A stretch of 64,000 nt of DNA. Origin: Streptomyces rimosus. GTDB taxonomy: Bacteria > Actinomycetota > Actinomycetes > Streptomycetales > Streptomycetaceae. Below are positions 1 through 64,000 of the stretch, piece after piece; within the stretch, counting starts at the first letter, position 1; every line of letters begins with the position of its first letter. Both the position numbers and the translations under genes were made by a program. The notes beneath the pieces were generated by a model, which was not told the origin of the DNA, made no database searches, and worked only from the letters and a program-made list of their open reading frames with translations. Location of the stretch: positions 1,798,001 through 1,862,000 of the forward strand of contig NZ_CP023688.1 in assembly GCF_008704655.1 (NCBI RefSeq), read 5' to 3'.

Positions 1-1527
1 GCGGCGGCGGACGCGGCAAGCGCCGCAGGGGCGGCGCCCGGAGGCGGTGAGCGGGGGTTCGGGGCGCGGCTGATGACGCCGCTGCTGCTCGGCTCGGTGC
101 TCAACCCGGTCAACTCGACGATGATCGCCACCGCGCTGGTGGCCATCGCCCGGGACTTCCGCGTCGGCGCCGCCGACACCGCCTGGCTCATCTCCGCGAT
201 GTACCTGGCCAGCGCGGTCGCCCAGCCTTCCATGGGCCGGCTGGCCGACCGGCTCGGCCCGCGCCGGGTCTTCGTCGCGGGCCTGGTGACGGTGCTCGGC
301 GCCGGTCTGCTCGGCGCGCTCGCGCCCACCTTCACGCTGCTGATCGTCTCCCGCGTCGTCCTGGGCGTCGGCACCTCGGCGGCGTACCCGGCCGCGATGG
401 CGATGCTGCGTACCGAGGCGGAACGGGTGGGCCGCGGCACGCCGCGCGCCGTCCTGGGGCGGCTGTCCCTCGCCGCCCTGGGCAGCGCCGCCGTGGGCCC
501 GGCGCTCGGCGGCCTGCTGGCGGCGACCGCGGGCTGGCGCGCGGTCTTCGCGGTGAACGTCCCCCTCGCCCTGGTCGCCCTCGCCTGCGCACTGGCCTGG
601 CTGCCCGCGGACGGGCGTACCGCTGCGGACCGTACGGCACACCGCGCGACGGCCGGTACAGCGGCTCGTGCAGCGGACCGCCCAGGCTCCCTCGACCCGC
701 TCGGCATCGCGCTGTTCGCGGCCACGCTCACCGTCGCGATGTTCTTCCTGCTGGACCTCGCGCACCCCCGCTGGCCGCTGCTGGCACCGGCCGCCGCGCT
801 CGCCGCCGTCCTGACGTGGTGGCAGCTGCGCCACCCCGAACCCTTCCTGGACCTGCGGATGCTCGCCCGCAACGGCGCGCTGCTGCTGACCTACCTCCGA
901 CACGGGCTGACGTACCTCGTCATCTACTGCGTGCTGTACGGCTACAGCCAGTGGCTGGAGGAGGGGCACGGCTACAGCGCCTTCCACGCCGGGCTGATCA
1001 TGCTGCCGATGTCCGGGGCTGCCGCTCTCTGTTCCCTCGCCGGTGCCCGTACGAAGGGCATCCGGGCCCCGCTCACGGCCGCCGCGGCGTGCCTCGCCGT
1101 GGGCAGCGGTGTCTGTCTGCTGCTGGGCGGCGGTACGCCGCTGGCTCTCCTGCTGCTGGCCGGAGTCCTCTTCGGCATCCCCCAGGGCCTCGCCTCCACG
1201 GGCAACCAGGCCGCGGTCTACGCGCAGGCACCGGCCGACGGCATCGGCGCGGCGGCCGGGTTCCAGCGCACCGCGCAGTACCTCGGCGCGATCACCGCTT
1301 CGAGCCTGATCGGGCTGCTGTACGGGCAGCGGGCCACGGACGCGGGGCTGCACGAGATCGCCGTCGTCGGACTCGTCCTCGGCGGGCTGCTGCTCGTACT
1401 GACGGCCGCGGACCGCACGTTGCGGCCCCGGACCGTCCCGTCGTCACCCGCCCGTACGGCCGCACCGTCCCGCACCCGTACGTCCTCCGACCGCCACCGC
1501 ACCGAAGACTCGTCCCCCCGTCCCTAG
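1..1527 (+). CDS. MFS drug/metabolite exporter (5' end outside window)
   Basis: Membrane transporter of the major facilitator superfamily, probably a proton-driven exporter. The protein is almost all hydrophobic helices separated by short loops, with the loop motif GRLADRLGPRRVF after the second helix and a long mid-protein loop rich in Ala, Arg and Asp that splits two bundles of six or more helices. The tail is hydrophilic and rich in Pro, Ser, Thr and Arg. The frame is open with coding-like codons to base 1, and the ATG at 73 lacks a clear ribosome binding site and would start right at the first helix, so the true start probably lies upstream. It ends 9 bp before the isochorismatase-like gene, so the two are likely cotranscribed. 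The substrate cannot be told from sequence. Confidence 0.85.
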   Translation, partial: AAADAASAAGAAPGGGERGFGARLMTPLLLGSVLNPVNSTMIATALVAIARDFRVGAADTAWLISAMYLASAVAQPSMGRLADRLGPRRVFVAGLVTVLGAGLLGALAPTFTLLIVSRVVLGVGTSAAYPAAMAMLRTEAERVGRGTPRAVLGRLSLAALGSAAVGPALGGLLAATAGWRAVFAVNVPLALVALACALAWLPADGRTAADRTAHRATAGTAARAADRPGSLDPLGIALFAATLTVAMFFLLDLAHPRWPLLAPAAALAAVLTWWQLRHPEPFLDLRMLARNGALLLTYLRHGLTYLVIYCVLYGYSQWLEEGHGYSAFHAGLIMLPMSGAAALCSLAGARTKGIRAPLTAAAACLAVGSGVCLLLGGGTPLALLLLAGVLFGIPQGLASTGNQAAVYAQAPADGIGAAAGFQRTAQYLGAITASSLIGLLYGQRATDAGLHEIAVVGLVLGGLLLVLTAADRTLRPRTVPSSPARTAAPSRTRTSSDRHRTEDSSPRP

Positions 1528-1536
1528 GAGCGCCCC

Positions 1537-2088
1537 ATGCCCGTCACCACCCTCGACCCCACCACCGCCCTCGTCCTGATCGACCTTCAGAAGGGCATCA
1601 CCGCACTGCCGACCGCCCACCCCGCCGCCGAGATCGTCGAGCGTTCCGCGCGGCTCGCCGCGGCCTTCCGGGAGCGGGACCTGCCCGTGGTGCTCGTCAA
1701 CGTCACGGGCGGCGCGCCGGGGCGTACGGAAGCCGGGCGGCCCGGGGGCACGCCGCCGGCCGACTGGGCCGAGCTGGTGCCGGAACTCGACCGGCAGCCC
1801 ACCGACATCACCGTCACCAAGCAGACCTGGGGCGCCTTCCACGGCACCGGCCTCGACGCGGAGCTGCGCAGCCGGGGCGTCACGCAGATCGTCCTGGCGG
1901 GCATCGCGACGAGCATCGGTGTGGAGTCCACCGCGCGCGCCGCGCACGAGCACGGTTACCACGTCACCGTCGCGACGGACGCGGTGACCGACATGGACGA
2001 GGAGGCGCACCGCCGCAGCCTGGAGAAGATCTTCCCCCGGCTGGGCGAGACCGGCTCGACGGAGGCGGTCATCGGCCTGCTGGGCTGA
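1537..2088 (+). CDS. Isochorismatase-family hydrolase, Cys-less variant
   Basis: Cytoplasmic alpha/beta hydrolase of the isochorismatase-like family, 183 aa, the usual single-domain length. Asp16 in LVLIDLQKG and Lys95 in ITVTKQTWGAF fit the conserved Asp and Lys. The third position of the cysteine-hydrolase triad is Gly128 in ATSIGVESTARAA, where nicotinamidases and carbamoylhydrolases carry Cys. From family knowledge, true isochorismatases (EntB, PhzD) also lack the Cys, so a vinyl-ether hydrolase is more likely than an amidase; no isochorismate pathway gene is nearby. GGAG stands 6 nt before the ATG. Its last 20 bp overlap the convergent TetR gene. Confidence 0.85.
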   Translation: MPVTTLDPTTALVLIDLQKGITALPTAHPAAEIVERSARLAAAFRERDLPVVLVNVTGGAPGRTEAGRPGGTPPADWAELVPELDRQPTDITVTKQTWGAFHGTGLDAELRSRGVTQIVLAGIATSIGVESTARAAHEHGYHVTVATDAVTDMDEEAHRRSLEKIFPRLGETGSTEAVIGLLG

Positions 2089-2707
2089 CCGGACCGGGAG
2101 GCGGCACGGGCGGGGCGGCGGCCGTCGGGGCCGCGCCCTTGGCCAGGAGCAGCAGCGCGTCGACCAGGTCGGCCGCGGACGAGCCGGTGGCCAGGCGCCG
2201 CAGCTGCTGCCCCGCCACCAGGGCCACCACGGTGCCGGCCAGCCGCTCGGCGTCCGCGACGCCCAGCGCCGTCAGGATGCGGGCCGCCAGCCGGTCGTAC
2301 GCGGCGAAGCACTCGGCCGCCGCGGCCCGCAGCCGCTCGTCGCGCCCGGCCTGCACGTACAGTTCGAACGGCGCGATGTGCTCGCTGTCGAACTCCGTGC
2401 CGCCCGCGACCTGTCCGACCAGCGCCGCGGCCTCCGCCAGGCCGATCCGGTCGAGCCGGCTGTCGTCGGCCAGCGCCGTGAACCGCCGGGTCTCCTCGTC
2501 GACGAACCGCAGCAGGCTCTCCCGCAGCAGATCGTGCTGCGTCGCGAAGTGGTACGTCACCGAGCCCAGCGACACACCGGCCTCCTTCGCGATGCGCCGG
2601 TTGGTGACGGCGGCGACACCGTCCCGCCCGATGATGCGCAGCACGGCACCGATGATGCAGCGCCGGGTGTCGCCGGGCTGGGCGGCCCCGGGCTCCGCCG
2701 CCGTCAT
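2069..2707 (-). CDS. TetR/AcrR-family repressor
   Basis: DNA-binding repressor of 212 aa. The N-terminal helix-turn-helix (about residues 16-62) contains GVAAVTNRRIAKEAGVSLGS followed by VTYHF, typical of the family; the C-terminal two thirds is a helical ligand-binding domain ending in a Pro-rich tail. The ATG at 2707 overlaps the amidase stop as ATGA, so translation is coupled and the pair is one operon. The likely target is the perfect palindrome GTTCGTTCGAACGAAC in front of the amidase, giving autoregulation. The 3' end overlaps the convergent hydrolase gene by 20 bp. The inducer is unknown, perhaps an amide handled by the amidase. Confidence 0.88.
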   Translation of the reverse strand: MTAAEPGAAQPGDTRRCIIGAVLRIIGRDGVAAVTNRRIAKEAGVSLGSVTYHFATQHDLLRESLLRFVDEETRRFTALADDSRLDRIGLAEAAALVGQVAGGTEFDSEHIAPFELYVQAGRDERLRAAAAECFAAYDRLAARILTALGVADAERLAGTVVALVAGQQLRRLATGSSAADLVDALLLLAKGAAPTAAAPPVPPPGPVSPAGR

Positions 2708-4278
2708 AGGCCCACGGCGTCCGCCGAGCCGCCGAGACCGTCGGCCCTGAGGGAGCGCGGCTGCGACCGCCCCGTGCCCACCACCCGAGGCCGCTCGGCC
2801 GCCTCCGGCCGTTCGCCCACCAGCTCTGCCTCGGGCCACCGCTCGTACCACCGCAGCTCCGCCTCCAACTGGGCCGCGAGCGAGATCAGCAGCGGTTCCG
2901 AGTGGGACGGGCCGAGCAGCTGGGCGCCCAAGGGGAGGCCGCCCGCGGTGAATCCGGCGGGCACGCTGATGCCGGGCCAGCCGAGGACGTTCCACGGCCA
3001 GGCGTACGGGCACGCGGCGATCATCGCCCGGTCGGTCTGCCAGCCGCTCATCTTCGCGAGCGTGCCGATACGCGGCGGCGGCGCGGCCGTGGTCGGCGTC
3101 AGCATGAGGTCGTACGGGCCGAACAGCGCGCCCACCCGCTGGTGCTGGCGCCGTTCCGCCGCCCGCGCCCGGCGCAGCACGGGGCCGCCCAGCAGGCGCC
3201 CCAGCCGGGCCGCTTCGCGGGTACGGCGGTCCAGCAGCGTGCGGTCGGGCGCCCGCGCCACCCATTCCCGTACGCCCGTCGTCGCCCGCGGCACGAACGC
3301 GAGCCCGATCAGCCCGTAGTCCGGCTCGGCCTCCTCGACCTGGTGGCCGAGGGCCGCGAGCGTACGGGCGAGCGCGGTGACGGCGGAACGCACCTCGGGG
3401 TGCAGCGGTTTGGGCGTACCGGTGAAGGCCGGCTTCCAGGAGAGCGCGATGCGCAGCCGCCCCGGATCGCGGTCCGCCGCCGCGCGGGCCGCGACGGGGC
3501 GCGGCCGGTGCAGGTCGCCGTCGTGGCTCCCGGCGGCGGCGTCGAGCAGCAGCGCCGCGTCCCGGACCGTACGGGCCAGCGGGCCGAGCACCGTGATGCC
3601 CTGGAAGGATTCCGGGTCGGGCCAGGTCGAGATGCGGCCGCGCTGCGGCTTGATGCCGACGAGGTGGGTCCAGGCGGCGGGGATGCGGACCGAGCCCGCG
3701 CCGTCCGTGCCGAGGGCGGCCGGTACGAGTCCGGCGGCGACCGCCGCGGCCGAGCCGCCCGACGAACCGCCCGGTGTGTGGCCCGGGTTCCAGGGGTTGC
3801 GGGTGTCGCCGAACGCGGGGCCCTCTGTGAACGGCCACTGCCCCAGTTCGCAGGAGTTGGTCTTGCCAACGATGACCGCGCCGGCCGCGCGCAGCCGCCG
3901 TACGGCCTCGGAGTCCGCGGCCTTGGGCGGGAACTCGCCCGCGCAGCCGAAGGCGGTGGGCTCGCCCGCCACGTCGGTGTCGTCCTTGACGGCGACCGGC
4001 ACGCCGAGCAGCGGCAGCCGCTCCCCCGCCGCCAGGCGCCGGTCGGCCGCGGCGGCCTCCGCGAGCGCGGCCCCGGCGCGGACCCGCCGGAAGGCGTTGA
4101 CCGTGCCCTGGGTGGCGTCGATGCGCTCCAGCGAGCGCCGTACCAGCTCCACCGACCCCGCCCGGCCGTCCGCCAGCGCCGCCGCCTGCTCGGCCAGTCC
4201 TTCGTACTCCCGGACGGCGCCGCTCCGGGTGGTGGCGCCGTTGTCCGCGCTCCTGCCGCCGTTGTCCCGCAGGCCCAT
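2704..4278 (-). CDS. Amidase-signature family amidase
   Basis: Cytoplasmic amidase of 524 aa that hydrolyses a carboxylic amide to acid and ammonia. The Ser-cisSer-Lys triad is visible: Lys98 in VPVAVKDDTDV, cis-Ser172 in TPGGSSGGSAA, and nucleophile Ser196 in GTDGAGSVRIPAA; the 24-residue spacing between the two serines matches the family. It lacks the context of GatA (no gatB or gatC nearby), so it is a stand-alone catabolic amidase or aryl-acylamidase rather than a tRNA amidotransferase subunit. It starts 19 bp downstream of a perfect palindrome and is followed by the overlapping tetR gene, so expression is probably TetR-controlled. Confidence 0.9.
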   Translation of the reverse strand: MGLRDNGGRSADNGATTRSGAVREYEGLAEQAAALADGRAGSVELVRRSLERIDATQGTVNAFRRVRAGAALAEAAAADRRLAAGERLPLLGVPVAVKDDTDVAGEPTAFGCAGEFPPKAADSEAVRRLRAAGAVIVGKTNSCELGQWPFTEGPAFGDTRNPWNPGHTPGGSSGGSAAAVAAGLVPAALGTDGAGSVRIPAAWTHLVGIKPQRGRISTWPDPESFQGITVLGPLARTVRDAALLLDAAAGSHDGDLHRPRPVAARAAADRDPGRLRIALSWKPAFTGTPKPLHPEVRSAVTALARTLAALGHQVEEAEPDYGLIGLAFVPRATTGVREWVARAPDRTLLDRRTREAARLGRLLGGPVLRRARAAERRQHQRVGALFGPYDLMLTPTTAAPPPRIGTLAKMSGWQTDRAMIAACPYAWPWNVLGWPGISVPAGFTAGGLPLGAQLLGPSHSEPLLISLAAQLEAELRWYERWPEAELVGERPEAAERPRVVGTGRSQPRSLRADGLGGSADAVGL

Positions 4279-4297
4279 GAAACCCCCTTGCCGGACT

Positions 4298-4313
4298 GTT
4301 CGTTCGAACGAAC
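4298..4313. promoter_or_regulatory. Putative TetR operator, 16-bp perfect palindrome
   Basis: GTTCGTTCGAACGAAC reads the same on both strands. It lies between the amidase start (4278) and the upstream marR gene. Size, symmetry and position fit the operator of the TetR regulator encoded at the end of the amidase operon. Binding is inferred, not shown. Confidence 0.7.
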
Positions 4314-4345
4314 GACTTCGACGGTAACCGGGCCGGGCGGCGGCT

Positions 4346-4807
4346 TCAACGGTGCTCGCGTCCGAGTTCCGCGAGGCGGGTCAGGGCCGGCAGCGCGTCG
4401 GCGAGCGCCCGGCGCTGCGCGCCGGACAGGCGATCCACCAGGGGCGTCAGATGGCGGGTGCGGGCTTCGTGGCGGGTGCGGCCGGCGCGCCGTCCGGCCT
4501 CGGTGATACGGACGAGGACGGCGCGCCCGTCACTCGGATCGGGGCGGCGCTCCACCAGCCCGTCGCGCTCCAGCCGGGCGACGAGCTGGGTGATGCCGGG
4601 CTGGCTGACCTGTTCGGACCTGGTCAGGTCGGTCAGCCGCAGCGGGCCGTCGTGGCAGGTGAGGGTGTCGAGCACCGACAGCGCCGTGAACGAGAGCTTC
4701 TCCGGGACGGGGAGCCGGGCGTAGAAGCGGCTGAAGGTCTCGATCGCGGTGGCGAAGGCGTCCACGTCCAGGTCGCGGGCCGGGGCGGGGTTCGGTTCGT
4801 CGTGCAC
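4346..4807 (-). CDS. MarR-family transcriptional regulator
   Basis: Winged helix-turn-helix regulator of 153 aa. The recognition region RLTDLTRSEQVSQPGITQLV is followed by ARLERDGLVERRPDPSDGRA, the standard MarR recognition helix and wing. It starts at GTG 4807; there is no Shine-Dalgarno sequence, but TAGGTT sits 7 nt before the GTG, which suggests a leaderless message. It lies upstream of, and in the same direction as, the amidase-tetR pair, separated by the TetR operator. Targets and ligand are unknown; the AT-rich stretch just upstream is the likely autoregulatory region. Confidence 0.88.
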   Translation of the reverse strand: MHDEPNPAPARDLDVDAFATAIETFSRFYARLPVPEKLSFTALSVLDTLTCHDGPLRLTDLTRSEQVSQPGITQLVARLERDGLVERRPDPSDGRAVLVRITEAGRRAGRTRHEARTRHLTPLVDRLSGAQRRALADALPALTRLAELGREHR

Positions 4808-4814
4808 ACCGAAA

Positions 4815-4820
4815 AACCTA
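4815..4820 (-). promoter_or_regulatory. -10 box TAGGTT of marR, leaderless start
   Basis: TAGGTT ends 7 nt before the GTG start at 4807 on the minus strand, so transcription would begin at or next to the start codon. No ribosome binding site is present. The flanking sequence is AT-rich for this genome. Confidence 0.5.
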
Positions 4821-4885
4821 TCGAATTTTTTACCTTCGCCCCTTGTGTTCCGCCCCGGCCCGCCCGGCCGGACGCCGCGCCGCGG

Positions 4886-6715
4886 TCAGTCCTGCGGCCG
4901 TACGACCATCGCCGACCCGCCGCCGCGCCGCACCTTCTCGGCCGCCGCCAGCCAGCGTCCGCCGGGCAGCCGCTGGACGCCGGTCGCGGCGCCGATCTCC
5001 GGGTTGCGGGTGAACCGGTGCCCGATCGCCTCCAGTTGCGCACGGACCGGGCTGTCCCACAGGCCGGGTTCCAGCTCGGTGGCGGCCGCGTTGCGCTGGC
5101 TGGCGCGGGGCGCCGCGATGGCGTCGACCAGCGGCATTCCGCGGTCCAGGTGGTTCAGCAGGCTCTGCAGCACGGTCGTGATGATCGTCGCGCCGCCGGG
5201 CGAGCCGAGCGCCACCACGGGCCGGCCGTCCCGCAGCACGATCGTCGGGGACATCGAGGAGCGCGGGCGCTTGCCGGGGCCGGGCAGGTTCGGGTCGTGC
5301 ACGGCCGGGTTCGCCGGGGCGAAGGAGAAGTCCGTCAGCTCGTTGTTGAGCAGGAAGCCGCGGCCCGGCACGACGATGCCGCTGCCGCCGGTCTGCTCGA
5401 TGGTGAGGGTGTAGGCGACGACGTTGCCCCATTTGTCGGCGACGGTCAGGTGGGTGGTGTTCTCGCCCTCGTACGTGGTCGGCGTGGCCCGGCCACCGGC
5501 CTTGCAGGGCTTCGGGTGGCGCGGGTCGCCGGGCGCCAGCGGGCTGGTGAGCACCGCGTCGTCCTTGATCAGGCAGGCCCGGGAGTCGGCGAACCGCTGC
5601 GAGGTCAGGCCCCGGGTCGGCACGTCCTCGAACCGGGGGTCGCCCACCCAGCGCCCCCGGTCGGCGAAGGCGATACGGCTCGCCTCGATGTAACGGTGCA
5701 GGTAGTCCTTCTCGCTCAGCTTCGACAGGTCGCTGTGCTCCAGGATGTTCAGCGCCTCGGCGATGCTGGTGCCGCCGGACGAGGACGGCGCCATGCCGTA
5801 CACGTCCAGCCCCCGGTACCGGGACCGGGTCGGCGCCTGGGAGCGCACCTCGTACGAGCCCAGATCGCGGGCCGTCAGATCACCGGCCCGCACCTTGCGG
5901 TCCGCGCCGGGCCGCACCGGCGGCTTCCGTACGGTCCGTACGACGTCCTTGCCGAGCCGCCCGTGGTACATGGCATCGACGCCCTGGTCGCGCAGCTCCT
6001 TGTACGTACGGGCGAGGTCGGGGTTCTTGAAGGTGGAGCCGACGACCGGGAGCTTTCCGCCGGGCAGGAACAGGCGGGCGGTGGCGGGGAAGTCGCGGAA
6101 GCGGGCCTCGTTGGCGGCGGTCTGCGAGCGGAAGGTCGCATCGACCGTGAAGCCGTCGCGGGCCAGCTTCTCCGCGGGCTTCAGGACGTCGCGCAGCGAG
6201 CGGGTGCCCCACCGGTCCAGCGCGGTGTCCCAGGTCGCGGGCGTGCCGGGGGTGCCGACGGACAGTCCGCTGGTGACCGCCTCGTCGAACGGGATCGGCT
6301 TGCCGTTCTCCAGGAACAGACCGCTGCCGGCGCTGCGCGGCGCGGTCTCGCGCCCGTCGAGGGTGCGCACGGTGCGGGACTTGGCGTCGTACGAGACGAA
6401 GTAGCCGCCGCCCCCGACGCCGGCCGAGTAGGGCTCGGTGACGCCGAGGGCCGCCGCGGTGGCGACGGCCGCGTCCACGGCGTTGCCGCCCTTGCGCAGC
6501 ACCTCGATGCCGGCGGCCGAGGCGTCGGCGTCCACGCTGGAGACCGCGCCGCCGTAGCCGACCGCGACCGGCGCCTTCGGCGGGGTCTTCGCGGGCGCCC
6601 GGGACGGGGACGGCGGGGCGGCGGCCGGGGACTGGGCGGCGGCCGGGACGGTGGTCAGCGAACCGGCGAGGGCGGCCACCACCCCCAGTACGGAAAGTCG
6701 GCGGACCGGTGTCAT
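4886..6715 (-). CDS. ggt: Secreted gamma-glutamyltransferase/hydrolase
   Basis: Extracellular enzyme of 609 aa that cleaves and transfers the gamma-glutamyl group of glutathione and similar peptides. An N-terminal signal peptide (MTPVRRLSVLGVVAALAGSL...) is followed by a Pro/Ala linker and the N-terminal nucleophile hydrolase fold. YSAGVGGGGYFV is a conserved large-subunit motif. The autoprocessing threonine is about Thr420 in ENTTHLTVADKWGN, giving the small subunit on self-cleavage, and LGSPGGATI near the C-terminus is the gamma-glutamyl binding loop. The start is set by AGGAGGGAAC upstream of ATG 6715. It is a single gene downstream of a long repeat-bearing spacer. Scavenging of glutamyl peptides is the likely role. 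Confidence 0.93.
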   Translation of the reverse strand: MTPVRRLSVLGVVAALAGSLTTVPAAAQSPAAAPPSPSRAPAKTPPKAPVAVGYGGAVSSVDADASAAGIEVLRKGGNAVDAAVATAAALGVTEPYSAGVGGGGYFVSYDAKSRTVRTLDGRETAPRSAGSGLFLENGKPIPFDEAVTSGLSVGTPGTPATWDTALDRWGTRSLRDVLKPAEKLARDGFTVDATFRSQTAANEARFRDFPATARLFLPGGKLPVVGSTFKNPDLARTYKELRDQGVDAMYHGRLGKDVVRTVRKPPVRPGADRKVRAGDLTARDLGSYEVRSQAPTRSRYRGLDVYGMAPSSSGGTSIAEALNILEHSDLSKLSEKDYLHRYIEASRIAFADRGRWVGDPRFEDVPTRGLTSQRFADSRACLIKDDAVLTSPLAPGDPRHPKPCKAGGRATPTTYEGENTTHLTVADKWGNVVAYTLTIEQTGGSGIVVPGRGFLLNNELTDFSFAPANPAVHDPNLPGPGKRPRSSMSPTIVLRDGRPVVALGSPGGATIITTVLQSLLNHLDRGMPLVDAIAAPRASQRNAAATELEPGLWDSPVRAQLEAIGHRFTRNPEIGAATGVQRLPGGRWLAAAEKVRRGGGSAMVVRPQD

Positions 6716-6800
6716 ACGGCGTTCCCTCCTGGCCTGAGCGGGCGGCAGGGGCCGGAGCCTACCTGCGAGATCACGGGGGCGACAGGGGGCGCGAGGGCGG

Positions 6801-6940
6801 GGCGCGAAAGGGGCGCGCTCGGGGGTGCGACACACGGTGCGCAAGGGGCGTGCACGGGCATCCGTGGCGTGGTGCGCGAGGAGCCTGCACGGACGTGAGG
6901 CGCGCGGTGCGCAAGGGGTGCACGGCGGCGCATAGCGGGT
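6801..6940. repeat. Four imperfect copies of a 35-bp-period direct repeat
   Basis: Units begin at 6801, 6836, 6871 and 6906, exactly 35 bp apart. Each opens with a G-rich core close to GGTGCGCAAGGGG followed by a GTGCACGG-like element; the first copy is the most diverged and the second half of each unit is poorly conserved. The array fills the 319-bp spacer between ggt and the next gene (6716-7034), where I see no coding sequence. Function is unknown; it could be a phased protein-binding array or decayed tandem duplication. Confidence 0.55.
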
Positions 6941-7020
6941 GACGTTCCCATGCCCGTACGGATGCGGGCAAGGCGGCCCAGCCACCCGCCCCGCGTCCGA
7001 CCACCCCTCTGGCCTGCCGC

Positions 7021-7026
7021 TACGCT
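7021..7026 (+). promoter_or_regulatory. -10 box TACGCT, leaderless start
   Basis: TACGCT stands 8 nt before the ATG at 7035; the intervening bases are pyrimidine-rich and there is no ribosome binding site, so the message is probably leaderless. Confidence 0.45.
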
Positions 7027-7034
7027 CCCCCGCC

Positions 7035-7778
7035 ATGGACGACTCCCTGCTCCTTCTGACCGTGGCGGTGGCCGCCCTCGTCGTCGGCACGGCGGGCGGC
7101 TGGGCCGCGCAGGCCGCCGTGGTGCGCCGCAGGCTGACCCGCGAGCAGAGCTTCTTCGGGCTGCCCGACGGGTCGGAATGCGTGCTGGTCACCCACCGGG
7201 ACAGCACCTCGGCCCACTGGAGCATCCCGCGGCACGACGCGCTGGCGCTGCTCGGGCTGGCCTCGGTGGTGGAGAACTGCGGGGCGCACGCGGAGGTGGC
7301 GCCGCACGACACGGGGCTGCAGGGCTTCGGCGCCCGTACGGAATTCTGCGTCGGCGACCCGACCGCGCACCGGCGCCTGGCGGCCCACATGGCGAACCTG
7401 CTGCCGGGGGTCGCCGTGCATCCCGGGGACGAACACGGCATCGGGCGCGGGACGTTCGCGGTCGGCGGTTCGACGTACCGGCTGGAGCCCGGCGCGACGG
7501 AGCACGTTCTGCTGGCCCGGCTGACCGCCGTGGAGAGCGGCCGTCCGGTGTTCCTCGCGGCCGGCCAGCGCCCGGTCACCCACCGCGCCGCGGTGCGGCA
7601 CCTGGTGCGCAACCGGGCGCGGCTGGCCCGCAAATACGGGGCCGACGGGCAGTTCTGCCTGCTGCTGAAGGTCGTCAACTCGCAGGCGTACGGGCCGGAC
7701 GTGGTGGAGCTGGTCGCGGACGTGACCAAGGCCGCACTGGCGCCGCCGGAGCCGAAGGGCCACCGCGCGAGCGTGTAG
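7035..7778 (+). CDS. Membrane-anchored protein of unknown function
   Basis: Protein of 247 aa with one N-terminal transmembrane segment (MDDSLLLLTVAVAALVVGTA...) followed by a soluble domain of about 215 residues. I do not recognise a catalytic motif. The soluble part has conserved-looking blocks such as LVTHRDSTSAHW and FCLLLKVVNSQAYGPDVVEL, and codon use is normal for the genome, so it is a real gene. The N-terminal anchor without a cleavage site suggests it sits on one face of the membrane. It starts at ATG 7035 after a -10 box and ends 35 bp from the convergent carboxylesterase. Confidence 0.75.
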   Translation: MDDSLLLLTVAVAALVVGTAGGWAAQAAVVRRRLTREQSFFGLPDGSECVLVTHRDSTSAHWSIPRHDALALLGLASVVENCGAHAEVAPHDTGLQGFGARTEFCVGDPTAHRRLAAHMANLLPGVAVHPGDEHGIGRGTFAVGGSTYRLEPGATEHVLLARLTAVESGRPVFLAAGQRPVTHRAAVRHLVRNRARLARKYGADGQFCLLLKVVNSQAYGPDVVELVADVTKAALAPPEPKGHRASV

Positions 7779-7813
7779 GCCCCGCGCGGCGGCCGGGTTC
7801 GCCCCAAGGGCTT

Positions 7814-9352
7814 TCAGCCGAAGTACATGACCTCGGGCGCCGGCCCGCCGCAGTAGGGCCGCCAGTCCGCGAGCCCCGGCCCGTTCGGCGTGCCGGTGGC
7901 GGTGAAGGCCGCGAACGCGCCGCCGAAGGCCCGCGCCAGGCGGCGGGCGTCCGTGCCGGGCCGGCCGAGCATCGGGCTGTCGGGGTAGGCGTCGAACGTC
8001 CCGAAGAGGAAGGGCAGCTCCGCGCAGTGGGTGGCGCCCAGCGTGCCGTCGTCGCCGTCCGGGCCGCGGTCGAAGCGGTAGACGTACGCGGGCGTGCCCT
8101 GCGCGGCGCGCTGCTCGGCGATCCGGGTCACGCCGTCCCGGAACAGCCAGCCGGTGGCCGCCTCGGTGAGGAGTTCGGCGTGCGAGGCATCCGGGCGCAG
8201 GCGCGCCAGGTCGTCGTAAGCGCAGGCCGCCGCGTCGCGGTCGCCGCCGCGAAAGGTGTCGCGGGCGTCCTCGCGCATGATCCGCAGGACGTCGTCCCGG
8301 GTGAACGCGCGGGCCCGCTCGTCGAAGGCGACGAACGCGGTCATCTCGTCCCGTACCGTACCGATCAGCAGCCCGGCGCCGCCCAAGGCGCCCTCGGCCA
8401 CGGCCTGCCGGGGCGGCGTGGGCAGCAGCGCGCCGCCGAGCACCGGATACATGGGCGGCGCGATCCGGCCCGGCCGCGCGCGGTCCGCCGACAGCCGGGC
8501 GTACGCGGCGAGCAGCCGTTCCGCCGGCAGCGCACGCAGCTCCCGCAGCACCTCCGCCTCCCGGGCGCCGCCCACCGCCTTCCCCGGCAGCCCGAGGAGG
8601 TCCAGGAAGGCGGCCGCGCTCCCGGCCGCCGCGTCCGGTTCCTGGGGCGGCAGCCCCCACGGCCCGCTCTGCGCGATGACCCGGCGCACCATTCCACGAG
8701 TCTCCGGCGCGACCGCGAGGGCCAGAGCCGCATACGCGCCCGCCGACTGCCCGCCGACGGTGACACCAGCGGGATCGCCCCCGAACGCCGCGATGTTGTC
8801 GCGCACCCAGCGCAACACCGCGGCCTGGTCCCGTAGACCGAGATTACCCACACCGGACTCCGGCAGGTACAGGTAACCGAGCGGCCCCAGCCGGTAGTTG
8901 GCGGTGACCACGACCACATCACCGAGCGCGGCGAGCCGTGTTCCGTCGTACCAGTCCCAGCCGCCGGAGCCACTGGAGAAGCCGCCGCCGTGGAACCACA
9001 CCAGCACGGGCCGCCCCGCACCGGCCGCCCCGGCCGGGCTCCAGACATTCAGCGTCAGACAGTCGTCCTCGCTCCAGTCGACGGCCCGGCGCCCCATGAC
9101 GCACTCCAGGCGGGACGGCCCCTGCGGTACGGCAGGCCCCGGGCGCGCCGCGTCACGGACACCGGACCAGCCCTCGTGCGGGCGCGGCGGCGCGAAACGC
9201 AGCGCGCCGACCGGCGAGGCCGCGTACGGGATGCCGCGGAAGGCGGCCACCGGCGGCGCGTCCACATCCCCCTCCGCCACCGGCGCCGGTTCGCCGCACA
9301 CCCGCCCCCGCTCGGTCTCCACGGTCCGCCACCACGCGCGTCCTGCGGCCAT
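7814..9352 (-). CDS. Type-B carboxylesterase (p-nitrobenzyl esterase-like)
   Basis: Cytoplasmic alpha/beta-hydrolase esterase of 512 aa, full length for the family. The oxyanion loop is VWFHGGGF at residues 118-125; the nucleophile is Ser203 in VGGQSAGAYA; the acid residue lies near TVRDEMTAFVAF; the histidine is in GATHCAELPFLFG. EDDCLTLNVWSP is the second family signature. No signal peptide is seen. It hydrolyses short-chain carboxyl esters; the natural substrate is unknown. It is a single transcription unit, convergent with the membrane-anchored unknown and divergent from the DUF1992 gene. Confidence 0.92.
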   Translation of the reverse strand: MAAGRAWWRTVETERGRVCGEPAPVAEGDVDAPPVAAFRGIPYAASPVGALRFAPPRPHEGWSGVRDAARPGPAVPQGPSRLECVMGRRAVDWSEDDCLTLNVWSPAGAAGAGRPVLVWFHGGGFSSGSGGWDWYDGTRLAALGDVVVVTANYRLGPLGYLYLPESGVGNLGLRDQAAVLRWVRDNIAAFGGDPAGVTVGGQSAGAYAALALAVAPETRGMVRRVIAQSGPWGLPPQEPDAAAGSAAAFLDLLGLPGKAVGGAREAEVLRELRALPAERLLAAYARLSADRARPGRIAPPMYPVLGGALLPTPPRQAVAEGALGGAGLLIGTVRDEMTAFVAFDERARAFTRDDVLRIMREDARDTFRGGDRDAAACAYDDLARLRPDASHAELLTEAATGWLFRDGVTRIAEQRAAQGTPAYVYRFDRGPDGDDGTLGATHCAELPFLFGTFDAYPDSPMLGRPGTDARRLARAFGGAFAAFTATGTPNGPGLADWRPYCGGPAPEVMYFG

Positions 9353-9539
9353 CGTTCAGCCCCTTCGTCCGGTCCGGCCCCCGTGCAGCAGCACCCGTTC
9401 TACGCGACGCCCCGCCGCATCCGTACACCTCCCCACCGCAAAGCCCCGCCGTTACCCCCGTGTGGTAATCCTGTGACCAACGGCTCCGGCGTGCCGGGGC
9501 CCGGGCGACCGGCCGACCCCACGCCCCAGGGAGCACGTG

Positions 9540-9941
9540 ATGACCGAACGCAAGCCCCCCGGTGTCGACTTCGAGACCTGGACCGACCGCCAGATCCGCG
9601 AGGCCACCGAACGCGGCGACTTCACCGCCCTGCCCGGCTTCGGCAAGCCCCTGACCGGCCTCGACAAGCCGTACGACGCCATGTGGTGGGTCAAGGAAAA
9701 GATGAACCGCGAAAACCTGAGCTTCCTCCCACCCACCCTCGCCCTCCGCAAAGAGGCCGAAGACGCCCTGGAAGCCGCGGCGCGGGCACCGTCGGAGCGC
9801 GCGGTCCGGCGCATCATCGGCGAGATCAACGCGAAGATCGAGGAAGCGGTCCGGCAGCCGCCGCCGGGGCCGCCGTTGGGGGTGGAGCCGTTCGATGTGG
9901 AGCGCGTGGTGAGCGAGTGGCGGGAGCGGCGGAAGAAGTAG
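9540..9941 (+). CDS. DUF1992 / DnaJC28-conserved-domain protein
   Basis: Small cytoplasmic protein of 133 aa. Residues 10-70 carry the hallmark DRQIREATERGDFTALPGFG, then KPL and MWWVKEKM, of the domain found in the DnaJC28/DUF1992 family; no J-domain is present. Function in bacteria is not established. GTG at 9537 is in frame, but AGGGAG at 9528-9533 is better spaced from ATG 9540, so I chose ATG. The gene ends at a strong hairpin shared with the convergent FG-GAP gene. Confidence 0.85.
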   Translation: MTERKPPGVDFETWTDRQIREATERGDFTALPGFGKPLTGLDKPYDAMWWVKEKMNRENLSFLPPTLALRKEAEDALEAAARAPSERAVRRIIGEINAKIEEAVRQPPPGPPLGVEPFDVERVVSEWRERRKK

Positions 9942-9958
9942 GCCGCCCGGGCCGGAGG

Positions 9959-9996
9959 CCGGGGGTGGGACCGGTCCGCGCCGGTCCCACCCCCGG
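9959..9996. terminator. Bidirectional intrinsic terminator hairpin
   Basis: A 16-bp perfect stem: the left arm ends with GGGGGTGGGACCGG, the loop is tccgcg, and the right arm starts with CCGGTCCCACCCCC. It lies exactly between two convergent stop codons (9941 and 10000) and would stop transcription from both sides. Confidence 0.9.
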
Positions 9997-9999
9997 ATT

Positions 10000-12243
10000 T
10001 CAGGACAGCGTGTCCCAGCTCCACAGCTCGATGCCGGTGGTCTCACGCGGGGCGAACGGCGCCCGCCAGTCACCGGTGCCGTGGTAGACGTACGTCATAC
10101 GGTCCTTCGTGGTGACGAAGAGATCGGCCTTGCCGTCGGCGTTCGCGTCACCGATGCCGACCATCTGGGGGTAGGCGTCCCAGCCCGCGCCGATCTTCAC
10201 CCGGTCCGCGAACGTACCGTTGCCGTACCCCAGGTACAGCCACAGGACACCGTCCGGATCGCGGGCCACCAGGTCGCCGCCGGGGCCGCCGGCCACATCG
10301 CCGACCGAGGTGATCTCGTTGTACATGTTCCAGCCGGTACCGGCCTTGACCCGCGGCGCGAACGGCACCCGCCAGTCGCCCGTGCCCTTGTAGAACCAGA
10401 GCACACCGGCGGAGTCGCGGGCCAGCAGGTCGCCGCGGCCGTCGCCGTCGATGTCCCCGCCGCCCGTGATCCGGTCGTACATCTCCCAGCCCGCGCCGAT
10501 CTTCGCGCGGTCGCTGAAGGTGCCGTCACCCTTGCCCAGGTACAGCCACAGCACCCCGTCCTTGTCCCGCGCCACGATGTCGCCGCCCGACGCGCCGGCC
10601 ACATCACCGACGGCGGTGACCTGGTTGTAGTCGCCCCAGCCGGTACCGACCTCCTTGCTCTGCGTGCCCTTGAGCTTCCCGCCGTCACGGAAGGTGTCCA
10701 TGAGCGAGAGCGTGCTCGATCCGCGGAGCAGCAGGTCCGGCGTGCCGTTGTCGGTGTAGTCGTGCGGGGCGGGCTTGCGCGTCACCTTGAACGTGCCGCT
10801 CTTCTCCAGGACCGGACCCAGGTTGTTGAGCGGCTTGGCGCTGAACTTCCAGGTGTAGTCGCCGTTGGGCGCGGCCGGCTTGTCCAACCAGTCGCCGAAC
10901 ACGCCGTCCCAGTCGAAGTCGACCCAGCCGGGGCCGCTGTGGCTCGGGCCCGCGTCGCCGGGGCGCACGGTGAACTCGCGCTCGGCGCCGGACGCCTGGT
11001 GCCGCAGGGTGATGGTGACCTCGACGTTGCGGCGGGACAGCTGCCAGCGCGGCTTCCAGTGGCCCTTGGACAGGTCGGCCACCGCCGGTACCTGCGCGTC
11101 GGTGAGCGTGACCTTCGTCGGCTCACCGGTGCTCGCGACCAGCTGCGCTACCGGCGCGCCGTCGGCCCCCGCGGAGATCCGGTACAGGCCCTCGCCCTGT
11201 TCCGCGGTGCCGCCCGTCATCAGCAGGGCGCCGTCCGGCGTGGGAGTGAGGCTTTCGAAATGGTCGAGCACCTTGCGGTCGGTGCCGCCGCCGACCGGCA
11301 TAGCGCGTACGGAGGGGTCCCGGGAGTACTCGGCGGTCTTACGCTTCTCCCCGTAGACCGCCCAGTCGCCGACCAGACCGACGTCCGGGGTCACCATGCC
11401 CTGGAGCGCGGTGCTCCACCGCTTGCCGTCGCCGGCCAGCTCCACCGTTTCCAGTTCGGCGCGCGGGTCGAGCACCGAGCCGCTCACCGCGAGGTGCTTG
11501 GCGGACACGGCGGCACCGGCGGTGTAACCGCTCGCCAGGCTACGGCCGGTGACAACCTTGGCCGTGGCCAGGTCGACCACGACGTAGTCGAAGAACTCAC
11601 CGTATCCCCGCCCGCAGCGGACCACGGCCTTACCGGAGCCTCCCGCTTCCAGGTGGAAGTCGTTCGAGTGACCGGGCAAGCCGGTGACCACCCGGTCGGT
11701 CACCTGCTCGCCCTCGGCGGCGAGCAGGTGCACCTCCTCGTCCTTCTCGTCCTTGCCGACCCGCTTGTACGCGAACACCGAGGAGCCCACGGTGCCCATG
11801 TAGTGGTAGCCGTACGTGGTGAGGTCGATGAACGTGGACTTCCCCGTGGCCATGTCGCGCAGGGTGATCTTCTTGGAGGCGCCCATGACCGGGTCGTCGC
11901 CGAGCGCGACGACGTCGGACGCCGTGCCGTGCTCCGTCCCGAATCCGTAATCGGCCTTGTCCTGGGCCAGCTGTGTGGTGCTGCCGTCCGCGTAACGCGT
12001 CCACACCACCTTGCCCTGCGGGTCCGCGGAGAGGTACCCGGTGGTGCCCGCGCTCACGATCCGGGAGCCCGGCGCGAGCTTGCCCACCGAGGCGGCGGAG
12101 GCGGGGGCGGCGAAGGCCGCGGGGGCCGCCGGCGCGGCCGCGGAGGCGGGGACGGCGAGCGGGCCTGCGGTGACCGCCAGGCCGACCGCCACCGCCGTGC
12201 TCAGCAGCCGTCCGGACCGTCTCGGTATCGGGGAAAGAGTCAT
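10000..12243 (-). CDS. Secreted FG-GAP/VCBS repeat protein
   Basis: Extracellular protein of 747 aa. A signal peptide (MTLSPIPRRSGRLLSTAVAV...) ends near an Ala-rich stretch; the N-terminal half resembles a beta-propeller-like domain with no motif I can name; the C-terminal 230 residues contain repeated blades with a calcium-loop signature (DIDGDGRGDLLARD, DANADGKADLF) alternating with GVLWLYLGKGDGTF-type strands, an FG-GAP propeller. Such proteins are common in Streptomyces and act in adhesion or ligand binding; no catalytic residues are evident. The start is fixed by AGGAGGGCAC before ATG 12243. It is monocistronic, bounded by hairpins on both sides. Confidence 0.88.
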   Translation of the reverse strand: MTLSPIPRRSGRLLSTAVAVGLAVTAGPLAVPASAAAPAAPAAFAAPASAASVGKLAPGSRIVSAGTTGYLSADPQGKVVWTRYADGSTTQLAQDKADYGFGTEHGTASDVVALGDDPVMGASKKITLRDMATGKSTFIDLTTYGYHYMGTVGSSVFAYKRVGKDEKDEEVHLLAAEGEQVTDRVVTGLPGHSNDFHLEAGGSGKAVVRCGRGYGEFFDYVVVDLATAKVVTGRSLASGYTAGAAVSAKHLAVSGSVLDPRAELETVELAGDGKRWSTALQGMVTPDVGLVGDWAVYGEKRKTAEYSRDPSVRAMPVGGGTDRKVLDHFESLTPTPDGALLMTGGTAEQGEGLYRISAGADGAPVAQLVASTGEPTKVTLTDAQVPAVADLSKGHWKPRWQLSRRNVEVTITLRHQASGAEREFTVRPGDAGPSHSGPGWVDFDWDGVFGDWLDKPAAPNGDYTWKFSAKPLNNLGPVLEKSGTFKVTRKPAPHDYTDNGTPDLLLRGSSTLSLMDTFRDGGKLKGTQSKEVGTGWGDYNQVTAVGDVAGASGGDIVARDKDGVLWLYLGKGDGTFSDRAKIGAGWEMYDRITGGGDIDGDGRGDLLARDSAGVLWFYKGTGDWRVPFAPRVKAGTGWNMYNEITSVGDVAGGPGGDLVARDPDGVLWLYLGYGNGTFADRVKIGAGWDAYPQMVGIGDANADGKADLFVTTKDRMTYVYHGTGDWRAPFAPRETTGIELWSWDTLS

Positions 12244-12375
12244 GTGCCCTCCTGGCAACACACCGACCAGCCGGAGAGCGCCCAGGGGACACTGTTTCCC
12301 CCGAACCGACGGAAACCGTGTGCCCCCCGCTGGTGATCGGGCAAACCCTAGCAACGGCGGATTTAACCAGATCAC

Positions 12376-12399
12376 ATCTCCGCTGGTCGCAGCGGAGAT
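12376..12399 (-). terminator. Terminator hairpin downstream of the LysE-type gene
   Basis: Perfect 10-bp stem ATCTCCGCTG / CAGCGGAGAT with loop gtcg, 31 bp past the stop of the LysE-type exporter and upstream of the FG-GAP gene promoter. There is no long T tract, as is common in Streptomyces. Confidence 0.7.
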
Positions 12400-12430
12400 C
12401 CGGGACAACTTTGGCCAGTACGCCCCGCCT

Positions 12431-13162
12431 TCACCGCTCCTCCGTAGCCAACCACCCCGCCAGCCCCAGCATCCCGGCCCCCGTCGCCGCGTCCAGCCGC
12501 CGTCGTACCCGCCGGGTGATGCCGAGGGCCTTCAGCCGTCCGCCCAGGGCGGCGTAGCCGCAGGCGCAGCAGAATTCGACGGCGATGTAGGCCGCTCCCA
12601 GGGCGCACAGCGGGAGGACGACATGGGCGGCGTCGCGGGAGAGGAATTGCGGGAGGAAGACGGTGAAGAGGATCAGCGCTTTCGGGTTGGCCGCGGCGAC
12701 GATGAACTCCTGGCGGGCCAAGCGGCGCGCGGATACGGGTTGTCGACCCCGCAGGGCAGGGGCCGCGCCACTGGACCGATCCTTGCCCTGCGGAGCCGCG
12801 CCACCGGCCCCGCTCCTGTCCTGTGCGACCGCTCCCTCGGCCCGGCTTCCGCGCCGCTCCTCGCCGACCCCCCGACCCGCCGTGGCCACCGTCCGCACCC
12901 CCAGCCAGGCCAAGTACGCCACTCCGCCCCATTTGACGACGCTGAACGCCACCTCTGACGCGGTCAGCAGTGCTCCCAGTCCGGCCGCCACCGCCGCCAC
13001 CATCAGCGCGAACGCGCCGAACCGGCCCAGTGAGGCGCCGACGGCCGCCCGTGGGCCGTGCCGCAGGCCGTTGCGGAGTGCCAGGAGTTGGTTGGCCCCG
13101 GGGGTGGCGGCCAGGAGTACGGCCGCCGGGAAGAACGCGGCCCATTCGACGTCGGTCACCAT
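12431..13162 (-). CDS. LysE/RhtB-family amino-acid exporter
   Basis: Inner-membrane exporter of 243 aa. The N-terminal AAVLLAATPGANQLLALRNG matches the LysE/RhtB signature, and VAAANPKALILFTVFLPQF is the second family motif. About six membrane segments are visible. An unusually long hydrophilic loop of about 50 residues (roughly 103-152, rich in Arg, Ser and Ala) separates the third and fourth segments, longer than in typical RhtB proteins. The start at ATG 13162 has a weak ribosome binding site, and the frame is open further upstream, so the start is less certain. It is divergent from nsrR; no functional link is evident. Confidence 0.85.
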   Translation of the reverse strand: MVTDVEWAAFFPAAVLLAATPGANQLLALRNGLRHGPRAAVGASLGRFGAFALMVAAVAAGLGALLTASEVAFSVVKWGGVAYLAWLGVRTVATAGRGVGEERRGSRAEGAVAQDRSGAGGAAPQGKDRSSGAAPALRGRQPVSARRLARQEFIVAAANPKALILFTVFLPQFLSRDAAHVVLPLCALGAAYIAVEFCCACGYAALGGRLKALGITRRVRRRLDAATGAGMLGLAGWLATEER

Positions 13163-13267
13163 GTGTCCACGCGTACCCCGTGGCGCACGCAGCCGCGCGG
13201 GCGGTTCCTCCTGACCGCCCGACCCGTCCGCCGTGTCCGGTACGCCCGTCCCCGCCCGCCCCATCCA

Positions 13268-13290
13268 AATTGGCATCACATACTCCAATT
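13268..13290. promoter_or_regulatory. Putative NsrR operator of nsrR
   Basis: A 23-bp imperfect dyad with outer arms AATTGG and CCAATT around an 11-bp centre. It ends 4 bp upstream of the nsrR -10 box. Length and A/T-rich ends match the operator in front of hmp, so autoregulation is likely. Confidence 0.6.
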
Positions 13291-13293
13291 CAG

Positions 13294-13299
13294 TACGGT
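13294..13299 (+). promoter_or_regulatory. -10 box TACGGT of nsrR, leaderless start
   Basis: TACGGT ends 6 nt before the GTG start at 13306, with no ribosome binding site. The NsrR-type dyad directly upstream would cover the -35 region. Confidence 0.55.
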
Positions 13300-13305
13300 G
13301 TGCTT

Positions 13306-13752
13306 GTGCGCCTGACGAAGAGCACCGACATCGCGCTCCGCATCGCCATGCGGCTGGCGGTCCTCGACCACCGGGAGGACGCGCCGACCACCCGGGAGGT
13401 GGCCGGTGCGGTCCAGGTGCCGTACACCCATGCCGCCAAGGTGGTGAGCAGACTCCAGCACCTCGGCGTCGTGGAGGCCCGGCGGGGCCGCAACGGCGGG
13501 CTGTCGCTGACCGAGGCGGGCCGTACCGGCTCCCTCGGGCGCCTGGTCCGCGAGCTGGAGGGGGTCGGTGACGTGGTGGGCTGCGAGGACGATCCGCCCT
13601 GTCCGCTGCGCGCGGCCTGCCGGCTGCGCGGTGCGCTGCGCACCGCTCAGGAGGCGTTCTTCGCCGCGCTCGACCCGCTGTCCATCGAGGACCTGGTGGA
13701 TACCCCGACCGGCCCGCTGCTGCTGAGCCTGTCGCCCCGGCCGGAGGGCTGA
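13306..13752 (+). CDS. nsrR: Rrf2-family nitric-oxide sensor repressor NsrR
   Basis: Iron-sulfur transcriptional repressor of 148 aa. The N-terminal winged helix contains LTKSTDIALRIAMRLAV and REVAGAVQVPYTHAAKVVSR. Three cysteines at residues 93, 99 and 105 (C-x5-C-x5-C in GCEDDPPCPLRAAC) and Asp8 occupy the same positions as the four [4Fe-4S] ligands known for Streptomyces coelicolor NsrR. Nitric oxide destroys the cluster and relieves repression. It lies 151 bp upstream of hmp in the same direction, with NsrR-type operators before both genes. The GTG start is set by the homology of the N-terminus and by the -10 box 6 nt upstream. Confidence 0.95.
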   Translation: MRLTKSTDIALRIAMRLAVLDHREDAPTTREVAGAVQVPYTHAAKVVSRLQHLGVVEARRGRNGGLSLTEAGRTGSLGRLVRELEGVGDVVGCEDDPPCPLRAACRLRGALRTAQEAFFAALDPLSIEDLVDTPTGPLLLSLSPRPEG

Positions 13753-13796
13753 ACGGCCCTATTGTGCCGCCACCCCCGCTCGTACGCTCGCAGTGA

Positions 13797-13819
13797 AATA
13801 CGAATCTGAGATGCCAGTT
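13797..13819. promoter_or_regulatory. NsrR operator of hmp
   Basis: A 23-bp dyad with arms AATACGAATCT and AGATGCCAGTT around a central G, of the 11-1-11 form reported for Streptomyces NsrR sites. It lies 84 bp upstream of the hmp start, so NsrR would block hmp transcription until nitric oxide appears. Confidence 0.75.
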
Positions 13820-13903
13820 TTCACCGCGGCGTCGCACCGCCCGGCCACCGGGCCGGCACAACGCAAGACCAGCACATATCGAGAACACGAACCGGAGCAC
13901 CCG

Positions 13904-15118
13904 ATGCTGTCGACCAAGTCCGCCGAGACCGTCCGCGCCACCCTCCCCGCCGTCGGGTCGGCCATCGGCGAGATCACCCCGCTCTTCTACGACAAGATGT
14001 TCGCCGCCCACCCCGAGCTGCTGCGCGACCTGTTCAACCGCGGCAACCAGGCCAACGGCAGCCAGCGCCAGGCGCTCGCGGGCTCCATCGCCACCTTCGC
14101 GACGTACCTCGTGGAGCACCCGGACGAGCGCCCCGACGCGATGCTGGAGCGCATCGCGCACAAGCACGCCTCGCTCGGCGTGCGCGCCGACCAGTACCCG
14201 ATCGTGCGCGAGCACCTGTTCGCGGCCATCGCCGAGGTGCTCGGCGACGCGGTCACCGAAGAGGTGGCGGCGGCCTGGGACGAGGTGTACTGGCTGATGG
14301 CGAACGCCCTCATCACGCTGGAGGAGCGGCTGTACACGGCGGCGGGGACGCCGGGCGGTGACGTGTGGCGCGAGTACCGCGTGACCGGCCGGTTCCAGGA
14401 GACCGACGACGTGGCCACCTTCGTCGTACAGCCGGTGGACGGGCGCCCGCTCCCGGCGTCCCGGCCCGGCCAGTACGTCTCCGTACAGGTCGAACTCCCC
14501 GACGGGGCCCGCCAGATACGGCAGTACAGCCTGTCGGGCCAGCCGGACGCCGGCCTGCAGTTCTCCGTGAAGCGGGTCACCGGCGACGCGGCGGGCTCAC
14601 CCGCCGGTGAGGTCTCCAACCACCTGCACGACCACGTGCAGGGCGGCGAAGTCCTGCGGGTGAGCGCGCCGTTCGGTGACGTGGTGCTGGACGAGGGCGA
14701 CCGCCCGCTGCTGTTCGCGTCGGCGGGCATCGGCTGCACGCCCATGATCGGCATGCTGTCCCGGCTCGCCGCCGACGGCTCCGCCCGGCGCGTCGTCTCG
14801 GTGCACGCCGACCGTTCCCCGTACACCCACGCCTTCCGCGCCGAACTGCGGCAGCTGACGGAGAAGCTGGACAACGCCACGGCGGAGGTCTGGTACGAGC
14901 GGCCGGAGGACGGCGGGGACCGCGAGGGCACCGGCGAGGCGATCACCTTCCACGAGGGCCTGATCGACCTGAGCCGGGTCGAGGTCCCGGCCGGCACCAT
15001 CGCCTACCTCTGCGGCCCGGTGCCCTTCATGAAGGCCGCCCGCGCCCAGCTCCTGGAGGCGGGCGTAGCGGCGGCGGACATCCACTACGAGGTGTTCGGG
15101 CCGGACCTGGGCCTGTGA
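13904..15118 (+). CDS. hmp: Flavohemoglobin, nitric-oxide dioxygenase
   Basis: Cytoplasmic enzyme of 404 aa that converts NO and O2 to nitrate using NAD(P)H. The globin domain (1-140) has Tyr29, Gln54 and proximal His88 in the KHASL motif; the FAD domain (about 150-260) has RQYSLSG; the NAD domain (about 265-403) has SAGIGCTPM and YLCGPVPFM. These are the family's functional residues and the length is normal. The start at ATG 13904 follows GGAG. It is regulated by NsrR through the upstream dyad and ends at a perfect hairpin. Confidence 0.96.
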   Translation: MLSTKSAETVRATLPAVGSAIGEITPLFYDKMFAAHPELLRDLFNRGNQANGSQRQALAGSIATFATYLVEHPDERPDAMLERIAHKHASLGVRADQYPIVREHLFAAIAEVLGDAVTEEVAAAWDEVYWLMANALITLEERLYTAAGTPGGDVWREYRVTGRFQETDDVATFVVQPVDGRPLPASRPGQYVSVQVELPDGARQIRQYSLSGQPDAGLQFSVKRVTGDAAGSPAGEVSNHLHDHVQGGEVLRVSAPFGDVVLDEGDRPLLFASAGIGCTPMIGMLSRLAADGSARRVVSVHADRSPYTHAFRAELRQLTEKLDNATAEVWYERPEDGGDREGTGEAITFHEGLIDLSRVEVPAGTIAYLCGPVPFMKAARAQLLEAGVAAADIHYEVFGPDLGL

Positions 15119-15127
15119 GGACGGCAT

Positions 15128-15151
15128 GCGCCCGGCCCGCCGGCCGGGCGC
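15128..15151 (+). terminator. Terminator of hmp
   Basis: Perfect 10-bp stem GCGCCCGGCC / GGCCGGGCGC with loop cgcc, 9 bp after the hmp stop codon. Confidence 0.85.
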
Positions 15152-15177
15152 ACCGCCCCGCACCCGGACATCTCCGC

Positions 15178-15208
15178 GTTACCCATCCGTAACCTACCGA
15201 TGGGTTAC
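15178..15208. promoter_or_regulatory. Inverted repeat upstream of the CocE-like hydrolase
   Basis: Arms GTTACCCATC and GATGGGTTAC match at 9 of 10 positions across an 11-bp spacer; a nested GTAACC/GGTTAC pair lies inside. It is about 70 bp before the ATG at 15277 in an AT-richer patch and is a good candidate operator, but no regulator gene is adjacent. Confidence 0.5.
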
Positions 15209-15276
15209 CTCCGGTAAGCACGGCACCTTACTCTCCAGTCACTTCAGCCCCCCTCCTGAAGCACCTGGAGCAGTAG

Positions 15277-16902
15277 ATGTCGCCCTCACGTCCCACGCTG
15301 CGCACCGCCGTCGGCACCGTCTCCGCGGCCGTGCTCGCCACCTCCACCCTCGCGGGCGCCCCCGCCGCGAACTCCGCGGCGTCCGCACCCGCAAGCGGCG
15401 CGCGGAGCGGCGCCACGGCACCACGGGACGTCGCGGCGCGGTTCCCCGACGTGAAGTTCGTCGACATCCAGGGCGACGGCGGCATCACCCTGAAGGCCAA
15501 CGTCTTCACGCCGGGCGACGCCGCGCCCGGCCGCCGCTACCCGCTGATCGTGCTGCCCACCAGCTGGGGCATGCCGCAGATCGAGTACGTCGTGCAGGCC
15601 AAGAAGCTCGCCGACGCCGGGTATGTGGTGGTCGGCTACAACTCCCGCGGCTTCTGGCAGTCCGGCGGGCAGATCGAGACGGCCGGCCCCCCGGACATCG
15701 CCGACGCCTCCAAGGTCATCGACTGGGCGCTCGCCCATACCCCGGCCGACCCGGGCAAGGTGGGCATGGGCGGGGTGTCGTACGGGGCCGGGATCAGCCT
15801 GCTGGCCTCGGCCTTCGACAAGCGGATCAAGGCGGTCGCGGCGCTGAGCGGCTGGGCCGACCTGATCGACTCGATCTACAGCGGGCGCACCCAGCATCAG
15901 CAGGCGGCCGTCCTGCTGGGCGGTGCCGGTGCGCTCACCGGGCGCCCCAGCCCGGAGTTGAAGACCATCCTCAAGGACTTCCTGGCCTCCAATCTGGCCA
16001 AGGAAGGCGACATGCTCAAGTGGGGCGCCAAGCGGTCGCCGGTCACCTACCTCGACCGGATCAACGCCAACGGCGCGGCCATCATGCTGGGCAACGCCTG
16101 GGGCGACTCGCTCTTCCCGCCCAACCAGTACGCCGACTTCTACGAGAAGCTCAAGGGGCCCAAGCGGCTGGAGTTCCGGCCCGGTGACCACGCCACCGCC
16201 GAGGGCCTGGGCCTGCTCGGCCTGCCCAACGACACCTGGGACCACACGAAGCGCTGGTTCGACCACTATCTGAAGGGCGCCGACAACGGCGTGGACCGGG
16301 AGGCACCCGTACAGCTGAAGTCCCGCTCCACCGGCGCCTACGAGGGCTACAAGAGCTGGAAGGACGTGCCCTCGGCGAACCGGAGGATCGCGCTGAACGG
16401 CACGCAGCAGATCCGTACCGACCGCGATTCCGGCGCCAACGGCGGCACGGTCTTCCTCTCCAGCCTGCTGGACCAGTTCTTCCGGCTGCCGCCGATGGCC
16501 TCGATCCCGCTGCTGCCGCGCTCGGCCGCGGCCGTGTGGCAGTCGGAGCGCTACACCTCCGCCCAGCACGTACGCGGTACGGCGAAGCTGCACACCACCG
16601 TGACCAGCACCGCCGAGAGCGGCACCGGCATCGCCTACCTGTACGACGTCGGGCCGCTGGGCGTCGGCAAGCTGGTCTCGCACGCGCCGTTCACGTTCCA
16701 CGGCAAGGCCCCGGACAAGCCGTTCGGCGTGGACCTGGAGCTGTTCTCGACGGCGTACGACGTTCCGGCGGGCCACCGGCTGGCGGTGGTCGTGGACTCC
16801 GTGGACCCGCTCTACATCGAGCACAACCCGTCCGGCGCGAAGCTGACCTTCTCCTCCCCGGCGGACGATCCGTCGTGGCTGTCGGTGCCGGTACGCGACT
16901 GA
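15277..16902 (+). CDS. Secreted CocE/S15-like alpha/beta hydrolase
   Basis: Extracellular hydrolase of 541 aa. A signal peptide and Ala/Ser-rich linker (1-50) are followed by an alpha/beta-hydrolase core with nucleophile Ser168 in GMGGVSYGAG and a His in FRPGDHATAEG, and a C-terminal beta-sandwich-like region, as in the X-Pro dipeptidyl peptidase (S15)/CocE/NonD group. Members cleave acyl or prolyl bonds; the substrate here is unknown. VVVGYNSRGFWQSGG matches the family's N-terminal region. It is monocistronic, follows the hmp terminator and a strong inverted repeat, and is convergent with the amino-acid ABC operon. Confidence 0.87.
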   Translation: MSPSRPTLRTAVGTVSAAVLATSTLAGAPAANSAASAPASGARSGATAPRDVAARFPDVKFVDIQGDGGITLKANVFTPGDAAPGRRYPLIVLPTSWGMPQIEYVVQAKKLADAGYVVVGYNSRGFWQSGGQIETAGPPDIADASKVIDWALAHTPADPGKVGMGGVSYGAGISLLASAFDKRIKAVAALSGWADLIDSIYSGRTQHQQAAVLLGGAGALTGRPSPELKTILKDFLASNLAKEGDMLKWGAKRSPVTYLDRINANGAAIMLGNAWGDSLFPPNQYADFYEKLKGPKRLEFRPGDHATAEGLGLLGLPNDTWDHTKRWFDHYLKGADNGVDREAPVQLKSRSTGAYEGYKSWKDVPSANRRIALNGTQQIRTDRDSGANGGTVFLSSLLDQFFRLPPMASIPLLPRSAAAVWQSERYTSAQHVRGTAKLHTTVTSTAESGTGIAYLYDVGPLGVGKLVSHAPFTFHGKAPDKPFGVDLELFSTAYDVPAGHRLAVVVDSVDPLYIEHNPSGAKLTFSSPADDPSWLSVPVRD

Positions 16903-16921
16903 GCGCCGGTGGCCGGGGGCG

Positions 16922-17785
16922 TCAGTGCTGTTGCCCCGCCCCCGGCAGCAGCGTCCCCGGCTCCGGCGCGTTCACGTCCACCGCCTCCGTCTTCGGGCTC
17001 CTGCGCTGCCGCTGGGCGACCCGGTACGCGCACCACGACAGCAGCATGCACATGCCGATGTAGATCGGCGAGATGATCAGGACGACCGGGATGAACGGCA
17101 GGTCGTAGTCCAGGTTGGAGGCGATCAGCTTGCCGGCGTGCAGGAACTCCTCGTAGGTGATCAGGAAGCCGAGCGAGGTGTCCTTCAGGGCGACCACCAG
17201 CTGGCTGATGATCGTGGGCAGCATGGCGCGGACCGCCTGCGGCACCAGGACGTACGTCATGACCTGCGTCTTGCGCATGCCCAGCGCGTACGCGGCCTCC
17301 CGCTGCCCGCGGTCTACCGAGTGGACGCCGGCCCGGAACACCTCGGCCAGCACCGAGCCGTTGTACAGCGTCAACCCGGCGACCAGCGCGTACAGCGGCT
17401 CGGCCTTGAGCGCCACGTAGATGAAGAAGATCATGACCAGTACGGGCATCGCCCGGAAGAACTCCACCAGCAGCGTGCTCACCCAGCGGACCGGCGCGTG
17501 GTCCGAGAGCCGTCCGGCGGCGAGCACCGCGCCCAGGACGAGGGAGAGCACCGCCGCGATCGCGAACGCCTTGAGCGTGTTGCCCAGCCCTTCGAGCAGC
17601 AGTTCCTGGATGCCCTTGTACGCGAACGGTGTCCACTTGCGCGCGCTGAACTGGCCGGTGTCGATGAGCAGGTACACGGCCCAGGCGAGGATGGCGAGGA
17701 TCACCACGGTCGCCGCCACCCCGTAGATCCGGTGCCGGCGCCGGGTCTGCGGTCCGGGGACGTCGTAGAGGGCGGTGGTGGTCAT
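16922..17785 (-). CDS. gluD: Amino-acid ABC transporter permease (GluD type)
   Basis: Inner-membrane permease of 287 aa, last gene of a four-gene polar amino-acid importer. It has about five membrane segments and the cytoplasmic coupling loop EAAYALGMRKTQVMTYVLVPQA that engages the ATPase. Gene order (ATPase, binding protein, two permeases) is that of gluABCD of Corynebacterium and Streptomyces. The ATG at 17785 overlaps the stop of the preceding permease as ATGA. The ligand is probably glutamate or aspartate, inferred from order and similarity. Confidence 0.9.
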   Translation of the reverse strand: MTTTALYDVPGPQTRRRHRIYGVAATVVILAILAWAVYLLIDTGQFSARKWTPFAYKGIQELLLEGLGNTLKAFAIAAVLSLVLGAVLAAGRLSDHAPVRWVSTLLVEFFRAMPVLVMIFFIYVALKAEPLYALVAGLTLYNGSVLAEVFRAGVHSVDRGQREAAYALGMRKTQVMTYVLVPQAVRAMLPTIISQLVVALKDTSLGFLITYEEFLHAGKLIASNLDYDLPFIPVVLIISPIYIGMCMLLSWCAYRVAQRQRRSPKTEAVDVNAPEPGTLLPGAGQQH

Positions 17786-18426
17786 CGGGGAACCCCCCAG
17801 CGCTTTTCCAGCACGTTGAACAGCGCGCTGATGGTCAGGGTCACGATCAGATAGCCGACGGCGATCCAGACGAAGGTCCAGACGATGCTGTAGCCCAGTT
17901 CGTTGAGCGTCTTGTAGGTGCCGAGGAGTTCGACGACGCTGAAGGAGCCGGCGATCGCGGAGTTCTTGGCGAGCGCGATGAGCGTGGAGCCGACGGGCGG
18001 GATGACGGTACGGAACGCCTGCGGCAGCACCACGCCGCCCAGCGTCTGCGAGAAGGTCATGCCCAGGCTGCGCGCCGCCTCGCCCTGCCCCACCGGAACG
18101 GTGTTGATGCCCGAGCGCACCGCCTCGCAGATGAAGGCGGAGGTGTAGCAGCCCAGCGCCAGTACGGCGAAGACCTTGAAGGGCAGCACGACGCCGAAGC
18201 GCGGCAGGCCGAGCAGCACCGCGAAGAACAGCAGCGTCAGCGGGGTGTTGCGCAGCACCATCACCCACACGGTGCCGAACACCCGCAGCGAGCCGACCGG
18301 CGCCACCCGGAAGGCTGCCATCACCACGCCAACGGCGAGCGCCAGGAGCGAGGCGAAGACGGTCAGTTCGACGGTGCCGAGCAGGCCCTCCCCGTAGCGG
18401 GAGAAGTTGTCCAGGAGCACGTTCAT
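17782..18426 (-). CDS. gluC: Amino-acid ABC transporter permease (GluC type)
   Basis: Inner-membrane permease of 214 aa of the His/Glu/Gln family. The coupling loop GEAARSLGMTFSQTLGGVVL with PQAFRTVIPP is diagnostic, and MVLRNTPLTLLFFAVLLGLP is a typical membrane segment. It forms the heterodimeric channel with the downstream GluD-type permease, with which it is translationally coupled by a 4-bp overlap, and starts 13 bp after the binding-protein gene. Confidence 0.9.
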   Translation of the reverse strand: MNVLLDNFSRYGEGLLGTVELTVFASLLALAVGVVMAAFRVAPVGSLRVFGTVWVMVLRNTPLTLLFFAVLLGLPRFGVVLPFKVFAVLALGCYTSAFICEAVRSGINTVPVGQGEAARSLGMTFSQTLGGVVLPQAFRTVIPPVGSTLIALAKNSAIAGSFSVVELLGTYKTLNELGYSIVWTFVWIAVGYLIVTLTISALFNVLEKRWGVPR

Positions 18427-18439
18427 GGGCGGTCCGTCC

Positions 18440-19354
18440 TCAGCTCGCCGGGTAGCGGTCGATGGCGGGCGGCTTCGGAGCGGGGACACCGGACAGGCCC
18501 AGCGTCGCGTCGTACGCCTTCTTCCAGTCGCCGTTCTTCTCGTGCGCGGCGAGCGCGTCGTCCAGCGCGAAGCGCAGCGCGGTGTCCCCGCGCGGCACGC
18601 CGATGCCGTACGGCTCCTGGGAGAACGGCCTGCCGGCCAGCTTCAGCTCGTCGGGCACCTTCGCGGCGTAGCCCATGAGGATCGCGTCGTCGGTCGTGAC
18701 GGCATCGACCTGATAGGTGAGCAGGTTGTCGACGCACACCGAGTACGTGTCGTAGGCGACCAGGTCGGCCTTCGGGTAGTCGGACTGGATGCGCTGGTAC
18801 GGCGTGGAACCTGCCGCCGAGCAGACCTTCCTGCCCGCCAGGTCACCGGGGCCGTCGATGCCCTTCTGGTCCTTGCGCACGAGCAGGCCCTGCCCCGCCA
18901 TGTAGTACGGCCCGGCGAAACCCACCTGCTGCTTGCGCTTGGCGTTGATGGTGTAGGTGCCGACGTAGTAGTCGATCTGTCCGTTCTGCAGGGCGGTCTC
19001 GCGGTTGGCGGAGGAGATCGTCTTGAACTGGATGGTCTTCGGGTCGAAGCCGAGGGAGGCGGACAGCATCCTGGCGATCTCGATGTCGAAGCCGGTGTAC
19101 GTGCCGGAGGCCGGGTCACGCTCGCCCATGTAGGGCTGGTCCTCCTTCGCGCCGACCACCAGCCGACCGCGGCTCCTGGCCTTCTCCCAGGTCGCGGAGC
19201 CGGGCAGCCGGAAGCCCGTGGCGGTCGTGTAGCGGGGCAGCTGGCTGCCCTTGGGGCCTTTGACGGGCGGGCTGCCGGACTTGCCGCAGGCGGCGGCCAG
19301 CAGCGCGACGGCGGTCAGCACGAGCGCCGCGAGGGCGGTTCGGGTCTGGTGCAT
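18440..19354 (-). CDS. gluB: Amino-acid binding lipoprotein (GluB type)
   Basis: Extracytoplasmic solute-binding lipoprotein of 304 aa. The signal peptide ends in the lipobox LLAAAC with lipidated Cys23. The family-3 signature region GTYTGFDIEIARMLSASLGF and RETALQNGQIDYYVGTYTIN fit glutamate/glutamine-binding proteins, including the TYTIN segment common in actinobacterial GluB. It delivers substrate to the GluC-GluD permeases and lies 14 bp after the ATPase gene. Confidence 0.92.
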   Translation of the reverse strand: MHQTRTALAALVLTAVALLAAACGKSGSPPVKGPKGSQLPRYTTATGFRLPGSATWEKARSRGRLVVGAKEDQPYMGERDPASGTYTGFDIEIARMLSASLGFDPKTIQFKTISSANRETALQNGQIDYYVGTYTINAKRKQQVGFAGPYYMAGQGLLVRKDQKGIDGPGDLAGRKVCSAAGSTPYQRIQSDYPKADLVAYDTYSVCVDNLLTYQVDAVTTDDAILMGYAAKVPDELKLAGRPFSQEPYGIGVPRGDTALRFALDDALAAHEKNGDWKKAYDATLGLSGVPAPKPPAIDRYPAS

Positions 19355-19368
19355 GGCGGCGCCCCCGG

Positions 19369-20112
19369 TCAGTGCTTGAGGATCTTGGAGAGGAAGTCCT
19401 TGGCGCGGTCGCTCTCGGGCGCGGTGAAGAACTCCTCCGGCGTGCGGTCCTCGACGATCCGGCCGTCGGCCATGAAGACGACCCGGTTGGCGGCCGAGCG
19501 CGCGAAACCCATCTCATGGGTGACGACGACCATCGTCATGCCCTCCTGCGCGAGCTGCTGCATGACCTCCAGCACCTCGTTGATCATCTCCGGGTCGAGG
19601 GCGGAGGTCGGCTCGTCGAAGAGCAGCGCCTGCGGCTCCATGGCGAGCGCGCGGGCGATGGCCACCCGCTGCTGCTGGCCGCCGGAGAGCTGCGCCGGGT
19701 ACTTGTCGGCGTGCGCCGCGAGGCCCACCCGCTCCAGGAGTTGGCGGGCCCGCCGCTCGGCGTCCTCCTTCTTGCGCCCCCGGACCTTGACCGGCGCGAG
19801 CATCACATTGGCCAGCACGCTCTTGTGCGCGAACAGGTTGAAGGACTGGAAGACCATGCCGACTTCGGCGCGCAGCCTGGCCAGTTCCCGCCCCTCCTCG
19901 GGGAGCGGGTGGCCGTCCAGGGTGATGGTGCCGGACCCGATCGGTTCGAGGCGGTTGATGGTGCGGCACAGGGTGGACTTGCCGGAGCCGGAGGGCCCGA
20001 TGACGACCACCACCTCGCCGCGGCCGACGGTGAGATCGATGTCCTGGAGGACATGCAGTTTCCCGTAGTGCTTGTTGACCCCGCGCAGCTCGATCAGCGC
20101 ATCACCGGCCAT
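19369..20112 (-). CDS. gluA: Amino-acid ABC transporter ATPase (GluA type)
   Basis: Cytoplasmic ATP-hydrolysing subunit of 247 aa. Walker A is GPSGSGKST, the Q-loop is MVFQSFNLF, the signature is LSGGQQQR, Walker B is [13 protein letters not shown] and the H-loop is VVVTHEM. It is the first gene of the operon. The upstream 239-bp region is shared with the divergent GntR gene and contains two direct copies of GCCGGGTACGGA (20242 and 20265) besides the GntR palindrome, so regulation from this spacer is likely. Confidence 0.93.
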
Positions 20113-20310
20113 GTGCAGCCCTGCTCACTCTCATCCGTCCAGCCAGGACACCGCAACCTACCCGCACGAAACCGGGCCTTCTCCGCTGACACGCACAGAT
20201 GCCACGACAATCCCCGATTACCGGAGAAAATGCCCACGCGTGCCGGGTACGGAATCCCGGGAGCGCCGGGTACGGAGCGGCCGGGCGGGACCCTGGCGCA
20301 CCGCGCTTCC

Positions 20311-20344
20311 CTAGGTACACAGAGCCTGCCTGCGTACCTAGCCT
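20311..20344. promoter_or_regulatory. GntR operator overlapping the gntR -10 box
   Basis: CTAGGTAC (20311-20318) and GTACCTAG (20334-20341) form a perfect 8-bp inverted repeat across 15 bp. The right arm overlaps the -10 box TAGCCT (20339-20344), which lies 7 nt before the ATG at 20352, a leaderless arrangement. The geometry predicts direct autorepression of gntR; effects on divergent gluA are possible. Confidence 0.65.
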
Positions 20345-20351
20345 GTGGGGC

Positions 20352-21107
20352 ATGGGTGACAACCGGCCTGTCTTCCAGCGCATCGCCGACGACCTGCGCC
20401 GCCAGATCGACGAGGGCGCGCTGCCCGTCGGTGCGCGCATCCCGTCCCGCTCCGAGCTGAAGCGGACGTACGAGGCCAGCGACCAGACGGTGGACCGGGC
20501 GGTCCGCGTCCTGAAGGCCGCCGGCTACGCCGAGGGCCAGTTCGGGCGCGGGGTCTTCGTGACCGACCGGGCGCCGATAGGCACCTTGCTGCGCTCCACG
20601 GGCGCCGTGGACTCCCCGTTCGCCGCCCGCATCGCGCTGGAGGGCTCGCCCGACGGCGCGCCACTGACCTGGGAGGCGTCCTCGACGGCGGCCGCGGCGT
20701 CCGACCGGGTCGCGCGGCGGCTGTGCATCGTGCCGGGCACCGGCGTCATCCGGTCGGTGTACGAGTACCTCGCCAACCGGCAGCCGGTGCAACTCGCCAC
20801 GAGCTGGGAGCCGCTCGCCATCACCGAGGGCACGGACGTGGTCTTCCCGGAGTGCGGGCCCTACGCGCGTCGGGGCGTAAGGGGGCGCATGGCGGCCATC
20901 GGCATCCGGGTGGTGCGCGCCGAGGAGCGGGTGGGCTCGCGGCCCGCTTCCAGCGCCGAGGCGGAGACGCTGGGCTGCTCCCCCGGGCAGTGCGTCACGG
21001 TCGTGGAGCGCACCCACTTCGACGCGGACGGGCGGGCCGTGGAGACCTCGGACATCGTCGTACGGGCCGACCGGTGGCGGCTCGCGTACGACATCGGGTT
21101 CGTGTAG
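20352..21107 (+). CDS. GntR/HutC-family regulator
   Basis: DNA-binding regulator of 251 aa. The winged helix (about 8-72) shows IADDLRRQIDEGALPVGARI and ELKRTYEASDQTVDRAVRVL; the rest is a UTRA-type effector domain (YEYLANRQPVQLATSWEP, CVTVVERTHFDADGRAVETS). Start at ATG 20352 is supported by a -10 box 7 nt upstream and lack of a ribosome binding site. It is divergent from the glu operon and sits behind a perfect palindrome, so it is probably autoregulated. Its effector is unknown; UTRA domains usually bind small metabolites. Confidence 0.88.
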   Translation: MGDNRPVFQRIADDLRRQIDEGALPVGARIPSRSELKRTYEASDQTVDRAVRVLKAAGYAEGQFGRGVFVTDRAPIGTLLRSTGAVDSPFAARIALEGSPDGAPLTWEASSTAAAASDRVARRLCIVPGTGVIRSVYEYLANRQPVQLATSWEPLAITEGTDVVFPECGPYARRGVRGRMAAIGIRVVRAEERVGSRPASSAEAETLGCSPGQCVTVVERTHFDADGRAVETSDIVVRADRWRLAYDIGFV

Positions 21108-21198
21108 CCGGGGTCGGGCGGTCGGGCTTCGGGCAGGCGGGCTCCGGACGGTCGCGCCGGGGCCGGCGTCCGTGTTCCGGCGGACCGGGCACGGGCCG

Positions 21199-21621
21199 TC
21201 AGCTCTCGGCGGCCTCCGCGTAGAGCTGGCACAGTTCGGGCGCTCCGGTGGCCGCCCAGTCCCGGCCCGCGGTCACCACGTCCACCTCCCGGCCGGACGC
21301 CAGCCGGACCACCGGCTCGCCGCTCGGCCACACCTTCCAGCTGGCGCCGGGCACCGTCCGCACCAGCACCGTGCCCAGGTAGAAGCCCGCGTCGTTGCCG
21401 AGCCAGGTCACCACCTCGGGGTCGTCGCGCCAGGCGGGGCGCAGCTGGTCCAGCGCCTCCAACGAGTGCACCGAATCGTCCAGTTCCACGCCTTCGGTCT
21501 GGGCCTGGGCACGCAGCAGCTCGCACTCCGCCAGGAGCTGGGCCGCGCCTTCGGGGTCGTCCACCACAGCGGGGCTCGCTTCCGGCCGCTTGCGCCACTT
21601 GTCCAGGAAAGACATGTTCAT
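21199..21621 (-). CDS. Conserved actinobacterial protein of unknown function
   Basis: Cytoplasmic protein of 140 aa without signal peptide or membrane segment. It opens MNMSFLDKWRKRPEASPAVV, followed by an acidic helix region and a C-terminal part with TWLGNDAGFYLGTVLVRTVP and WKVWPSGEPVVRLASGREV. It resembles a Streptomyces family I know only as a hypothetical (possibly DUF6278); the composition looks like a small immunity- or adaptor-like domain, but that is not supported by a motif. Single gene, convergent with gntR. Confidence 0.7.
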   Translation of the reverse strand: MNMSFLDKWRKRPEASPAVVDDPEGAAQLLAECELLRAQAQTEGVELDDSVHSLEALDQLRPAWRDDPEVVTWLGNDAGFYLGTVLVRTVPGASWKVWPSGEPVVRLASGREVDVVTAGRDWAATGAPELCQLYAEAAES

Positions 21622-21754
21622 GGGCGTAGCGTCCCACCCGGGCCGGGGCGCCCGCCACAGGCGCGCGGCAGGCCGGTGGCCGGATCACCGCGCCCGGCCA
21701 CCGGTTCCGGCCGGTCCCGTACCCGTTCCCGGCACCCGTGGAAGGACTGCCCGT

Positions 21755-23554
21755 ATGCGCGTACGACTATGGGGCGCGATACTCGCCCCGGCCCTCTCGC
21801 TCGCCCTGTGCACCACGGCCGCCCTGGCGACGCCGCCACAACGGCTCGCTGAACCGGTGCCGTTGGAGCGCCTCTTCGACAACCGGGCCATCAGCCAGCC
21901 GAGCGACCCGGCGTCGGCGGACTTCGACGGCGCGGGCAACTCCCTGTCCACGCGGGACCTCGACGCGGCGGGCTGGACGCCGGGCCGGGTCCTGACCCTC
22001 GACGCGGCCCGGCTGCGGTGGCCGCGCACCGCCGCGGGCCGGCCGGACAACCTACGGGCCGACGGCCAGACCGTACGGCTGAGCGGGCGCGGTGACGCGG
22101 TGTCGTTGCTGGTCGCGGCCACGGGCGGCACGGTGAGCGGCACCGGCACGGTCCGCTATCGGGACGGGTCGCGCAGCACGTACCGGCTGACCGCGCCGGA
22201 CTGGCGTACGGGCCCGCTGAGCACCAAGGCGGTCGCGCTGCCGCACATCAACACGCCGGGCGGCCAACGGGCGGAGCGGGCACGGCTGTACGCGGTGAGC
22301 GTGCCGGTGGTGCGCGGGCGCGAGGTGGCCGCCGTCGTACTGCCCCGGGACCCGGGGCCGGGCGCCGATCTGCACGTGTTCGCGGTGGCGGTACGCGACA
22401 ACGGCGCCGGTTGGACCGGCAGTTGGGGCGCGAGCACGGGAGGGTACGCGAAGGCCGGGCCGTGGGGCGGCCGAACACTGCGCCTGGTCGTGCACAGCGG
22501 CGCGGGCGGGCCGCGGGTGCGGGTCCGGCTGGCGAACACCTTCGCGGCGGCGCCGGTGGACTTCGGGGCGGCGAGCGTGGCCGTGCAGGGCGCGGGCGGC
22601 GGCGCGGGAGCCGCCCGCACACCCGTACCGCTGACGTTCGGCGGACAGCGCGGCACCCGGGTCCCGGCCGGCGCCGAAACGTACAGCGATCCGCTCCGCC
22701 TGCGCGTACCTGCGGGCCGGAACCTGCTGGTCAGCCTGTATCTGCCGGGCACGGTGACGACAGCGCCGATGCACGGGCGGTCCGAGCAGGTCTCGTACGT
22801 GAGCGCACCGGGCAGCGGCGACCGTACGGGTGACACCGGTGCCGCGGCGTACCCCGGAACGCTGACCGCCTGGCCGTTCCTGACCGGGGTGGAGGTCGCG
22901 GACGGCCCGGGAACGGTCGTGGCACTCGGGGACTCCATCACCGACGGCCAGGGCTCGACGGCGGGCGCCAACCGGCGCTGGCCGGACGTACTGGCCCGCC
23001 GTTTCCAGGCCCAGCACGCACTCCCCCGCTACGGCGTGGTCAACAGCGGCATCGCGGGGAACCGGGTCGTCACCGACCGCTATCCGGGTGACGGCGTGAG
23101 CGCCGACGTCAGCGGGGTCAGCGCACAGCACCGGCTGGAGCGGGATGTGCTGGCGCGGCCCTCGGTCCGTACGGTCGTGCTCTTCGAGGGCGTCAACGAC
23201 GTACGGACCGGCACCCCGGCGCACGAGGTCGTGGCGGGACTGCGGTCCCTCGCCCGGCGCGCGCACGAGCGCGGGCTACGGGTGGTGGCCGCGACCATCG
23301 CGCCGTGCGGCGGCTTCCCGGACTGCACGGCGGCCGTCGAGGAACGGCGCACCGCCGTGAACGCCGCCCTCCGGGCGCGCGGCGCGGTTTTCGACGCCGT
23401 ACTGGACTTCGACGCGGTGCTCCGCGACCCGCGGCACCCGCAGCGGCTGCTGCCCGCGTACGACAGCGGCGACCATCTGCACCCCGGCGACGCGGGCATG
23501 CGGGCGCTCGGGGAGTCGGTGCACCTGCGGGCGCTGGTGCCGGGCGGGCGTTGA
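21755..23554 (+). CDS. Secreted SGNH/GDSL-family hydrolase
   Basis: Extracellular esterase or lipase of 599 aa. Signal peptide 1-29, then an N-terminal beta-rich region of about 360 residues with no motif I can name, then an SGNH hydrolase domain. Its block I is VVALGDSITDG with nucleophile Ser394, block III includes EGVNDV, and block V is DSGDHLHPGDAG with the catalytic Asp-His. The long N-terminal region is typical of streptomycete GDSL proteins that act on polysaccharide esters or lipids. GGAAGGA stands before ATG 21755. Convergent with exonuclease III. Confidence 0.9.
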   Translation: MRVRLWGAILAPALSLALCTTAALATPPQRLAEPVPLERLFDNRAISQPSDPASADFDGAGNSLSTRDLDAAGWTPGRVLTLDAARLRWPRTAAGRPDNLRADGQTVRLSGRGDAVSLLVAATGGTVSGTGTVRYRDGSRSTYRLTAPDWRTGPLSTKAVALPHINTPGGQRAERARLYAVSVPVVRGREVAAVVLPRDPGPGADLHVFAVAVRDNGAGWTGSWGASTGGYAKAGPWGGRTLRLVVHSGAGGPRVRVRLANTFAAAPVDFGAASVAVQGAGGGAGAARTPVPLTFGGQRGTRVPAGAETYSDPLRLRVPAGRNLLVSLYLPGTVTTAPMHGRSEQVSYVSAPGSGDRTGDTGAAAYPGTLTAWPFLTGVEVADGPGTVVALGDSITDGQGSTAGANRRWPDVLARRFQAQHALPRYGVVNSGIAGNRVVTDRYPGDGVSADVSGVSAQHRLERDVLARPSVRTVVLFEGVNDVRTGTPAHEVVAGLRSLARRAHERGLRVVAATIAPCGGFPDCTAAVEERRTAVNAALRARGAVFDAVLDFDAVLRDPRHPQRLLPAYDSGDHLHPGDAGMRALGESVHLRALVPGGR

Positions 23555-23576
23555 CGGGGCGGGCCCTTCCGTCGGC

Positions 23577-24356
23577 TCAGACGTCCAGATCCACCACCAC
23601 CGGCGCGTGGTCCGAGGCGCCCTTGCCCTTGCGCTCCTCGCGGTCCACATAGGCGTCCGAGACGGCCTTGGAGAACGGCTCGTTTCCGTAGACCAGGTCG
23701 ATGCGCATGCCCTTGTTCTTCGGGAAGCAGAGCTGGCGGTAGTCCCAGTAGGTGAACGGCTTGTCGTACTTCAGGGGGCGCGGCACCACGTCCGACAGAC
23801 CGGCCTCGCGCAGAGCGGCCAGGGCGGCCCGCTCGGCGGGCGTCACATGCGTCATGCCCTCGAAGACGGAGGTGTCCCACACGTCGTCATCGGTCGGCGC
23901 AACATTGAAGTCGCCGAGGACCGCGAAGGGCCGGGAACCGGCCGCGTCCTCGGCGACGGCCGCCTTCAGCGCCTCGAACCACTGGAGCTTGTAGGCGAAG
24001 TGGGCGTGGTCGATCTCGCGGCCGTTGGGCACGTACACCGACCAGACGCGGACCGGGCCGCAGGTCGCGGAGACGGCGCGGGGCTCCTGCACCCCTTCGT
24101 AGTCCGGGCCGCCGGCCAGACCGGGGGTGACGTCCTCCAGGCCCACCTTGGACAGCAGCGCGACGCCGTTCCACCGGCCGGTGGCGTTCACGGCGGCCTC
24201 GTAGCCCAGCTCGCGCAGCTGGTCGTACGGGAACTGCTCGTCCGAGCACTTGGTCTCCTGGACGCACAGCACGTCCGTGCCGGTGTTCTCCAGCCAGGCC
24301 AGCAGCCTCGGGAGGCGGGCGGTGATCGAATTGACGTTCCAGGTCGCGATGCGCAT
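23577..24356 (-). CDS. xth: Exodeoxyribonuclease III
   Basis: DNA-repair AP endonuclease and 3'-5' exonuclease of 259 aa. Catalytic features: Asn7 in ATWNVNS, Glu34 in VLCVQETK, LGDFNVAP with Asp and Asn, and ASDHAPVV with Asp-His near the C-terminus. Length is that of bacterial ExoIII. ATG 24356 is the family start and has the -10 box TAGGTT 7 nt upstream without a ribosome binding site. It acts on abasic sites in the cytoplasm; single gene. Confidence 0.94.
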   Translation of the reverse strand: MRIATWNVNSITARLPRLLAWLENTGTDVLCVQETKCSDEQFPYDQLRELGYEAAVNATGRWNGVALLSKVGLEDVTPGLAGGPDYEGVQEPRAVSATCGPVRVWSVYVPNGREIDHAHFAYKLQWFEALKAAVAEDAAGSRPFAVLGDFNVAPTDDDVWDTSVFEGMTHVTPAERAALAALREAGLSDVVPRPLKYDKPFTYWDYRQLCFPKNKGMRIDLVYGNEPFSKAVSDAYVDREERKGKGASDHAPVVVDLDV

Positions 24357-24363
24357 GTCCGTA

Positions 24364-24369
24364 AACCTA
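24364..24369 (-). promoter_or_regulatory. -10 box TAGGTT of xth, leaderless start
   Basis: TAGGTT lies 7 nt before ATG 24356 on the minus strand with no ribosome binding site, directly after the terminator of the upstream gene. Confidence 0.55.
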
Positions 24370-24395
24370 CAGCGGGGGTGTGACAGTCGGGGTCC

Positions 24396-24422
24396 GTGCC
24401 CGGCCCGGCCGGGGCCGGGCAC
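24396..24422 (-). terminator. Terminator of the MBL-fold gene
   Basis: Perfect 11-bp stem GTGCCCGGCCC / GGGCCGGGCAC with a 5-nt loop, 6 bp after the MBL-fold stop codon. Confidence 0.8.
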
Positions 24423-24428
24423 TGTATC

Positions 24429-25091
24429 TCAGTTCAGCGCGGTGCACTCACCGGGTGCGAGGCGGCCGTGGTCGGTGCCGCCCAGCTTGTCGATCATGCC
24501 GTCGTAGACCGGGCGGGCATGGTCCTGGAGCAGGCTGTCGTGCACGTCGATGGCGCGGCGCGGCCGGACCTCGCGGACGTAGTCGATGACCTCGGCGACC
24601 TTGTTCCAGGGCGCGTGCACCGGCAGCAGCAGCGTATCGACCGTACGCCCCTGGGGAACGGTGAGCGCGTCGCCCGGGTGGAAGACGGTGCCGCCATCAT
24701 CCTCAGTGGTAATCAAGTAACCGACATTCGTGATGCGCGGAATGTCCGGGTGAATGACGGCGTGCATCTGTCCGTGCACCTCCACGTCGAAACCGGCCGC
24801 CGTGAATGTGTCCCCCTCACCGACCGTGTGCACCCGCCCCGGAAAGGCCGCGGAGATCTGCTCGGCGACGCTGGCCAGGGTCCAGATCTCGGCGCCGCGG
24901 TGGGCCTCCATGCCCGCGCGCAGCCGCTCCTCGTCGAAGTGGTCCATGTGCTCGTGGGTGATCAGGATGGCGTCGGCGCCGACCGCCGCGTCCCGCTCGC
25001 TGAAGACACCGGGATCGATGACGAGCACCTGCCCGTCCTTCTCCAGCCGGACGCAGGCATGGGTCTTCTTCGTGAGTTCCATGCTTCCCAT
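24429..25091 (-). CDS. MBL-fold metal-dependent hydrolase (UlaG/L-ascorbate lactonase-like)
   Basis: Cytoplasmic metallo-beta-lactamase-fold protein of 220 aa. The metal-binding motif is LITHEHMDHF (His46, His48, Asp50, His51); further ligands fit MHAVIHPDIP and VFHPGDAL. The short single domain matches the UlaG-like branch of the fold. Substrate unknown. ATG 25091 is followed three codons later by another ATG (25082), so the start could be 9 bp shorter. It lies 51 bp downstream of pcaL on the same strand and may be cotranscribed. Confidence 0.85.
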   Translation of the reverse strand: MGSMELTKKTHACVRLEKDGQVLVIDPGVFSERDAAVGADAILITHEHMDHFDEERLRAGMEAHRGAEIWTLASVAEQISAAFPGRVHTVGEGDTFTAAGFDVEVHGQMHAVIHPDIPRITNVGYLITTEDDGGTVFHPGDALTVPQGRTVDTLLLPVHAPWNKVAEVIDYVREVRPRRAIDVHDSLLQDHARPVYDGMIDKLGGTDHGRLAPGECTALN

Positions 25092-25142
25092 CTTGCCGCG
25101 CGGAGCCCTTGGAGGGCCGCAGCGGGAGGCGGGCGCCGGCCG

Positions 25143-26438
25143 TCACCCCTGCGGGGTGGTCTCCTCCCGTATGACACGCTGCGCCACGCCGAAAGCCGCG
25201 TTCGCGGCGGGCACACCGCAGTACACCGCCGTGTGCAGCAGCACTTCCTTGATCTCCGTGGGCGTCAGCCCGTTGCGCAGCGCGGCGCGGGTGTGCAGCG
25301 CCAGCTCGTCCCGATGACCGCCGGCGACCAGCGCCGTGAGCGTGATGATGCTGCGCGTACGCCGGTCCAGCCCGGGGCGCGTCCACACCTCCCCCCACCC
25401 GTACCGGGTGATGAACTCCTGAAAGTCCCCGGTGAAGTCATCCGTCGTCTCCTCCACCCGGTCCACATGCGCGTCGCCGAGCACTTCGCGCCTGACCTTG
25501 ATCCCCTGCTCGTACGCACCGCCCCGCACCGCCTCCGGCTGCCTGAGGCCGGACTCGATCGCCGCGGGCGTCATGGCCGGAGGCGGCGGCGCGGCCGCCG
25601 GCACCGGCTTGGGGGCGGCAGCGCCGATCGCCGTCTGACCGGTGGCACCCAGCTTGTCGTGCCAGGCGGCCGTGAAATGCCGGATGAGCAGCTCGGTCAC
25701 GGCGGCAGGCTGCTCGACCGGCGCCAGGTGGGACGTACCGGGAACCAGCGCGAGACTCGCGTCCGGAATGCCCGCCACCAGGGTGCGGGCATCGGTGGTC
25801 GGGGTGACCTGGTCCTCGGAGCCGACGACGACGAGGGTGGGCACGCCGATCCGCTGGAGCGAGGAGCGGACGTCGAAGGCGGCCATCGCCTCACAGGCCG
25901 CGATGTAGCAGCCCGGGTCGGTGGTGCGCACCATCTGGACGGCCCACTCCACGATGGCGGGCTGGGCCCCCGCGAAGCCCGGGGTGAACCAGCGCTCGGG
26001 CGAGGTGCGGGCGATCGGGTCCAGCCCGTTCGTACGGATCACCACACCCCGCTGCCGCCAGGCGTCCGCGGTCCCGTACCGCGGCGAGGAGGACACGAGC
26101 GCGAGCGAGGTGACCCGCTGCGGCCGGGTGAGCGCCAGCTGCGCACCGATGGCACCACCGATGGAACACCCCACATACCCGAAACGTTCCACCCCCAGCA
26201 CATCGAGCGTGGCCACCAGCCGGTCGGCCAGCTCGGCAACAGAGGACGCCGGATACGCGGGCGAGCCGCCATGCCCCGGCAGATCGAACCGGACGACGCG
26301 CCAGTGCCGGGTCAGCTCGGGTACCTGCCGATCCCACATGTGCCAGGTCGTCCCGAGCGCCGCACCCAAAACCAGACAAGGTGCGTCTTCCGGCCCGTCA
26401 GAGCGGTATTGCAGGGTCTTCACCGTCGTCTCACTCAC
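25143..26438 (-). CDS. pcaL: Fused 3-oxoadipate enol-lactonase / 4-carboxymuconolactone decarboxylase
   Basis: Bifunctional enzyme of 431 aa of the protocatechuate branch of the beta-ketoadipate pathway. The N-terminal half is an alpha/beta hydrolase with Ser92 in YVGCSIGGAIG, DLPGHGGSP and a His in VPGTSHLAPVEQP (PcaD). A Pro/Ala linker (about 270-305) leads to a carboxymuconolactone decarboxylase domain ending RAALRNGLTPTEIKEVLLHT and AVYCGVPAAN (PcaC). The PcaL fusion is known from Streptomyces and Rhodococcus. No pcaGHBIJ genes are in view, so it is orphaned from the usual cluster. I chose GTG 26438, preceded by GGGAG; ATG 26456 is an alternative. Confidence 0.9.
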   Translation of the reverse strand: MSETTVKTLQYRSDGPEDAPCLVLGAALGTTWHMWDRQVPELTRHWRVVRFDLPGHGGSPAYPASSVAELADRLVATLDVLGVERFGYVGCSIGGAIGAQLALTRPQRVTSLALVSSSPRYGTADAWRQRGVVIRTNGLDPIARTSPERWFTPGFAGAQPAIVEWAVQMVRTTDPGCYIAACEAMAAFDVRSSLQRIGVPTLVVVGSEDQVTPTTDARTLVAGIPDASLALVPGTSHLAPVEQPAAVTELLIRHFTAAWHDKLGATGQTAIGAAAPKPVPAAAPPPPAMTPAAIESGLRQPEAVRGGAYEQGIKVRREVLGDAHVDRVEETTDDFTGDFQEFITRYGWGEVWTRPGLDRRTRSIITLTALVAGGHRDELALHTRAALRNGLTPTEIKEVLLHTAVYCGVPAANAAFGVAQRVIREETTPQG

Positions 26439-26627
26439 CTGCTCACGCTCCCACATGTCTTGAGGGGGCCTGTAGCGGGGGCCTGGCGGTGGGTGTTCGA
26501 CCGGGTGCAAGTCCTTTCGGGCCGCATGGCGTTCGAGGCAACGGACGGGTTCGCGGCGGGGCCTGCCGGCGACGGCCGTGCCGGGACCGATACCGGCTGA
26601 GGCGTGCGCAGGTGTTGCCTCGGACTT

Positions 26628-27224
26628 TCAGCGGGTGATCGAGATGGCGAAGGGCGCGAATCCGCCCGATCGGATCACATGCGGCACGAACAGGACGGCG
26701 GCCTCGGTGGCCCGCGCGGTCTCGATTCCGCCGAGGTCCGTGATCCACTCCTGCTGCCAGCCGAGGTCGGCGAGAAGCCCGCGTACGACCTGCTTGGCCT
26801 TCGGGTCCTCGCCGGAGAGGAAGGCGGTCGGTGGCTGCGTGAGCGCGGCGGGTGCGGTCATCACCGGGTAGAGCATCGTGTTGAGCGTCTTGACGACGCG
26901 TGTGCCGGGGAGGGCTTCTTGGAGGTGCTCCGCGAGGCTTGAGCCGGGGTGGAGCAGGGCGGCCGGCAGGCCGTCCGGTCCGTCGACGGTGGCGTTGGAG
27001 ACGTCCACGAGAATCTTGCCGCGCAGTTCCTCGCGCAGTGCGACGAGCCGCTCCAGCGATCCGGCGCCCGGGGTGGCGTTGATGACGATCCGCGCTGTGC
27101 GGGCGGCGTCGGCGGCAGAGCCCGGTGAGCGGTCCGCCACGGTCACCTCGTGTCCGGCCCCGGTGAGGGCTCGGGCGAGGCTGCCGCCGACGCGGCCGTT
27201 TCCGAGAACAGCGATCGTGGTCAT
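26628..27224 (-). CDS. NADPH-dependent F420 reductase-like oxidoreductase
   Basis: Cytoplasmic Rossmann-fold protein of 198 aa. The nucleotide site is IAVLGNGRVGGSLARALTGA, with DR after strand two, and the fold continues as in F420H2:NADP oxidoreductase-type proteins (MLYPVMTAPAAL, ATEAAVLFVPHVIR). Related short reductases pass electrons between NADPH and a second cofactor or metabolite; the actual substrate is not known. GGAAGGA precedes the ATG. It lies 40 bp after the inositol-monophosphatase-like gene in one operon, divergent from a LysR regulator that probably controls both. Confidence 0.82.
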   Translation of the reverse strand: MTTIAVLGNGRVGGSLARALTGAGHEVTVADRSPGSAADAARTARIVINATPGAGSLERLVALREELRGKILVDVSNATVDGPDGLPAALLHPGSSLAEHLQEALPGTRVVKTLNTMLYPVMTAPAALTQPPTAFLSGEDPKAKQVVRGLLADLGWQQEWITDLGGIETARATEAAVLFVPHVIRSGGFAPFAISITR

Positions 27225-27264
27225 GCCGATGTGGTCCTTCCGGTGTCTGTGGTTCTCGTGGGAG

Positions 27265-28098
27265 TCAGCGGGAGAGCGTGGTGACGGCTTCGGTGTGCAC
27301 GCCGGGCGCGGCGGCCAGGAAGCTCTCGCTCAGCGGGGTCCAGGGGCGGCCCTCGGCGTCGGATATCCGTCCGCCGGCCTCGGCGACGAGCAGCGCTCCG
27401 GGAAGCAGGTCGGCGCGGGCCCCGGCGAACTGCCAGAAGGCGTCGATCCGGCCGGCGGCCACGTTCAGCAGGTGCAGGGTGGCGGGCACGGAGGTCCGCA
27501 CCACGAGCGCGTCGAAGAGCATCGCCGTGATCGAGGAGCCGATGCGCCGCACGACCTTCTCGTCCTCGTCCGGCCTGGCCTGGCTCGTGGCCACGAGGCT
27601 CAAGCCGAGGTCCGTGGTCCGGGACACGTGCAGCGGGCGGCCGTCGAGCCGGGCGCCGGCGCCGGCGAGCGCGGTGTAGGTCTCCCCGGTCAACGGCAGG
27701 TGCACCGCGGTGAGTACCGGCTGGTTGTCGCGTACGAGCGTGGCGGTGACCGCCCATTCCGGCAGCGCGTGCAGGTGGTTGACGTTGCCTTCGGCCGGAT
27801 CCAGAACCCACCATTCGCCGGGGGGCAGGGCACCGCCCGCCAGCTCGTCCTCCACGAAGCGGGCGTCCGGGCGCAGGAGGGTGAGGCGGGGGCGCAGGAC
27901 GCCGAGGGCCGCGTCGTCGTTGGCGGCGAGCGCGCGCATCAGCTCTTCGCGGGTCCGGTGGCGGACCACGTCGCCGAACCGCTCCCGTAGCACCGAAGCC
28001 GCCGCGCGCACGGCGATCGCGGTCTGCGCGAGCAGGTCGGCGTCGGACGCGGAACCGGCGGGTGCGGCGCTTGGGGTGCTCTGCGTCGATTCGGGCAT
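27265..28098 (-). CDS. Inositol-monophosphatase-like protein with altered metal site
   Basis: Soluble protein of 277 aa with the inositol monophosphatase fold. The second metal motif, normally WxxDPxDGTxN, reads WVLDPAEGNVNHLH, so one Asp is Glu and Gly-Thr is Gly-Asn. The C-terminal WDxAAG motif reads ADLLPGALLVAEAGG, lacking the Trp and altering the Asp surroundings. The first Asp of DPAEG is kept. It may be a phosphatase with changed metal use, or a non-catalytic relative. GGGAGC precedes ATG 28098. First gene of a two-gene operon with the reductase, divergent from lysR. Confidence 0.8.
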   Translation of the reverse strand: MPESTQSTPSAAPAGSASDADLLAQTAIAVRAAASVLRERFGDVVRHRTREELMRALAANDDAALGVLRPRLTLLRPDARFVEDELAGGALPPGEWWVLDPAEGNVNHLHALPEWAVTATLVRDNQPVLTAVHLPLTGETYTALAGAGARLDGRPLHVSRTTDLGLSLVATSQARPDEDEKVVRRIGSSITAMLFDALVVRTSVPATLHLLNVAAGRIDAFWQFAGARADLLPGALLVAEAGGRISDAEGRPWTPLSESFLAAAPGVHTEAVTTLSR

Positions 28099-28191
28099 GG
28101 CGGTGCTCCCAGTTGAGAAGGGGGATGAGGCGGACCGGGCGAGGACTGTGTTCCTTTCGCGCCCGCATCTCGAAGGTAGGAGGGGCGACCA

Positions 28192-28225
28192 TTAACTACA
28201 AGTGCATGTAAAGCACGGCTAGCAT
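28192..28225. promoter_or_regulatory. Divergent promoter with LysR-type box and leaderless -10
   Basis: TTAACTACAAGTGCATGTAA (28192-28211) is an A/T-rich partial dyad with TTA/TAA ends, set in G+C-rich DNA, and fits a LysR T-N11-A box. TAGCAT (28220-28225) lies 7 nt before the lysR ATG at 28233 and is the likely -10 box. The region serves lysR and the divergent operon. Confidence 0.55.
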
Positions 28226-28232
28226 GACTCTC

Positions 28233-29126
28233 ATGCAATTGGATCTGAACCTGCTCGCCGCGCTCGATGCGCTGTTGGAGGAGGGCAGCGTGGCCGGCGC
28301 CGCTGAGCGCCTGCACGTCACCGCCCCCGCGATGAGCCGAAGCCTCGGCCGGATCCGGCGCACGACAGGGGATCAGATCCTGGTGCGTACCGGGCGCACG
28401 ATGACCCCGACGCCGTACGCGATCGCCGTCCGGGAACAGGTGCACGAGCTGCTGCAGCAGGTCCAGGGCGTGCTGGCACCGAGCCGCGAACTCGACCTCA
28501 CGACGCTGGAGCGCACCTTCACCCTCCGCTGGCACGATTCACTCGTCGCACTCGGTGGCCCCGCGCTTCTCGCGGCCGTACGCGAGCAGGCGCCGGGCGT
28601 GCGTCTGCGTTTCCTCGCGGAATCGAGCGTCGACACCCCCGAGCTGCGTCGCGGCGAGGTCGACCTGGAGGCGAACGCGGACCGCCCGACCGCACCCGAC
28701 ATCCGCGCCGACCGGGTGGCCGAGAGCCAGCACGTCATCGTCGTGCGGCAGGGCCACCCGCTCACCCGGGTCAGGGCCGTCACCGCCGCGCAGTACGCCG
28801 CGGCCGAGCACATCACCGTCTCGCGGCGCGGCAGGCTCGGCAACGCCCTCGACGACGCTCTCGCGCGGCTCGGTCTCACCCGCCGGGTAGTGGCGACCGC
28901 GCCCACCGAAAGCACCGCCTTGGAGTTCGTCCGCGACTCCGATCTCCTCGTCACAGCCCCGGAATCGACGACGCGCGCAACGGCCACGGCCCTCGGTCTG
29001 ACCGTGCTCCCCCTGCCGTTCGAACTGCCGTCGGCCGCGGTGTACCTGTCATGGCATCAGCGCTACGACACCGACCCCGCACACATCTGGCTACGCGATT
29101 TGGCGCGGAGCGCGTTGGCGCCCTGA
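28233..29126 (+). CDS. LysR-family transcriptional regulator
   Basis: Regulator of 297 aa. The winged helix (about 1-60) reads MQLDLNLLAALDALLEEGSV then AGAAERLHVTAPAMSRSLGR; the rest is a periplasmic-binding-like effector domain. ATG 28224 is in frame three codons upstream, but ATG 28233 gives the canonical LysR N-terminus and a -10 box 7 nt upstream, so I chose it. It is divergent from, and the likely controller of, the phosphatase-like/reductase operon. The effector is unknown. Confidence 0.9.
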   Translation: MQLDLNLLAALDALLEEGSVAGAAERLHVTAPAMSRSLGRIRRTTGDQILVRTGRTMTPTPYAIAVREQVHELLQQVQGVLAPSRELDLTTLERTFTLRWHDSLVALGGPALLAAVREQAPGVRLRFLAESSVDTPELRRGEVDLEANADRPTAPDIRADRVAESQHVIVVRQGHPLTRVRAVTAAQYAAAEHITVSRRGRLGNALDDALARLGLTRRVVATAPTESTALEFVRDSDLLVTAPESTTRATATALGLTVLPLPFELPSAAVYLSWHQRYDTDPAHIWLRDLARSALAP

Positions 29127-29154
29127 CGTAGCGGCCGGCACGGGCCGGCCGTGG

Positions 29155-31656
29155 TCAGCCCGTTGTGGCCGGTTCGGCGCTCTCCTCCCGGCTGCCGGGG
29201 GTGACCTTGCACTCCAGCCGGCCGTCCCGCACGTCGCAGGTAACGGTGTCGCCGGGGCCCACCTGGCCGTCCAGCAGCATGTTGGACAGCCGGTTGTCGA
29301 GCTCCGTCTGAATGGTGCGGCGCAACGGCCTGGCACCGAACTCCGGTTGATAGCCCTGCTCCGCGAGCCATTCCTTGGCGCGCTCGGTCACCTGGAGACC
29401 GACCTGCTGCGCGTGCAGCCTGCGGCGACTGCGCTCCAGCAGCAGGTCGACGATCCGCACGAGGTTTTCCCGGGTGAGCGCGTGGAAGACGACCACCTCG
29501 TCGATGCGGTTGAGGAATTCGGGGCGGAAATGGCTGCGCAGCTCGGCCATCAGGTCGTCGCGGATCTCGTCCACGGCGCCGTGGTGGTTCAGGATGAGCT
29601 GTGAGGCGAGGTTGCTGGTCATGATGACGACCGTGTGGCGGAAGTCGACCGTACGGCCCTGCGCGTCGGTCAGCCGGCCGTCGTCGAGGACCTGGAGCAG
29701 CAGGTTGAAGACGTCCGGGTGCGCCTTCTCCACCTCGTCGAACAGCAGCACGCTGTACGGCTTGCGACGGACCGCCTCGGTGAGCTGCCCGGCTTCGTCG
29801 TAGCCCACGTACCCGGGAGGCGAGCCGACGAGGCGGGAGACGGTGTGGCGCTCCTGGAACTCGCTCATGTCGAAGCGGATCAGCCGGTCCTCCTGGCCGA
29901 AGAGGATCTCGGCGATGGCCTTGGCGAGTTCGGTCTTGCCGACGCCGGTGGGCCCGAGGAAGAGGAAGCTGCCGGTGGGACGGTCGGGGTCGCCCATCCC
30001 CGCACGGCCCCGCCGCACGGCCTGCGCCACCGCGGTGACCGCCTCGTCCTGGCCGACCACCCGCGCGTGCAGGGTCTCCTCCAGCCGGATCAGGCGTTCG
30101 CGCTCGGTGGCCGTCAGCTGGGCGACCGGGATTCCGGTGCGCCGGGAGACGACTTCGGCGATGTCCTCCTCGGTGACCTCTGCCACCGGTGCCCGCTCAC
30201 CGTCCAGGCCCGAAAGCCTCTCCTGCGTCTCGTCGATCTGTCTCTTGAGCCCGGCGGCCCGGTCGTAGTCCTCGTTGTGGACGGCCTCGTCCTTCTCCCG
30301 GTTCAGCCGGGTCAGTTCGTCCTGGACCTCGTCCGCCTCGGGGCTGTCACCGCCGCCGCGCAGCGCCACCCGGGCCCCTGCCTGGTCCAGCAGGTCGATG
30401 GCCTTGTCGGGCAGGAACCGGTCGGTGATGTAGCGGTCGGAGAGGACCGCCGCGCTCTCCAGCGCCGCGTCGGTGAAGCGCACGCCGTGATGGGCCTCGT
30501 AGGCGTCGCGCAGGCCCTGAAGAATCTCCACGGTCTCGTCGACCGTGGGCTCCGGCACGATCACGGGCTGGAAACGGCGTTCGAGCGCGGCGTCCTTCTC
30601 GATGTTCTTGCGGTACTCCTCCAGCGTCGTGGCGCCGACCAGACTGAGATCGCCGCGCGCCAGGGCGGGTTTGAGGATGTTGCCCGCGTCCATGGCCCCC
30701 TCGCCGCCGCCACCGGCGCCGACGACCGTGTGGATCTCGTCGATGAACAGGATGATGCTTTCCTGCGCCTCGGTGACTTCGTCGATGACCTTTTTCAGGC
30801 GCTCCTCGAACTCTCCGCGGTACTTCGAACCGGCCACCAGTCCCGGCAGGTCCAAGGCGACCACCCGCCGGTCCCGCAGGGTCTTGGGCACATCGCCGGA
30901 CACCACGCGCTGCGCCAGGCCCTCCACGATGGCGGTCTTGCCGACCCCCGGGTCCCCCAGCAGCACCGGGTTGTTCTTCGAACGCCGGGAGAGGATCTCC
31001 ACCGTCTGCTCGATCTCCTGGGCCCGCCCCACCACCGGGTCCAACCGTCCCGCGCGGGCCTCTTCCGTAAGGTCGCGGCCGTACTCGTCCAGCGTGGGCG
31101 TCGCACTGGACCCGCCGCCCGCCGAACCGCCACCGGCCCCGCCCGGGCCCCCGCGGTCGCGGCGGGCTCCGGCACCCTCCGGGCCCAGCATCCCGGCCGC
31201 ACCGGACGAGGGGTCCTCCACGACCGCCGCCAGGATGTGCTCAGGCCCGATGTAGGACGCACCCGCCTCCTGGGACTTGGCGTGGGCCCTGAGCAGGGCC
31301 CGCTTCGCCGCCGGAGTCAGCCGCGGTTCCTCCACCCCGTCACCGGCCGGCAGCGACTGCTCCACCTGCGCCACCAGCGCGTCGGGATCGGCACCTGCTT
31401 GCGCCAGCAGACGGCGGCCCGGGTCGGCCTGGGCGGCGGCCCACAGAAGGTGCACGGTGTCCAGATCGGCCCCGTCCTCGGCGGCACGCCCGCCGGCCGT
31501 CGCCAGAAGCTCCTGCGCGGCATCGCTGAGCAGGCGCCCGATGGGCACCCGCTGGACCGCCGGCGGTGAGGCCGCCGGACTGGTGCCGAAGAAGCGGTTG
31601 AACAGGTCCGAGAACGGGTCACCGGACCCGAAGGGCGAAGTCGTCACAGCCGTCAT
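29155..31656 (-). CDS. Clp-family AAA+ chaperone lacking the ClpP-docking loop
   Basis: Double-ring AAA+ unfoldase of 833 aa. After a Gly/Phe-rich N-terminus ([10 protein letters not shown]) come a Clp N-domain (about 35-160), a Gly-rich linker (161-185), NBD1 (Walker A GDPGVGKT 234-241; ILFIDEIHT), a short middle segment with UVR-like [12 protein letters not shown] (462-473), and NBD2 (Walker A GPTGVGKT 568-575; VLLFDEVEK). The middle segment is ClpC-length, not the long ClpB coiled coil. After MTSNLAS (679-685) the chain goes to [12 protein letters not shown] without an IGF/LGF/VGF tripeptide, the loop that docks ClpP in ClpA/C/X. It is probably a stand-alone disaggregase. Single gene. Confidence 0.88.
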
Positions 31657-32006
31657 CCGATCCGGCGGGCGACCGGCCCGCGTGCGTTGTCGATGGGAAA
31701 GGCCCCGCGGACAGGGAACACACGCTGCTCGGCGGCATCAGGGGCTGCCGGTGTACGGGCCTTACCCCACCTTGGAAGCCGACCGGTGTATCCGCACGTC
31801 AGCCGCCCTCCCGTTCGTCCACTCGGGTGACCTCGCCCCCTCCAGTACCGCCGGACAGGGCCTTGGAGCCCACCGTCATCGGTCCCCCTCCACAGCAGAA
31901 AGCCGCCCCTCCAACCGAGCTGTCGCATCGGTCAGGAGGGGCGGCTGTCCCTTGCGGTCAGCGCGTCAGCTCACGCGCCGTACGGGCATCCGCTCTGGCG
32001 TCGGGG
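31657..32006. other. 350-bp spacer between the clp-like gene and the hemicellulase operon
   Basis: No coding sequence is recognised. The left part should carry the promoter of the clp-like gene; I find no HAIR (HspR) or CIRCE (HrcA) element. The right part holds the hairpin that ends the GH74 transcript. Confidence 0.5.
31901..31946 (-). terminator. Terminator of the xylanase-xyloglucanase operon
   Basis: Perfect 12-bp stem AGCCGCCCCTCC / GGAGGGGCGGCT with a 22-nt loop holding an inner CCGA/TCGG pair, 60 bp after the GH74 stop. On the minus strand it is followed by TTTCT. Confidence 0.85.
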
Positions 32007-34634
32007 TCAGGACGGGTCGCCGTACTGGAGGCCGCGTCCGTTGGTGCCGATGTAGACGCGGCCGAAGGTGTCGGGGTCACCGGTGATGACGCCGACGCCA
32101 CTGATGTTGCCCCACTGGTGGTCGTCGTCGTTGACGCGGAGCCAGGTGGCGCCCTTGTCGGTGGAGCGGAAGACCCCGCTGACGTCGTTGACGGTGCCGA
32201 TCATGTACAGGGCCTGGTAGGAGGCGCCCGGTGCGGCCTTGCCGAAGCCGAGGGCGGCGGCGGACTTCACCGTGGTGAGCCTGGCGAAGGTGCGGCCGCC
32301 GTCGGTGGAGTGCAGCAGCCCCCGGTCACCGCCGGCGATCCACAGGTCTCCCGCAACGCCGGGTACGGCCTTGAGCCGGCCGCCGGCGGGAAGGCCGGTG
32401 GCCCGGGCCGTGAAGGTCGCTCCGCCGTCGGTGCTGGCGTAGAGCGTGCCGCCGGCCAGCGAGTAGAACGTGCCGGCCGAGGAGCGGTCGGCGACGACCA
32501 CGGCGCCGGCGCCCAGGCCACCGACCTTCGACCAGCTCGCCCCCTTGTCGGTCGAGCGGTACGGGACCTGGCCGGCCTCGGTCCACACGATGCTCGCACC
32601 GTCCGCCGCGAGCGCGACCTGGCCGCTGTCGGCGCCGACCACCGGCTCCGACCGGAAGCCGGTCCAGCTGTTGCCGCCGTCGGTGGAGTAGGCGCCGTCC
32701 TGCGCGCCGCCACTGCCGACACGGACCATCACCGAGGGGTTTGCCTCGGCGAAGTCGATGTCGGTGCTGTTGCTCATCAACGGGTTGTTCATCCGCCCGG
32801 CGGGCACCTTGGTCAGGTCGTCGTGGCGGAAGCCGCCCTGGTCGCCCATGGCGGTGATGACGGTCGCACCGCCGGGCGGGGCGATCGCGTCCATCAGCGC
32901 GGTCTCCTCCAGGCCGCGCGCGCCCACGGTCCAGTGGCTGGTGCCGCCGCTGTCGGTGGCGTCGGCGTCCTTGCTGCGCCAGATGCCGTTGCCGGTGCCG
33001 TACAGCACGTGCCCGGAGTCGAAGGGGTCCATGGCCAGGGCGGTCATCCAGTGCCCGGTGTGGGTGCCGATGTACGGAGCGGCGGAGGCGTTCCGTACCG
33101 ATTTCCCGGCCAGCGCCTTCCATGTCGTGCCGCCGTCGGTGCTGCGGTAGATCTCGTCCTCGGGCCACCAGCGGTCGAGGGTGGTGACCATCACCGTGGA
33201 CGGCTTGCGCGGGTCGACGGCCAGGCCGGAGAAGCCGTAGCCGCCCTGGGACGGGGAAACGTTCTTCCACGCTCCGCCTGCCGGGGTGTACTTCCACACC
33301 GAGCCCGCCGTCACGCCGTTGGGTCCGAGGTTGTCGGTGTACGTCAGGTACAGCGAACCGTCACCGGAGACCACGCCATGCTGGGGCAGTTGGCCGGTGG
33401 GCTGCCCGGGGACGGCCTTCCAGGTGCTGCCGCCGTCGGTGGAGCGGTAGAGGGAGGTCGACTTGTCCGCGACGCCGACGTAGACCGTGTTGCTGCCGGC
33501 CGGCCCGTACGTCACGAAGGAGATGCCCGCGCCACTGCCCGCCCCGTCCTTGACCGGGAACGTCGAGACCTGCCGCCATGTCACCCCGTGGTCGGTGCTG
33601 CGCCACAGGCCGTTCTTACGGGTCCCCAGCAGCAGGGTGCGGTGGTCCGAGGGGTCGATCGCGAGCCGTTCGCCCGCCCCGCGGCCGTCCTCGTTGCCGC
33701 CCAGCTTGAACGGCAGATCGGTGCGCTGGAAGGTGCGGCCCCGGTCGGTGGAGCGCAGGATCGCGCCGTTGCCGGCCCAGTTGTTGGTGTAGGTGCCCGT
33801 CGCGAGGTAGAGCCGGCTGGGGTCGACGGGGTCGGTGGCCAGCGCGTCGATGCCCAGCAGGTTCCAGTCCTTCTCCCCGAGCCAGTCCGTGAGCGGTATC
33901 CACTGCTCGGCCGCGGTGTCCCACCGGTAGGCACCGCCCATGTCGGTGCGCGCGTACAGCAGACCCTTCTCCCGTGGGTTGAACACCAGGCCGGTGACGT
34001 AACCGCCGCCGACCACCTGGGCGTTCCTCCACTTGTACGGCCCGGCCGCGGCCGCCTGGCTGCCGGTCACCTTCACCAGCTTCCACTGCTGGTTGATGCT
34101 GCCCCTGCCGGGATACTGGACGACCGCCGCGCCCTGGGCCGTGGCCCCTCCGGAGACGTCCAGGACCTGGCCGCTCTTGCGGGAGGTGAAGGTGACGGCG
34201 CCGGAGCCGCTCACGTCATCGATCCGCCACTCCTGGGAGGCGGCGGAGCTGTCGGTCTGCTGCTCGGCGGCAGCCGACCGGGCGGTCGAGCCGCCCGCTA
34301 TGCCGAGCACCTTGCCGCTGTTGCGGTTCACGAGCTCGTAGTGGCCGTCCTCGGTGGGCCTCAGCTTCCACTGCTGGTTGGCGGTGTTCTGGTCGGTCCA
34401 CTGCTGGATGCGGGTGCCGTCGGCGGTGGAGAAGGCGTTGACGTCCAGCACCTTGCCGCTGCGCACGGAGACAAGCTTGTAGTAGGCACCGGCGTCGATC
34501 GTGGCGGCCAGGGAGTCCTCTTGGGTGAACAGGAGGTACGGCACGACGGCGGCCGGCACGCCGAGCAGCAGGCCGGTCGCGGCTCTGCGACGGCGGTGAC
34601 GCCCGCGGCGCCGTCCGTCCGTGTGGTTCTTCAT
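32007..34634 (-). CDS. Secreted CBM13-GH74 xyloglucanase
   Basis: Extracellular enzyme of 875 aa that cleaves xyloglucan. The arginine-rich signal peptide (RRRRAATGLLLG) may use the Tat route. Residues about 45-195 form a ricin-type lectin (CBM13) with repeated QQW/QEW motifs. The rest is a two-propeller GH74 domain with many BNR-type repeats (STDGGSTW, STDRGRTF), LLYARTDMGGAYRWD, LATGTYTNNW and MDPFDSGHVLYGTG, all hallmarks of the family. The N-terminal position of the lectin is notable. I chose ATG 34634, 11 nt after AAGGAG, over ATG 34655, which lacks a ribosome binding site. It starts 41 bp after the xylanase gene, so one operon. Confidence 0.92.
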   Translation of the reverse strand: MKNHTDGRRRGRHRRRRAATGLLLGVPAAVVPYLLFTQEDSLAATIDAGAYYKLVSVRSGKVLDVNAFSTADGTRIQQWTDQNTANQQWKLRPTEDGHYELVNRNSGKVLGIAGGSTARSAAAEQQTDSSAASQEWRIDDVSGSGAVTFTSRKSGQVLDVSGGATAQGAAVVQYPGRGSINQQWKLVKVTGSQAAAAGPYKWRNAQVVGGGYVTGLVFNPREKGLLYARTDMGGAYRWDTAAEQWIPLTDWLGEKDWNLLGIDALATDPVDPSRLYLATGTYTNNWAGNGAILRSTDRGRTFQRTDLPFKLGGNEDGRGAGERLAIDPSDHRTLLLGTRKNGLWRSTDHGVTWRQVSTFPVKDGAGSGAGISFVTYGPAGSNTVYVGVADKSTSLYRSTDGGSTWKAVPGQPTGQLPQHGVVSGDGSLYLTYTDNLGPNGVTAGSVWKYTPAGGAWKNVSPSQGGYGFSGLAVDPRKPSTVMVTTLDRWWPEDEIYRSTDGGTTWKALAGKSVRNASAAPYIGTHTGHWMTALAMDPFDSGHVLYGTGNGIWRSKDADATDSGGTSHWTVGARGLEETALMDAIAPPGGATVITAMGDQGGFRHDDLTKVPAGRMNNPLMSNSTDIDFAEANPSVMVRVGSGGAQDGAYSTDGGNSWTGFRSEPVVGADSGQVALAADGASIVWTEAGQVPYRSTDKGASWSKVGGLGAGAVVVADRSSAGTFYSLAGGTLYASTDGGATFTARATGLPAGGRLKAVPGVAGDLWIAGGDRGLLHSTDGGRTFARLTTVKSAAALGFGKAAPGASYQALYMIGTVNDVSGVFRSTDKGATWLRVNDDDHQWGNISGVGVITGDPDTFGRVYIGTNGRGLQYGDPS

Positions 34635-34675
34635 GGGGAGGTGTTCTCCTTGCATATCACCGTGGATCGGGCAGG

Positions 34676-37540
<2,865 letters not shown>

Positions 37541-39106
37541 TCAGGCCCGGGCCTCGCGCGTGATGAAGGAAGCCTGGCCGGCGAAGGCCCGAGTGCCGTC
37601 GGAGCCATCGAGCCAGATGCCACCGTCGCGGTGGCGGAGGACCGATCCGGGATAGTTGTGCGCGTGCAGGGTCACCGACCCGGCGACCGCCCCGGGGCGC
37701 GGACAGAAGGTGGCGTCTTCACGGAACAGTTGGCTGCCGTCGTTGGTGCTCAGCCGTAGCCGCAGGTACTGATGGCGAAGATACCGGCCGTCCGCGGCGC
37801 GGAGGGTGACGCACCGTGTGTCGGCCAGTCCCCCGACGACCGTGAAGGTGATCCGTTGCGGTGCCTGCGCGCCGCCGGGCGCGGAGACTCGGCCGCCGAG
37901 CGTCGCGAAGTCGCCGGCGTACGTGACGAACAGGCCGGGCTGGTCCACGGACTCCAGCGACCGCGCGCCCAGCGGAACCGTTCCCGCGACGGCGGACGGA
38001 CTCGCCGGGGACGGTTTGGGCGACGCGGTGGTGCGCGACGGGGTCGGCGTGGGGGCGCGCGACGGGAGCGGCGTGGGGGTGCCGACCTCGGGCGCGGCGA
38101 TGACGGCGGGCGTCCGGGGCGCCGGTTCGGGCCAGGCCGCGTAGGTGGCGGCCCCGGCGACGAGCACCGCGCCGGTGGCGAGGCTCACCACCGGATGAGC
38201 GGTCACCACGTGCAGTTTGCCGAGCAGCGAGCCGTGCAGACTGCTTCCCCCCGTCGCCGTGCCGACGCTGACGTGTGCCGCGGCCAGCCCGGCGGCGCCC
38301 GCGGCAGCCGTACCCGACAGCAGGCCCTTGGCGGCCAGCGCGGCGAGGAGTGCGGCCGGGACGGCCAGCGGCGCGATGTTGAGAAGCAGCAGTTCGGCCG
38401 GAACCCGTTCTGTCGTCGTGCAGACCGGGCAGTCACGGGTGTGCCGCGCGATCCGCTTGCGCCACACCGATGTACGGAGACCGTCCCAGCCGGCGACGGT
38501 CTCGTTCAGCTGCGGACAGCGCGGGTCCGCCTCCAGCGCGGCGACAATCGTCCGGCTCAGTTCCAGTTGCTCGCGCATGCGCTGCAAACGAACTCCGGCG
38601 TGGGCGGCGCTGAGCCCCATCGCGTCGGCGATGTCCTGACGGCTCAGCAAACCGGCGCATTCCTGCCACCACAGCGACAGCAGCACCCGGTGGTCCGGGT
38701 CGAGCCACCGGGCGGCTTCGACCACCTGACGGCGCTCGTCCGACATGTGCAGCCGCAGGATCGTCATGTCTTCGGGCGCGGTGCCGACATGCGGTGTCCG
38801 GAGTGCCTCGTCGATGACCGTGGTCCGGTCGGCGAGAGTGCGTTGCCGGTGCCAGTGGGTATTGACCTGGCGGAGCGCGATCGACACCAGCCAGGACCGG
38901 AAACTTTCCGGGGCCCGCAGGTCGGGCAGGTCGCGCACCACGCGCAGCAGGGTCTCCTGGACGACGTCGTCCACGTCGGCATGTCCGCTCAGCGCCCGCC
39001 CGACGATGTTGTAGAGCAACGGCAGGTACGCGGCGATCAGCTTCTCGCGCGCCCGGTCGTCACCGGCCTGCGCCGCGACAACCAGCTCCACATGGCCCGC
39101 GTCCAT
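37541..39106 (-). CDS. ECF sigma factor fused to zinc anti-sigma-like segment, TM and AbfB (CBM42) sensor
   Basis: Protein of 521 aa that joins signal reception and transcription. Residues 10-95 are sigma region 2 (VDDVVQETLLRVVRDLPDLR), about 120-185 region 4 (LSRQDIADAMGLSAAHAGVR). His222-x3-Cys226-x2-Cys229 (RHTRDCPVC), with Cys197 upstream, matches the zinc anti-sigma HxxxCxxC signature. Hydrophobic stretches at about 236-283 and 304-324 are membrane segments; 330-378 is a Pro/Thr/Ser linker; 380-521 is an AbfB arabinose-binding domain (CVTLRAADGRYLRHQYLRLR, NYPGSVLRHRDGGIW). Topology would put the sigma part inside and AbfB outside. It lies directly upstream of the GH10-GH62/GH74 operon on the same strand. 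I infer an arabinoxylan-sensing one-component sigma factor; fused ECFs are known as a class. Confidence 0.9.
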   Translation of the reverse strand: MDAGHVELVVAAQAGDDRAREKLIAAYLPLLYNIVGRALSGHADVDDVVQETLLRVVRDLPDLRAPESFRSWLVSIALRQVNTHWHRQRTLADRTTVIDEALRTPHVGTAPEDMTILRLHMSDERRQVVEAARWLDPDHRVLLSLWWQECAGLLSRQDIADAMGLSAAHAGVRLQRMREQLELSRTIVAALEADPRCPQLNETVAGWDGLRTSVWRKRIARHTRDCPVCTTTERVPAELLLLNIAPLAVPAALLAALAAKGLLSGTAAAGAAGLAAAHVSVGTATGGSSLHGSLLGKLHVVTAHPVVSLATGAVLVAGAATYAAWPEPAPRTPAVIAAPEVGTPTPLPSRAPTPTPSRTTASPKPSPASPSAVAGTVPLGARSLESVDQPGLFVTYAGDFATLGGRVSAPGGAQAPQRITFTVVGGLADTRCVTLRAADGRYLRHQYLRLRLSTNDGSQLFREDATFCPRPGAVAGSVTLHAHNYPGSVLRHRDGGIWLDGSDGTRAFAGQASFITREARA

Positions 39107-39461
39107 GAGCCCATCCCACCTTCGTCAAGGGAGCGATCCGCCGAGTACGGCGGCATACCTTAGCGTCGGCAAACAGTTACGGCCAAAGCCTGCGCCTCGG
39201 GCGGACGAGCCGGCCCGCGGGTGCGTTCGGGTAGCAGGCGGCCTACTCGTGGACGTCAGGTGATGCCCCATCAGGACGAGCGTCGAATGAGCATCGCGAC
39301 CGCCATTTCAGCGTGCGGCTATCGTCCGCACCGCATGCGTCGTTACCGCCTCGCTCGTCCGGGTACCCGGCCGGCCACCGAACGGGCCGCCGACGAAGCC
39401 GCCGCCACCGGCCCCGTGCCCCGGCGCGTAGCAGACCTGACGCGATGCCGAGCCGCCGGCC
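39107..39461. other. 355-bp spacer upstream of the fused sigma factor
   Basis: No coding sequence recognised. It carries the promoter of the sigma gene (ribosome binding site GGTGGGA before ATG 39106) and follows the LuxR stop on the same strand. On the minus strand CCGTAAC about 75 bp before the start is the nearest thing to an ECF -35 box, without a clear partner. Confidence 0.4.
39138..39153. promoter_or_regulatory. CCGCCG/CGGCGG dyad in the sigma-gene leader
   Basis: Perfect 6-bp inverted repeat CCGCCG-agta-CGGCGG, 32-47 bp upstream of the sigma factor start. It could be a leader hairpin or an operator; G+C-rich palindromes arise easily here, so weight is low. Confidence 0.3.
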
Positions 39462-40754
39462 TCACTGCCTCCCGGTGGCCGGCCGTGGCGGCCAGGCCCG
39501 GGGAGCGAGGATGCCCAGGACGTAGGCACGGGCGACGAGGGCGGGTCTGGTCTCGGCGCCCAGCAGGTCCCGGAGCCGGCTGAGGTGGTAGTCGACTGCT
39601 TGGCGGGAGAGCTTCAGCGAGGTGGCGATTTCGCCGTTGGTGCTGCCGCCGGCGAGGAGGGACAGTATGCGGATCTGCGCGGCGGTGAGCGACGGGTGGG
39701 CCTCGTGGGCGATGCTCTGGTCGGTGACGACGGCCCACACGTGTGCGACGCGGCCGACGGGCCCGCTCACCGTGGACAGGTGGAGCTGCGCACGGCGCTG
39801 GCGCCCCTCGGTGTCCAGGAGGACGGCGGAGGTCTCCGCCCGCCTGATGCGGCGGGTGATCAGCCCTTCCCAGGCGCGGCGCAGGGGGCGGAGGTCGGGC
39901 GTGGCGGCGAGCAGGGTGTGCGCACGGCGGCCGACGAGGTCGGACAGGCGTGTCCGGAACAGTTCGGCGGCGGCCGTACCCGCCTGTTCTATGCGGCCGC
40001 CGACCGAGAGCAGCGCGCAGGGCAGACCGCTGTAGTCCCGCAGCGCGCGCAGATTCTCCTCGGCCTCCTGGCGCTGGCTCGTCGCGCGGACGTGGTCGGT
40101 GATGTCGACGTAGATCCCGGCCACACAGGTCCGGCCGTTCTCCTGGACCGGGAAGCGGTGGCCGGCCGCCTGCCCGGTGCTGCCGTCCGAACGGTGGTAG
40201 CGCAGGTGGTGGCGGACCGGCTTGCCGCGGCGGAGGATCTCCTGGTCCAGGGCCCGGAACTGGGCAGCGTCGGAGGGGGTGTCGAGGTCTTCGATACGGC
40301 TGCCGACGACCCGCTCCGGTGTGGTGCCGTAGAGATGCGCGTAGGCGTGGTTGGCCCATAAGTAGCGGCCGTCGCGGTCGCGGAGGAAGGCCGCGGCCGG
40401 CGCGAAGTCGGCGAAGTCCGCGAAAGCGGCGTACGGCCGGCCACCGGCGGGCTGCGCACCGGTCTCCATCGCGATCCCGCGCGTCCAGCCCCGGCACCCG
40501 TCCTGGGGCCATCGCACGTGGAAGGTCCGGCCGTCGAACTGGACCAGGGGGTGGCCGCCTTGGGGGGCGTCTCCCTGAGCGGACAGTTCTTGGCGCGCGT
40601 GGTCCAGGAAGCGCTGCGCGGTGGGCAGGTCGGCGAAGGCCCCGCCGCCCCGCTCCTTGACGCGCCCCTGCTCATCCGCCTCCCACCAGGACACGGGGAG
40701 GCGCTCCAGCAGTGCTCTGAGACCGGGATCGTCCACGACGGCCTTTCCGTCCAT
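39462..40754 (-). CDS. PAS-domain LuxR-type transcriptional regulator
   Basis: Cytoplasmic regulator of 430 aa. Residues about 110-220 form a PAS domain (FLRDRDGRYLWANHAYAHLY, VVGSRIEDLDTPSD, VAGIYVDITDHVR); a second PAS-like region follows at about 235-345. A LuxR helix-turn-helix ends the protein (about 355-410: AQIRILSLLAGGSTNGEIAT, LKLSRQAVDYHLSRLRDLLG). No receiver domain is present, so a small ligand or cofactor in the PAS domain is the likely input. It is divergent from the ATP-grasp/PPDK/MFS operon and is the likely pathway regulator. GGCGGG precedes ATG 40754. Confidence 0.88.
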   Translation of the reverse strand: MDGKAVVDDPGLRALLERLPVSWWEADEQGRVKERGGGAFADLPTAQRFLDHARQELSAQGDAPQGGHPLVQFDGRTFHVRWPQDGCRGWTRGIAMETGAQPAGGRPYAAFADFADFAPAAAFLRDRDGRYLWANHAYAHLYGTTPERVVGSRIEDLDTPSDAAQFRALDQEILRRGKPVRHHLRYHRSDGSTGQAAGHRFPVQENGRTCVAGIYVDITDHVRATSQRQEAEENLRALRDYSGLPCALLSVGGRIEQAGTAAAELFRTRLSDLVGRRAHTLLAATPDLRPLRRAWEGLITRRIRRAETSAVLLDTEGRQRRAQLHLSTVSGPVGRVAHVWAVVTDQSIAHEAHPSLTAAQIRILSLLAGGSTNGEIATSLKLSRQAVDYHLSRLRDLLGAETRPALVARAYVLGILAPRAWPPRPATGRQ

Positions 40755-41128
40755 GTACCCGCCGGGCGGCGGGAAGTGACATGGCGATGCCTATCCCGTG
40801 CGGAGTCCGGCCATGCTCCGTTATCAGCCGACTGCGGTACGTGAGCGCGTCGCCGGGGCGGCTCGCCATAGGTGATCCACCACCTTCGTCCGCACTCCAA
40901 CGATGTCCACGACTTTGGCATTTGCCTGATTGGCGCCCGCCTCCGGCGGCACTTCCGGCACCCGCCTTCTGTTTCCCTTGTGTATGTCGCCGGTTACCCG
41001 CCGTGTTCTACGCGGGTTGCGTCACGGTGCCCCGGTCACGGTTGACGGGCAGCGGGGCCGGGCCACGGCCCGACGCCCCGGACGGACGAGCGAACAGACA
41101 AGTGACAAGCGATAGGAGACGAATTTCC
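40755..41128. other. 374-bp divergent promoter region of the ATP-grasp cassette
   Basis: No gene seen. It separates the PAS-LuxR gene from the three-gene operon and should carry both promoters. There is a locally AT-richer stretch at about 40900-40990 and a TTGACG hexamer near 41041, but no matching -10 or clear dyad. Confidence 0.4.
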
Positions 41129-42607
41129 GTGAGCACGGTGCTGTTGGTGCACGCCAAGGGCGGTCCGCCGCTCGGCCATGTCCTGTCCCGGACAGCCGCG
41201 CGGGCGGACGTGCACCTGCTGGCGCTCAGCGCGCTTCCGCCGTCGGTCGCCGCGTCCGCGGAGCGGCTGTGCGCCTCGGTCGTGCTGCCCACCGACGCGG
41301 AGCGGTCCGACCTGGTCTCGCTGATCGTGGCGCGGGCCCAAGCCGTCGGCGCGGACGCGGTTCTCACCTTCTCCGAGTACGCGGTCGTGGCCGTCGCCGA
41401 AGCGTGTGAGGCGCTCGGTCTCGCCGGTGCGGGAGACGCCGCCGCGCTCGCCCGCGACAAGCGGATGATGCGGCACACCTGGCATCGGCACGGCCTGCCG
41501 CAGCCCGCGTTCCGCCCCGTCGCCACCCAGGCGGACCTCCACGAGGCCGTCGCCGCCCTGACCGCTCCCCTGCTGCTGAAGGCGGCCTGGAGCGCGGGCT
41601 CCACCGCCCACCAGATCATCGCCTCCCCGCAGGAGGCCGACGCCGCCTGGCAGCGCTCGCGCGAAACCATGGACCAGTCCGCCCGGCTGGGCTTCGCCGA
41701 ACTCCATGTGGCCGAGGCGGCGGGGCACTTCGTGGTCGAGGAGATCGTGACCGGCGACACCGCGGGCTGGTTCGACGAGCCCGGCTGGGGCGACTACGTC
41801 AGCGTCGAGGGCGTGGTGACCGGCGGCGTCTTCCGGCCGGTCTGCGTCAGCGGCCGGATGCCGACGGTGGAGCCGTTCACCGAGCGCGCCGGCATCACCC
41901 CCGCGTCGCTTCCCGTGGACCTTCAGGACCGCGTGGTCGACCTTGCCCGGAAGGCCGTCGATGCCCTCGGCCTGCGCGACTGCGGCACTCACACCGAGAT
42001 CAAGCTCGGCGCCGACGGGCGCATGTGGCTGATCGAGACGGCCGCCCGGTTCGGCGGCGCGATGACCGTCCCGCAGATCGAGGAGGTGTTCGGGCTCGAC
42101 GTCGTCGGCATGCTCGTGGACCATCTTCTGGGCCGTCCGGTCGCCTGGCCCGACCGGGTCCTCGGCCCGGAGCAGGCACGGGGCGCCGCGGGTTCCCTCG
42201 TCGTCCTCGCGGTGGACGGCCGCGGCGCGGCCTGGCGGGACCGCAGGCGGTGGGACTTCCGCGTGGTGCGGGAGGCCGTCGCGCTGAGCGAGGGCAGCAC
42301 GCTCTCGGTGGTACCGGAGAGTTCCCTGCCCGACGGCAGCATCGTGCCGGTCTATGACCCCGCCGGCGGTGCCAACACGATGGCGGCCCTGTGCCTGCTC
42401 TCCGCCGCCGACGCGCGCACCGTGCTGCGCGACTTCACGGCTCTGGTGGACGCGCTGCCCGACGTACTGCCGCCCGCCGTACCCGCCGCGCCGCGGCCCG
42501 GGCCCCCGGCCGGCCGGTCCCGGAACACGACCGCACCGTCAGCCTCCGCATCCCCCGCCCGCCCGCGCGTCCAGCCGGCCGTACCGTCCGAGGGAGTCGC
42601 CGTATGA
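41129..42607 (+). CDS. ATP-grasp carboxylate-amine ligase
   Basis: Cytoplasmic ATP-dependent ligase of 492 aa. N-terminal pre-ATP-grasp domain (VSTVLLVHAKGGPPLGHVLS, about 1-100), then the ATP-grasp core: DKRMMRHTWHRHGLPQPAF, PLLLKAAWSAGSTAHQI for nucleotide binding, FVVEEIVTG, and the metal-binding WLIETAARFGGAM near residue 300. Such enzymes couple an acyl-phosphate to an amine, as in dipeptide ligases of small natural products. No carrier-protein or carboxylase partner is present. A Pro/Ala/Ser tail ends the chain. GTG 41129 follows AGGAG. Its stop overlaps the next start as ATGA, so translation is coupled. Confidence 0.88.
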   Translation: MSTVLLVHAKGGPPLGHVLSRTAARADVHLLALSALPPSVAASAERLCASVVLPTDAERSDLVSLIVARAQAVGADAVLTFSEYAVVAVAEACEALGLAGAGDAAALARDKRMMRHTWHRHGLPQPAFRPVATQADLHEAVAALTAPLLLKAAWSAGSTAHQIIASPQEADAAWQRSRETMDQSARLGFAELHVAEAAGHFVVEEIVTGDTAGWFDEPGWGDYVSVEGVVTGGVFRPVCVSGRMPTVEPFTERAGITPASLPVDLQDRVVDLARKAVDALGLRDCGTHTEIKLGADGRMWLIETAARFGGAMTVPQIEEVFGLDVVGMLVDHLLGRPVAWPDRVLGPEQARGAAGSLVVLAVDGRGAAWRDRRRWDFRVVREAVALSEGSTLSVVPESSLPDGSIVPVYDPAGGANTMAALCLLSAADARTVLRDFTALVDALPDVLPPAVPAAPRPGPPAGRSRNTTAPSASASPARPRVQPAVPSEGVAV

Positions 42608-44616
42608 CCACCACACCGCTCCCCGTCAGCGTCGCGGATCCCGCGACCGACCGCACGGTCGTCGGTGAGAACCTCTCACTGCCGCTGTTCCGCACGCTGT
42701 CCGGAGTCCTGGCAGGCCACCCGTACCTGAAGGTCGTCGTCGACCGCGCCGAGGCCACCTGGCACCTGCTCGACACGGCCGCCCACCCCTTCCACGTGAA
42801 CTACATCGCCACCCGTGTCCTCGGCATGGATCTGGCCGAACTCGATGCTCAGCTGGACGAGTTCAACGCATCCGTCTACATGGACCCCGAGCGCCGCTTC
42901 CTGCTCGGTGTGCTGTCCCTGCACACCGATGAGGACCGCGAGGGCCACGAGCGCACCTTCCTCGTGCTGGAGACGACCGAGGCCGACACCATGCACGGGG
43001 AGTTGCTGGAGTTCTTCTACACCTTCGTACGGGAGCGCGTCGACGGCAGGCTGCCGCTCCTGCTCAAGCCCGCCAACCACGTCCAGGAAGAGGCACTGGC
43101 CTCGGTCAGCGAACAGCGCGTGCCGCGCGTCCTCGGCCACGAGCTCTTCGGCTCCCGGGTCCGCGTGCCGCTCAACGCCGGGGAAGCCACCGGCCGGCTG
43201 CGCTGCTTCACGACCCTGGCGGAGTACGAGGCGGCGGCCGACGGGCTCGGCTGGTCGGACATCGTCGCGATGCCCTGCCTGCCGGACGGCGTGCAGCGGG
43301 TGGCCGGGTTCATCAACACCGCGCCCATCACCCCGCTGTCCCACACCAACGTCCTCGCCTCCGGATGGGGCATCCCCAACGCGATCGTCCGCGACCTGGA
43401 ACAGCTCGTCCAGAAGGACGGTTTGGACGGGGCCTGGGTCCGCTACCGGGTCAGCGAGGACGAGATCACCCTGGAGCGGCTGGAGCAGGCCCCCGAACTG
43501 CGGGCCCCGGCCTGGCACCAGCAGCGCATCCGCCTGGAGCCACCGCTCCTGGAGGACGCGCCCGTACTCTCCCTGCACCGGCTGCGCAGCGCCGACCGGG
43601 ACCGCTACGGCACCAAGGCGGCCAATCTCGGAGAGCTGCACCACGTGCTCGACAGCCGCACGGCCGACCTCACCGCGTTCTACGGCCGCCCCCGCCCGCC
43701 CCGTAAGAACCTGTACGGGCACCTCGCGGCCCGGCTCGGCCTGGACTCGCCCTCCGCAACCGAACTCCGCGCGGCCGCGGCCTCCTTCGTGGCCGGCACC
43801 GTCGCGGCCCCCGAGGGTGTGGCCCTGCCGTTCTCGCTCCTGCACCGCTTCCTCACCTCCTCCCCCGCGCTCCAGCAGGGCATCGGCAAGCTGAAGATGG
43901 CGCTCGAACTCGACGCCACCGACGTACTCGACCCGCTCTGCCTCCAGCTCCAGCACCTGATCCGGCACACCGCGATGCCCGACTCCGTGGCCGGGGAGAT
44001 CACCCGGGCCTTCCCCGCCGCGCTCGCCGCGGGCGGCCGTCTCGTGGTGCGCTCCTCCTCCAACGCCGAGGACCTGCCGGGCTTCTCCGCGGCGGGGGTC
44101 TACGACTCCGTCACCACCGTCCACGGCACCGGCGAACTCCTCGACGCCGTACGGCAGGTGTGGGCCTCCCTGCTCTCGCCGCGCAGTGTGCGGCTGCGCC
44201 ACCAGGTGGGCATATCCCTGGACGACACCTACATGGGCGTGATCATCCAGGAGTACGTCCCCGCCGCGCTCGGCGGCGTCCTGGTGACCTGCGACCCCAC
44301 CCGGCGCGAGGACTTCCGCAACGTCTACCTCAACTGTTCGCCGGGCTCACCCGAACAGGTCGTCGAGGGCGAGGTACTTCCGCAGCAGTACCTCTACAAC
44401 ACCGTCGAGGGCGGCGGGCGCACCGTCGCCCTCGGTTCCTGGAGCGAGGGCCTGCCCGCCGCCACCCGGGCCCGGCTCGCCGACCTGTCCCTGACCGGCC
44501 GGCTGCTGCAGTCCCACTTCAGCGCCCCCGAGGTGGACGACCCCCTGGACATCGAGTGGCTGCTGACCGACCAGGGCGACTTCCGCCTGGTCCAGATCCG
44601 CCCCTACGCGCTGTGA
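42604..44616 (+). CDS. Stand-alone PPDK/PEP-synthase-type ATP-binding protein
   Basis: Protein of 670 aa. The C-terminal half (about 330-670) is a pyruvate phosphate dikinase ATP-binding domain: RYGTKAANLGEL, LVVRSSSNAEDLPGFSAAGV near residue 480, IIQEYVPAALGGVLVT, and the closing FRLVQIRPYAL. The swivelling phospho-histidine domain and the PEP/pyruvate TIM barrel of true PPDK or PEP synthase are absent, so it cannot run the full dikinase cycle. Residues 1-330 match nothing I recognise and include SDIVAMPCLPDGVQRVAGFI. It may phosphorylate or adenylate a small molecule in concert with the ATP-grasp ligase, to which it is coupled by a 4-bp overlap; it is coupled to the exporter in the same way. 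Confidence 0.85.
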   Translation: MTTTPLPVSVADPATDRTVVGENLSLPLFRTLSGVLAGHPYLKVVVDRAEATWHLLDTAAHPFHVNYIATRVLGMDLAELDAQLDEFNASVYMDPERRFLLGVLSLHTDEDREGHERTFLVLETTEADTMHGELLEFFYTFVRERVDGRLPLLLKPANHVQEEALASVSEQRVPRVLGHELFGSRVRVPLNAGEATGRLRCFTTLAEYEAAADGLGWSDIVAMPCLPDGVQRVAGFINTAPITPLSHTNVLASGWGIPNAIVRDLEQLVQKDGLDGAWVRYRVSEDEITLERLEQAPELRAPAWHQQRIRLEPPLLEDAPVLSLHRLRSADRDRYGTKAANLGELHHVLDSRTADLTAFYGRPRPPRKNLYGHLAARLGLDSPSATELRAAAASFVAGTVAAPEGVALPFSLLHRFLTSSPALQQGIGKLKMALELDATDVLDPLCLQLQHLIRHTAMPDSVAGEITRAFPAALAAGGRLVVRSSSNAEDLPGFSAAGVYDSVTTVHGTGELLDAVRQVWASLLSPRSVRLRHQVGISLDDTYMGVIIQEYVPAALGGVLVTCDPTRREDFRNVYLNCSPGSPEQVVEGEVLPQQYLYNTVEGGGRTVALGSWSEGLPAATRARLADLSLTGRLLQSHFSAPEVDDPLDIEWLLTDQGDFRLVQIRPYAL

Positions 44617-46034
44617 GCCCCCGCCTCCCGCGCTCCGCGGCGCGGCCCGCGGCCACGCCCCTGACCGGCACCGCCCGCCGTATCATCCGGCTCAACTACG
44701 GCTTCCAGCTGCTGTTCAACCTGCTGTGGTGGATGCCGGTGTTCTACGCCTACCAGAAGGACGCCGGCCTCTCCGACGGGCAGATCTTCGGTATCCAGAG
44801 CATCTACTACGTGGCCTTCTGCCTCTTCGAGATCCCGACCGGGCTGATCGCCGACCGGATCGGTACCCGCAACTGCCTGCGGGCCGGCGCCGTCGTGATG
44901 ACGGCCGCGAACCTCGCCCCGGTGGTCAGCTCCTCGTACTCCGGCTTCCTCGTCCACTTCCTCGCCATCGCCGCCGGCCGCTCGCTCACCTCGGGCGCGG
45001 CCAGCGCCTACCTGTACGACGGGCTGCGCGCCGAGCGGTGCGAGGAGCACTACCTCAAGGCGGAGGGGACCGCCCGGGCACTCGGACTCGCGGCCAAGAT
45101 CCTGTGCTGGCCCCTGGTCGGGCCGTTGATGGTGCTCGTCCACCCGGCCCCGTACCTCCTGAGCGCCCTGAGCGCGGCGGGTTCGCTGATCTGCGTCATC
45201 GCCCTGCCCCGGACGGCAACGCAGGCTCGCGGTACGGCCTCGTCGGGCCGGGCCGGAAAGCCCCGGGCGCCACGGGGCGGGCGCGGCACCTCGCTGGGCG
45301 ACGCGAAGGCAGCGCTGCGCTGCGTGGTCTCCTCGCCGTGGCTGGCGCTGGTCATGGTCCAGGGCGTGGCCGTGTTCACGCTGTCCAGGATCTGCCAGGT
45401 CAACCTCTTCCAGCCGATCCTGCTCGACCACGGCATCGGCGAGTCCGCGCACGGCGGGGTACTCGCCGCCATGACGGTGGCGGAGGCCGTGGGCTCGGCA
45501 CGCCCCCAGTGGCTGGGCCGCCGCCTGACACCGGTGGCCTGGGTCTCCGTCCTCAGCCTCGTCCTCGCGGGCACCCTGGCGGGCATCACTCTCGGCGGGC
45601 CCTGGACGACCGTCGCCCTGCTCTGCGTGTTCGCCGCCGCGGCCGGCTTCGCCTACCCGATCCAGCGCAAGCTGGTCAACGATGCCGTACCTGCCGGCGC
45701 CCCACGGGCAACGCTGCTGTCGGTCGAGTCGATCGTGGACCGCGCGGTGTGCGCGCTGGCGGCCGTCGCCGTGGGCGCCTACCTCTCCGCAGGCCACCTG
45801 GACGCCCTGCTCTGGCACAGCGCCCTGGCGACCGCGGTGCTGCTCGGCGCCTTCCAACTGGTCGTGCGGAGCATGCGGACGCGGCGCGGTGCGGAGGGGG
45901 ATGCGGCGGAGCGGCCGGATTCCGAGGCGGCAGAGGAGCCGGACGCCCGCACGGACGCAGGCGCACCCGCACCTGTTCAGGCGCGCCCGCGCGAGCCGTA
46001 CGCCAGCCACTCGACCACCCGGGCCGGGAAGTAG
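44613..46034 (+). CDS. MFS exporter of the ATP-grasp cassette
   Basis: Membrane transporter of 473 aa with about 12 membrane segments. GLIADRIGTRNCLRAGAVVM after the second pair of helices is the MFS loop motif. A hydrophilic central loop (about 205-230) and a long acidic/Ala/Pro tail are present. The GTG at 44613 overlaps the stop of the PPDK-like gene as GTGA, so the three genes are one coupled operon. I infer export of, or self-resistance to, the product made by the two enzymes. The last 58 bp overlap the convergent HAD gene. Confidence 0.86.
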   Translation: MSPRLPRSAARPAATPLTGTARRIIRLNYGFQLLFNLLWWMPVFYAYQKDAGLSDGQIFGIQSIYYVAFCLFEIPTGLIADRIGTRNCLRAGAVVMTAANLAPVVSSSYSGFLVHFLAIAAGRSLTSGAASAYLYDGLRAERCEEHYLKAEGTARALGLAAKILCWPLVGPLMVLVHPAPYLLSALSAAGSLICVIALPRTATQARGTASSGRAGKPRAPRGGRGTSLGDAKAALRCVVSSPWLALVMVQGVAVFTLSRICQVNLFQPILLDHGIGESAHGGVLAAMTVAEAVGSARPQWLGRRLTPVAWVSVLSLVLAGTLAGITLGGPWTTVALLCVFAAAAGFAYPIQRKLVNDAVPAGAPRATLLSVESIVDRAVCALAAVAVGAYLSAGHLDALLWHSALATAVLLGAFQLVVRSMRTRRGAEGDAAERPDSEAAEEPDARTDAGAPAPVQARPREPYASHSTTRAGK

Positions 46035-46621
46035 GCGGGACGGTACGGCCGTCCGACCTGATAAGCCACGTAACCGAGCGAAGCCGCCACGTACGTCTCC
46101 TTGGCGGTCTCCCCCTCGTAGACGAGGCGGCAGCCGTGCGCCGCGGCCTGGGCGCGCTTCCAGAGGACAGGCGCCGGCTTACGCTCCGCCTCGGTACGCG
46201 GAGTGAGAATCCGGTCGCCGAAGTCCGCCCAGGCGAACGGGGCGGGCCCCTTCCACGCGCCGTCGACCTCCTTCTTCAGGGCGGCGGCGCGCTCGGCGTC
46301 CGTCTTGCCCCACGAGGACGGCACGTTGGTAATCAGCCCGACCTTGATGTGCCGCTCCCGCAGCGTACGCAGGTACGCGGCCGCACCCGGCAGGTAGCTG
46401 ATGCCGGAGTCCGCGGCCGTGTGCACCAGAGTCTCGCCCAGATCGAAGTAGACGACGGCACAGCCGCGCGCCGAAGGTGTCCGCGCCCCGGCCGGAACGC
46501 CGTACGACACGTCCGCCCGCACGGCCGCACTCGCCGCGTTACCCAGCACGGCCGATGCCACCGCGGCGGCCGACGCCACGAGACCGATACGGAAGAAGCC
46601 ACGGAAGGAGGTTGTCTGCAT
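45977..46621 (-). CDS. Secreted HAD-superfamily phosphatase
   Basis: Exported protein of 214 aa. Signal peptide about 1-33 (FRIGLVASAAAVASAVLGNA). Motif I is VVYFDLGETLV (Dx-G-x-T: nucleophile Asp kept, second Asp replaced by Gly), motif II is GLITNVPSSW with Thr, and a Lys follows in EAERKPAPVLW. HAD proteins with DxGxT exist, but secreted ones are uncommon. Substrate unknown. GAGAGAGG precedes ATG 46621. Its 3' end overlaps the MFS exporter by 58 bp in convergent orientation. Confidence 0.8.
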   Translation of the reverse strand: MQTTSFRGFFRIGLVASAAAVASAVLGNAASAAVRADVSYGVPAGARTPSARGCAVVYFDLGETLVHTAADSGISYLPGAAAYLRTLRERHIKVGLITNVPSSWGKTDAERAAALKKEVDGAWKGPAPFAWADFGDRILTPRTEAERKPAPVLWKRAQAAAHGCRLVYEGETAKETYVAASLGYVAYQVGRPYRPAYFPARVVEWLAYGSRGRA

Positions 46622-46857
46622 GGCGTTCGGCGCCTCTCTCTTCGACGCGCCACTCGGACGCGCCCCCCGTCAGGTGCGTGACAGGCAGACGCACGAAGCA
46701 CCCCTACGGCCCCTCGTACCCCCGAAGGAGACCCGCTCCCCCGTCATCGCTGTTTCCCGCCATACCCCTGAACAGCCCACGCCACTCGCCGACACACCAC
46801 CGAGCACGTCGGCCGCCTCCTCACGGGAGGAACGGCCATCGCCCGGGTGGTGCGCCT

Positions 46858-49440
46858 CTACGGCGTACGGGCGGACACCGCCGCCCCCGGAACCGCCTCC
46901 GGAACCGGGGCAGCAGGCAGGGAGACGACCATCGTCAGGCCGCCGCCGGGGGTGTCCTCGGGGGTCAGCGTGCCGCCCATCGCCTCGGTGAGTCCCCGGG
47001 AGAGTGCCAGGCCGAGGCCGAGGCCGGTGGTGTTGTCGGTGTCGCCGAGCCGCTGGAACGGCTCGAACGCCCGCTCGCGGTCGGGCGGCCGGATGCCCGG
47101 GCCCCGGTCGGTGATCCTGAGCTCCACCCGCCCGGCCAGCGCGCTGGCGCCGATCGTCACCGGGCGCCCGGCAGGCGAATGGCGTACCGCGTTGGACACC
47201 AGGTTGGCGAGGACGCGTTCCAGCAGCGGCGGGTCCGCGAGTACGTCGGGGGCGGTCTCCAGACCCAGGGTCGCCACGTGGGCGACGGCTGCCGGGGGCG
47301 AGCCGGGCAGGGTGTCCAGTGCCGCGGGGAGCACTTCGGTGAGTGCTACGGGCTCCAGGCGCAGGGTCAGCGCACCGGCCTGCAGCCGGCTCATGTCGAG
47401 GAGGTTGTCGACCAGGCGGCTGAGCTTGGCCAGCGACTCCTCGGCGGTGGCCAGCAGTTCTTCGCGGTCCTCGGCGGAGAAGTCGACATCACGGCTGCGC
47501 AGTGAGCTGATCGCGGCCCAGCAGCCGGACAGTGGCGTGCGCAGGTCGTGGCCGACCGCGGCGAGCAGTGCGGTACGCATCCGGTCGGCCGCCTTGACCG
47601 GCTCGACCTCGGCGGCGGCCTCGGCGAGCCGGGCGCGTTCGACGGCCGCGGTCAGATGCGCCGCGAAGGCCGTCAGGACGCGGTGCTCCGAGGCGGGCAG
47701 CCGGCGTCCCTTCAGCACCAGGACGCTGTCCTCCCCTATCGCCACCCTGGTCTCCCGGTCGTCACCACCCTCGGACGGCAGGCCGCCCGCGGCGCCGGAA
47801 TCCGCCTCCCCGTCGCGTGGCCGCAGCGCGATGCTGTCCATGCCGAAGGTCTCGCGGGTGCGCTCCAGGAGGACGGGCACCGCCCGGTCCCCGCGCAGAA
47901 TGCCGCCCGCCAGCGAAATGAGGCTCTCCGCTTCCGCGGTGGCCCGGGCGGCCCGCCGGTTCAGCCGCAACGAGCGGTCGACGATGGCGGCGACGGTAAC
48001 CGCGACCGTCGTCAAGGCCGCCTGGGCGACGACGATATTGGCCTCGGCGTACGTGAAGTGGCCGATGGGCGGGATGAAGTAGAGGTTCAGCAGCAGCGAG
48101 GTCGTCACGGAGGCGAGCAGCGCGGAGACCACCCCGCCGATGCAGGCCACGCCCAGCACCGTGAGCAGGAACAGCAGCGCCTCGCTGGTGAGGTTGAGCG
48201 CCAACGGCCCGGAGACGGCCCGTAGTACCAGGGTGAGCAGCAGCGGAAGCACCAGGCCGGCCACCGGACCGGCCACCCGCCGCGAACGTGGCAGACCGCT
48301 TCCCGGCGCGGCCCATCTGCGCCCCTGGCCTGCGTGTTCGTGCGTCACCGTATGGACGTCGATGTCGCCGGAGCGCTCGACCACGGTCTCGCCGACACCG
48401 CGCCGCGTCAGCAGGCGCCGCAACCGGCCCCGGCGGCTGGCACCGATGACCAGCTGGGTGGCGTTCTGGGACCGGGCGAAGTCGAGCAGGGCGGTGGGTA
48501 CGTCGTCCCCCACCACCGAGTGGTAGCTGCCGCCCAGGCTTTCCGTCAGCTGCCGCTGTCCCGCCAGCGCGGCGGGCGAGGAGCCCACCAGATCGTGGCT
48601 GCGGGTGATGTGGACGGCCAGCAGATCACCGGACGAACGGCTCACGATCCGGGCGGCCCGGCGGATCAGGGTGGCGCCCTCCGCGCCACCGGTGAGCGCC
48701 ACCACCACCCGTTCACGGGTCTCCCACACCCGGCCGATACGGTGCTCGTCCCGGTACTTGCGCAGCGCCTCGTCCACCCGCCCGGCCACCCACAGCAGCG
48801 CCAGCTCCCGTAGAGCGGTGAGGTTTCCGAGCCGGAAGTAGTGCGAGAGCGCCGCGTCGACCTTCTCCGGCGGGTAGATGTTGCCGTGCGCCATACGGCG
48901 CCGCAGCCCCTCGGCCGGCAGGTCGACCAGCTCGATCTGGTCCGCACGGCGGACGAACGCGTCGGGCACGGTCTCGTCCTGCGGCACACCGGTGATCTTC
49001 TCGACCACATCGCTGAGCGAGTCGAGGTGCTGGATGTTGAGCGTGGCCACGACATCGATGCCGGCCGCCAGCAGTTCCTCGACGTCCTGCCACCGTTTGG
49101 CGTGCCGGCTGCCCGGCGCGTTGGTGTGCGCGAGCTCGTCGATGAGCACCACGTGCGGCCGCAGCTCCAGCACCCGGTCCAGATCGGCCGCGGTGAATTC
49201 CGCACCGCCGTCGCCGCGCGTCGGCCGCGGCAGTACGTCCAGCCCGTCGAGCATCGCCTCGGTGGACGCACGGCCGTGGCACTCCGCGAAGGCCACCACC
49301 CGCGTACCGCGCGCGGCCCGGCGTCGCCCCTCGTCCAGCATCCGGTAGGTCTTGCCCACCCCGGGAGCCGCCCCGAGAAAAACCTTGAGCCGGCCGACCC
49401 GCCGCCCTGCCCCGCAGGTCACATCGCCGCCCCGCTCCAT
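46858..49440 (-). CDS. kdpD: KdpD-type sensor histidine kinase
   Basis: Membrane sensor kinase of 860 aa for potassium/osmotic signals. The KdpD N-terminal domain has Walker A FLGAAPGVGKTY (21-32) and VVLIDELAHTNAPGSRHAKR; a Usp-like domain follows (VLVIGASRRGRLRRLL-type region), then four membrane segments, a GAF-like region, the phospho-acceptor His631 in VGHDLRTPLSG, and the ATPase boxes NLVSNAVRHSP, DRGPGI and GLGLGLALSRG. Length is normal. Neither kdpE nor kdpFABC is beside it: the genes next to it are a HAD phosphatase and DUF1707. The start at ATG 49440 follows GGAGGAG; the frame is open further upstream. Confidence 0.93.
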   Translation of the reverse strand: MERGGDVTCGAGRRVGRLKVFLGAAPGVGKTYRMLDEGRRRAARGTRVVAFAECHGRASTEAMLDGLDVLPRPTRGDGGAEFTAADLDRVLELRPHVVLIDELAHTNAPGSRHAKRWQDVEELLAAGIDVVATLNIQHLDSLSDVVEKITGVPQDETVPDAFVRRADQIELVDLPAEGLRRRMAHGNIYPPEKVDAALSHYFRLGNLTALRELALLWVAGRVDEALRKYRDEHRIGRVWETRERVVVALTGGAEGATLIRRAARIVSRSSGDLLAVHITRSHDLVGSSPAALAGQRQLTESLGGSYHSVVGDDVPTALLDFARSQNATQLVIGASRRGRLRRLLTRRGVGETVVERSGDIDVHTVTHEHAGQGRRWAAPGSGLPRSRRVAGPVAGLVLPLLLTLVLRAVSGPLALNLTSEALLFLLTVLGVACIGGVVSALLASVTTSLLLNLYFIPPIGHFTYAEANIVVAQAALTTVAVTVAAIVDRSLRLNRRAARATAEAESLISLAGGILRGDRAVPVLLERTRETFGMDSIALRPRDGEADSGAAGGLPSEGGDDRETRVAIGEDSVLVLKGRRLPASEHRVLTAFAAHLTAAVERARLAEAAAEVEPVKAADRMRTALLAAVGHDLRTPLSGCWAAISSLRSRDVDFSAEDREELLATAEESLAKLSRLVDNLLDMSRLQAGALTLRLEPVALTEVLPAALDTLPGSPPAAVAHVATLGLETAPDVLADPPLLERVLANLVSNAVRHSPAGRPVTIGASALAGRVELRITDRGPGIRPPDRERAFEPFQRLGDTDNTTGLGLGLALSRGLTEAMGGTLTPEDTPGGGLTMVVSLPAAPVPEAVPGAAVSARTP

Positions 49441-49751
49441 CACGTACTCCTCCACGTACCCCACTTCCGGAAAGCGGCACGCCGGGCGGCATGGCGAAGG
49501 AGAGTTCACGGCATGGCACCGGTCGGCGTGCGAGGTTCCTGAGGACATCGTCACCGCGCACCGTCAAGAACCGCGAAGGAGTTCGAAAACGTTGACGCAA
49601 CTCTGTCCCTCGTGCGCGGTCCGCGTCGTTGTGCCGGGGTGGCGGAAACGGGGCGGGAGCTCCCTCGACGGGTGGGGCCTTCCGCGGCACGTGTACCAAG
49701 GCCGACGCCCCACCCCCAGGTTGCCGATGCTCTCTGGTACCACGTGAGCCA
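49441..49751. other. 311-bp spacer upstream of kdpD
   Basis: No gene recognised, in particular no kdpF or remnant of kdpC. It should carry the kdpD promoter; TTGACG hexamers occur but none has a convincing -10 partner. Confidence 0.4.
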
Positions 49752-50294
49752 CTAACGCCGCGCGTGCCGGATCCTCAACCGCCCGTACCCCATCGTGCCG
49801 AAGATCCGGATCTTCGGCCCGCCGGGGCGGGGACTCGGCCGGGCCTTGTAGCGCAGGTCCTTCCATCCGGTACTCAGGCCCTCGACGTCCACGATCGCGT
49901 CCCGGGGCACCGTGATCCTGGCTCCACCGGTGCCGAGTTGCAGCTCGATGTCGACGACCGGATGCTCGATGACCGCCCTGGACAGGTCAAGCCGCACCCT
50001 TCCGTATGCGGAGCCGACCTTGAGGACCCGGGGCACTCGCCACGCACCGCGCCGCCGGATCCGACCGCCGGCCGCGGCGATCGTTGAGGCGGGGGCCGAA
50101 ACCTCCTCGGGTAGCGAGGCCAGAGCCGACGCGAGCTCGCCGTGGGTCTTGGCGGTGAGCACGTGGCCGAGACGCTGGTCCATCTCCTCGTACGAGATGC
50201 GCTCCTCGGCGTATACCTCTTGAAGGCGCTGTACAGCCGCCTCGCGCTCGTCGTCGCTGAGCAGTGCTGACGGGTCTTTCTGCGGAAAGGTCAC
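49752..50294 (-). CDS. DUF1707 / LiaF-like protein
   Basis: Cytoplasmic protein of 180 aa. Residues 8-62 are a DUF1707 (SHOCT-like) domain, SDDEREAAVQRLQEVYAEER then ISYEEMDQRLGHVLTAKT. The C-terminal half (VVDIELQLGTGGARITVPRD, KIRIFGTMGYGRLRIR) resembles the beta-helical cell-wall-active antibiotic response/LiaF region. Proteins of this type are linked to envelope stress, but the role is not known here. The GTG start at 50294 has TAGAGT 6 nt upstream and no ribosome binding site, a leaderless pattern. It is divergent from the alpha/beta hydrolase. Confidence 0.85.
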   Translation of the reverse strand: MTFPQKDPSALLSDDEREAAVQRLQEVYAEERISYEEMDQRLGHVLTAKTHGELASALASLPEEVSAPASTIAAAGGRIRRRGAWRVPRVLKVGSAYGRVRLDLSRAVIEHPVVDIELQLGTGGARITVPRDAIVDVEGLSTGWKDLRYKARPSPRPGGPKIRIFGTMGYGRLRIRHARR

Positions 50295-50300
50295 CGCTCA

Positions 50301-50306
50301 ACTCTA
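50301..50306 (-). promoter_or_regulatory. -10 box TAGAGT of the DUF1707 gene, leaderless start
   Basis: TAGAGT lies 6 nt before GTG 50294 on the minus strand; no ribosome binding site. Confidence 0.5.
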
Positions 50307-50435
50307 GGGCTCGGCAGACGAATTGGGTGTTGATGTCCGGATCGGACAGGGCATTCTGCGGGATCGCACACCACCGCATCCTCTCGCCTGCCGGCATGCC
50401 GGTCTTCCGTCCGGCTCGGGAACCGAGCCGATCGC

Positions 50436-50467
50436 TTGACCTTGCCCCAGCGTCAGGGTCGGACCAT
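50436..50467 (+). promoter_or_regulatory. MerR-type promoter with 20-bp spacer
   Basis: -35 TTGACC (50436-50441) and -10 GACCAT (50462-50467) are separated by 20 bp, the overlong spacing that MerR activators correct. An imperfect 21-bp dyad with ends ACC and GGT fills the spacer. The -10 lies 6 nt before ATG 50474. The merR gene is second in the operon, which predicts autoactivation. Confidence 0.65.
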
Positions 50468-50473
50468 CGGTCC

Positions 50474-51361
50474 ATGGACACCACCACACGCCCTGCGCGT
50501 CAGGTCCCGCTGGGACACTTCTATGACATCGATGGACGAAGCCTGTTCCTGCACCGGTCGGGCGACGGCGGACCGGCCGTGGTCTTTCTGCCCGGTGCCG
50601 GCGCGATCGGCCTGCATTACCTCAACATCCACCAGAGCGTCAGCCGGTACACCACCTCCGTGCTTTACGACCGTGGCGGTACGGGGTGGAGCGGCCCGGC
50701 CGGTCTTCCGCGCTCCTTGGCCGAGGTCGCCGTCGAACTGAGGGAACTGCTGCGCGCCGCGGAAGTTCCGGCCCCTTACGTACTGGTCGGGCACTCCCTC
50801 GGGTGTGCCTACGCTCGCCGCTTTGTGCAGTTGTTTCCTGCGGATGTGGCGGGCGTGGTCTATCTCGACGGTGTCGTGGAGGACTGGGAGACCTGTATGC
50901 CGCCGCTGCGTTCGCAGAAGGTACCGGGCACAGCGGCGCTGCGACTGGTGAGCCTGCTGTCCCGGGGCGTCTACCGGAAGATGTTCGCCTCATGGCCACC
51001 CGGCATACGCGATCTCCTGGTCGCACACCATCTCACCGTGGCGGCGCAGCGGACGGGTGCGCTGGAGCGCAGCAACCAGCCGGAATGGCTCCACGAGCTC
51101 AAGGCGGCGGGGACCGTGCCCGATACACCGCTGATCGCGATGACCGCCCTGGGCATCGACCCCGCCATGCGCGTGCTCATGTCACCGAAGAAGCTGCGGC
51201 AGCTGCGCACGGGCAAGCGGCGGCTCTACGACGCCCTCGCCGCGTCGGTACCGCACGGGGAACACCGCGTACTGGGCGGGGCCAGGCACAGTACGATCAC
51301 CACGGACTGCCCGGAGGCCGTCGCCCAGGCCGTCCGCGACCTGTGGCAGCGGGTGTGCTGA
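50474..51361 (+). CDS. Alpha/beta hydrolase under MerR control
   Basis: Cytoplasmic alpha/beta hydrolase of 295 aa. The oxyanion region is VVFLPGAGAIG, the nucleophile Ser is in YVLVGHSLGCAYA, and the C-terminal His is in LGGARHSTI. No signal peptide. The substrate is unknown; epoxide-hydrolase- or esterase-like action is possible. ATG 50474 lies 6 nt after the -10 box of a MerR-type promoter, with no ribosome binding site. The merR gene begins 12 bp after its stop, so the pair forms a self-regulated detoxification-type operon. Confidence 0.87.
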   Translation: MDTTTRPARQVPLGHFYDIDGRSLFLHRSGDGGPAVVFLPGAGAIGLHYLNIHQSVSRYTTSVLYDRGGTGWSGPAGLPRSLAEVAVELRELLRAAEVPAPYVLVGHSLGCAYARRFVQLFPADVAGVVYLDGVVEDWETCMPPLRSQKVPGTAALRLVSLLSRGVYRKMFASWPPGIRDLLVAHHLTVAAQRTGALERSNQPEWLHELKAAGTVPDTPLIAMTALGIDPAMRVLMSPKKLRQLRTGKRRLYDALAASVPHGEHRVLGGARHSTITTDCPEAVAQAVRDLWQRVC

Positions 51362-51372
51362 AAGGAGCGCCG

Positions 51373-52089
51373 GTGCTCACCATCGGCCGGCTCGCGGCCC
51401 ACGTCGGGGTCACGGTACGAGCCGTACGCCATTACCACCAACGCGGTCTGCTGGCCGAGCCCGAACGCGACCGCTCCGGCTACCGGCGCTACGGCGCCCA
51501 GGCCGTGGTGGACCTGATCCGCATCAAGACCCTGGCCGATGCCGGCGTGCCCCTGGCCCGCATCGACGAACTCCTCGCCGCCCGGCCCGAGGAGTTCGCC
51601 CGGGCCGTCACCGAGGTCGAGCAGGATCTGTCGCGCAGGATTCGTGAACTCACCCGCCGGCGCCGCAGCATCGCGCGCCTGGCCGCGGGAGACCGCCTCT
51701 TCCTGCCCTCCGAGGTCATCGGCATCCTCGACCGGCAGCGCGCCTTCGGTGTCAGTGAGCGCATGGTACGTATCGAACGCGACTCCTGGATCATGCTGGT
51801 GGCCCTGGCGCCGGAATCGGTCCCGGAGTGGGTCGCCGCAAAGGAGAAGGCACTTGCCGACCCGGATTTCCGGCGTCTTTACCTGACCTGCGACGAGGCG
51901 ATGGACTGGGAAGCCGACGACCCGCGGCTGCCCGGCCTCGCCGCCGCCATGGCGGCCTGGAAGGCGCGGCAACCACCGCACGAACTGCCCGGCCCCGGGA
52001 CGCTCGCCCTCATGGACGCCAATGCCACCGCCGCCTCACCAGCATGGCGACGACTGGAAGAGCTCCTTTCCCGCGATCGCCGAGTTTGA
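51373..52089 (+). CDS. MerR-family activator
   Basis: Regulator of 238 aa. The MerR winged helix is at the N-terminus (TIGRLAAHVGVTVRAVRHYH then QRGLLAEPERDRSGYRRYG), followed by a dimerisation helix and a 120-residue C-terminal effector-binding domain without the metal-binding Cys pattern, as in multidrug-sensing MerR proteins. AAAGGAG precedes GTG 51373. It is cotranscribed with the alpha/beta hydrolase whose promoter has the MerR 20-bp spacer. The ligand is probably an organic compound. Confidence 0.88.
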   Translation: MLTIGRLAAHVGVTVRAVRHYHQRGLLAEPERDRSGYRRYGAQAVVDLIRIKTLADAGVPLARIDELLAARPEEFARAVTEVEQDLSRRIRELTRRRRSIARLAAGDRLFLPSEVIGILDRQRAFGVSERMVRIERDSWIMLVALAPESVPEWVAAKEKALADPDFRRLYLTCDEAMDWEADDPRLPGLAAAMAAWKARQPPHELPGPGTLALMDANATAASPAWRRLEELLSRDRRV

Positions 52090-52102
52090 TCGGGACCTGA
52101 CC

Positions 52103-52834
52103 TCACTGAGGAACCTTCCCCACCACCGGCACGCCACCGAACTCCACCCCCGCCACCCGCTCCCGCGAACGGCGGTCCAGCAGCACCACGGATGCCGCCT
52201 CGCTCACCGGGGCGGGCTGTTCCGCGAGCCTGGCGGTCGGTGGGACTGCGGTCCGCGGTGTTGCGTCCGGTGTGGGCATTGCCCGCAGCAACCGGTCCAA
52301 GCCTCTGCGATGTCGGGCGAAGGCGCGTCGTGGTGCCCACCGGCCCCGGGCTTCCTGGCCGGACAGCGCCTCGGCGACCCCTACGTCCAGCATCACCAGA
52401 TGCAGTTCGCGGCCTTGGCGTACGGCGCTCCGGGCGAGCCATCGGCGCATCCACGGCCGGCCGCCGCAGTCGTGGACGAACAGGGGGCCGCCGCTGCGTA
52501 CCTCCCTGCGCAGCCACCGGAAGTACGTCCACCGCGCCCAGGGCCGGTACACCGCGTACGGCAGCCAGTCCGGCATCACCGCTTCGCAGGCGACATGGAC
52601 CACTCGCGGATCGATGACGGGCGCAGCCTGGGACAGACGCCGCAAGAGGGTGCTTTTACCGCTGCCAGGCAAGCCGGAGACCACCACCAACGCCTGCGCG
52701 GGATACGTCAGCACCGCCGGAACGTCCTCCACGCCCCGCAGATCCACCACGCCACGCGGCCGGAAGACCGGCCCCCGGTCCGCTATGGCGGACTCGCCCG
52801 CCTCCGTCACATCCGTCGATACCGAACTGCCCAC
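52103..52834 (-). CDS. P-loop kinase-like ATPase
   Basis: Cytoplasmic protein of 243 aa. Walker A is VVVSGLPGSGKSTLLRRLSQ; LFVHDCGG fits a Walker B-like strand, and AFARHRRGLDRLL an Arg-rich lid. This is the pattern of small AAA/zeta-toxin or polynucleotide-kinase-like proteins; no antitoxin is adjacent. The substrate is unknown. The start is uncertain: I chose GTG 52834, 7 nt after AAGG, but the frame is open to ATG 52957. It ends 13 bp from the convergent merR. Confidence 0.72.
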   Translation of the reverse strand: MGSSVSTDVTEAGESAIADRGPVFRPRGVVDLRGVEDVPAVLTYPAQALVVVSGLPGSGKSTLLRRLSQAAPVIDPRVVHVACEAVMPDWLPYAVYRPWARWTYFRWLRREVRSGGPLFVHDCGGRPWMRRWLARSAVRQGRELHLVMLDVGVAEALSGQEARGRWAPRRAFARHRRGLDRLLRAMPTPDATPRTAVPPTARLAEQPAPVSEAASVVLLDRRSRERVAGVEFGGVPVVGKVPQ

Positions 52835-53092
52835 TACCTGACCTTCGTCGTACCTGACTGCCCCTCGCGGCAGCCACGGGCGACGGATCTTCCGGAAGAC
52901 CTGTCCGTGAGCCTTACTGGGCGAAGAGACGCAGCTTTGCCTTCGCTCCCCGTTCACCTGCGCGGATGCGCCTGCTTCGGGCAGCGGACAACGACTCTAA
53001 CGCCAGGAGGTCCCAGGCGTGGGCGGCCCGCTGGACGACGAGATGCCTTTGCTCTCGGTCAGGTGCCCCCGCCCCCTGACCACGGCCCGCCG

Positions 53093-53482
53093 TCACACGG
53101 CGCCGCGCCGCGCGTACACCTCTATCTCGATCTTCATCCGGGGGTCGGCGAGTCCGCAGACGAGCATCGTGGCGGCCGGCCGGACGTCGCCGAAGCAGCG
53201 GCGCAGGGCCGGCCAGCAGGGCTCGAAGTCCGCGCGGTCCGGCAGCAGGTAGCGCACCCGCACCACGTCGGCGAAGGTGCACTTCGCCTCGGCCAGCGCG
53301 GCCTCGATGTTGCGCAGGCACTGCTCGGCCTGCTCCACCACGTCGTCGGAGATCGTCATGGCGGTGTAGTCGAACCCGGTCGTCCCGGACACATGCACCC
53401 AGTCGCCGTCCACCACGGCGCGGGCATAGCCGATCTGCTCCTCGAAGGTCGAGCCGCTGAGGATCGCACGTCGCTCTGTCAT
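53093..53482 (-). CDS. RidA-family enamine/imine deaminase
   Basis: Cytoplasmic protein of 129 aa of the RidA/YjgF/UK114 family, which forms trimers and hydrolyses reactive enamines and imines. The substrate-binding Arg101 is in GDVRPAATMLV and the C-terminal IEIEVYARRG is conserved. VHVSGTTGFDY is the N-terminal family motif. ATG 53482 has TAGCGT 7 nt upstream and no ribosome binding site. It is divergent from a LysR gene, with a dyad between them, so LysR control is likely. The exact substrate is unknown. Confidence 0.9.
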   Translation of the reverse strand: MTERRAILSGSTFEEQIGYARAVVDGDWVHVSGTTGFDYTAMTISDDVVEQAEQCLRNIEAALAEAKCTFADVVRVRYLLPDRADFEPCWPALRRCFGDVRPAATMLVCGLADPRMKIEIEVYARRGAV

Positions 53483-53489
53483 GCGGCGA

Positions 53490-53495
53490 ACGCTA
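53490..53495 (-). promoter_or_regulatory. -10 box TAGCGT of ridA-like gene, leaderless start
   Basis: TAGCGT lies 7 nt before ATG 53482 on the minus strand with no ribosome binding site. Confidence 0.55.
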
Positions 53496-53538
53496 AGCGA
53501 CCAGCAGCGATACGTCTAATACAGCCCTGGCTATGATC

Positions 53539-53558
53539 AGATATCCGATCTGGTATCT
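53539..53558. promoter_or_regulatory. LysR-type operator between ridA-like and lysR genes
   Basis: AGATATCCGATCTGGTATCT has inverted ends AGATA/TATCT and a T-N11-A core, in an AT-rich intergenic patch ending 8 bp before the lysR start. Likely autoregulatory and shared with the divergent ridA-like gene. Confidence 0.55.
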
Positions 53559-53566
53559 CTGAGGGT

Positions 53567-54472
53567 ATGGAACGGCCCGAACTTCCCCTCCCGCAGCTGC
53601 ACGCCTTCGTCGTGCTCGCCGAGGAGCTCCACTTCGGTCACGCGGCCGCCCGCCTGGGCATCGCCCAGCCGCCGCTGAGCCAGCAGATCCGCCGCCTGGA
53701 GGACAAGGTCGGTCACGCGCTGTTCAGCCGCCGGCCGGGACAGGTCGCCCTCACCCCGGCCGGGCGCGAACTGCTGCCCGCCGCGCGGCGGGCCCTCGCC
53801 GACCTCGCGTCCGGCCTGGCCGCGGCCCGCGCCATCGGCAGCGGCCGGGCCGGACGCCTGCGGATCGGCTTCGCCGCCTCCCTGGCCCTGACCGTCCTGC
53901 CCGGTCTGCTGCACACCTTCCGGCAGCGGTTCCCCGACGTGCACCTCGACATCCAGGAGATGACCACGGCGCCGCAGATCACCGCCCTGCGCGACAAGAC
54001 CATCGACATCGGCCTGGTACGCGAGCCCTCCCCCGAAGCGGACCTCGGTTTCAAGACGGTGCTCCGCGAGCCCTTCGTGGCCGTGCTGCCCGCCGCTCAC
54101 CCACTGGCCGCCCAGCGCACCGTGAAACTCGCGGACTTGGCGGACCTGCCGTTCGTACTGCTGCCCCGGGCGGTCGGCCCGCAGCTGTACGACCAGATCA
54201 CCGGTCTGTGCGTCGGCGCGGGCTTCACGCCGCGGATCGCCCAGCACGCGGTGGAGTGGCAGACCGTGTGCGCGCTGGTGAAAACCGGACTCGGCGTCTC
54301 ACTGGCCCCGGCAAGCATCCGGCGCATCCGGCTCGAAGGCGTCGCCTTCCGCACCATCGCACCGGATACCGCCCGTACGCGCGTCGCTGTCGCCTGGCGC
54401 AGGAACGACGAGAACCCGCTGATAGGGCACCTGTTGGCGACCGTCAGCCAGGAGGCGCCGGGCGGGGACTGA
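53567..54472 (+). CDS. LysR-family transcriptional regulator
   Basis: Regulator of 301 aa. Winged helix at 8-66 (QLHAFVVLAEELHFGHAAAR, LGIAQPPLSQQIRRLEDKVG), linker helix, then an effector domain of about 200 residues (GRLRIGFAASLALTVLPGLL, IDIGLVREPSPEAD) of the BenM/CatR-like group, many of which respond to aromatic or small carboxylic acids. It is divergent from the ridA-like gene with a T-N11-A dyad between. ATG 53567 has GAGGG just upstream. Confidence 0.9.
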   Translation: MERPELPLPQLHAFVVLAEELHFGHAAARLGIAQPPLSQQIRRLEDKVGHALFSRRPGQVALTPAGRELLPAARRALADLASGLAAARAIGSGRAGRLRIGFAASLALTVLPGLLHTFRQRFPDVHLDIQEMTTAPQITALRDKTIDIGLVREPSPEADLGFKTVLREPFVAVLPAAHPLAAQRTVKLADLADLPFVLLPRAVGPQLYDQITGLCVGAGFTPRIAQHAVEWQTVCALVKTGLGVSLAPASIRRIRLEGVAFRTIAPDTARTRVAVAWRRNDENPLIGHLLATVSQEAPGGD

Positions 54473-54684
54473 GTGCGGCACCCGCCATCGGCGCGGCGGC
54501 CCGCCTGCGCGGCACACACGACCCCACCGACCTGACGGTCCGCACACTGACCACCCGCGGCCACGCCGCACTCGGCCAGGAGCCCTTCACCCGGGTCTAC
54601 GACACCGGCTGGCGCCTGGACACGGCGGCGGCCTTGAGGCGGAGCGATCCGGTACGGCTGCGACACGGTCGTGGACCGGCATAA
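54473..54684 (+). pseudogene. Remnant of the C-terminus of a large AfsR/LuxR-type ATPase regulator
   Basis: The frame just after the lysR stop reads IGAAARLRGTHDPTD, then RGHAALGQEPFTRVYDTGWR, which resembles the extreme C-terminus of BTAD/LAL-type regulators (a GAA-LRG segment, then R-x-ALG-x-xAF-x-x-Y-x-x-G-x-x-L-D). There is no start codon or upstream domain in that frame outside lysR, and it ends in a disordered tail. I read it as a decayed gene fragment, with moderate doubt. Confidence 0.35.
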
Positions 54685-54733
54685 TGATCAGCCGACGTGC
54701 TCGTGGACGCGCAGTGCCACAAGGGGGAACAAC

Positions 54734-55237
54734 ATGGCGGACATCCATGGCGGGGCACTCGCCGTACTCGTGGGAGTCGTAGGGCTGGTGGTGCGCCGGC
54801 AGCTGGCAACCCGTCCGGTGCGGCGCAACGGCTCGCTGATCGGCCCGGCGGTCCTCGGTGTCCTGGGCGCGGCGGGAATCGCCTTCGGCATCGCCTCGGT
54901 CCTCAAGTACCACCCGCTGCCCCTGCTGCCGGTCGTCCTGCTGGCCGTGAGCCTGCCCGTCGCCGCGGTGTTCGGCGCGGCCAGGTCCCGTACCGTACGG
55001 GTCTGGCGCGAGCCGCAGGGTGCGGTGCTGCGCAAGGGGACCGCGGCCACGGCCGGGCTGTGGCTCGCCTCGGTGGGCGCGCACATCGGGCTCGGGCTGT
55101 GGATCGACCATGCGGCCGGGGCCGGACTGCTGGGGACCGCGTCGGTCTACGCCTACCTGGCGATCGGCCTCTGGACACAGAATCTCCTGATACGGGGGCG
55201 TGCCGCAGCCGCCGCCCGTACCCCCCTCAGCGCTTGA
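54734..55237 (+). CDS. Small multi-pass membrane protein (DUF1453/CcdC-like)
   Basis: Integral membrane protein of 167 aa with four or five hydrophobic helices. VVGLVVRRQLATRPVRRNGS and IGPAVLGVLG resemble the N-terminal region of DUF1453/CcdC-type actinobacterial proteins, but I am not certain of the family. GGGGG stands before ATG 54734. It overlaps the convergent hypothetical gene by 11 bp. Function unknown. Confidence 0.7.
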   Translation: MADIHGGALAVLVGVVGLVVRRQLATRPVRRNGSLIGPAVLGVLGAAGIAFGIASVLKYHPLPLLPVVLLAVSLPVAAVFGAARSRTVRVWREPQGAVLRKGTAATAGLWLASVGAHIGLGLWIDHAAGAGLLGTASVYAYLAIGLWTQNLLIRGRAAAAARTPLSA

Positions 55238-55883
55238 AAGCGACCGTCGAGACGACATAGACGACCGGATGGTCCGGATCGTCGAAATTCACGGCGATGC
55301 GCTGGCTGGGGCCCGGGCCCTCGGCCTTGATGGACGTGCCGGCCCACTGGCCGCCGCCGGCCAGGTCCCAGCCGACCTTGGCCGCTTGCGCGCCGGTGAT
55401 GGTGATCTCGCCGTCCTTGAGGGCTGCGCGGCTGGTGCCGGCCCACTTCAGGTAGTGGTCCAGGCCCCATTCGTTGGTGCGGAACTGGACGTAGAGAGAG
55501 CTGCGGTGCCAGGCGTTGGACTCGTAGTAGTAGACCGGTGTGGAGCCTGCGGGGACCGGGACGTTGTAGATGCGCTGCTGCACCTTGGAGGGGAAGTCGT
55601 TGTAGAGGCCGGTGGCCGCGGCCTCCTCCTCCTTGCTCTGGCCGCTGTCGCGGCTCTGCTCGGCGGAGATGACGATGTAGCCCGCGGGGACGGCGATCAG
55701 CAGGAAGATCACCAGGGCGGTGAGCCAGCGGCGGCGCCGGCTCGGCCGGGGTGCCGCGGACGCGCCGCCCGGGGGCCCGGCCGGCGGCTCCGGCCGCTCG
55801 GGCGCCTCGCGCACGGCCTGCCCCGGCTCCTGTCCCGCCGGATCGTGTTCGTCGGTCATGGGTGGGGTGTCCAGCTCCGTCAT
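55227..55883 (-). CDS. Single-pass membrane protein of unknown function
   Basis: Protein of 218 aa: a Pro/Glu/Ala-rich cytoplasmic N-terminus (1-52), one membrane segment (WLTALVIFLLIAVPAGYIVI), and an extracytoplasmic domain of about 135 residues with SNAWHRSSLYVQFRTNEWGL and QRIAVNFDDPDHPVVYVV. I do not recognise the domain. Its start overlaps the stop of the ROK kinase by 4 bp, so they are cotranscribed; a link to sugar metabolism is only contextual. Confidence 0.75.
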   Translation of the reverse strand: MTELDTPPMTDEHDPAGQEPGQAVREAPERPEPPAGPPGGASAAPRPSRRRRWLTALVIFLLIAVPAGYIVISAEQSRDSGQSKEEEAAATGLYNDFPSKVQQRIYNVPVPAGSTPVYYYESNAWHRSSLYVQFRTNEWGLDHYLKWAGTSRAALKDGEITITGAQAAKVGWDLAGGGQWAGTSIKAEGPGPSQRIAVNFDDPDHPVVYVVSTVAFKR

Positions 55884-57001
55884 CGCCGGCCCGATCGTTC
55901 GTACCGCTCATAGCGTTCCACGCGACGGCGGTTGGCGCGCCGGAAGCGGCGGGCCACCAGGCGCGCCAGGTCGGCGGCGCCGACCATCCCGGCCTCGGGA
56001 CCCAGCTGGGCCTTGGCGATCCGGGCCTCGGGGCGGTAGCCGCGGCCGGTCAGGGTGCGCCGGAAGGCGTCCCGGGCCGGGCCGATGAGCAGGTCGTCGG
56101 CGGCGCTGACGCCGCCGCCGATCACGAAGCAGGAAGGATCCAGCGCGGCGGCCAGATTGGCGATGCCGACGCCCAGCCACTGGCCGATGTCCTGGAGCAG
56201 CTCGACGCACATCGCGTCGCCCTCGCGGGCCAGCTCGGTGATCAGCGGGCCGGTGATGTCGGTGACGCGGCCGCCGACCCGGTCAATGATGTTGTACGCG
56301 ACGGGAGAGTCGGCGGCGGCCAGCTCGCGCGCCTCGCGGACCAGCGCGTTGCCGGAGCTGTACTGCTCCCAGCAGCCGCGGTTGCCGCACGGGCAGCGGT
56401 GCCCGGCCGGCACCACCTGCATATGGCCGAACTCGCCGGCCACTCCGTACTTCCCTCGCTTGACCGCGCCGTTCTCCAGGATCGCGCCGCCGATACCGGT
56501 ACCGAGCGTGATCATCACGAGGTGGTCCTCGCCTCGGCCCGCGCCGAAGCGCCACTCGGCCCAGGCGGCCGTGTTGGCGTCGTTGTCGACCATGACGGGG
56601 ACCGCCAGGCGGCCCGCGAGACGGTCGCGCAGCGGCTCGTTGCGCCAGTTCAGGTGGGGTGCGAACAGGACGGTGCTGCGGTCGGCGTCGACCCAGCCGG
56701 CCGCGCCGATGCCCACCGCGTGCACATCGTGCCGGTCGGAGAGGTCCAGCACCAGTTCGGTGATGACGTCCTCGACGACCTTGGGGCTCTTGGACTTGTC
56801 GGGCGTCTCGGTGCGGACCTTCTCCAGGATCATGCCGTCCGCGTCGACGACGCCGGCCATCACCTTGGTCCCGCCGATGTCGATGCCGACGGTCGGCACG
56901 CGGGGCGCGCTCAGGTGGGAACGCCGCTCGCGGGTGCCCACCGTGCGCAGCACGGTCGCTCTGGCCGATCCTCGGTGCACCCGGTCCCGGTACGTGCTCA
57001 T
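55880..57001 (-). CDS. ROK-family glucokinase
   Basis: Cytoplasmic sugar kinase of 373 aa. TVGIDIGGTKVMAGVVD is the ATP-binding phosphate motif; VDNDANTAAWAEW carries the catalytic Asp; LGTGIGGAILENG is the second ATP motif; CPCGNRGCWEQYSSG is the ROK zinc motif. An N-terminal extension of about 35 residues (rich in Arg, Ser) is present before the ROK fold; there is no DNA-binding domain, so it is a kinase, not a repressor. It likely phosphorylates glucose or a related hexose imported by the adjacent ABC system, whose genes end 272 bp upstream on the same strand. Confidence 0.88.
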   Translation of the reverse strand: MSTYRDRVHRGSARATVLRTVGTRERRSHLSAPRVPTVGIDIGGTKVMAGVVDADGMILEKVRTETPDKSKSPKVVEDVITELVLDLSDRHDVHAVGIGAAGWVDADRSTVLFAPHLNWRNEPLRDRLAGRLAVPVMVDNDANTAAWAEWRFGAGRGEDHLVMITLGTGIGGAILENGAVKRGKYGVAGEFGHMQVVPAGHRCPCGNRGCWEQYSSGNALVREARELAAADSPVAYNIIDRVGGRVTDITGPLITELAREGDAMCVELLQDIGQWLGVGIANLAAALDPSCFVIGGGVSAADDLLIGPARDAFRRTLTGRGYRPEARIAKAQLGPEAGMVGAADLARLVARRFRRANRRRVERYERYERSGRR

Positions 57002-57273
57002 CGACCCACCTCTTCGCCGTTGCGGTGGCGGCGGCTGCGTGCTCGCAAGAGTCGTCTCGTCCCTGCGGGTGTCGGGAGGCCGGGGCCTCGGGCGTGCGTG
57101 GTCCGGTGGTGCTCGTTCGGTCTCGTACGTGTCCGGGCGCCGCCGGGGCGTGCCCGGGGCGCGCGGTGCCGTGCCGGCGGCGGTGACGTGCACGGTCCGC
57201 TGCGATTGTGCCCTACCCGCGCCACGGCGCGCATGGCGGCGCAGGCCCGGCCCGGCCCGCGCCGCCGGGCCGC

Positions 57274-58149
57274 TCAGTGGGTGGGGTGGCCGCCGAGGTG
57301 GCTGGGCTCGGGCGCCCGCGCCAGTTCGTGGCTGAGCTGTTCCAGCTCGCTGCCGCCCGCCATCTGGCGCGTCAGCTCGTCCAGGGCGATCTCCTGCTTG
57401 GTGTGGCGCCCGGCCATCGTGCCGCGCTTCAGGAGGACGAAGCGGTCGCCGACCAGGTAGGCGTGGTGCGGGTTGTGGGTGATCAACACCACGCCCAGTC
57501 CGGCGTCCCGGGCGGCCGCCACGTACTTCAGCACCACGCCGGACTGCTTGACGCCGAGCGCCGCCGTCGGCTCGTCCAGGACCAGGACCTTCGCGCCGAA
57601 GTAGACGGCGCGGGCGATGGCCACGCACTGTCGCTCGCCGCCGGAGAGGGTGCCGATGGGCTGGTCCACGTCGCGCAGGTCGATGCCCATGCGCAGCAGC
57701 TCGGCGCGGGTCGTCTCGCGCATCAGCTGCACGTCGAGCCGTTTGAAGGGGCCGGCGCCCTTGGTGGGCTCGGAGCCGAGGAAGAAGTTGCGCCAGACCG
57801 GCATCAGGGGGACGACCGCCAGGTCCTGGTACACGGTGGCGATGCCGCGGTCCAGCGCCTCGCGCGGGGAGGACAGCCGGGCCTCTTCGCCCTCGATCGC
57901 GAAGCGGCCCCCGTCGTGCTGGTGCAGCCCCGCGATGATCTTGATGAGGGTGGACTTGCCCGCGCCGTTGTCACCGAGTACGCAGGTGATCTCCCCGGCG
58001 TGCACCTCCAGCGAGACGCCTTCCAGGGCCTTGATGTTGCCGTAGAACTTGCTGACGTCCGCCAGCTCCACGAGGGGCGGGGTGCCCTCGGCCGCCGCCG
58101 GGGCCGCCGCGTCCGCCGCCCCGTCCGGGGTGCTCTCCGGGGTGCTCAT
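57274..58149 (-). CDS. CUT2-type sugar ABC ATPase, single domain
   Basis: ATP-hydrolysing subunit of 291 aa. Walker A is [13 protein letters not shown], the signature is [15 protein letters not shown], Walker B is [12 protein letters not shown], and the H-loop is LITHNPHHA. RbsA-type partners of this permease family are normally two fused ATPase domains of about 500 aa; this has one domain, as in the FrcA branch. Pro/Ala-rich N-terminal tail. It overlaps the permease stop by 4 bp and is the last import gene before glucokinase. Confidence 0.92.
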
Positions 58150-59216
58150 TTCGTCGCCTCCGCCCGCTTGCGGACCCATGCGTTCAGGAGCGTGGCCAGC
58201 AGCAGCATCGCCCCGAGGAAGAACTTGTACCAGTCCGGGTTCCACTGCGCGTACACGATGCCCTTGCTGGCCATGCCGAAGATGAAGGCGCCGACGGCGG
58301 CGCCGATCGCCGAGCCGTAGCCGCCGGTCATCAGGCAGCCGCCGACCGCGGCCGCGATGATGTAGAGGAACTCGTTGCCGACGCCGTCGCCGGACTGGAT
58401 CGCGTCGTAGGAGAACAGCAGGTGCTGCCCGGAGATCCAGGCCGCCAGCGCCACGCCCATGTACAGACCGATCCTGGTCCTGGTGACCGGGACGCCGACC
58501 GCCCGCGCGGCGTCCGCGCCGCCGCCCACCGCGAAGATCCAGTTGCCGGCGCGGGTGCGCAGCAGGATCCAGGTGGCCAGCGCGACCAGGCCGATCCACC
58601 ACAGGATCGTGACCTGGATGTCCACGCCGCCGACGCTCAGGTGGGACGCGAAGAGCGCCCGGGCCGAGTCGAAGCCCTCCATGTCGGCGATGGACTTCGT
58701 GGAGACGGTGCCGCTGATCAGCTTGGTGAAGCCGAGGTTGAGGCCGGTCAGCATGAAGAACGTACCGAGCGTGATGATGAAGCTGGGCAGTTTCGTACGG
58801 GTCAGCAGAAAGCCGTTGAAGACCCCGATGGCCAGGGTGACCAGCAGGGACACCCCGACGCCGACCCAGACGTTGGCCGTCATCTGGTAGCTGAACATGG
58901 ACGAGACGAGCGCCGAGCTGACGACCATGACACCGGCCGACAGATCGAACTCGCCGCCGATCATCAGCAGCGCCACCGGCACCGCCATGATCCCGATGGT
59001 GGACGACGCGTACAGCACGGTCGAGAGGCTGGACGCGCGCAGGAAGGTGTCGGCGGCGAAGGAGAAGAAGAGGAAGACCGCCGCGGCGCCGACCACGGCG
59101 CCCAGCTCGGGGCGGCTCATCAGGCGGCGCGCCAGCGACCGGTGCACCAGCCGCTCGTCGGGACCCGCGCCGCCGCGCGGTCCGCTGTCCTTCACGGGTG
59201 TGTCCGCGGTGCTCAT
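58146..59216 (-). CDS. CUT2-type sugar ABC permease
   Basis: Inner-membrane permease of 356 aa of the ribose/xylose/fructose (BPD_transp_2) family with about ten membrane segments. [20 protein letters not shown] and [20 protein letters not shown] are conserved; [20 protein letters not shown] is the ATPase coupling loop. It overlaps both the upstream binding-protein gene and the downstream ATPase gene by 4 bp, giving tight coupling of the three. Confidence 0.92.
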
Positions 59217-60226
59217 CGGGTCCCCCGCTTCGTGTACTCCCGCAGCGCCGCGGCGTCCTTCTTGGTGATCACCTGCGGGCCGGTGAAGACCGGCTTGCCG
59301 CCGCCGAGCACATCGGCGTTGTACTTGTAGAGCCACAGCAGGTCCACGGCCTGGTAGCCCTGAAGGTACGGCTGCTGGTCGACGGCGAAGCCGAGGGAGC
59401 CGTCCTCCAGGCCGTCGGCGACCTTCGCGTTCAGGTCGAAGGTGTCGATCTCGGCGTCGCTGCCGGCCTGCTCCCTGGCCTTGACGGCGGTCGGCGCGAA
59501 CGGCGCTCCGAGGGTGACGACGGAGTCGATGTCCCGGTCCGACTGGAGCTTGGCCTCGATGGTGGACTGCACGTCGGGCATGTTGGTGCCTTCCACGTAC
59601 AGCTTCTGCAGCTCGCCCTTGAAGGTCTTCTTCGTGCCGTCGCAGCGCTGCTCGTGGCCGACGTTGCCCTGTTCGTGCAAGACGCACAGGGCCTTCTTGC
59701 GGCCCCGTTTGTTCAGCTCCTCGCCGACCGCCTCGCCGGCCATGGTCTCGTCCTGGCCGACGTGGGTCAGGGCACCGTACGCCTTGGAGACCTCGGCACC
59801 GGAGTTCACGGTGATCACCGGGATGCCGGCCTTCTCGGCCCGGGCGACCACGTCCTTCATGGCGTCCGGCTTGGCGAGGGTGACGATCAGCCCGTCCACC
59901 TTCTGGTCGATGTAGGACTGGACGAGCTGGCTCTGCCGCTGGGCCTCCTTGTCGTGCCCGTAGACGAACTTGATGTTGTCCTTGTCGGCGGCCTGCCGGG
60001 CGCCGTTCTGCACGATGTCCCAGAACGTGTCGCCATCGCCCGAGTGGGTGACCATCGCGAAGGTCCACCTGGGGGTGTTGACGGCCGCCTTGCCGCCGGC
60101 GGTCTGGGCGGCGCGCGCTTCCTCGGCGCGCTTGCCGCCGGTGCTGCTGCATCCCGCCAGGGACGCGGTGAGCACCGCTGCCAGCAGCGCGGTCACCGCG
60201 CGTGCCCCTCTCCGAACCCTTGCCAC
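59213..60226 (-). CDS. CUT2-type sugar-binding lipoprotein 1
   Basis: Extracytoplasmic binding lipoprotein of 337 aa. The lipobox ASLAGC gives lipidated Cys26. The periplasmic-binding fold shows [46 protein letters not shown] and [20 protein letters not shown]. It is coupled to the permease by a 4-bp overlap. It is highly similar to the next binding protein, so they arose by tandem duplication. GTG 60226 follows AAGGGC. Ligand unknown. Confidence 0.92.
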
Positions 60227-60348
60227 GAGGTCGTGCCCTTCTCGTTGCTGTCGTTTCTGTCTGTGCGCCGGGGGCGCTGTGCCGGGTTTGGGCCGAAAAT
60301 GATCGGTCCCGGCCGCCCAAGTATCCGTTACACCTGTTCCACGTGAGG

Positions 60349-61404
60349 TCATCGGGTCCCGCGCCCGGTGTACTCCTCCAGCTTCGGTACGTCCTTGCCG
60401 GTGACGACGGCCGGGCCGGTCAGCACCGGTTTGCCGCCGCCCAGGACGTTGCCGTTGGCCTTGTGCAGCCACAGCAGGTCCACCGACTCGTAGCCCTGGA
60501 GGTAGGGCTGCTGGTCCACGGCGAAGTCGATGTCCTTCTTCTTCAGGAGCCCGACCACGGACGGGTTCAGGTCGAAGGTGCCGATCCGGGCCTTGCTGCC
60601 GGCCTCGTCGCGGGCCTTCCCGGCGATCGCGGCCATCGGCGCGCCGAGTGTGACGACGGCGTCGATGTCCCGGTCCGACTGGAGCCTGGCCTGTACGGAG
60701 GACTGGGAGGCGGGCGCGTTGGTGCCGTCCACGTTCAGGTTCTCCACCCGGCCGGAGAAGGTCGCGCGCACCCCGGCGCAGCGGTCCTCCAGGGAGACGT
60801 TGCCCTGCTCATGGACGACGCACAGCGCCTTCTTCCGGCCCCGCCGGTTCAGCTCCTCGCCGACGGCGCGGCCCGCCACGGTCTCGTCCTGGCCGATGTG
60901 GGTGAGGGCGCCGTAGCGGGCCGAGGACTGCCCGCCGGAGTTGATCGTGATCACCGGGACGCCCTGCGCGACGGCCTTGCGGACCACGGCCGCCAGCGCC
61001 TGCGGCTTGGCGAGCGTGACGATCAGCCCGTCCACCTTCTGGTCGAGGTAGGACTGCACCAGCTCGGCCTGCTTGCCGCCCTCCTTGTCGTTGGCGTACA
61101 GGAACTTCACGTTGTCCTTGCGGGCGGCCTGCTCCGCGCCGTTCTGCACGATGTCCCAGAAGGTGTCGCCCTCGCCGGCGTGGCTGACCATGCCGATCGT
61201 CATACGGGGCGTGTCGACCGGCCGGACACCGGCCCCGCCGCTCGGCTTGTCCTCGGCGCCCTTGCCGCCGGAGCCGCTGCACCCGGCGACGAGCGCGAGG
61301 GCGGCGACGGCCGCCGGGAGCCCGGCCTTGCGGGGCCGGACGGTCCGGGGCTTGATGGTCCGGGGCTTGATGGTGGTACGGGACTTGCGCACGGTACACC
61401 TCAT
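60349..61404 (-). CDS. CUT2-type sugar-binding lipoprotein 2 (tandem paralogue)
   Basis: Binding lipoprotein of 351 aa, first gene of the import operon. The lipobox LVAGC gives Cys42; the N-terminus before it has the odd repeat TIKPRTIKPRTVRP. The body follows the first binding protein almost motif for motif ([39 protein letters not shown]). It starts at ATG 61404, but GTG 61392 preceded by GAGGTG is a good alternative. A 122-bp gap separates it from the second binding protein. GntR-controlled promoter upstream. Confidence 0.9.
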   Translation of the reverse strand: MRCTVRKSRTTIKPRTIKPRTVRPRKAGLPAAVAALALVAGCSGSGGKGAEDKPSGGAGVRPVDTPRMTIGMVSHAGEGDTFWDIVQNGAEQAARKDNVKFLYANDKEGGKQAELVQSYLDQKVDGLIVTLAKPQALAAVVRKAVAQGVPVITINSGGQSSARYGALTHIGQDETVAGRAVGEELNRRGRKKALCVVHEQGNVSLEDRCAGVRATFSGRVENLNVDGTNAPASQSSVQARLQSDRDIDAVVTLGAPMAAIAGKARDEAGSKARIGTFDLNPSVVGLLKKKDIDFAVDQQPYLQGYESVDLLWLHKANGNVLGGGKPVLTGPAVVTGKDVPKLEEYTGRGTR

Positions 61405-61447
61405 GGAACCGCCCTCTCTCCCGCGCCGCCCAATGGCGGCTGGAGGA

Positions 61448-61494
61448 GTTCTAGCGGCGCGCGCCGAGCCCCGTCAATGGTTTGTCAGAACATT
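61448..61494 (-). promoter_or_regulatory. Promoter and GntR-like site of the sugar import operon
   Basis: On the minus strand: -35 TTGACG (61472-61477), 18-bp spacer, -10 TAGAAC (61448-61453). Just upstream TTGTCAGAACATT (61482-61494 on the plus strand) matches the palindrome ATTGTCCGGACAAT before gntR at most positions. A GCCGCC-caat-GGCGGC hairpin (61425-61440) lies where the mRNA would start. Confidence 0.55.
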
Positions 61495-61529
61495 CTTACC
61501 CGGGGGGTCATCCGGTGGGCGCGGCGGAC

Positions 61530-62303
61530 TCAGGGCCGTACGAGCAGCTGGAACTCGAAGGCGTACCGCGAGGCGCGGTAGACGTGCGAGCCGAACTCGA
61601 CCGCGCGGCCGGTGTCGTCGAAGGTCGTACGCTGCATCGTCAGCAGCGGAGCGCCCTCGGGCTCGCCGAGCCGCTCACCCTCCTCGGCCGTGGCGGCACG
61701 CGCGCCGACGGCCTGGCGGGCGCTGTGCAGCGTGATCCCGGCACCCCGCATCAGGCGGTACAGACCGGTCTCCTCCAGCCGCTCGGTGCTGAGGTCGATC
61801 AGCCCGGCGGGGAGGTGATTGCGCAGGTGGGCGACGGGCTCACCGTGCGTGAACCGCAGCCGCTCGACGAGCGCCACCTCGGCACCCTCCGCGATCCCGA
61901 GCGCGGCGGCGACCTCGGCCGTGGCCTCGGTGGTGGTGTTCAGCAGCACACGGGTGGCGGGCTTCTGCCCGGCGGCCTCCAGGTCGTCGTAAAGGCTGCT
62001 CAGCTCCAGCGGGCGCTTGACCTGACTGTGCACGACCTGCGTACCGATGCCGCGGCGCCGCACCAGCAGCCCCTTGTCGACCAGCGACTGGATGGCCTGG
62101 CGGACGGTCGGCCGGGACAGCCCGAGGCGCCCGGCCAGCTCGATCTCGTTGCCGAGCAGGCTGCCCGGCGCCAGCTTGCCCGTCTCGATGGCCGTCTCCA
62201 GCTGCTGCGACAGCTGGAAGTACAGCGGGACCGGGCTGCTCCGGTCCACGCTGAACCGGACGGGGCTCTCGTCGCCCTTGGAGTCTGTTTCGCGTTTCCC
62301 CAC
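61530..62303 (-). CDS. GntR/HutC-family regulator of the sugar import operon
   Basis: Regulator of 257 aa. Winged helix at about 18-85 (LYFQLSQQLETAIETGKLAP, IELAGRLGLSRPTVRQAIQS, LVDKGLLVRRRGIGTQVV) and a UTRA effector domain (LVERLRFTHGEPVAHLRNHL, RTTFDDTGRAVEFGSHVYRA). It lies upstream of the binding-protein genes on the same strand and has a perfect palindrome ATTGTCCGGACAAT 50 bp before its start, with a related site at the import promoter. GTG 62303 has TACCCT 7 nt upstream and no ribosome binding site. The inducer is probably the sugar or its phosphate. Confidence 0.9.
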   Translation of the reverse strand: MGKRETDSKGDESPVRFSVDRSSPVPLYFQLSQQLETAIETGKLAPGSLLGNEIELAGRLGLSRPTVRQAIQSLVDKGLLVRRRGIGTQVVHSQVKRPLELSSLYDDLEAAGQKPATRVLLNTTTEATAEVAAALGIAEGAEVALVERLRFTHGEPVAHLRNHLPAGLIDLSTERLEETGLYRLMRGAGITLHSARQAVGARAATAEEGERLGEPEGAPLLTMQRTTFDDTGRAVEFGSHVYRASRYAFEFQLLVRP

Positions 62304-62310
62304 GGCTGGG

Positions 62311-62316
62311 AGGGTA
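62311..62316 (-). promoter_or_regulatory. -10 box TACCCT of gntR, leaderless start
   Basis: TACCCT lies 7 nt before GTG 62303 on the minus strand with no ribosome binding site; the GntR palindrome is just upstream of it. Confidence 0.5.
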
Positions 62317-62352
62317 TCCGGCCCGGCAGATGACGGGAAGTCCAGAGGTCAC

Positions 62353-62366
62353 ATTGTCCGGACAAT
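62353..62366. promoter_or_regulatory. GntR operator, perfect 14-bp palindrome
   Basis: ATTGTCCGGACAAT is a perfect palindrome centred about 57 bp upstream of the gntR start. It matches HutC-type operators in size and recurs imperfectly at the import promoter. Confidence 0.7.
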
Positions 62367-62500
62367 CACGTCGGGGTGGGCGGGATCATGGTGGCGGCGG
62401 AGGTGATCTTGCCGTCGGCCGCGCGGGCGTGCACACCCGTACGGGAAACCGTTCCACCGGCGCAGCTCATCGCGTACGCCGGGACCCGGCGCGACGCCCG

Positions 62501-62887
62501 TCACGCCATCTCCCGTTCCCCGTCCGTGCGCGCCTCCGCGATCACCTCGTCCAGCACCTCCCGCGAACGCAGCAGATCACCAATCATCGCGTCGATACGC
62601 TTCCGTTCCACCGCCAGATCCTCGGCCAGCGCGGCGGTGGCGGTCGCCGAGCCGCCATACTCCCGCATACAGGGCAGCAGTTGCGCGATCTTCGCGCTGC
62701 ACAGCCCGGCCGCGAACAGCTCCTGGATACGAATCACTCGGTCCACACAGGCTTCGGGGAACTCGCGGTGGCCACCGGCCGTCCGCTCCGCCGCCAGCAG
62801 ACCCTGCTTCTCGTAGTAGCGCAGCGACCGCTCGCTGACTCCCGTACGCCGCGCCAACTCTCCTATGCGCACCGGCTCTTCCCCCAT
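62501..62887 (-). CDS. MerR-family regulator of the Old Yellow Enzyme gene
   Basis: Regulator of 128 aa. RIGELARRTGVSERSLRYYE then KQGLLAAERTAGGHREFPE is the MerR winged helix; a single dimerisation helix follows and there is no large effector domain. The two cysteines (GLCSAKIAQLLPCM) are not in a metal-binding loop at the C-terminus, so it is not a typical metal sensor. ATG 62887 follows GAGGGGA. It is divergent from an Old Yellow Enzyme gene whose promoter has a MerR-type 20-bp spacer; it probably senses electrophiles or redox compounds. Confidence 0.88.
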   Translation of the reverse strand: MGEEPVRIGELARRTGVSERSLRYYEKQGLLAAERTAGGHREFPEACVDRVIRIQELFAAGLCSAKIAQLLPCMREYGGSATATAALAEDLAVERKRIDAMIGDLLRSREVLDEVIAEARTDGEREMA

Positions 62888-62927
62888 TCCCCTCGTCCCC
62901 GGCCACCGCCGGATCCGGCTGCCGAGC

Positions 62928-62959
62928 TTGAACCTGACATTAGTGTCACCTTCTACCGT
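62928..62959 (+). promoter_or_regulatory. MerR-type promoter of the Old Yellow Enzyme gene
   Basis: -35 TTGAAC (62928-62933) and -10 TACCGT (62954-62959) are 20 bp apart, with the dyad TGACATTAGTGTCA (62935-62948) in the spacer. The -10 lies 6 nt before ATG 62966, so the message is leaderless. The adjacent divergent merR gene is the obvious activator. Confidence 0.75.
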
Positions 62960-62965
62960 CCTGCC

Positions 62966-64000
62966 ATGACGCACACCACGCTCGCCCCGCAGGCCCCTTC
63001 CGCACCGTCCGCCGACACCCCGCCGTCCCTCCTCACCCCCTACGCCTCCGCCATCCTCAACACGCCCAACCGCATCGTCATGGCCCCGATGACCCGCTTC
63101 CGCGCCGACGAGGACAGCGTCCCGCTCCCCTTCGTCGCCGACTACTACGCACAGCGCGCCTCGGCAGGCCTCATCGTCACCGAGGGCATCTGGCCCTCCT
63201 TCCCCGGTCAGAGCGGCTGGCGCGTACCTGGCCTGGCGACCGGCCGGCAGGTCGCCAGCTGGCGACGGGTCACCGACGCCGTGCACGCCGCGGGCGGCCG
63301 CATCTTCGCCCAGCTCATGCACGCCGGGCGCATCGGCCACCCGCTGGGGCGCATCGACGGCGGTCACCCGGCCGGACCGTCCGCGGTGCCCGTACCGCAG
63401 GCCCAGCACACTCCCGCCGGGAAGCAGGACCCCGTGGTCCCCCGTGTCATGACGCACGACGACATCCGCACGGCGGTACGGGACTTCGCCGACGGTGCCC
63501 GCAACGCGATCCGCGCCGGGTTCGACGGCGTCGAGATCCACGGCGCGAACAGCTATCTGCTCCACCAGTTCCTCGCCGACAACACCAACCTCCGCCAGGA
63601 CGCGTACGGCGGCGACGTCACCGGCCGTATCCGCTTCCCCGTCGAGGTCGTGCGCGCCGTGGCCGACGCGGTCGGCGCCCGCCGCACCGCACTGCGCCTG
63701 TCCCCCGGCAATCCGCAGTTCGGCATGGCGGAGGCGGACCCCGCGCCCGTGTACCGCGCCCTTGTGGACCGCCTCGCTCCCCTGGGCCTGGCCTACCTCC
63801 ACCTCACCGAGAGCACCCCGGCCTACCGGGCGCTGGCCGACCTGCGGCCCCACTGGCCCGGCACCCTCATCGCCAACGTGGGCGAGAACGGGGCACCGAC
63901 GACGCGGGAGGCGGGCCAGGCCCTCCTGGACTCCCGCCGCGCCGACCTGGTCTCGTACGGCCGGGCCTTCCTCGCCAACCCCGACCTCCCGCACCGCTTC
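62966..64000 (+). CDS. Old Yellow Enzyme-family NADH:flavin oxidoreductase (3' end outside window)
   Basis: FMN-dependent ene-reductase; the first 345 codons are visible and the frame is open at the window edge. NRIVMAPMTRFRA is the OYE N-terminal flavin motif, FAQLMHAGRIGHP the next conserved strand, and GFDGVEIHGANSYLLHQFL carries the substrate-binding His-x-x-Asn pair; YGGDVTGRIRFPVEVV and DLVSYGRAFLANPDLP complete the TIM barrel. It reduces activated C=C bonds of enones or detoxifies electrophiles, in the cytoplasm. Expression is expected to be MerR-activated through the 20-bp-spacer promoter. Confidence 0.93.
   Translation, partial: MTHTTLAPQAPSAPSADTPPSLLTPYASAILNTPNRIVMAPMTRFRADEDSVPLPFVADYYAQRASAGLIVTEGIWPSFPGQSGWRVPGLATGRQVASWRRVTDAVHAAGGRIFAQLMHAGRIGHPLGRIDGGHPAGPSAVPVPQAQHTPAGKQDPVVPRVMTHDDIRTAVRDFADGARNAIRAGFDGVEIHGANSYLLHQFLADNTNLRQDAYGGDVTGRIRFPVEVVRAVADAVGARRTALRLSPGNPQFGMAEADPAPVYRALVDRLAPLGLAYLHLTESTPAYRALADLRPHWPGTLIANVGENGAPTTREAGQALLDSRRADLVSYGRAFLANPDLPHRF

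What the first reader, a model, noticed from the sequence alone, without database searches (positions are those of the whole stretch)
37541..39106. Membrane-tethered ECF sigma factor with its own zinc anti-sigma-like segment and an extracellular AbfB arabinose-binding domain
Seen: sigma regions 2 and 4, HxxxCxxC (His222, Cys226, Cys229), hydrophobic segments at about 236-283 and 304-324, a Pro/Thr/Ser linker and a C-terminal AbfB/CBM42-like domain in one chain. Known: ECFs with C-terminal regulatory fusions exist and have been called one-component systems; CBM42 binds arabinose side chains of hemicellulose. Inferred: this protein reads arabinoxylan outside the cell and gates its own sigma domain, with the GH10-GH62/GH74 operon right downstream as target. 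The match between sensor ligand (arabinose) and regulated enzyme (GH62 arabinofuranosidase) makes a specific, testable circuit.
Basis: partly seen in the sequence, partly recalled or inferred. Interest (0 to 1): 0.85.

Follow-up and report, generated by a model that had tools for sequence, protein, structure and literature searches.

The report
Sigma factor wired to hemicellulase operon
A soil bacterium's gene-switch protein carries its own arabinose-binding-type domain, probably displayed outside the cell, and it appears to control one promoter, that of the neighbouring genes for enzymes that digest arabinose-decorated plant fibre.

Summary
Window 37541-39106 (minus) encodes one chain: ECF sigma domain, an invariant Cys-His-Cys-Cys zinc-type segment, hydrophobic segments, a Pro/Ser/Thr linker and a C-terminal AbfB/CBM42 domain (Pfam 4.5e-36; fold match to the RsgI5 CBM42).

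The architecture is a known kind: actinobacterial ECF52/ECF53-type "one-component" sigma factors, whose carbohydrate sensing a review calls unvalidated.

The new part is the circuit. In 63 of 64 Streptomycetaceae loci a GH10-GH62-type enzyme gene follows downstream; the window's outer neighbours recur in 1 of 64. A two-block element, TTTYNGTTAYG-N16/17-GCCTCC, follows the sigma gene in 65 of 76 loci. It was found once in the 9.36-Mb genome and once in each of 8 of 13 other genomes, always after this sigma gene. Paralogous sigma genes carry a looser form (YGTTAY-N16-18-GYCTC) in front of themselves (15 of 32). That suggests a family promoter, moved in this clade from self-activation to the enzyme operon.

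Ligand binding, topology and release of the sigma domain remain inferred.

The parts
37541..39106 (-). gene of the fused ECF sigma factor (521 aa)
38840..39040 (-). sigma region 2 (residues 23-89)
   Evidence: Pfam PF04542 E 7.2e-14
38531..38776 (-). sigma region 4 (about residues 111-192)
   Evidence: TIGR02937 over 19-182; AlphaFold2 helices, block pLDDT 60 then 85-95
38420..38518 (-). C197-x24-H222-x3-C226-x2-C229 zinc-type (anti-sigma-like) segment
   Evidence: all four invariant in 73 of 73 aligned proteins; zf-HC2 and PDB anti-sigma chains not matched
38318..38404 (-). first hydrophobic segment (residues 235-263), perhaps a sigma-binding or surface helix rather than a membrane helix
   Evidence: hydropathy; broken into short helices in the AlphaFold2 model
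38135..38215 (-). second hydrophobic segment (residues 298-324), proposed single membrane helix
   Evidence: hydropathy; not resolved by AlphaFold2
37970..38131 (-). Pro/Ser/Thr linker (residues 326-379)
   Evidence: sequence
37562..37960 (-). AbfB / CBM42 domain (residues 383-515)
   Evidence: Pfam PF05270; Foldseek TM (target) 0.91 to 9fnk, the RsgI5 CBM42
39157..39186 (-). vegetative-like promoter of the sigma gene, TTGGCC-18-TAAGGT
   Evidence: similar boxes in 27 of 71 loci against 0.6% of shuffles
39138..39153 (-). conserved palindrome CCGCCG-TACT-CGGCGG near the expected transcript start of the sigma gene
37251..37284 (-). predicted sigma-dependent promoter TTTCCGTTACG-N17-GCCTCC of the hemicellulase operon
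   Evidence: looser form upstream of paralogues
37039..37155 (-). conserved 38-codon leader ORF whose TGA overlaps the GH10-GH62 start codon
34676..37042 (-). GH10-CBM13-GH62 enzyme gene, proposed target
   Evidence: Pfam
32007..34655 (-). CBM13 plus BNR/Vps10-type propeller enzyme (GH74-like), 20 nt after the previous gene

Best explanation
This is a membrane-tethered, self-contained sigma factor dedicated to one operon. It is made from a housekeeping-type promoter and held inactive by its own zinc-type segment. Its AbfB/CBM42 domain hangs outside the membrane on a Pro/Ser/Thr linker. Binding of arabinofuranosyl side chains of arabinoxylan or arabinan triggers release of the sigma domain, most likely by regulated proteolysis. 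The sigma domain then drives one promoter, TTTCCGTTACG-N17-GCCTCC, directly downstream of its own gene, which transcribes the GH10-CBM13-GH62 xylanase/arabinofuranosidase and, in 45 of 64 loci, also the GH74-like gene behind it. Shown by sequence and comparative genomics: domain content, conserved adjacency, and the conserved promoter-like element shared in a looser form with the paralogues' upstream regions. Inferred: topology, ligand, inhibition, proteolytic release, co-transcription, and that this sigma reads this promoter.
For: Domains. Invariant C197/H222/C226/C229 in 73 of 73 and invariant AbfB H445 and D464 in 63 of 63, which align with AkAbfB His416 and Asp435 (the residue numbers and their arabinose-binding role are recalled). 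A GH10-GH62-type enzyme follows downstream in 63 of 64 loci, 71-762 nt after the sigma stop, against outer flanks in 1 of 64 at over 60% identity (55 of the 64 hold at least 8 kb on both sides). In 30 genus genomes examined for both, all 6 with the close sigma (76% or more) have the enzyme adjacent; 2 have the enzyme alone, 22 neither (Fisher p 4.7e-5; 9 of the 20 genomes were picked for their enzyme hits). Element in full form in 65 of 76 loci and nowhere else in them; once in the own genome with the TTTC form; once each in 8 of 13 further genomes, each time between this sigma gene and the next gene; in 1 of 23 genomes without the close sigma, in a non-consensus form. Paralogues carry YGTTAY-N16-18-GYCTC upstream of their own gene in 15 of 32, 0 hits in the rest of those loci. 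Arabinose-related enzymes surround the sigma in Catellatospora and Phytomonospora. Two AbfB-bearing genes flank the 45%-identical AbfB sigma of G007, where a near form of the element (ending GTCTCC) points at one of them.
Against: No expression, binding or topology data. Two hydrophobic segments leave the crossing number open: both pass a simple threshold in 36 of 63 AbfB-type proteins, this set itself shows no charge bias around the last segment (0.98 K/R before, 0.87 after), and AlphaFold2 has pLDDT below 50 over 265-374. The alpha and gamma sugar pockets of AbfB look degenerate by inspection (at 511, Q in 57 of 63). In the three Micromonospora loci none of the 6 neighbours scanned with Pfam is an arabinan enzyme, although a diverged element follows the sigma gene. 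Other blocks upstream of the element are conserved too, so a second regulator may act there. The element was first read off the same loci it was then counted in; the whole-genome and paralogue counts are more independent, but related species are not independent samples. By the CCTC-ended pattern the element is absent from G007, three Micromonospora and Actinoplanes. The own-genome paralogue L002 has no upstream element. The reversed-pattern control gave 3 hits in the 13 genomes and 2 in the 23. The zinc segment matched no anti-sigma structure by profile.
Confidence: 0.7

Rival explanations
1. The two-block element is the binding site of a separate transcription factor (for example a LacI-type repressor), and the sigma factor is an unrelated but co-inherited neighbour.
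For: Further blocks just upstream (GCATAACGCTTT, GCGAGATGCATCAC) are conserved as well, and the first contains the inverse of the CGTTAYG block; LacI-family genes lie beside the sigma in Catellatospora and Phytomonospora.
Against: Paralogous sigma genes in other genomes carry a looser form of the element at 16-18 nt spacing in front of themselves (15 of 32). The element is missing from 22 of 23 genomes without the close sigma, including two that keep the GH10-GH62 enzyme.
Confidence: 0.15
2. The sigma factor does control the operon, but the signal is not arabinose: AbfB anchors the chain to the wall or to another glycan, and activation comes from envelope stress or from proteolysis.
For: Paralogues with the same sigma and zinc parts carry CAP, Glyco_hydro_cc, ricin-B, Lcl_C or unnamed domains. 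Only the beta pocket of AbfB looks intact.
Against: The AbfB clade sits beside arabinofuranose-releasing enzymes in Streptomycetaceae and in Catellatospora and Phytomonospora, and the beta-pocket His and Asp are invariant in 63 of 63.
Confidence: 0.2
3. AbfB is cytoplasmic (two membrane crossings or none) and the protein senses an imported arabino-oligosaccharide.
For: Both hydrophobic segments pass a simple threshold in 36 of 63 AbfB-type proteins, the first is the stronger, and the AbfB set shows no charge bias around the last one.
Against: Two invariant cysteines in AbfB (C432, C468; 63 of 63) and a long Pro/Ser/Thr linker fit an exported domain. In 10 other-sensor paralogues the last segment carries positive charge before it (mean 4.1 K/R against 1.1 after), so C-terminus out. 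L079 lacks a strong first segment. The first segment holds prolines and is broken in the model.
Confidence: 0.12

Closest known systems
SCO4117 of Streptomyces coelicolor (ECF52)
   Same: One chain of ECF sigma domain, zinc finger, membrane region, proline-rich stretch and carbohydrate-binding module; proteolytic release proposed (PMC5826349, abstract and passages read).
   Different: SCO4117's module is smart00776 and it controls development and antibiotics. The own genome has a separate ECF52-like protein (L005, zf-HC2 plus NPCBM), 29% identical to this one over residues 7-286. That smart00776 is NPCBM is recalled.
ECF53 (and ECF48) groups
   Same: C-terminal fusion to a zinc-type segment and one to two membrane helices; some ECF52/53 members have predicted glycosidase or carbohydrate-binding domains (PMC8999054 passages; PMC10766802 section 6). 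Probably the group this protein belongs to.
   Different: Membership could not be tested: no ECF-group models or reference sequences were at hand. An AbfB sensor, a single-operon target and this promoter were not seen in the passages read; the classification papers are not held.
Clostridium thermocellum SigI5/RsgI5
   Same: A CBM42 sensor domain on the anti-sigma partner of a sigma factor tied to biomass enzymes (PMC12203970 and PMC4711584 passages); the RsgI5 CBM42 is among the best isolated-domain fold matches (TM 0.91).
   Different: There the sensor is on a separate anti-sigma protein and the sigma is of the SigI type; here sigma and sensor are one chain.
IutY of Pseudomonas putida (ECF243)
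   Same: Sigma and membrane anti-sigma fused in one protein, released by proteolysis (PMC8999054 passage).
   Different: Responds to a siderophore, not a glycan.

Membership tests
ECF sigma factor | sigma-70 regions 2 and 4 only (TIGR02937 above cutoff) | tested here: met
   68.8 bits against cutoff 42.9, residues 19-182
ECF52 | sequence kinship with SCO4117-type proteins, zf-HC2 match, smart00776-type module | tested here: not met
   29% identity to the own genome's ECF52-like L005, which stands in for SCO4117 itself; AbfB instead of NPCBM, and no zf-HC2 match
ECF53 | assignment by the group's own profile or phylogeny | not testable with these tools
   no ECF-group models; classification papers not held
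ECF52/ECF53/ECF48-type fused sigma | zinc-type segment, one or two membrane helices, long extracytoplasmic extension | tested here: inconclusive
   zinc ligands invariant; membrane helix supported by hydropathy only, not by AlphaFold2
AbfB / CBM42 | Pfam PF05270 and beta-trefoil fold | tested here: met
   E 4.5e-36; TM 0.88-0.91 to isolated CBM42 structures
AbfB / CBM42 | binding of arabinofuranosyl side chains | not testable with these tools
   beta-pocket His and Asp invariant in 63 of 63
zinc anti-sigma (ZAS) domain | H/C-x24-25-H-x3-C-x2-C ligands (spacing recalled) | tested here: met
   C197, H222, C226, C229 in 73 of 73
zinc anti-sigma (ZAS) domain | profile match to known anti-sigma domains | tested here: not met
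   no zf-HC2 match; no anti-sigma chain in PDB with profile A2; hhalign to the L005 zf-HC2 region 39.5% probability, E 0.00031
zinc anti-sigma (ZAS) domain | inhibits the sigma domain until released | not testable with these tools

The most novel reading that the evidence does not exclude
A family of fused sigma factors shares one promoter grammar (YGTTAY-N16-18-GYCTC), in many members placed for self-activation. In the AbfB clade the circuit was rewired: the sigma gene went over to a housekeeping-type promoter, and the sigma-dependent promoter now stands only in front of the adjacent arabinoxylan-degrading operon. The result is a one-sensor, one-sigma, one-promoter module contained in two or three neighbouring genes.
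Probability: 0.58. Interest if true: 0.72.

Novelty: new variant of a known kind. Interest (0 to 1): 0.62.

Why it matters
A review (PMC10766802, section 6 read) states that experimental validation of the carbohydrate-related domains of ECF52/53-type fused sigma factors has yet to be performed. This case names a sensor domain with a likely ligand, one promoter and one operon, all within about 7 kb, so the idea can be tested in a single strain with a reporter and a deletion. It would also give a compact, portable arabinose-side-chain sensor for Streptomyces, and it suggests that sensors and targets in this family can be swapped.

Tried and rejected
CebR control: the recalled CebR consensus at up to 3 mismatches gives 8 hits in the window against 8.06 expected, so there is no support for it here.

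Odd start codons: 24 of 72 stacked sequences have a codon other than ATG at the window's Met1. This was rejected as an anomaly, because by eye most homologues have an in-frame ATG three codons upstream and the window's species lacks one G there.

Second copies of the GCCTGCGAGATGCATCAC block: five Streptomyces loci (L029, L038, L040, L074, L076) have a minus-strand copy at a similar place, and in the two I inspected (L029, L040) it falls inside a coding frame. The own genome has 4 other exact hits of the shorter pattern, none with the other blocks beside it. These are taken as chance.

GH74-like gene as a separate target: in the 5 loci where it is divergent, no copy of the element lies before it.

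Anti-sigma homology by profile: not found. AlphaFold2 did not settle topology.

Neighbourhoods of the other-sensor paralogues were listed only by ORF; I did not establish any sensor-neighbour match for them.

Full report
What is there. The ORF at 37541-39106 minus is a single 521-residue chain. Residues 19-182 match the ECF sigma model. Residues 383-515 match AbfB at 4.5e-36, and the predicted fold of that part matches isolated CBM42 structures with TM 0.88-0.91, including the CBM42 of the clostridial anti-sigma RsgI5. Between them lie C197-x24-H222-x3-C226-x2-C229, hydrophobic windows at 235-269 and 298-324 and a Pro/Ser/Thr linker. The four zinc-type ligands are invariant in all 73 rows of A1, which holds 63 AbfB-type proteins and 10 paralogues with other sensors, a selection of those fetched. 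Pfam zf-HC2 does not match this protein, and a profile of the segment (A2, 22 rows) finds no anti-sigma chain in the PDB.

Topology. An even number of crossings would put AbfB inside. The first hydrophobic segment is stronger by hydropathy (median 2.17 against 1.61 in the 63 AbfB-type proteins) but has prolines and is broken in the AlphaFold2 model. In the 10 other-sensor paralogues the last segment is more strongly hydrophobic (median 2.09) and has on average 4.1 Lys/Arg before it and 1.1 after, which fits one crossing with the C-terminus out; the AbfB set itself shows no such bias (0.98 against 0.87). AlphaFold2 leaves 265-374 below pLDDT 50. I take one crossing as the most likely, unproven.

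Relatives. A scan of genome contigs gave 76 distinct loci (106 relatives, best 80 kept). Of these, 64 are Streptomycetaceae AbfB-type sigma loci (L061 is labelled only 'Actinobacteria bacterium'), 7 are Micromonosporaceae sigma loci with an AbfB-like end, 2 are sigma factors with other sensors (L080, L081) and 3 are AbfB matches outside a sigma gene (L082-L084). L073 and L075 have a sigma frame that is broken as deposited.

Neighbourhood. In 63 of the 64 Streptomycetaceae loci an enzyme matching the window's GH10-CBM13-GH62 protein follows on the same strand, its match starting 71-762 nt after the sigma stop (for L073 and L075 measured from the early stop of the broken frame); the exception, L021, has the GH74-like gene there. 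The GH74-like gene is downstream in 45, divergent just upstream in 5, elsewhere in 1 and not seen in the held flank in 13. Each of seven genes further out in the window recurs at over 60% identity in 1 of 64, the nearest relative; 55 of the 64 loci hold at least 8 kb on both sides. In whole genomes of the genus, 30 were examined for both genes: 6 have the close sigma (76% or more), all with the enzyme adjacent (in G043 the match skips the CBM13 part); 2 (G011, G024) have the enzyme without the sigma; 22 have neither, among them G007 with its more distant AbfB sigma (Fisher p 4.7e-5). Nine of the 20 genomes were picked because they had enzyme hits. In Phytomonospora and Catellatospora the AbfB sigma is surrounded by GH127, GH62, GH51-type, GH10, GH43 and fucosidase-family genes, LacI-family proteins and ABC transporter genes (which enzyme is present differs by locus). 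In three Micromonospora loci none of 6 neighbours scanned is an arabinan enzyme. In G007 a 45%-identical AbfB sigma is flanked by two AbfB-bearing genes, one a GH43 fragment.

Promoter. The stretch between the sigma stop and the enzyme start holds conserved blocks. Comparing it with Phytomonospora and Catellatospora reduced the common core to TTTYNGTTAYG-N16/17-GCCTCC. In full form it follows the sigma gene in 65 of 76 loci and the search pattern occurs nowhere else in them. Of the 71 AbfB-type sigma loci, 5 of the 6 without it show a near form (L017, L023, L069, L070, L078) and L079 has none. In the own genome the TTTC form occurs once. In 13 further genomes the TTTY form occurs once in 8, each time between this sigma gene and the next gene, and not in G007, three Micromonospora and Actinoplanes. 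In 23 genomes without the close sigma it occurs once, in a non-consensus form. Reversed-pattern control hits were 3 in the 13 genomes and 2 in the 23. An order-2 Markov simulation of the two narrower patterns gave no hit in 5.8 Mb.

Why it looks like a sigma promoter. Paralogous sigma genes in other genomes have YGTTAY-N16-18-GYCTC on the sense strand within 300 nt upstream in 15 of 32 distinct genes, with 0 hits in the remaining 121 kb (both strands) of those loci; all 65 AbfB-clade elements also fit this looser pattern. In nineteen paralogue loci of up to 20 kb, 10 of 11 hits are at that place and 1 (L149) is elsewhere. The own-genome paralogue L002, not among the 32, has none. The spacing fits ECF promoters, and the second block often reads CGTC, a usual ECF -10 core (recalled). 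None of 71 AbfB-type sigma genes has this element upstream; 27 of 71 have a TTGVMN-N16..19-TANNNT pair there, against 0.6% of shuffles. The paralogues are related to each other, so the counts are not independent events, and two of the cases (L092/L146 and L096/L150) helped to define the pattern.

Modular sensors. The same sigma plus zinc part carries CAP (L002 of the own genome; L103), Glyco_hydro_cc (L099, L115), ricin-B (L117), Lcl_C (L080) or a domain without Pfam match (L104, L105; L111, L112 and L118 look alike by eye). On a tree of the sigma part, AbfB needs at least two changes; holding all AbfB rows together is rejected only weakly (AU p 0.034, long branches present).

Literature seen. 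PMC5826349: abstract and passages. PMC8999054: passages. PMC10766802: section 6 and passages. PMC4711584 and PMC12203970: passages. The searches 'sigma factor' with 'AbfB domain' (no papers), ECF groups, RsgI5/CBM42, sigma with arabinofuranosidase terms, regulatory extensions, arabinoxylan with sigma factor and 'GH62' with sigma factor showed no paper on this circuit in their listings. The papers that define the ECF groups are not held, so a prior prediction of the promoter or of an AbfB member cannot be excluded.

Judgement. The domain fusion is a known kind. The conserved pairing with one operon and the single conserved promoter-like element are the substance of the finding. They turn a general proposal about carbohydrate-sensing sigma factors into a specific test.

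Noticed in passing
window 37039-37155 (minus): A short ORF starting MTRHTHE- ends with a TGA that overlaps the GH10-GH62 start codon. Of 61 sequences in which the ATG was found (window included), 50 show a separate ORF of 12 to about 55 codons ending this way and 11 run in frame into the enzyme. It looks like a translationally coupled leader peptide.
   Followed up: partly
window 37311-37342 (minus): Two further blocks, GCATAACGCTTT and GCCTGCGAGATGCATCAC, are conserved upstream of the predicted promoter in Streptomyces; the first contains the inverse of the CGTTAYG block. Possibly a second regulator's site.
   Followed up: partly
window 39138-39153 (minus): A palindrome CCGCCG-TACT-CGGCGG is conserved just after the vegetative-like -10 box of the sigma gene, perhaps an operator or a 5' hairpin.
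   Followed up: no
L002 / L147 (own genome 183261-184391): A paralogous fused sigma with a CAP-domain sensor sits divergently beside a gene that looks like a D,D-carboxypeptidase (by eye).
   Followed up: no
L104, L105, L111, L112, L118: Fused sigma factors whose C-terminal domain of roughly 170 residues (motif MPTWTGLKGKLFHVASGG..RMDD or close to it) looks shared by eye; L104 and L105 matched no Pfam model there.
   Followed up: no
L099, L115: Fused sigma factors whose C-terminal part is a Glyco_hydro_cc domain that keeps NEPD and TE motifs, so the sensor may itself be an enzyme.
   Followed up: no
L073, L075: In these two Streptomyces records the AbfB sigma frame breaks after the zinc-type segment while the enzyme genes downstream remain; decay or sequencing error.
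   Followed up: no
L005 (own genome 4991683-4992558): A separate ECF52-like fused sigma with zf-HC2 and NPCBM, probably the counterpart of SCO4117.
   Followed up: partly
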